Below are positions 1-20,483 of a stretch of 20,483 nucleotides of DNA, in pieces. The stretch lies in IMG/VR virus record IMGVR_UViG_3300006919_014578, positions 1 to 20,483 of that record; one strand, written 5' to 3'. The notes below the pieces were generated by a model. It was not told the origin of the DNA, searched no databases, and saw nothing but the letters and a program-made list of their open reading frames with translations. Numbering within the stretch: the stretch's first letter is position 1; each line of letters opens with the position of its first letter. This DNA is from a virus. Both the position numbers and the translations under genes were made by a program.

Positions 1-544
1 ACACCCTCATATTAAAGAAATGATGTTAACAGGAGGATCCCCAACTATGCACCCTGCTTTAGTAAATGAATTAACACATTTTGCACATGAAAGGAATATC
101 TTTATTACTATCGAAACTGAAGGTTCACATTTCCTCGCTACTGACTACCCTATTAATTTACTTAGTATTAGTCCTAAGTTCTCTAATAGTGTACCCGTAC
201 TTGGGGTATCAACTCCTCAAGGAGCGATTACAGACCAAAAAATGATTGATAAGCATAACAAGTATAGATTAAATACTGAGGCAATCAAAAAATCTATAGA
301 TTATCATGATGATTACCATATTAAACCAGTATTAGATAAAAATTTATCTATGGTAGGGGAAGTAGAAGACTTCTTAAAAGAATGTAATATCCCAGATTAT
401 AAAGTATGGGCTATGCCTGCTGGGGATGATAGGGAAAGTTTAATGGAGTCATATGGTCCTGTTATGAATTTCGTAAGAGACAGAGGATGGCGTTTTACAG
501 GACGTTCACATATTATGGCCTTTAATACAGAAAGATGTGTCTAG
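1..544 (+). CDS. queE: QueE-like 7-carboxy-7-deazaguanine synthase, 3' part only
   Basis: Radical SAM enzyme of the 7-deazaguanine (preQ0) pathway. It would convert 6-carboxytetrahydropterin to 7-carboxy-7-deazaguanine. The reading frame is open from base 2, so the gene starts upstream and the CxxxCxxC cluster motif lies outside the window. What remains matches the QueE pattern: MLTGGSP (the family's TGGEP glycine motif, with Ser for Glu), then IETEGS, then LLSISPKF, then KPVLD, then a VWAMPAGDD segment (the family has a LMPEG-like segment here), then a C-terminal RSHIMAF...ERCV that parallels the R-LH-LW...RGV ending of known QueE. FolE, which supplies the pathway's first step, lies four cistrons on, which supports the assignment. 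Another radical SAM carboxylase-like enzyme cannot be excluded without the N-terminus. Confidence 0.75.
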   Translation, partial: HPHIKEMMLTGGSPTMHPALVNELTHFAHERNIFITIETEGSHFLATDYPINLLSISPKFSNSVPVLGVSTPQGAITDQKMIDKHNKYRLNTEAIKKSIDYHDDYHIKPVLDKNLSMVGEVEDFLKECNIPDYKVWAMPAGDDRESLMESYGPVMNFVRDRGWRFTGRSHIMAFNTERCV

Positions 545-674
545 GGAAGAAGCTCTTCGTACATTAGAGGAAATAGAAGAAAATGTAAATACTTGCTGTG
601 CCATTACTATGGAACCAGATGAAGTATTAGTTTTAATAGATAAGTTAAAAAATTATATAAAAAATGAACTTTAA
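537..674 (+). CDS. Possible 45-residue protein with a GTG start
   Basis: A short open frame between the QueE-like gene and the oxygenase. It begins at GTG 537, overlaps the QueE stop by 8 bases, and runs to TAA at 672-674, overlapping the next start (ATG 664) by 11 bases. Without it the 119-base gap would be unusual in a region where genes normally touch. The translation is acidic then amphipathic: SREEALRTLEEIEENVN, then a CC pair, then EPDEVLVLIDKLKNYIKN, so two helices are likely. The frame is closed upstream by a stop at 474-476, and no ATG gives a comparable length. I do not recognise the family. It might instead be non-coding or the remnant of a longer protein. Confidence 0.45.
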   Translation: MSREEALRTLEEIEENVNTCCAITMEPDEVLVLIDKLKNYIKNEL

Positions 675-1281
675 AGACACAATAGGGATTTTTCCCAAAT
701 TATTTACTCCTGATGAATGTAAAACTCTAATCACATTATTTGAAGATTATAATAGGGCGGGGGTTGCATACGAAGGAAATAATGCTTCCGGAAATAAAGA
801 ATTAAAAAAATCTATTGATTATAATCTCTTTATAAACGAAGAAGAAAATAAATTACAAATCAATAAAATAAATGGTTTATTTAATAAAGCTTTAGACCAG
901 TATTTAGAAGAATACCCTCATAGAGAACAATATGAACATAGTAGAATTATAGTTAATAAAACCTATTATCCTTTATTTCAAATTCAAAAATATAATAAAA
1001 ATGAAGGCCATTATAATGCGTGGCATGTAGAAAAAGAAGATTGGCCTAGTTCTAGGAGAATGTTTGTTTTTATTTTATATTTAAATGATGTTAAAAAAGG
1101 AGGGGAAACTGGATTTTTATTTAAAGAAGAGGGTCAAGAAGATTTCTTTAAAGTAAAACCTGAAATAGGAAAATTAATTATCCATCCTGCTAGTTGGCCT
1201 TATATTCATAAAGGATATATGCCTGAATCAAATGATAAATATATTTTAACCACATGGCTATCTTATAGCCCAGATATTTAA
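664..1281 (+). CDS. 2OG-Fe(II) oxygenase, prolyl 4-hydroxylase-like
   Basis: A 205-residue protein with the double-stranded beta-helix pattern of 2-oxoglutarate and iron dependent oxygenases. The probable metal ligands are His121 and Glu123 (WHVEKED) and His182 (YIHKGYMP). Lys192, ten residues after the distal His, is where the family places the basic residue that binds 2-oxoglutarate. GGET at 146-149 and the preceding FILYLND strand are also typical of the P4H-like group. The first motif is HxE rather than the commoner HxD. The substrate is not evident; enzymes of this fold act on proteins, nucleobases and small molecules. It lies between a QueE-like gene and folE, 12 bases before the latter. 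Confidence 0.8.
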   Translation: MNFKDTIGIFPKLFTPDECKTLITLFEDYNRAGVAYEGNNASGNKELKKSIDYNLFINEEENKLQINKINGLFNKALDQYLEEYPHREQYEHSRIIVNKTYYPLFQIQKYNKNEGHYNAWHVEKEDWPSSRRMFVFILYLNDVKKGGETGFLFKEEGQEDFFKVKPEIGKLIIHPASWPYIHKGYMPESNDKYILTTWLSYSPDI

Positions 1282-1293
1282 TAAGTTATATAA

Positions 1294-1989
1294 ATGGAAA
1301 ACACAAGAAGAAAACAACATCAGGATTTAGAATCAGTTCCAATTGGGTATGCTAATGGAGTAGCACCTGGATTTCCTTTTACTGATAAGGAAAAACGAAG
1401 TATGATTAGAAATGCTGCTAAACATTATGGAAAATTTCTTAATGCATTAGGTTGTGATTGGGAAAATGATCCTAATTCAATGGAAACCCCAATGCGAGTA
1501 GCTAAAGCATATGTAAATGACCTTTGGGAAGGTCGTTATACCGCTATGAGTGAAATTACCTCATTTCCATCAGATGGTTATGATGGTATTGTAATTGAAA
1601 GAAATATTCCTATCACTTCAATGTGTTCACACCACCATCAAACAATTCAAGGTGTAGTACATATTGGTTATGTAGTAGGAGAAGAAGGTAGAGTAATTGG
1701 TCTTTCTAAACTAAATAGAATCGTAGAATTATTTGGTCGAAGGGGAGCAATCCAAGAACAACTTACCTCAGCAATTCATAATGCTGTAGATAAGATTTGT
1801 GAAAAAAATAAGGGTGTAATTGTAACTGTAGTTGCTACTCACTCTTGTGTATCTTGTAGAGGTGTAAAACATCAAGGTGCTTCAATGGTTACAACTAAAG
1901 CTAATGGGGTGTTTATGGATGATACAAATCAAGCAAGAAAAGAATTTTTTGATAGTATTAAAATTAATAATGGATCACACCCAGTATAA
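1294..1989 (+). CDS. folE: GTP cyclohydrolase I
   Basis: Converts GTP to 7,8-dihydroneopterin triphosphate, the first step of both tetrahydrofolate and 7-deazaguanine (queuosine/preQ0) synthesis. The 231-residue protein has the family's usual length and the zinc ligands Cys111, His114 (MCSHHH) and Cys185 (THSCVSCRG). It also has the core signatures IGLSKLNRIVELFGRR at 135-150, IQEQLT at 153-158 and RGVKHQGASM at 189-198. In the usual CEHH motif, Ser112 replaces Glu. With a QueE-like gene just upstream, the product most likely feeds preQ0-type synthesis rather than folate. The stop overlaps the next start as TAATG. Confidence 0.93.
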   Translation: MENTRRKQHQDLESVPIGYANGVAPGFPFTDKEKRSMIRNAAKHYGKFLNALGCDWENDPNSMETPMRVAKAYVNDLWEGRYTAMSEITSFPSDGYDGIVIERNIPITSMCSHHHQTIQGVVHIGYVVGEEGRVIGLSKLNRIVELFGRRGAIQEQLTSAIHNAVDKICEKNKGVIVTVVATHSCVSCRGVKHQGASMVTTKANGVFMDDTNQARKEFFDSIKINNGSHPV

Positions 1990-2402
1990 TGTTAAAAATA
2001 GACGATAATAAAATAGCTGTTAGTTGGTGGGATATGTCAGATCTTATAAAAGAATTAGCTGATAAAATTCCATTTGAAGTTCCACTAGCAGATTCAATTT
2101 ATGGAATACCTAGAGGAGGTTTAATCCCTGCTGTTATGTTATCACATGCTACAGGTTTACCTCTAGTACAAACCATAGGAAAAGATACATTAATAGTAGA
2201 TGATATGACTGATAGTGGAGTTACTATGAATAAAATGCCTGGACAATGGACAGCAACATTATTTCATAAACCCCATACTTCTATTTTTACTCCTAATGTT
2301 TATAGTAAATTACATGAAGGGGATGAATGGTTAATTTTCCCTTGGGAAAAATTTGATTCACCTGCAGTACAAGATTATTTAAATAAAGAGGAAAATGGGT
2401 AA
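1989..2402 (+). CDS. Type I phosphoribosyltransferase-like protein
   Basis: A short (137-residue) protein with the PRPP-binding loop of type I phosphoribosyltransferases: TLIVDDMTDSGVT at 67-79, where the two acidic residues and the TDSG loop hold the PRPP phosphate and ribose. An upstream YGIPRGGLIPAVML segment at 38-51 resembles the PRGG region of xanthine-guanine and related PRTases. It is shorter than most full enzymes (150-210 residues), with a reduced hood. The base substrate cannot be read from the sequence. Its place between folE and a MazG-like gene suggests nucleotide salvage or supply of a modified base. It begins one base inside the folE stop and overlaps the next gene by 8 bases. 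Confidence 0.8.
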   Translation: MLKIDDNKIAVSWWDMSDLIKELADKIPFEVPLADSIYGIPRGGLIPAVMLSHATGLPLVQTIGKDTLIVDDMTDSGVTMNKMPGQWTATLFHKPHTSIFTPNVYSKLHEGDEWLIFPWEKFDSPAVQDYLNKEENG

Positions 2403-2937
2403 ACAATTAGAATTATTTAGCAAAGCCGACGTGCCCTTTGTTAATGAAGTAGAAATTTTTAATCGCACGTTCGGAAAACCAAATGAATATGAACCAACAA
2501 TACCAGAAGAAAAGGAGTGGAAATTCGTATACGACTTTGTACTTGAAGAATTGGAAGAATATAGACAGGCTTGCGAAAACGGAGACATCGTGGAAGTTTT
2601 GGATGCTTTGTGCGATATTGCTTATGTTTCCCTTGGGAACGGTGTTATGCTACACGGCCTTAAGGATAAGATATGGCCAGCGTATCAAGAAGTACAAGCA
2701 AGCAATATGTCAAAGTCTTGTAGCACTGAAGAAGAAGCCATGGAGACTGTCACCCTCCGCTCTAAAGAACAAAATGAGCCATGTCACTATGAGAGGGTGG
2801 AGGAAAGATTTGTAGTATATAGAACTCGAGATAGAAAAGTAATGAAGTCTATAAATTATTTTAGACCTGATTTACATCAATTTTTTACTGGAGATGAAAT
2901 CCAAAAAACAAAACCCCAACAACACGTAGGAATTTAA
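2395..2937 (+). CDS. MazG-like nucleotide pyrophosphohydrolase
   Basis: A 180-residue member of the all-alpha NTP pyrophosphohydrolase (MazG/PRA-PH) superfamily, which hydrolyses NTPs or dNTPs to NMPs and pyrophosphate. The metal-binding pattern is present: EELEE at 51-55, then ExxDxxxD at Glu67, Asp70 and Asp74, with a later conserved-type Asn104 in SNMSK. The region after residue 110 is a less conserved tail (FRPDLHQFF) of unknown role. Base composition is odd: 2461-2820 counts to about 42% GC against roughly 27-30% nearby, and it uses codons that are rare elsewhere in the window. The gene starts 8 bases inside the phosphoribosyltransferase gene and ends with TAATG, coupled to the polymerase. 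Confidence 0.8.
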   Translation: MGKQLELFSKADVPFVNEVEIFNRTFGKPNEYEPTIPEEKEWKFVYDFVLEELEEYRQACENGDIVEVLDALCDIAYVSLGNGVMLHGLKDKIWPAYQEVQASNMSKSCSTEEEAMETVTLRSKEQNEPCHYERVEERFVVYRTRDRKVMKSINYFRPDLHQFFTGDEIQKTKPQQHVGI

Positions 2938-4745
2938 TGTATAAAAAGTGTTATATAGGGGATAAAGAAGGTCCTAATCTTTTTAATATGCACTATTGGG
3001 AATCTGATGGTAAGCTTAAAACCGAACTTTGGGAAAATATTGCTTATATAGAAGATGAAAGAGGTGAATATAAAGGACTTAATGGAGAAAAATTAGTTCC
3101 CACAGGGGATTGGTATTTTTCTAAAAATGAAAAATTTAGACATAAAAATACCCCTGGTTTACATTTCTATGATATGCAATTACATCAAAAATTTCTTATT
3201 GAAAAATATGGAACTAATGATGAACCCTCTGTAAACCATAAAGAACTATTTTTTGATATTGAGTGCGAAATTGGAGGAGCATTAACTGAAGATTATATTG
3301 AGGATGCTCCTATGCCTATTACTTCAATAGCATTTTGGTATAAACAACAAGATGTATGGGGGTGTTTAATTTTAGATCCTAAAGGACAAGTAGAAAAAAT
3401 TGTTCCTAATTCACCTAATTTTGAAGGAAAAATCATTTTGCCTTTTAGAACAGAAGAAGGACTATTAAAATATTGGGTTAGAAACATTATCCAAAAAATA
3501 GAACCAGATATATTAATAGGATACAATAGTGACTTTTTTGATATTCCTTACTTATATTATAGAATTTGGAACGTGTGTGGTATAGATGAAGCAAATTCTA
3601 TGTCCCCTTTATATGATGTTTTTCAAAAAGAAGAACCTGTATCGTCTAGAAGATACAATAAACTTAGAGAAATGAGTTGGTGGAAAGATACTTGGGTTCA
3701 GATTAAAGGAATTGAATCTTTAGATTATATGCGTTTGCATAAAAAATATAGTTGGAAAGATGAACCAAGTTGGAAATTAGATGCTATTGGGGAAAAATAT
3801 GCAGGCGTAAATAAGATTGAATATGATGGAAATCTAAATCAATTATATGAAACTGATATTAATAAATTTGTAGAATATAACTTCCGTGATGTTGAAATAC
3901 TTAAATTACTAGATGAAAAGCTTCAGTATATTGCTTTAACTAAGAACCTATCCCATAAAGGAAAACATAATTATAGTGAAGTTTATCATAATAGTGTTAC
4001 ACAAGATGGAGCTATTTCTGCCTATTTATTAGGACAAGGAATAATTCCTTCTAATAAAGAAATTAATCCTAAAAAGAAAAAAGGGTATGCTGGTGGTTAT
4101 TTATTTTGCCCTCAAGCAGGATTATACAAATATATGTTTGATGAAGATTTAACTTCTCTATACCCTTCTATTATTATGACTCTTAATATAGGCAAAGAAA
4201 CTTATGTTGGTAGAGTACTTACTTTTAAATTCGATGAATTAGGAAGAGAAATAGTTGATGATAGAAATAATAGACTAGGGCTTAATGATTTAAAAGCTAG
4301 AGATCCTAAATCAAAAATAGTATTTGAAGACCTTAATGGTAATTGGGAAAAATGGGAAGTTGGAAAAATAGTCAAAGCAATTGAGACAGGGAAATATACT
4401 GTTTCAGCAAATGGTTCTTTCTTCTCAACCCAATCCCAATCTACTCTATCAGCTATTTTAGCAAAATGGTTTCAAGAAAGAGTTGATTACAAAAATAAAA
4501 TGAAATCCGCTTATAAAGCTGGAAATAAAGAAAAAGGGGAATATTATCATTTAATGCAATATACTATGAAAATTCTTCTTAATAGTTTGTATGGTGCTAC
4601 TGCCTTACCTAATTTTAGGTATGGTATGAATCATGCTATTTTAAGTGAAGCCATTACTTTAAGTGGACACAGAATCATCCAGGAATCAGCTTTATGTGTT
4701 AATAAACATATGAATAAAGTACTAAAAGGGGAATTAACATTATGA
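2937..4745 (+). CDS. 43A: DNA polymerase (gp43-type), N-terminal fragment: exonuclease, motifs A and B
   Basis: The first 602 residues of a T4 gp43-like family B replicative DNA polymerase. The 3'-5' exonuclease motifs are complete: FDIE with Asp107 and Glu109, YNSDFFDIPY with Asp202, and YNFRD with Tyr314 and Asp318. Polymerase motif A is DLTSLYPS at 404-411, with Asp404 as a catalytic metal ligand; motif B is KILLNSLYG at 545-553. The frame then stops after EALNKH-like helix residues (CVNKHMNKVLKGELTL), where T4 gp43 continues towards motif C. The missing part is encoded at 5110-6066. The two pieces sum to 920 residues, close to T4 gp43 (898). The stop overlaps the next start as ATGA (4742-4745). 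It should need the C-terminal piece to be active. Confidence 0.93.
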   Translation: MYKKCYIGDKEGPNLFNMHYWESDGKLKTELWENIAYIEDERGEYKGLNGEKLVPTGDWYFSKNEKFRHKNTPGLHFYDMQLHQKFLIEKYGTNDEPSVNHKELFFDIECEIGGALTEDYIEDAPMPITSIAFWYKQQDVWGCLILDPKGQVEKIVPNSPNFEGKIILPFRTEEGLLKYWVRNIIQKIEPDILIGYNSDFFDIPYLYYRIWNVCGIDEANSMSPLYDVFQKEEPVSSRRYNKLREMSWWKDTWVQIKGIESLDYMRLHKKYSWKDEPSWKLDAIGEKYAGVNKIEYDGNLNQLYETDINKFVEYNFRDVEILKLLDEKLQYIALTKNLSHKGKHNYSEVYHNSVTQDGAISAYLLGQGIIPSNKEINPKKKKGYAGGYLFCPQAGLYKYMFDEDLTSLYPSIIMTLNIGKETYVGRVLTFKFDELGREIVDDRNNRLGLNDLKARDPKSKIVFEDLNGNWEKWEVGKIVKAIETGKYTVSANGSFFSTQSQSTLSAILAKWFQERVDYKNKMKSAYKAGNKEKGEYYHLMQYTMKILLNSLYGATALPNFRYGMNHAILSEAITLSGHRIIQESALCVNKHMNKVLKGELTL

Positions 4746-5113
4746 CTTTAATTAAAATTTCAAATGGTGAATTATTAGATAGAATTTCTATTATAGAGTT
4801 AAAAAAACTTAATATGGAAAACCCTGCTAATTTAGCTTCAATAGAAAGGGAATTTTTAGAATTAAACCCTAAGTGTGTTGATCTATTTACAAAAAATGAT
4901 CATTCTGTTAAGGTACTTTATTTGTCTTTAGCTAAAATTAATAGTACATTATGGGAATTAGAAAATAAAGTTAGAGATAAAAACATAAGCGATAAGGATT
5001 TTGTTATGTATTCTAAACAAATATTTAAATTAAACGAAAAAAGAAATAAAATAAAAAATGACATTAATATAATTACAGGTAGTGATTATTTAGATGTTAA
5101 AGAATATTCATGA
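4742..5113 (+). CDS. DUF6165-like protein lying between the two polymerase cistrons
   Basis: A 123-residue protein separating the two polymerase genes. I recognise the pattern of DUF6165: SNGELLDRISIIELKK near the N-terminus, a mid helix with IEREFLEL, then INSTLWELENKVRD and LNEKRNKIKNDIN. It should be mostly alpha-helical. The family's function is unknown to me; from memory, relatives often lie near surface-polysaccharide genes in bacteria and phages. I see no homing-endonuclease motif (LAGLIDADG, GIY-YIG, HNH). It is joined at both ends by ATGA overlaps (4742-4745 and 5110-5113), so it reads as an independent, translationally coupled cistron, not an intein or intron. Family confidence is moderate. 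Confidence 0.7.
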   Translation: MTLIKISNGELLDRISIIELKKLNMENPANLASIEREFLELNPKCVDLFTKNDHSVKVLYLSLAKINSTLWELENKVRDKNISDKDFVMYSKQIFKLNEKRNKIKNDINIITGSDYLDVKEYS

Positions 5114-6066
5114 AGTACTTACAAGAAACACCTTGGTTTATTTGCAATGATGGGGATCAGAACTTCTGTGCTTATGTAGATACTGACTCTAACTATTTCA
5201 ACGCTGAACCTATATTATTACATAAATATCCTGATTTTGAATCCTTCCCAGATGAGAAAAAAGATGAATTATTAGAAGATATAGCTCTTAAATATCAAGA
5301 TATTATTACTGATTTTTATAGTGAGTTAGCTATAGATTGTTTTAATGTAGAACAATTTAAATGGTTTGATAAACCCCATTGGTTAGAAATGAAAACCGAA
5401 TGTGTTATTCGTTCTGCTTATTTTAGAAATACTAGACGTTACGCTCAATGGATAACAAAACAAGAAGGTATAGTTAAAGAAACTTTAGATATTAAAGGAT
5501 TAGAATTTATGAAAACAAATTTTCCTAAAACTTTAGGGGATTTTTTCCATAATATTTTAGTTCAAACTCTAAAAGGAGCAACACACACAGAAATTTTAGA
5601 CCAAATTAAAGAATTTAAAGAGAAAATATTATCAGGAGAAATACCTTTAGCAGAACTAGGTAATCCAACTTCTGTTAAAAAATTAGATAAATATTCAGGT
5701 AGAAAACCCAGAGCAGGAGAAATGTTTACTGAAATAGAAAAAGGATGTCCTGCACCTGTTAGGGCAGCTATTAAATATAATGATTTACTTACCTTTTGGG
5801 GGTTAGATAAAGAATATAATTTAATTACTGCTTATGATAAAGTAAAATGGACTTATTTAAAAGATAATCCTTATAAAATAGAAGCATTAGCATTTTTAGA
5901 TTATGAAATGCCTTCTAAAATTGAAGAATTTTTTAATCAATATGCAGATAGAAAAAAAATATTTGATAGTATTTTATTAAATAAATTAGAAGGATTTTTT
6001 AGTGATATTGGTTGGAGTCTTGATACAAATCCTTATGTTAATGCGTTTAAAATGTTAGAAGTATGA
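5110..6066 (+). CDS. 43B: DNA polymerase (gp43-type), C-terminal fragment: motif C, palm end and thumb
   Basis: The 318-residue C-terminal piece of the split family B polymerase. Motif C appears almost at once as YVDTDS at 22-27, whose Asp24 and Asp26 complete the metal site begun by Asp404 on the other polypeptide. The KKRY-like DNA-contact segment follows (AYFRNTRRYAQ, 103-113), then KGLEFMKTNFPK at 129-140, matching the palm/thumb junction of T4 gp43. The C-terminal end should carry the sliding-clamp contact. The short lead MKYLQETPWFICNDGDQNF replaces a stretch T4 reads straight through, so the ATG probably arose at the break. The gene is coupled by ATGA overlaps to both neighbours. It has no expected activity alone. 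Confidence 0.92.
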   Translation: MKYLQETPWFICNDGDQNFCAYVDTDSNYFNAEPILLHKYPDFESFPDEKKDELLEDIALKYQDIITDFYSELAIDCFNVEQFKWFDKPHWLEMKTECVIRSAYFRNTRRYAQWITKQEGIVKETLDIKGLEFMKTNFPKTLGDFFHNILVQTLKGATHTEILDQIKEFKEKILSGEIPLAELGNPTSVKKLDKYSGRKPRAGEMFTEIEKGCPAPVRAAIKYNDLLTFWGLDKEYNLITAYDKVKWTYLKDNPYKIEALAFLDYEMPSKIEEFFNQYADRKKIFDSILLNKLEGFFSDIGWSLDTNPYVNAFKMLEV

Positions 6067-6944
6067 GAGACTTTTGGAAAACCACTAAGTGGCCAACTTT
6101 AGAATTTACTACATCTATATCACCAAAAGGATGTATTGTGAATTGTGCTTTTTGTCCTCAAAGAACTTTGGAAAAAATATACCATGCTTTAGAGGGTCAA
6201 CCTAAGCAATTATCAATTGATGATTTTATTACTATAGTTAATAAGGTTCCTGAAGAAGTTAGAATTACCTTTTCTGGATTTACTGAACCTTGGTTAAATC
6301 AAAATTGTACTAGTATGGCGGAATATGCTCATCATAAAGGTCATCCTGTATCTGCGTTTTCAACAGGAATTGGAATGACTTTAGATGATGTAGAACGAGT
6401 TAAAAATATACCTTGGACTAAAGGACCAAATGGAGGTTTTTGTCTACATATTCCTGATACTGAAAGAATAGCAGAACACCCTATTTCAGATAAATTAAGA
6501 AAAGTATATGAAAGGTTTAAAGAATTAGAAAATGAAATTCAGGGATTTTATGTAATGTCAATGGGAGAAGCTCATGAAATAGCTTCTGATTTGTGGCCAA
6601 ATCCTGTTATACCAAATTTTTGGAATAGAGCAGGAAATTTAGTAGGAGAAGCTACTATTAAACCGGCATTAGAAAAAGTAATGGATAGAGTACAACATGC
6701 TGAAATAAAAGGACCTAGTACTTGTGGGTGTATCGAGCATTTATACCATAATGTAGTTTTACCTAATGGTGATGTTTCTATATGCTGTATGGACTATAGT
6801 TTAGAAAAAATACTTGGAAACCTACTAGAAAGTTCGTATGATGATATAATGCCAGCTCCATTGTCTACATTTGATATTTGTAGCAGGTGTGAAAATGGAG
6901 TTAGTCCAAGTTCAATTATAAAAAGGAAAAAAATAGTTATATGA
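6063..6944 (+). CDS. Radical SAM protein with SPASM-like auxiliary cysteines
   Basis: A 293-residue radical SAM enzyme. The 4Fe-4S/AdoMet site is Cys24, Cys28 and Cys31 in GCIVNCAFCPQ, followed by a partial-barrel pattern (EVRITFSGFTEPWLN, where GFTEP replaces GGEP). A second cysteine set near the C-terminus, Cys221, Cys223, Cys241, Cys242, Cys273 and Cys276, surrounds LPNGDVSICCMDY and ILGNL. That arrangement is typical of SPASM/Twitch auxiliary clusters found in peptide-modifying enzymes and anaerobic sulfatase maturases. The substrate is unknown and no precursor peptide is evident next to it. It sits between the polymerase C-terminal gene and the sliding clamp, with ATGA overlaps on both sides, so it should be expressed with the replisome. 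Confidence 0.85.
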   Translation: MRDFWKTTKWPTLEFTTSISPKGCIVNCAFCPQRTLEKIYHALEGQPKQLSIDDFITIVNKVPEEVRITFSGFTEPWLNQNCTSMAEYAHHKGHPVSAFSTGIGMTLDDVERVKNIPWTKGPNGGFCLHIPDTERIAEHPISDKLRKVYERFKELENEIQGFYVMSMGEAHEIASDLWPNPVIPNFWNRAGNLVGEATIKPALEKVMDRVQHAEIKGPSTCGCIEHLYHNVVLPNGDVSICCMDYSLEKILGNLLESSYDDIMPAPLSTFDICSRCENGVSPSSIIKRKKIVI

Positions 6945-7669
6945 TAAACAAAAATTTACTACAGTCTTTTATTTCAAAATATTACATAAATAGTAGATTT
7001 GATAAGTCTAAATGGGTTATAAAAGATAATAAATTAACTGTAAATACTGGGATACCCGGAAGGGCTGTAATGGTAGAATTAAATAATTTTCCTTTAGAAG
7101 ATATTGAATTAGGAATATGGGATACTACTAAACTAAATAAATTATTAGCCGTTACTACAGGAGATTTGCTTCTATCCCTTACTAAAGACAATGCTATAGC
7201 CCAAAAACTAAACATATCAGATTCTTCATTTGATTTATCTTATGGTCTTGCTCTTCCTTATATGATTGAAAAAGCTGTATGGTATCCTGATCCTAATCAA
7301 TGGGATATTGAATTAGAATTAAGTAGAGAGGATGTTGATAATTTAATTAAAGCAAAAAATGCCTTAGCTGAACAAGAAGTATTTACTATTAAAGCAATTA
7401 AAGATATAAACCAAATTAATACTATTCAATTTACATTTGGAGATAATAGTGAACATGCTAGTAAAATAAAATATAACATCTCAGGAACAATAAATGAAGA
7501 TATTTTAAATAATGCTTATCCTTTTGATGCTGATTTATTTAAAGATGTTTTAAACATAAATAAGGATCAAAATACGTATACATTAAAATTTTCTAAACTA
7601 GGGATGATGCAGTTGTCATTTTCATCAGATGAAATTAAAAGTACATATTATTTATCACGAAACGAATAA
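6941..7669 (+). CDS. 45: DNA polymerase sliding clamp (gp45-type)
   Basis: A 242-residue protein resembling the T4 gp45 processivity clamp (228 residues), which forms a trimeric ring on DNA and tethers the polymerase. Recognisable features are an N-terminal LLQSFISKYYIN segment, an ELGIWDTTKLNKLLAV strand-helix pair comparable to DVAIYDLNGFLGIL of gp45, and a second-domain repeat with VDNLIKAKNALAEQ and IKYNISG (T4: VKYSLT). Conservation is weak, as is usual for this family, so the call rests partly on context with gp43, gp44 and gp62 homologues. An ATGA overlap links it to the radical SAM gene. After it there is an 11-base gap. Confidence 0.8.
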   Translation: MINKNLLQSFISKYYINSRFDKSKWVIKDNKLTVNTGIPGRAVMVELNNFPLEDIELGIWDTTKLNKLLAVTTGDLLLSLTKDNAIAQKLNISDSSFDLSYGLALPYMIEKAVWYPDPNQWDIELELSREDVDNLIKAKNALAEQEVFTIKAIKDINQINTIQFTFGDNSEHASKIKYNISGTINEDILNNAYPFDADLFKDVLNINKDQNTYTLKFSKLGMMQLSFSSDEIKSTYYLSRNE

Positions 7670-7680
7670 AATTAAAAAAC

Positions 7681-8334
7681 ATGACTTATTATAATGATAC
7701 AACTCCCAATGAAGACGGAGGAATTATAACTACCGATAAATTTAAAGTAAATCCTGATGCTAAAAAAAGAATTTGGGTGGCTGAAAATTTTTATGAAAAC
7801 ATTGATGAAGTAAGAAATTATGCCCTTCAACAATGGTATTTTGATGATGAAGGTTATGAAGGTTTAAGAACAAGGAAACAATTTGTTTTCGATGGAACTA
7901 AAGAAAAGTTTGAAAGTATAATGGGTAAAAAAATTACTCGATTTGCCGACTATTATGGAATGTGTGGTAGGTTCCAATCTAATAAAGCAGATATGAGACC
8001 TGTTTGGCACTGTGATAGTCAAGAATATGCCGCAGTTATCTACTTAACCCCAGATGCTCCTGTTGAAGCTGGTACTGGATTTTATCAGCATAAAGCTACA
8101 AAATTAAGAGGTGGAGAACCTAATATTGGAGAAGCATTTAATGGTGAAACTTGGGTAGATGGTACCCCTTACCAACAAGTAGATTTTGTAGGTAATGTTT
8201 ATAATAGAATAGTTATATGGGATGCAAAATTAATTCATGCTGCTCCAATTTACTTTGGGTGGGATATTAATTCATCTCGATTGTTTCATATATTTTTCTT
8301 TGATTCTGAAGATGCCCTCTACCCCGGAGAATAA
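7681..8334 (+). CDS. 2OG-Fe(II) oxygenase-like protein, DUF6445 type
   Basis: A 217-residue protein with a clear HxD...H...R pattern: His110 and Asp112 in VWHCDSQEYAAVIYLTP, His186 in LIHAAPIYFGWD, and Arg200 in SSRLFHIFFFD. This is the iron and 2-oxoglutarate site of the double-stranded beta-helix oxygenases. The length and the ENFYENIDEVRNYAL start suit the DUF6445-like group seen in marine T4-like phages. It is not a recent duplicate of the oxygenase at 664-1281: motifs, spacing and flanking sequence differ. The substrate is unknown. The leader AATTAAAAAAC just before ATG 7681 is A-rich without a Shine-Dalgarno site, as in Bacteroidetes. The 3' end overlaps the DUF2452-like gene. Confidence 0.8.
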   Translation: MTYYNDTTPNEDGGIITTDKFKVNPDAKKRIWVAENFYENIDEVRNYALQQWYFDDEGYEGLRTRKQFVFDGTKEKFESIMGKKITRFADYYGMCGRFQSNKADMRPVWHCDSQEYAAVIYLTPDAPVEAGTGFYQHKATKLRGGEPNIGEAFNGETWVDGTPYQQVDFVGNVYNRIVIWDAKLIHAAPIYFGWDINSSRLFHIFFFDSEDALYPGE

Positions 8335-8701
8335 AAAACCTGATATGTACGCTGAAGATAAGGCAATCATGCCTTATGGTGATAGTGTAGCAGCCCCTAA
8401 GATAGAATTAGAAGATACTAAATCTTGGATGGTACAACAGACTATTCAAGTTAATCACTATCTATCTACCAAATTTTCTGAATTAAAAGCAGAATATGTT
8501 AAGTTAATAGAATTATATGAATGGAATAAATTAGTTAATAAATCAGAATTTAGTTTTATACCTGTAAAAGGCCATACTTATTACTTATATCAAAGAAAAA
8601 ATGGATCTTTATTTTTAACATTAATTGAACCTGAATACTGGGATCAAATTTTTGTAGCTGCTGTAAAACTAGACTCAGACGATAAATGGATAAAAGTATG
8701 A
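8312..8701 (+). CDS. DUF2452-like conserved protein
   Basis: About 129 residues. The frame is open from an upstream ATG at 8237, but the first 25 residues from there lie inside the oxygenase gene and read as hydrophobic out-of-frame sequence, so I start at ATG 8312 (MPSTPENKKPDMYAED). ATG 8345 is a second choice, 10 bases after the oxygenase stop. The protein resembles DUF2452: KKPDMYAEDKAIMPYG, SVAAPKIELEDTKSW, then an alpha-helical FSELKAEYVKLIELYEWN, then SEFSFIPVKGHTYYLYQR and a GSLFLTLIEPEYWD segment. The function is unknown. It ends in an ATGA overlap with the AdoMet synthetase gene. Confidence 0.75.
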   Translation: MPSTPENKKPDMYAEDKAIMPYGDSVAAPKIELEDTKSWMVQQTIQVNHYLSTKFSELKAEYVKLIELYEWNKLVNKSEFSFIPVKGHTYYLYQRKNGSLFLTLIEPEYWDQIFVAAVKLDSDDKWIKV

Positions 8702-9654
8702 TAAGAACAGCCGAGTGCGTATCACCACTCCACCCAGATAAAATTTGTGATAGAATTTCTGATATGATTTTAGATCTTTATCTTCAAGGAGATACTAATT
8801 CTAGATGTGCTATTGAAACTTGTGGGGGCCATGGAAAAATCTTTATTACAGGAGAAGTAAAATCCTACCATGTAGTTTTAGAACAACAAATTAAAGACTT
8901 AATTAAAGAAAAGTTTGGAATAAATGATGTTCAAACCCATATAGTTAGCCAATCCCCTGAAATCGCAAAAGGAGTAGATACAGGAGGAGCTGGAGACCAA
9001 GGTATTATGATTGGGTATGCTTGTAACGAAAATAGAGAAAAAGTGCCTCAAGAGTATTATTTAGCAAGAAAATTAAATAAATTTATTTTTAAAAAATATC
9101 CTTATGATGGCAAAACCCAAATAACTTTAGATGGTAAAAAAGTTAGAGTAGTTTGTTCATTCCAAAATGCCCCTAGTAGAGATTTAGATAAATTAATTAG
9201 AAAATTTTTCGAAGAAAATAAAGGATATGTAATAGAAGCTCTTCATATTAATCCTGCTGGTGATTGGAAAATAGGAGGTTTAAACGCAGATGCAGGGGTT
9301 ACAGGAAGAAAATTAGCAGTTGATAATTATGGACCTAGAGTTCCTCTTGGCGGGGGTGCTTTTAGTGGTAAAGATGCAACAAAAGTAGACCGCTCGGCAG
9401 CTTATATGGCTAGAAGAATTGCTGTTGATTATTTAAGAAAGTTTAATGCTAAAGAAGTTTATGTTCAATTAGCATATGCTATTGGTTATAACCAACCTAT
9501 TCAAGCCACAGCTAATATAGATGGGTTTAAAATGGAAATACAAGGGTATGATTTATCTCCTAATGGTATTATTGAATTTTTAGATCTTAAAAAACCTATC
9601 TTTAGTAAAACTGCTGAATGGGGCCATATGGGAAATAATTTTTCTTGGAAATAG
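8698..9654 (+). CDS. metK: S-adenosylmethionine synthetase, shortened
   Basis: Makes S-adenosylmethionine from methionine and ATP. Counting from ATG 8698, motifs are SPLHPDKICDRISD (His12, Asp14), GGAGDQGIMIGYA at 96-108, LNADAGVTGRKLAVDNYG at 195-212 and GGGAFSGKDATKVDRSAAY at 218-236, the last almost identical to bacterial MetK. At 318 residues it is well short of the usual 380-400: loops are trimmed and the protein ends soon after WGHMGNNFSW. An in-frame ATG at 8686 exists, but 8698 gives the ATGA junction common here and starts right at the conserved IRTAECVSPLHPDK. It probably feeds the phage's radical SAM enzymes and methyltransferase or restores AdoMet pools. Confidence 0.92.
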   Translation: MIRTAECVSPLHPDKICDRISDMILDLYLQGDTNSRCAIETCGGHGKIFITGEVKSYHVVLEQQIKDLIKEKFGINDVQTHIVSQSPEIAKGVDTGGAGDQGIMIGYACNENREKVPQEYYLARKLNKFIFKKYPYDGKTQITLDGKKVRVVCSFQNAPSRDLDKLIRKFFEENKGYVIEALHINPAGDWKIGGLNADAGVTGRKLAVDNYGPRVPLGGGAFSGKDATKVDRSAAYMARRIAVDYLRKFNAKEVYVQLAYAIGYNQPIQATANIDGFKMEIQGYDLSPNGIIEFLDLKKPIFSKTAEWGHMGNNFSWK

Positions 9655-9684
9655 TTTGGAAAAATAAAATTTCCTTATTATGTT

Positions 9685-9700
9685 ATATATGTATAATAAA
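9685..9700 (+). repeat. 16-base AT-rich motif, copy 1
   Basis: ATATATGTATAATAAA occurs here, in the 120-base spacer after metK, and again exactly at 16079-16094, in the short spacer before the ribbon-helix-helix gene. These are two of the few real gene-free gaps in the window, which favours a role in transcription. TATAAT-like content suggests a promoter -10 region, perhaps for a phage-modified polymerase, but no paired upstream element is clear. Confidence 0.5.
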
Positions 9701-9706
9701 TTAACA

Positions 9707-9736
9707 TTGGAGCTAGGGCACATTGTTATATTTTTG
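9707..9736 (+). promoter_or_regulatory. Bacteroidetes-type promoter before the Hsp20 gene
   Basis: TTG at 9707-9709, a 19-base spacer, then TATTTTTG at 9729-9736. This fits the Bacteroidetes -33/-7 consensus (TTG, about 19-21 bases, TAnnTTTG) recognised by their primary sigma factor. Transcription would start a few bases downstream, giving a leader of roughly 30 bases before ATG 9775. It would drive hsp20 and possibly the groES-groEL genes beyond. The rest of 9655-9774 holds a weak inverted repeat (9658-9674) and the 16-base motif above, and no ORF. In AT-rich DNA a chance match is possible, but this is the longest spacer in the window. Confidence 0.55.
9713..9727 (+). repeat. CTAG-GCACATTGTT element, copy 1
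   Basis: CTAGGGCACATTGTT lies upstream of the Hsp20 gene, inside the promoter spacer. A near copy, CTAGCACATTGTT, lies at 10212-10224 upstream of the next gene; both share GCACATTGTT exactly (9718-9727 and 10215-10224). Being in two consecutive intergenic gaps that flank a heat-shock protein gene suggests a shared regulatory element, though two copies are too few to exclude chance. Confidence 0.35.
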
Positions 9737-9774
9737 TTAAACCGCGATCTTAGGACGCATAAATTTTAAATGAT

Positions 9775-10188
9775 ATGAGTACATTATTTTATGAAAATCA
9801 CGTTACACCTTTCGACATTTTAGTTCGAAATTTCTTCCAGGATGCATCTACATATGCACCTATTGAAAACCAAAAAATCCCACACCCTATTGATGTTTAT
9901 GAAAAACCTAATGGTTTAGGCATTGATATTGCTTGTACTGGGATTAATAAAGAAGACCTAGAAATTCAAATTCAAGGTAATATAATCAGAGTTAATTATG
10001 ACAAAGCCAAAGATGATGAAATAAATTATTATCATCGAGGTATTGCTAAAAGATCTTTTAATTTAGGTTGGAAGATTGATAGTAAATTTGATTTAAGTAA
10101 AGCAGAAGCTAATTTTGAAAATGGTTTACTTAGAATTGAAGTTCCTTATGCCAAAGGAAGTGAGTTAAAATCTCTAAAAATTAAATAA
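9775..10188 (+). CDS. Small heat-shock protein, Hsp20/alpha-crystallin family
   Basis: A 137-residue small heat-shock protein: an ATP-independent holdase that binds unfolding proteins. The alpha-crystallin domain runs from about residue 40 to the end: PIDVYEKPNGLGIDIACTGINKEDLEIQIQ, then IIRVNYD, then HRGIAKRSFNLGWKI (a family-typical RxFxLP-like strand, with Gly-Trp instead of Leu-Pro), and ANFENGLLRIEVPY, the A-x-x-x-x-GvL-i-v-P signature. The N-terminal 35 residues (PFDILVRNFF) form the variable arm. Hsp20 genes are common in marine T4-like phages. It stands directly after the probable promoter and before an unknown gene and groES-groEL, making a chaperone block. A 74-base gap follows it. 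Confidence 0.92.
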   Translation: MSTLFYENHVTPFDILVRNFFQDASTYAPIENQKIPHPIDVYEKPNGLGIDIACTGINKEDLEIQIQGNIIRVNYDKAKDDEINYYHRGIAKRSFNLGWKIDSKFDLSKAEANFENGLLRIEVPYAKGSELKSLKIK

Positions 10189-10211
10189 TAAGTTTTATTA
10201 AAATATGTGTC

Positions 10212-10224
10212 CTAGCACATTGTT
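10212..10224 (+). repeat. CTAG-GCACATTGTT element, copy 2
   Basis: CTAGCACATTGTT in the 74-base spacer between the Hsp20 gene and the gene at 10263. See the copy at 9713-9727. Downstream, TATAAAATA at 10241-10249 lies 18 bases after the TTG of this element and could act as a -10 region, but it is not a TAnnTTTG match. No ORF is present in the spacer. Confidence 0.35.
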
Positions 10225-10262
10225 TTTCGTATATTATAGTTATAAAATAAATTAAAAGTTAT

Positions 10263-10567
10263 ATGGCAAGAAAAGTAAAATCCCTAACAATGATCGAGGA
10301 TCCAGCTTTGGACCCCTATTTTATAACATCCGATGACAATTGTTATACGGTAAATGTTAAAGTAACTAAAGATAAGGATCATTTTAGATCTACAGGTACA
10401 AATAAAACGTACTCTAAAGCATTAACCTTTCATTCTACTTTTAAACGTGCTTTAGAACGAATAACCCAAGATCAGTTACACACAAAGGAGTCATATAAAT
10501 CCTTAACTGAGTTTTTAAATCATTATGAAAAAATTGAATCAAATATTAAAAATTATATTGAAAAATT

Positions 10568-10571
<4 letters not shown>
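10263..10571 (+). CDS. Conserved-looking phage protein of unknown function
   Basis: A 102-residue protein I cannot assign. It has an MARKVKSLTMIEDPALDPYFITSDDNCYTV start, where the DPYF-D-NCYTV pattern looks like a short beta domain, followed by basic, mostly helical sequence (KALTFHSTFKRALERITQDQL) and a C-terminal amphipathic helix (LNHYEKIESNIKNYIEKL). It has no signal peptide or membrane segment. It starts after a 74-base spacer with promoter-like sequence and ends in an ATGA overlap with the groES-like gene, so it is probably the first gene of the groES-groEL transcript. A role with the chaperonins is possible only by position. Confidence 0.75.
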
Positions 10572-12578
<2,007 letters not shown>

Positions 12579-12588
12579 ATTTAGAATT

Positions 12589-12858
12589 ATGGCAAAACAA
12601 GAAATAAAAATTGTAGAACAAAATGTTTTGATTGCAGAAAGGGTGCCACCTGGAGATAAGTGGAGTTTGTTAGGTGAAGAAAAAGTTCATCCTAGTTTAA
12701 CTGATACATTAGAAGCTTATATGAGAAAAACAGGATTTAGAGGCAATTACAGATTAGAACCTTTAAATGGTAATCTATATGCAATCGACGCAGAAGAAAT
12801 TGAAGTAGAAAAACCTAAAGAAAAAGTATATTCAATTTATGGTGAATACGGACAATAG
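12589..12858 (+). CDS. Unknown 89-residue protein before the clamp loader
   Basis: I do not recognise this protein. It starts after a 10-base gap with the leader ATTTAGAATT, and its last 20 bases overlap the clamp-loader start. The sequence is compact and mixed alpha/beta: IKIVEQNVLIAERVPPGDKWSLLGEE, then LTDTLEAYMRKTGFRGNYRLEPLNGNLYAID, then a charged VEKPKEKVYSIYGEYGQ tail. There are no cysteines, membrane segments or signal peptide. Codon use matches the surrounding genes, which supports it being real. Position between groEL and the gp44-like gene gives no clear function. Confidence 0.75.
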   Translation: MAKQEIKIVEQNVLIAERVPPGDKWSLLGEEKVHPSLTDTLEAYMRKTGFRGNYRLEPLNGNLYAIDAEEIEVEKPKEKVYSIYGEYGQ

Positions 12859-13756
12859 TTTACTAAACGAGAAATATAGACCAGTAACTTTAGATACATA
12901 TGTTGGTAACGCTAATTTAAAAGCATCTATTGCTAAACAATTAGAACAAAACGATATACAAAATTATTTGCTCTATGGACCTGCCGGAACAGGAAAAACA
13001 ACTCTTGCTAAACTCATTGTACAAAATCTTGATTGTGACAGCCTTTATATTAATGCCTCTGATGAACGCGGCATTGAAACGATTAGAGATAAAGTACAAA
13101 GTTTTGCAAGCGTGGCTTCATTTAAATCAATTAAGGTTGTTATTTTGGATGAGTCTGATTTTCTTACTATTCAAGCGCAGGCTTCTCTCCGTAATATCAT
13201 TGAAACGTTTTCGCGAACAACTAGGTTTATTTTAACCTGTAATTATGTAGAACGTATTATTGATCCTTTACAATCAAGGTGTCAAGTATTAAAGATCGTT
13301 CCACCCACTAAAAAAGAAGTAGCAGTACATATAGCTGGAATTTGTGAAAAGGAGGGCATTAAATATCAACCTACTGCCATTGGTCAAATTGTAAATCAGT
13401 TTTATCCTGATTTGCGTAAAATGCTCAACACAATTCAAACTAGTAGCCGAACTGGTAAATTAGAATTAGATGAGAAGTTATTAGTTTCATCCAGCTATAT
13501 ATCTGCTGTTATTGATGAGTTAAGATATACTAGTAGTAAAAGTTTTACTAATATACGCCAAATTATAGCGGATGCTAATGTAGATGATTTTGATGAATTA
13601 TTTAAATCATTATATGAAAGAGCATCAGAATATCTTCCAGGTAAAGAAGGTACAGTTGCTATTTTAGTAAATGATCATCAATATAAAGCAAATTTCCGTA
13701 TTGATAAAGAAATCAATGCAATGAGTTTAATTTCAAATTTAATAAATACTAAATAA
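12839..13756 (+). CDS. 44: Clamp loader large subunit (gp44-type AAA+ ATPase)
   Basis: A 305-residue AAA+ ATPase like T4 gp44, which with gp62 loads the sliding clamp onto primer-template DNA. Near the N-terminus is LNEKYRPVTLDTYVGN, typical of RFC-like subunits. Walker A is GPAGTGKTT at 47-55; Walker B is VVILDESD at 100-107 (DESD in place of DExD/H); sensor I is LTCNY at 132-136; the arginine-finger SRC motif is at 146-148. The C-terminal third is the helical collar. The start overlaps the preceding gene by 20 bases, with no closer ATG that keeps the EKYRP motif. Parts of 13021-13260 have slightly raised GC (37-38%). Confidence 0.93.
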   Translation: MVNTDNSLLNEKYRPVTLDTYVGNANLKASIAKQLEQNDIQNYLLYGPAGTGKTTLAKLIVQNLDCDSLYINASDERGIETIRDKVQSFASVASFKSIKVVILDESDFLTIQAQASLRNIIETFSRTTRFILTCNYVERIIDPLQSRCQVLKIVPPTKKEVAVHIAGICEKEGIKYQPTAIGQIVNQFYPDLRKMLNTIQTSSRTGKLELDEKLLVSSSYISAVIDELRYTSSKSFTNIRQIIADANVDDFDELFKSLYERASEYLPGKEGTVAILVNDHQYKANFRIDKEINAMSLISNLINTK

Positions 13757-13758
13757 TT

Positions 13759-14007
13759 ATGACAAATCCACAACAACCCCCTCAAATTAATGTTGACCTA
13801 CAAACTACTGAAGGAATTAAAAATTCTAAAGGAGGTAGTATTTTCCAATCAGGAGTTATTCTTAGGAGAATATCTAAATTTGTAGCAGGTACAGAAAATG
13901 ATGCAATTATGCCTATTCCTGTATTTTTTGATCCTACCAATAATAAAATTTTAGGTGAGGGTATTCCTGTAGAATTAAGAGAAGAATTGAAAGACGAACT
14001 CTGTTAG
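13759..14007 (+). CDS. Unknown small protein between the clamp-loader subunit genes
   Basis: An 82-residue protein without a family I can name. The first 20 residues are Pro/Gln-rich (TNPQQPPQINVDLQTTEG) and look disordered; the rest (GSIFQSGVILRRISKFVAGTE, then IPVFFDPTNNKILGEGIPVELREELKDEL) could form a small beta domain with a C-terminal helix. It lies 2 bases after the gp44-like gene and directly abuts the gp62-like gene with no spacing, so it is surely co-expressed with the loader. Whether it touches the loader is unknown. T4 has no gene between 44 and 62. Confidence 0.75.
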   Translation: MTNPQQPPQINVDLQTTEGIKNSKGGSIFQSGVILRRISKFVAGTENDAIMPIPVFFDPTNNKILGEGIPVELREELKDELC

Positions 14008-14421
14008 ATGAAAAACATATTTGACTGGCTCAAAGAAATAAATTACCATAAATCTCCTGTATCTAAATTTACAGAAAAAGATTGGGAAATTTTTAATGCC
14101 TATATGATACATAGATTTATGTCTATGAATCAAGATTATATAGAGGTAGTCAATTATGTTCAAGAACTACCTCCTCAAGAAAAAGCAATGATTTATAGAA
14201 TATATAAAGAATTTATTCCTAAAAATAATAGGTGGAATAAATATATTAAATCAAATTCTAAGGAGCCAAACAAAGATTTAGTTATTCAATTAAAAGATCA
14301 TTTTAGAGTATCTATTAGAGAAGTAAAAGATTACTTAAAGATTTTGGATACCACAGAAATAAATCGTATATTAACGAATAGAGGTTTAGAAACCAAAGAA
14401 ATAAAACAATTATTAAAATGA
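14008..14421 (+). CDS. 62: Clamp loader small subunit (gp62-type)
   Basis: A 137-residue protein matching the short gp62-like family of marine T4-like phages. Marks are FDWLKEINYHKSP at the N-terminus, IHRFMSMNQDYIE at 34-46, a short FIPKNNRWNKYIKS basic stretch, and a C-terminal REVKDYLKIL helix followed by INRILTNRGLETKE. T4 gp62 is longer (187 residues) and diverged. The subunit has no ATPase motif and would complete the loader with the gp44-like protein. It starts directly after the preceding TAG and ends in an ATGA overlap with the next gene. Confidence 0.85.
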   Translation: MKNIFDWLKEINYHKSPVSKFTEKDWEIFNAYMIHRFMSMNQDYIEVVNYVQELPPQEKAMIYRIYKEFIPKNNRWNKYIKSNSKEPNKDLVIQLKDHFRVSIREVKDYLKILDTTEINRILTNRGLETKEIKQLLK

Positions 14422-14645
14422 AGCAACATCTTTACAAAATGCTTAAAACAGAAGCTGAAGCTGAAAAAGCAAAAGCTTTATTATCACTTGAATTATTAGG
14501 AAATAATGCAGTAGGAATCGGGGATCATAGTACAGAAGATTTTTATAAAAACGCCACTGAAGCTTTAACCATGTTAGTAGATGCAGATGATAAATTAAAA
14601 GCCTTAGAAAAATATTTTTTTGTAAAAGAACAAGTAAATGGGTGA
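14418..14645 (+). CDS. Unknown small helical phage protein
   Basis: A 75-residue, mostly alpha-helical protein: KMLKTEAEAEKAKALLSLELLGNN, a loop AVGIGDHSTEDF, then YKNATEALTMLVDADDKLKALEKYF. Two amphipathic helices around a glycine loop suggest a coiled-coil hairpin. Similar small proteins occur in T4-like marine phages by my recollection, always unassigned. The ATGA overlap with the gp62-like gene and an 8-base overlap with the DUF1599 gene show it is part of the same transcript. Function unknown. Confidence 0.75.
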   Translation: MKQHLYKMLKTEAEAEKAKALLSLELLGNNAVGIGDHSTEDFYKNATEALTMLVDADDKLKALEKYFFVKEQVNG

Positions 14646-15099
14646 CACAGTAAAAGCATGGTACGACATGCAAGAAGAAAAAAATATGAGCGATAGAGAA
14701 ATTATGAACGCTAAAAGGCCTAGTCTAAATAAAAAATTAGAGGAATGGGCTGATGATGAAGTAAATCAAACTATAACTATATTTGAAGAGGAATACCCAG
14801 ACCTATCCCAAGAATTTAAATTAATCCAAAAAGAAATGTATGAAATGTTTGCTCGAAAACATATGGATTATGGTTTGAATAATATTGCTTTAGGAGGTGA
14901 TTTAACTAATAAAGATGATAAAACATTTTCATTAACTGGTTTATGTATTAGATTAACCGATAAAATTAGTAGATTAAAAAATTTACTTATAAATGGAAAG
15001 AACTTCGTTAAAGGTGAAGGCATGGAAGACACGTTTATTGATATAGCTAATTATGGTATAATTGGTTTATTAGTAGGACGTGATAAATGGAAAAAATAA
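14638..15099 (+). CDS. DUF1599 (Nmad1-like, nucleotide modification associated) protein
   Basis: A 153-residue protein. It carries the DUF1599 pattern: FARKHMDYGLNNIALGG at 71-87, then SLTGLCIRLTDKISRLKNLL at 98-117 and EDTFIDIANYGIIGLLV at 130-146. The acidic and basic residues in RLTDKISRLKNL and EDTFIDIANYG are reminiscent of all-alpha nucleotide pyrophosphohydrolases. The Pfam family is also called nucleotide modification associated domain 1 because it tends to accompany base-modification genes. Its presence in the same operon-like block as QueE, FolE and MazG genes fits such a role, but direct evidence is lacking. Start at 14638 overlaps the previous stop; in-frame ATGs at 14668 and 14686 are alternatives. 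Confidence 0.75.
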   Translation: MGDTVKAWYDMQEEKNMSDREIMNAKRPSLNKKLEEWADDEVNQTITIFEEEYPDLSQEFKLIQKEMYEMFARKHMDYGLNNIALGGDLTNKDDKTFSLTGLCIRLTDKISRLKNLLINGKNFVKGEGMEDTFIDIANYGIIGLLVGRDKWKK

Positions 15100-15102
15100 G
15101 TT

Positions 15103-16071
15103 TTGGCTAGAAAAATCCCTAAAATAGTAAGGGAGATTAGAAATAATCCCCCCCAGGAGGTAAATTATGCCTATCAAAAGAATATTTCTTATTCTCAAAT
15201 GTCTTTATTCAGACAGTGTCCTCATAGATGGAAACTACAATATAAAGATAAAATAAAGGTATTTACTTCCTCAATTCATACTGTATTTGGGACCGCTATA
15301 CATGAAGTATTACAACATTACTTAGATGTAATGTTTGAAACTAGTGCCGCTAAGGCTGATGAATTAAATTTAGAAAATCTGTTTCAAGAAAAATTTATTG
15401 GTGAATACCAAAACCAATACAAGAAAAACAATAATGAACATTTCTCTTCCGCCGAGGAAATGAGGGAATTTTTTGAAGATGGGGTAGGTATTTTAAATTG
15501 GTTTAGAAAAAAAAGAAGTAGATATTTTTCAAGACGAGGATGGCATTTGATAGGTTGTGAGATACCTATAGTTATTTCACCCAATAAAATGTATAATAAC
15601 ATAAAATATACTGGGTTTTTAGATGTTGTATTATATGATGAAAAATATGATACCTTTAAAATTATCGATATCAAAACCAGTACTAAGGGATGGAATAAAA
15701 AAGACAAAGAAAATGAAGATAAACAATTTCAATTACTTTTATATAAACAGTTCTTTAGTGAACAATATGGTATTCCTTTAAGTAATATTGATATTGAATT
15801 TTTTATTGTTAAAAGAAAAGTGTTAGATTGGGATGATGAAAGAATTATGTCACCCCATCAAGCATATAGAGTACAAACATTCACCCCACCTAGCGGAAAA
15901 ATTAAATTAGGAAGAGCGATAAAGGCTATAAATAATTTTATTAATGAATGTTTTAATTCAACAGGGGACATCAAAGAAATAGACTACCCCAAATCAGTTT
16001 CTAAATGGAATTGTATGTTTTGTCCTTTTAAAGATGACAAAGAAAAATGTGGAGAAGGTATAATATACTAA
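15103..16071 (+). CDS. PD-(D/E)XK (RecB/Cas4-like) nuclease with probable Fe-S cluster
   Basis: A 322-residue nuclease. Motifs: Tyr-Ser-Gln...CPHRW near 30-43, GTAIHEVL with His67, YTGFLDVVLYD with Asp174, FKIIDIKT with Asp189 and Lys191, and the QxxxY helix Gln210-Tyr214. Together these form the RecB-family metal site. Cys39 plus Cys304, Cys307 and Cys316 (NCMFCPFKDDKEKCG) are laid out like the 4Fe-4S cluster of Cas4 and AddB nucleases. It would degrade or process DNA ends in recombination, replication or packaging. The start is TTG at 15103, 3 bases after the DUF1599 stop; the first ATG (residue 33) would remove most of the motif around Cys39. No CRISPR array is present. Confidence 0.87.
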   Translation: MARKIPKIVREIRNNPPQEVNYAYQKNISYSQMSLFRQCPHRWKLQYKDKIKVFTSSIHTVFGTAIHEVLQHYLDVMFETSAAKADELNLENLFQEKFIGEYQNQYKKNNNEHFSSAEEMREFFEDGVGILNWFRKKRSRYFSRRGWHLIGCEIPIVISPNKMYNNIKYTGFLDVVLYDEKYDTFKIIDIKTSTKGWNKKDKENEDKQFQLLLYKQFFSEQYGIPLSNIDIEFFIVKRKVLDWDDERIMSPHQAYRVQTFTPPSGKIKLGRAIKAINNFINECFNSTGDIKEIDYPKSVSKWNCMFCPFKDDKEKCGEGIIY

Positions 16072-16078
16072 TATCCCC

Positions 16079-16094
16079 ATATATGTATAATAAA
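16079..16094 (+). repeat. 16-base AT-rich motif, copy 2; promoter-like
   Basis: ATATATGTATAATAAA, identical to 9685-9700. It lies in the 43-base gap between the nuclease and the ribbon-helix-helix gene, 20 bases before ATG 16115. As one of the few gaps in a tightly packed strand, the spot is a good candidate for a promoter that begins the glycosyltransferase segment. No TAnnTTTG match is present here. Confidence 0.5.
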
Positions 16095-16114
16095 CGTTAT
16101 TAAAAATAAAAATT

Positions 16115-16303
16115 ATGGCAAATAGTAAAGACATGACACTAACCAGTGTAAAAGTTCAAAGCAATTTGTTTGAAAATTTCAAGGTAGAATGCGTTAGAAG
16201 AAAGTTTTCTTTCCAAAAGCTTGCTGATCGAGCAATTTATTTGTATCTTACTGATGAAAATTTTAGAAAACAAATTACCAATCAAACAAATATTGAACTG
16301 TAA
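16115..16303 (+). CDS. Small ribbon-helix-helix-like protein
   Basis: A 62-residue protein with the layout of a MetJ/Arc-type ribbon-helix-helix DNA-binding protein. A short beta strand (LTSVKVQ, 9-15) is followed by a first helix (LFENFKVECVRRKF) and a second (FQKLADRAIYLYLTDENFRKQI). Such proteins bind DNA as dimers through the paired strands and often act as repressors. Close relatives occur in marine T4-like phages by my recollection, with no known role. It follows the 16-base promoter-like motif and leads the glycosyltransferase segment, so it could regulate that block. It may instead be a small structural or accessory protein. Confidence 0.75.
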   Translation: MANSKDMTLTSVKVQSNLFENFKVECVRRKFSFQKLADRAIYLYLTDENFRKQITNQTNIEL

Positions 16304-16315
16304 ATTTTAAATTAG

Positions 16316-17767
16316 ATGAATAAAAGTTTTAAGTATTTACCTCCTGAAAAAAGGAAAAAAATCCTATTAGTTTGTGATGATATTAGAGTTCATTCTGGAG
16401 TTGCTACTGTAGCAAAAGAAATTGTACTCCATACTTGTCACCACTTTAATTGGGTTAATGTAGCAGGGGCAATTAAACATCCTGAGGCAGGAAAACGATT
16501 AGATATTAGTCCTGATACACAAAAATTTACAGGAGTAGAAGATGCAAAAGTTTTTCTTTATTGTGTTAATGGATATGGTACTACCCAAGAAATCCATAAT
16601 ATATTCAACATGGAAAAACCAGATGCTATTATGTTGATTACAGATCCAAGATATTTTCAACATATATTTAATATGGAGGATCAATTAAGAAAATTAGCTC
16701 CTATTACTTATCTAAACATTTGGGATGATTATCCTGCACCAAGATACAATCAACCTTTTTATGAAGCTTGTGATTTATTAATGGGGATTTCTAAACAAAC
16801 CGTTAATATTAATAAGTTAGTTTTAGAAGATTGTGACAATTCAAAAAGGGTATTTAAATACATCCCCCATGGATTAAATCATAAAGAATATTTTCCTATT
16901 AATAAAGAACATGAACAATACCCTGAACTTTTAGAATTTAAGAATAAAATCTTACAGGGTAAAGAAACTGAATTTGTAATGTTTTTTAATTCTAGAAATA
17001 TTAGAAGAAAACAAATCCCAGATGCTATGATGGCTTTTAGGGCATTTTTAGATTCTTTACCTTATGAAAAAGCCTTAAAATGTAGATTTCTATTACATAC
17101 TGAAATATCTTCAGAACATGGTACAGATTTAACTAAAGTTCAAGAGTATTTATTTGGAGAAAAATATAATGATTGTATTATATTCTCTACTGGTAAAGTA
17201 GATAGAAAACAACTTAATTTCCTATATAATATAGCTGATGTTCAAATATTATTAACTTCAAATGAAGGTTGGGGATTAACAATTACTGAAGCTATTTTAG
17301 CAGGTACTCCTATTATTGCTAATGTAACAGGGGGGATGCAGGATCAAATGAGATTTGTTGATGATAAAGGTAAATGGTTTGAACCAGATGCTAATATTCC
17401 TTCTAACCATAGAGGTACTTTTAAAGAACATGGTGAATGGGCTTTCCCAGTTTATCCTACTTCAAGATCAATTCAAGGTTCTCCTCCAACTCCTTATATC
17501 TATGATGATAGATGTACTTGGGAAGATGCTTGTGATAGAATAAAAGAAGTTTATAATTTAAGTCGTGAAGAAAGAAAAGCAAGAGGATTAAAAGGTAGAG
17601 AATGGGCTTTATCTGATGAAGCTGGATTCACAGCTGAACATCAAGGAAAAAGAGTAATTGAAGCTTTTGAGGAATTATTTAATGTTTGGGAACCAAGAGA
17701 AAGATATGAACTTATTAATGCTACAAAATCAAAAGGTAAGTTTTTAAACCATAAAATAATATATTAA
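16316..17767 (+). CDS. Glycosyltransferase, GT4-like (GT-B fold), first copy
   Basis: A 483-residue glycosyltransferase of the GT-B type. The N-terminal domain begins with KKILLVCDDIRVHSGVATVAKEIV, a Rossmann start with the glycine-rich acceptor loop. The C-terminal domain carries FFNSRNIRRKQIPDAMMAF (GT4 R/K donor site), then the EX7E motif Glu317-Glu325 in EGWGLTITEAILAGTP. It would transfer a sugar from a nucleotide donor; the acceptor is unknown. Candidates are phage DNA, virion proteins or host surface glycans. The next gene is a distinct GT4 protein, joined by a TAATG overlap. No signal peptide or membrane helix is seen, so it should be cytoplasmic. Confidence 0.9.
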   Translation: MNKSFKYLPPEKRKKILLVCDDIRVHSGVATVAKEIVLHTCHHFNWVNVAGAIKHPEAGKRLDISPDTQKFTGVEDAKVFLYCVNGYGTTQEIHNIFNMEKPDAIMLITDPRYFQHIFNMEDQLRKLAPITYLNIWDDYPAPRYNQPFYEACDLLMGISKQTVNINKLVLEDCDNSKRVFKYIPHGLNHKEYFPINKEHEQYPELLEFKNKILQGKETEFVMFFNSRNIRRKQIPDAMMAFRAFLDSLPYEKALKCRFLLHTEISSEHGTDLTKVQEYLFGEKYNDCIIFSTGKVDRKQLNFLYNIADVQILLTSNEGWGLTITEAILAGTPIIANVTGGMQDQMRFVDDKGKWFEPDANIPSNHRGTFKEHGEWAFPVYPTSRSIQGSPPTPYIYDDRCTWEDACDRIKEVYNLSREERKARGLKGREWALSDEAGFTAEHQGKRVIEAFEELFNVWEPRERYELINATKSKGKFLNHKIIY

Positions 17768-19038
17768 TGAATAAACCAGTTTTTGTAATAAGTTGTCCAT
17801 TTGACACATATAGTGGTTATGGTGCTAGAGCACGAGATATAGCTAAAGCTATAATTGAATTAGATAAATATGATGTTAAATTGCTTCCTCAAAGATGGGG
17901 GGATACACCTGGGGGGTTTTGTAATGATCATGATGAATGGAAATTTCTCCACAAACATACCATTCCTAATTTACAAAATAAACCAGATATTTGGATGCAA
18001 ATTACAATACCAAGTGAATTTCAACCTGTAGGAAAATATAATATAGGTTGTACTGCGGGTATTGAAAGTACAGGATGTGATGTATCTTGGATTGAAGGGC
18101 TCAATAGAATGAATATGAATTGGACTTCATCCAAACATAGTAAACAAGTTTTTGAAAGTTTAAAATTTGAGCAAAGAGATAATAACAAACAAATAGTAGG
18201 TACTATTAAATCAGAAAAACCTTTGCATGTAGTATTTGAAGGAGTTAATTTAGATGTTTATAAACATTTACCTAATAAAAATGAAATTAGTTTAGATTTA
18301 TCTTCAATTGAGGAACAATTTTGTTTTTTATTTGTAGGACATTGGATGCAAGGTAAACTTGGTCATGATAGAAAAAATGTTGGCCTAATGATTAGATACT
18401 TTTTTGATGCATTTAAAAATAAACCAAACCCCCCTGCTTTAATATTAAAAGCTTCTCTTGGACGAAACAGTTATATAAGTAGAGAAGAAATTTTAAATAG
18501 AATTAGAGCTATTAAATCTACATATAAAGATGCAAAATTACCTAATGTTTATTTATTAAATGGAGGTTTAAGTGATGCAGAAATGAATGAATTATATAAC
18601 CACCCAAAAGTAAAGGCAATGATTTCATTTACTAAAGGTGAAGGTTATGGAAGACCCTTAGCTGAATTCTGTCTATCTAAAAAACCAATAGCTGTATCAG
18701 GATGGTCAGGACATATTGATTTTATTAGTAATGAATTTTCTTTATGGGTCCCTGGTAGTTTGGAAAATATAGATGATAGTTCTGCTAACCAATGGTTAAA
18801 AAAAGAATTCCAATGGTTCCAGGTTAGTACAAAACATGCAGTTAATACTTTTAAAACACTTAAAGCAAAATACCCAAAGTTTTTAACTGGAGCTAAAAGA
18901 CAGGCACATAAAATAAAAACTGAATTTAGTTATGATGCTATGAAAGAATTAGTAGGGAATATTTTAAATGCTAATATACCTGAATTTCCTAAACAAGTAG
19001 AATTAACATTACCAACAATGGAAACTCCTAAATTATGA
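17767..19038 (+). CDS. Glycosyltransferase, GT4-like, second copy
   Basis: A 423-residue glycosyltransferase, GT-B fold. It opens with VFVISCPFDTYSGYGARARDIAKAI, has GHWMQGKLGHDRKNVGLMIRYFFDAF as the start of the donor domain, and TKGEGYGRPLAEFCLSKKP with EX7E at Glu292 and Glu300. It is not a close duplicate of the upstream enzyme: the N-terminal sequence, length and spacing differ, so the two probably act on different sugars or in sequence. The C-terminal tail after about residue 400 (PKQVELTLPTMETPKL) is likely flexible. It ends with an ATGA overlap to the next gene. The acceptor is unknown. Confidence 0.88.
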   Translation: MNKPVFVISCPFDTYSGYGARARDIAKAIIELDKYDVKLLPQRWGDTPGGFCNDHDEWKFLHKHTIPNLQNKPDIWMQITIPSEFQPVGKYNIGCTAGIESTGCDVSWIEGLNRMNMNWTSSKHSKQVFESLKFEQRDNNKQIVGTIKSEKPLHVVFEGVNLDVYKHLPNKNEISLDLSSIEEQFCFLFVGHWMQGKLGHDRKNVGLMIRYFFDAFKNKPNPPALILKASLGRNSYISREEILNRIRAIKSTYKDAKLPNVYLLNGGLSDAEMNELYNHPKVKAMISFTKGEGYGRPLAEFCLSKKPIAVSGWSGHIDFISNEFSLWVPGSLENIDDSSANQWLKKEFQWFQVSTKHAVNTFKTLKAKYPKFLTGAKRQAHKIKTEFSYDAMKELVGNILNANIPEFPKQVELTLPTMETPKL

Positions 19039-19481
19039 TACAACAATATGATGAAATTATAAATTGTCCTAAATCAGGTGGAGACTTATGTTATAAAATA
19101 GAAGTTAACCCCGAAATAACTAATTATTTTAGTTTATCATGTGGGTTTTGGACTAATAGTTTAATGAAAGTAGGAACAGATTTTTATAATGAACAATGGG
19201 CATTATTACCTGAGCTTTATAAAGATATAGCTTGGTTAGATCCTAAAACAGAACTTATTTGGTTACCTAATACAATAAATATCCCTGATAAAGGGATGGT
19301 GTTTGCTGAAGGAGTAACTGCTGAAGATTGGAGATGGGCTGCAACTAAAGCAGTTGAACTAAGCCCGGAAGAACAGAAAAAACATGGGGTTCAATATAAA
19401 GCTGATATGAAAACAATTGCTCATTTCCCAGAAAGACAATACATGGATGCTTTATCATATATTGGAATTTTACCTGAATAG
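19035..19481 (+). CDS. Unknown protein inside the glycosyltransferase segment
   Basis: A 148-residue protein I cannot assign to a family. It starts MIQQYDEIINCPKSGGDLCYKIEVNPEITNYF, then LSCGFWTNSLMKVGTDF, then repeated aromatic/proline segments (LPELYKDIAWLDPKTELIWLPNTINIP) and a helical C-terminus (AEDWRWAATKAVELSPEEQKKHG). Cysteines at 11, 19 and 36 are too spread for an evident zinc finger. The WLP and WDP-like motifs suggest a beta-rich core. It is coupled by ATGA to the second GT4 gene and lies 2 bases before the GT2 gene, so it belongs to the same pathway by position only. Confidence 0.75.
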   Translation: MIQQYDEIINCPKSGGDLCYKIEVNPEITNYFSLSCGFWTNSLMKVGTDFYNEQWALLPELYKDIAWLDPKTELIWLPNTINIPDKGMVFAEGVTAEDWRWAATKAVELSPEEQKKHGVQYKADMKTIAHFPERQYMDALSYIGILPE

Positions 19482-19483
19482 AT

Positions 19484-20107
19484 ATGAAAATAAGTTATGC
19501 TATAACAGTTTGTAATGAATTAGAAGAAGTAACTAAATTAGTTAATTTTTTAATTGAAAATAGACGTTTAGAAGATGAAATAGTAATTCTATTTGATAAA
19601 GGTAAAGGAACAGCTGAAGTATGGTATCGTTTACAAGAATTAAATGATGAACCAAATATAGTATTAAAACAAGATACATTTAAACATCATTTTGCTGATT
19701 GGAAAAATCAATTAACATCTTACTGTTCAGGTGATTATATATTCCAAATAGATGCAGATGAAATACCTCATGATATTTTAATTGAGCAATTACCTACTAT
19801 ACTAGAGTCTAACCCAGATAATGAAGTTTATTTAACACCAAGAGTTAATACAGTGTCTGGTTTAACTAAAGAACATATTACAAAATGGAGATGGAATGTT
19901 GATGAACAAGATAGAGTTAATTGGCCTGATTATCAATGGCGTATTTGGAAAAACAAACCAGAAATTAAATGGGTAAATAAAGTTCATGAAAAGTTAGAAG
20001 GATTTAAAACATATGCCCTATTACCTGCTTTACCTGAATTAGCTTTATATCATCCTAAAACAATAGACAGACAAGTTAAACAAAATGAATATTATAACAC
20101 ATTATGA
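19484..20107 (+). CDS. Glycosyltransferase family 2-like (GT-A fold)
   Basis: A 207-residue GT-A glycosyltransferase. It begins with ISYAITVCNELEEVTKLVNFLI, the GT2 strand-loop-helix start. The metal-binding DxD is Asp90-Ala-Asp92-Glu93 in YIFQIDADEIPHD, and a WRIWKN...WVNKVHEKLEG segment resembles the C-terminal acceptor part of GT2 enzymes such as the WaaE-like group. It has no transmembrane helix, so it is cytoplasmic. It is the third glycosyltransferase in a row and is coupled by ATGA to a methyltransferase gene. Together they suggest building of a methylated glycan. Confidence 0.88.
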   Translation: MKISYAITVCNELEEVTKLVNFLIENRRLEDEIVILFDKGKGTAEVWYRLQELNDEPNIVLKQDTFKHHFADWKNQLTSYCSGDYIFQIDADEIPHDILIEQLPTILESNPDNEVYLTPRVNTVSGLTKEHITKWRWNVDEQDRVNWPDYQWRIWKNKPEIKWVNKVHEKLEGFKTYALLPALPELALYHPKTIDRQVKQNEYYNTL

Positions 20108-20483
20108 GGACATTACAAGAAATATATGAAGACCATTCAGATGCAAGTGGAGTAGGACATGGTGATAAAGGAACAGTTCATTCTTATATTGAAACTTATG
20201 ATAAGTTATTAACTCCTTATAGAGATAAAAATATTAATTTTTTAGAAATAGGTATTGCCTATGGAGAATCTTTAGAATTATGGTATAAGTATTTTAATAA
20301 TGCTAAAATACATGGAGCGGATATTCATGATGTAGAAATATTTAGTGATAAAGTTAAACCAGGAGGGTATAAAGATGATGAACGTTTTACTATATGGATT
20401 GAAAATGCTACTGAACCTAAATTTTTAGATGTTATAGGAGATATTAAATTTGATATTATTATTGATGATGGTTCTCATAGAAT
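20104..20483 (+). CDS. Class I SAM-dependent methyltransferase, N-terminal part
   Basis: An open frame cut by the window end after 126 codons. It shows the Rossmann AdoMet site: FLEIGIAYGESLELW at 47-60 (motif I), an acidic end of beta2 at Asp73 (GADIHD), and FDIIIDDGSHR at 116-126, a motif of the sugar O-methyltransferase group (MycE/TylF-like) where the acidic pair and His can hold a metal. The N-terminus EDHSDASGVGHGDKGTVHSYIETYDKLL also fits that group. Position after GT genes suggests methylation of a sugar. Start is the ATG of an ATGA overlap with the GT2 gene. The rest lies outside the window. Confidence 0.78.
   Translation, partial: MRTLQEIYEDHSDASGVGHGDKGTVHSYIETYDKLLTPYRDKNINFLEIGIAYGESLELWYKYFNNAKIHGADIHDVEIFSDKVKPGGYKDDERFTIWIENATEPKFLDVIGDIKFDIIIDDGSHR

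Follow-up and report, generated by a model that had tools for sequence, protein, structure and literature searches.

Phage glycosyltransferases are usually read as modifiers of DNA or of the host surface, and the locus described here raises the question of what a phage that carries several of them beside a putative sugar methyltransferase might be decorating. We analysed 20,483 nt of DNA (IMG/VR record IMGVR_UViG_3300006919_014578, positions 1-20,483; hereafter, the window), in which positions 16115-20483 hold six closely coupled genes, the sixth truncated by the window end. The initial annotation had described at least six genes joined by small overlaps or gaps behind a promoter-like motif, and both claims were borne out: the overlaps measure 4, 4 and 1 nt and the gaps 2 and 12 nt, and a 43-nt gap (16072-16114) that contains ATATATGTATA at 16079 separates the block from the preceding gene. 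For comparison, we used 152 loci retrieved through their resemblance to P148 or GT4b (of at least 599 GT4b matches, the best 80 were kept), a collection that includes the window twice (L001 and L002), three loci almost identical to it (L003, L004 and L082) and several contigs fetched twice. The features are as follows.

15103-16071, plus strand: PD-(D/E)XK nuclease (Pfam PF12705, 1.1e-21; 149/152 loci)
16079-16089, plus strand: ATATATGTATA motif, 25 nt 5′ of the first start codon; candidate promoter element or operator
16115-16303, plus strand: gene for a 62-aa protein (open reading frame call; labelled RHH-like by pattern only)
16316-17767, plus strand: GT4a, 483 aa, after a 12-nt gap
17767-19038, plus strand: GT4b, 423 aa, overlapping GT4a by 1 nt
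19035-19481, plus strand: P148, 148 aa, overlapping GT4b by 4 nt
19484-20107, plus strand: GT2, 207 aa, after a 2-nt gap
20104-20483, open at the window end, plus strand: predicted sugar O-methyltransferase, overlapping GT2 by 4 nt

The nuclease is probably a conserved left flank of the island and stands outside the sugar pathway. Other genes of the window encode FolE, a split family B DNA polymerase and HSP20-GroES-GroEL.

Enzymes and small proteins of the block

Two GT4 enzymes had been proposed, and they were recovered by different routes. GT4a, which matches Pfam PF00534 (Glycos_transf_1, 7.9e-10), a PHROG (2.2e-18) and, by profile, the structure 3oy2 (2.3e-10), is by these matches a GT-B-type glycosyltransferase. 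GT4b, for which Pfam gives nothing at E 0.1 or below, is a GT-B enzyme as judged from its AlphaFold2 model (pLDDT 91.7), for which the best solved chain is again 3oy2 (Z 31.5 by VIA, rmsd 3.1 over 352 residues); it also matches a PHROG glycosyltransferase (4.2e-16). The E-x7-E motif typical of the GT4 family is invariant in both alignments (E317-x7-E325 in 30 rows for GT4a, E292-x7-E300 in 37 rows for GT4b) and is present in 146/146 complete GT4a and 148/148 complete GT4b sequences of the loci, rows that include near-duplicates. The closest relative of both enzymes is chlorovirus B736L, the protein of structure 3oy2. According to the accessible text of PMC9614988, the acceptor of B736L is not established and mannose is absent from the NY-2A capsid glycan, and T4 DNA glucosyltransferases likewise match 3oy2/B736L (PMC6024577, Table 3), so the match does not discriminate between acceptors. 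For these two reasons, we dropped B736L as a ground for regarding GT4a and GT4b as capsid transferases.

The remaining transferase, annotated as a GT2 with a DxD motif, fits that description: it matches Pfam PF00535 (Glycos_transf_2, 8.3e-11) and has a DAD motif, with DADE in 110/110 GT2 sequences of the loci (near-duplicates among the rows). Its best solved profile match is GmaR (9.4e-10; best domain 1.2e-7, residues 3-202, the whole length), and the profile also matches SunS (1.9e-6) and polysaccharide synthases, namely heparosan synthase B (2e-5) and chondroitin synthase (2.6e-4). The methyltransferase, which had been called TylF/MycE-like, was confirmed as a probable sugar O-methyltransferase and is assigned to the TylE/MycE type by the similarity of its catalytic domain, with methylation of a sugar hydroxyl as the predicted reaction. 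The piece in the window matches a PHROG (5.9e-15), demethylmacrocin O-methyltransferase 8ia9 (4.4e-8) and 3ssm (3.4e-5), and the complete 190-aa protein found in L003 and L004 matches 8ia9 at 2.4e-13 and 3ssm at 1.1e-10 over residues 23-152. We also followed up a suggestion that more sugar enzymes might lie downstream; L004, a contig 98-100% identical to the window, continues with a GT2 of 265 aa, another GT2-like protein and an epimerase. Thus, the three transferases, the relative of sugar O-methyltransferases and these downstream sugar genes support the methylated oligosaccharide proposed at the outset.

P148 looks like a zinc-ribbon-like N-terminus joined to a small beta-rich C-terminal part (model pLDDT 89.7, pTM 0.65). 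C11 and C36 are invariant in an alignment of 53 rows, and 18/135 relatives contain two CxxCG motifs; when this four-cysteine form was used as a tblastn query, the only phage record matched was that of immuto. No relative was found among solved sequences (best E 0.7), and one of the 53 members matches an unnamed PHROGs family (0.0024). Foldseek against the PDB returned nothing at E ≤0.001, its best hit being PC4 (0.38), and the highest VIA score was a Z of 4.0 to a PC4 homologue over residues 79-148. A PC4-like role in transcription is possible, and we do not claim it given the weakness of these two scores. The one match among viral structures is an uncharacterised phage protein (1.4e-14). A role as scaffold or acceptor had been suggested for P148. 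Since a GT4b homologue is present in 79/79 loci retrieved by P148 alone, P148 is a dedicated partner of the transferases, and its cysteine pattern would seem to suit an adaptor better than an acceptor.

The 62-aa protein was detected by tblastn in 148/152 loci, two of which (L001 and L002) are the window itself. Its description as RHH-like did not find backing in profiles: no RHH model in Pfam matches the window protein, RHH_10 (E 0.029) and ParG (E 0.039) each match weakly in one of 27 relatives, and solved structures gave no convincing match (best E 0.061), which leaves the strand-helix-helix look of the sequence as the sole support for the label. The motif form TAYNTATA lies within 70 nt upstream of the gene in 132/137 loci and, among gaps of at least 40 nt, occurs in 122/124 before this gene vs 31/357 of the other intergenic gaps; a Gibbs motif search also recovered it. 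A second copy at window position 9685 precedes the HSP20-GroES-GroEL genes. Another 35 plus-strand copies stand ahead of other genes, 25 of them before HSP20-like genes (judged by eye from the N-termini) and some before GIY-YIG-like genes; given these positions, we did not retain the reading as an operator of the 62-aa protein, since the motif could equally well, or better, be a promoter element of the phage.

Core and cassette in related loci

The order nuclease, 62-aa protein, GT4a, GT4b, P148, GT2 is fixed both in the related viral contigs and in immuto, a cultured phage of Flavobacterium. All 151 loci that carry two or more of the six genes agree in order and strand, including those in which P148 identity falls as low as the 40s (per cent); the count takes in near-copies, contigs fetched twice and the window's own piece, L001. 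This recurrence, shared by immuto, indicates more than a chance arrangement. At the four junctions, gaps are ≤60 nt in 96, 95, 93 and 85 of the 98 loci with five complete genes (some contigs counted twice). Mean divergence over 20 loci is 33-40% for the core proteins, 37% for the clamp loader and 42% for the nuclease; the transferase core is thus conserved at roughly the divergence of a replication gene.

Beyond the core, gene content varies widely. The 79 loci with at least 2.5 kb after P148 were reduced to 59 through shared k-mers, with open reading frames called by a simple script and clustered by single linkage. Within 6 kb after P148, we counted 126 gene clusters in 49 loci, some of them non-sugar genes such as DNA ligase, and 83 occur in a single locus; the mean Jaccard index was 0.157 (48 loci). 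In a pairwise comparison of 71 loci, with near-identical pairs set aside, 12 pairs among 10 loci have core DNA that is 84.9-92.9% identical over 2.7 kb, and only 0-18% of the 5 kb past GT2 can be aligned. Upstream of the 62-aa gene, where up to 5 kb was compared, the same pairs align over 1.5-4.3 kb at 77-94%. Such similar cores followed by sequence that hardly aligns, or does not align at all, suggest that phages exchange sugar cassettes as whole units, much as happens at bacterial O-antigen loci, while 17/28 non-identical pairs at ≥85% core identity retain at least 20% of the cassette.

The cassettes also hold genes for sugar supply. Among the 59 loci, epimerase/dehydratases occur in 47, UDP-glucose/GDP-mannose dehydrogenases in 25 and DegT aminotransferases in 21, each cluster being named after a scan of one or two of its members. 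In a related locus distinct from the window (L077), NeuB, NeuC and NeuD score 483, 335 and 184 bits vs curated cut-offs of 399.65, 235.9 and 160.8; LegC (406.8 vs 420) and PseB (268 vs 407.75) fall below theirs, and a cytidylyltransferase match is weak. By these scores, the cassette carries most of a pathway to nonulosonic (sialic-acid-like) acid. A partial literature search, including the accessible text of PMC7003362, found no earlier report of phage-encoded nonulosonic acid synthesis.

The acceptor of the sugars

Virion, DNA and host surface had been offered as acceptors at the outset; on balance, the evidence favours a protein, and DNA has the least behind it. We give roughly even chances to a soluble pathway that glycosylates the phage's own virion proteins. 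We propose that GT2 is the first, protein-attaching transferase, which would act in the host cytoplasm and place a sugar on a side chain, probably in a structural protein of the phage. GT4a and GT4b would then lengthen the glycan, the methyltransferase would cap or decorate a sugar hydroxyl, and enzymes of the downstream cassette would produce and attach additional sugars, with P148 perhaps acting as a zinc-ribbon adaptor that unites transferases and acceptor. A protein acceptor is favoured because GmaR, the best solved match of GT2 over its whole length, modifies flagellin, to which its GT domain transfers GlcNAc according to the accessible text of PMC9638930, although the match is distant. 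Because the core is kept and the cassette exchanged, related virions would bear different sugar coats, and the benefit might lie in tuned adsorption or in a mask that protects the particle from binding, antibodies or grazers. Against a virion acceptor, the structural genes of immuto lie at least 20 kb from the sugar block.

That the block adjoins replication genes would also suit remodelling of the host surface, in which the transferases would alter host LPS, capsule or glycolipid and so block co-infecting phages or mask the infected cell; in its accessible text, a pelagimyophage survey prefers this explanation for phage glycosyltransferase clusters (PMC7029224). The epimerase, dehydrogenase and aminotransferase content is like that of O-antigen loci, some solved matches of the GT2 profile are polysaccharide synthases, and part of the 265-aa downstream GT2 (residues 2-86) weakly matches GtrB-like O-antigen conversion (4.9e-6). 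Nevertheless, no polytopic protein was found (0/669 downstream open reading frames with at least four hydrophobic segments on a simple scale), and flippase PF01943 and polyprenyl-phosphate transferase PF02397 were found in 0/34 records, mostly fragments and several of them near-copies, vs 13/14 and 9/14 control genomes, which speaks for a soluble pathway. Flippases and lipid carriers might come from the host; if the phages are lytic, however, there would be little time for remodelling, and we consider this explanation unlikely. Glycosylation of phage DNA, at hydroxymethylated or 7-deazaguanine bases, seems quite improbable. Immuto is annotated with FolE, QueC, QueD, QueE, QueF and DpdA, the window has FolE, and T4 DNA glucosyltransferases share the 3oy2 match, but the thymidylate-synthase/hydroxymethylase family PF00303 was found in only 4/34 records (immuto included; many are fragments) and is absent from two 156-kb contigs and the complete Mel-JY01, all of which have the transferase core. 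To our knowledge, phage DNA glycosylation is also less rich than these sugar-nucleotide pathways, in which aminotransferases, NeuB/NeuC and an O-methyltransferase take part. We find it harder still to credit P148 itself, or some other small protein of phage or host (a glycosylated inhibitor or host regulator, for instance), as a non-virion acceptor: P148 does adjoin GT4b wherever P148 retrieved a locus, and the solved GT2 relatives GmaR and SunS modify single protein targets, but P148 has a zinc-ribbon pattern and, by eye, no Ser/Thr-rich stretch in its alignment, and it was not found in Mel-JY01, which retains GT4a, GT4b and GT2.

Comparison with known systems

The closest counterpart is Flavobacterium phage vB_FspM_immuto (NC_055915, Immutovirus), which has the same order of nuclease, 60-aa protein, two glycosyltransferases, 152-aa protein and GT2 at 42-71% protein identity (70.5% for GT2), followed by a sugar cassette. 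That cassette differs in its annotated DegT aminotransferases, pilin glycosylation protein, mannosyltransferase and epimerase, and the phage has a family A DNA polymerase, whereas that of the window is a split family B enzyme. In Microcystis phage Mel-JY01 (PP395634), a GT4a-like protein (two open reading frames), a GT4b-like protein and a GT2 share one sugar cluster after a PD-(D/E)XK nuclease, but the transferases are 37-43% identical, GuaB lies between nuclease and transferases, and neither P148 nor the 62-aa protein was found. Mycobacteriophages, an unrelated group with an unrelated host, reportedly bear glycans on capsid and tail tube subunits (work attributed to Freeman et al., 2023), and we know of no swappable nucleotide-sugar cassette there. 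In bacterial O-antigen and capsule loci, conserved flanks enclose exchangeable sugar-synthesis and transferase genes; unlike these, the 34 phage records yielded no flippase or lipid-carrier transferase.

Moraphages are also large aquatic phages, with mostly Bacteroidota hosts predicted; their core genome includes four glycosyltransferase orthogroups, and they have variable islands. The accessible text (PMC12619734) lists possible roles only and gives neither an order for these genes nor cassette exchange. Pelagimyophages, T4-like aquatic phages, have sugar genes in a hypervariable region, but, in the accessible text of PMC7029224, these are mostly GT8 and partly in the host-recognition (tail-fibre) region, in contrast to a fixed GT4-GT4-P148-GT2 core beside replication genes. 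We tentatively suggest, with somewhat more doubt than confidence, that aquatic Bacteroidota phages of a widespread lineage bear a glycotype island, in which this fixed core is combined with wholesale-exchanged cassettes, some of them for sialic-acid-like sugars; close relatives would then show different virion coats and switch them by recombination, as bacteria do with O-serotypes. If so, phages would have a variable sugar coat of their own, akin to bacterial serotypes, with consequences for how their particles adsorb, are grazed and are recognised by antibodies.

The transferase block and its conserved core

The 20,483-base window comes from a virus record with T4-like replication genes and chaperonins, and from 16115 to its end it holds six genes on the plus strand, coding for a 62-residue protein, two GT4 glycosyltransferases (GT4a and GT4b), a 148-residue protein (P148), a GT2 glycosyltransferase and a methyltransferase cut by the window end. 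The close coupling described in the initial annotation is borne out, with overlaps of at most 4 nt and gaps of at most 12 nt, and its enzyme assignments hold as well. Pfam is clear for GT4a, GT2 and the nuclease upstream of the block; a Pfam search with GT4b gave no match, and this protein is placed by a PHROG match and by a predicted structure with a clear GT-B fold (pLDDT 91.7) that matches 3oy2, the structure of chlorovirus B736L (Foldseek 3.0e-17; Z 31.5). E-x7-E is present in all complete GT4 relatives (146 of GT4a, 148 of GT4b), and a DAD motif in all 110 complete relatives of GT2. The cut protein, called a TylF/MycE-like methyltransferase, matches demethylmacrocin O-methyltransferase and 3ssm, which we take to be TylE and MycE, sugar-hydroxyl methyltransferases. 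Profile searches did not recognise the 62-residue protein as RHH, and they lend the RHH-like label no support.

We compared the window proteins by tblastn with 152 virus-contig loci chosen by similarity to P148 or GT4b (for GT4b, the best 80 of at least 599), near-copies and contigs fetched twice included. GT4b was found in 151, GT4a and P148 in 150 each, the nuclease in 149, the 62-residue protein in 148 and GT2 in 126, many contigs stopping short of GT2. None of the 151 loci with at least two of these six genes departs from the window's order and strand. Among the 79 loci fetched by P148 alone, for which linkage is not built into the selection, GT4b accompanies it in 79, GT4a in 78 and GT2 in 68. 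The four junctions have gaps of at most 60 nt in 96, 95, 93 and 85 of the 98 loci where none of the five genes is cut; P148 and GT2 are more than 300 nt apart in 11 loci, and small extra ORFs lie between them in L072 and L081.

Variable cassettes behind GT2

Further sugar enzymes, which the initial annotation proposed to look for downstream, do follow. In L004, a contig locus whose proteins are 98-100% identical to the window's across the block genes, the methyltransferase is complete at 190 residues and is followed by a GT2 of 265 residues, a GT2-like protein of 229 residues (Pfam 1.2e-5) and an epimerase that runs off the end of the contig. In other loci of this type, such as L089 and L092, there is also a UDP-glucose/GDP-mannose dehydrogenase, beyond which lie two right-flank genes, one of them with a weak likeness to DksA. 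Of 59 de-duplicated loci, 58 have GT2. Behind it, an epimerase/dehydratase cluster is found in 47 loci, other GT2-type enzymes in 43, the family of the 229-residue protein in 32, UDP-glucose-type dehydrogenases in 25 and DegT aminotransferases in 21, and many rarer genes make up the rest; the cluster names are taken from scanned members only. A DNA ligase cluster, not a sugar gene, occurs in this region in 7 loci.

Twelve pairs among 10 loci are 84.9-92.9% identical over 2.7 kb ending at GT4b, yet in the 5 kb that follow GT2 only 0-18% can be aligned. To the left of the 62-residue gene, where up to 5 kb was compared, these pairs align over 1.5 to 4.3 kb at 77-94% identity, so that some of them have lost part of this side and none has lost all of it. 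Homology resumes in the right flank of L140/L141, the sole pair readable there (1015 of 1262 bases, 81%). At least 20% of the cassette is kept in 17 of 28 non-identical pairs with core identity of at least 85%; judging from these alignments, cassette exchange is frequent but not universal.

In three loci, a NeuB homologue occurs together with cytidylyltransferase-cluster and dehydratase-cluster proteins, and L028 is a fourth locus with a protein of the NeuB cluster. In the first three, all virus contigs, the same transferase core is followed by NeuB, by cytidylyltransferase-like genes and by others of nonulosonic-acid type:
L077, 6127-15321
L081, 10772-16991
L072, 6091-14225
In L077, NeuB, NeuC and NeuD exceed NCBIfam cut-offs, a LegC-like aminotransferase is just below and a PseB-like dehydratase well below them, and the cytidylyltransferase match is weak. 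By these matches, L077 holds most of a predicted pathway for some nonulosonic acid.

The upstream motif and P148

A promoter-like motif before the block had been reported, and the counts support it: TAYNTATA lies upstream of the 62-residue gene in 132 of 137 loci and, among gaps of at least 40 nt, in 122 of 124 before this gene against 31 of 357 others (16/124 and 25/357 after shuffling), numbers that are inflated by the relatedness of the loci. ATATATGTATA occurs twice in the window:
16079, plus strand: copy before the block
9685-9695, plus strand: second copy, 90 nt before HSP20, which GroES and GroEL follow
The place before HSP20-GroES-GroEL is kept in relatives; the motif may be a promoter or an operator. 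GIY-YIG endonuclease look-alikes (family assigned by eye) with their own motif copy lie in or near the block at L059:3343, L074:9169 and L076:247 and 4805.

In the P148 alignment, C11 and C36 are invariant, and a pair of CxxCG motifs occurs in 18 of the 135 relatives that are complete. P148 looks like a zinc ribbon of which most members, the window's included, would have lost two ligands. Its model (pLDDT 89.7; two of five models only) gave no convincing solved relative in structure searches, and our guess is that P148 might be a dedicated adaptor.

Acceptor, host and related phages

Among solved relatives, the GT2 profile found GmaR best (residues 3-202 aligned; whole-sequence E 9.4e-10, best domain 1.2e-7) and then SunS, a prophage-derived peptide glycosyltransferase, with polysaccharide synthases further down the list (heparosan, 2e-5; chondroitin, 2.6e-4). 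The GT domain of GmaR glycosylates flagellin (PMC9638930), and because GT2's best solved relative acts on flagellin, a protein acceptor is favoured; we give a virion protein an even chance. DNA could also receive the sugars, given that the lineage carries deazaguanine modification genes and that T4 DNA glucosyltransferases share the GT4s' match to 3oy2, but the hydroxymethylase/thymidylate-synthase family occurs in only 4 of 34 records. None of 669 downstream ORFs has at least four hydrophobic segments (simple Kyte-Doolittle window), and flippase and polyprenyl-transferase families were found in none of the 34 records by searches that gave matches in 13 and 9, respectively, of the 14 control genomes, which favours a soluble pathway. 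A host-surface role could draw on carriers supplied by the host, and it is preferred by the authors of related work on phages (PMC7029224).

Elsewhere in the window, FolE (GTP cyclohydrolase) lies at 1294-1989. The cut ORF that precedes it (region 2-1989) has no Pfam match and, from its place and appearance, may be QueE; 7-deazaguanine DNA modification is possible, as in the cultured Flavobacterium phage vB_FspM_immuto. There are also a 2OG-Fe(II) oxygenase (664-1281), a DUF6445 protein (7681-8334) and a family B DNA polymerase in two pieces, the ORFs 2937-4745 and 5110-6066 (region 2937-6066), with a DUF6165/DUF4254-like ORF between them (4742-5113) and a SPASM-domain radical SAM protein adjoining (6063-6944).

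Four genome contigs carry P148, two binned as Flavobacteriaceae/Flavobacteriales, one as a bacterium and one as a Woesearchaeote, and the host of immuto is a Flavobacterium; the window virus likely has a flavobacterial host. That phages can have sugar genes, glycosylated virions and variable islands is already known (PMC12619734; PMC7029224). In a partial literature search, we found no report of a fixed GT4-GT4-P148-GT2 core with replaced cassettes, nor of such a phage cassette carrying most of a nonulosonic pathway. The Microcystis phage Mel-JY01 has the transferases, P148 was not found in it, and both polymerase parts lie in a single CDS there, whereas they are split in the window. In immuto, the gene order is the same as in the window block.
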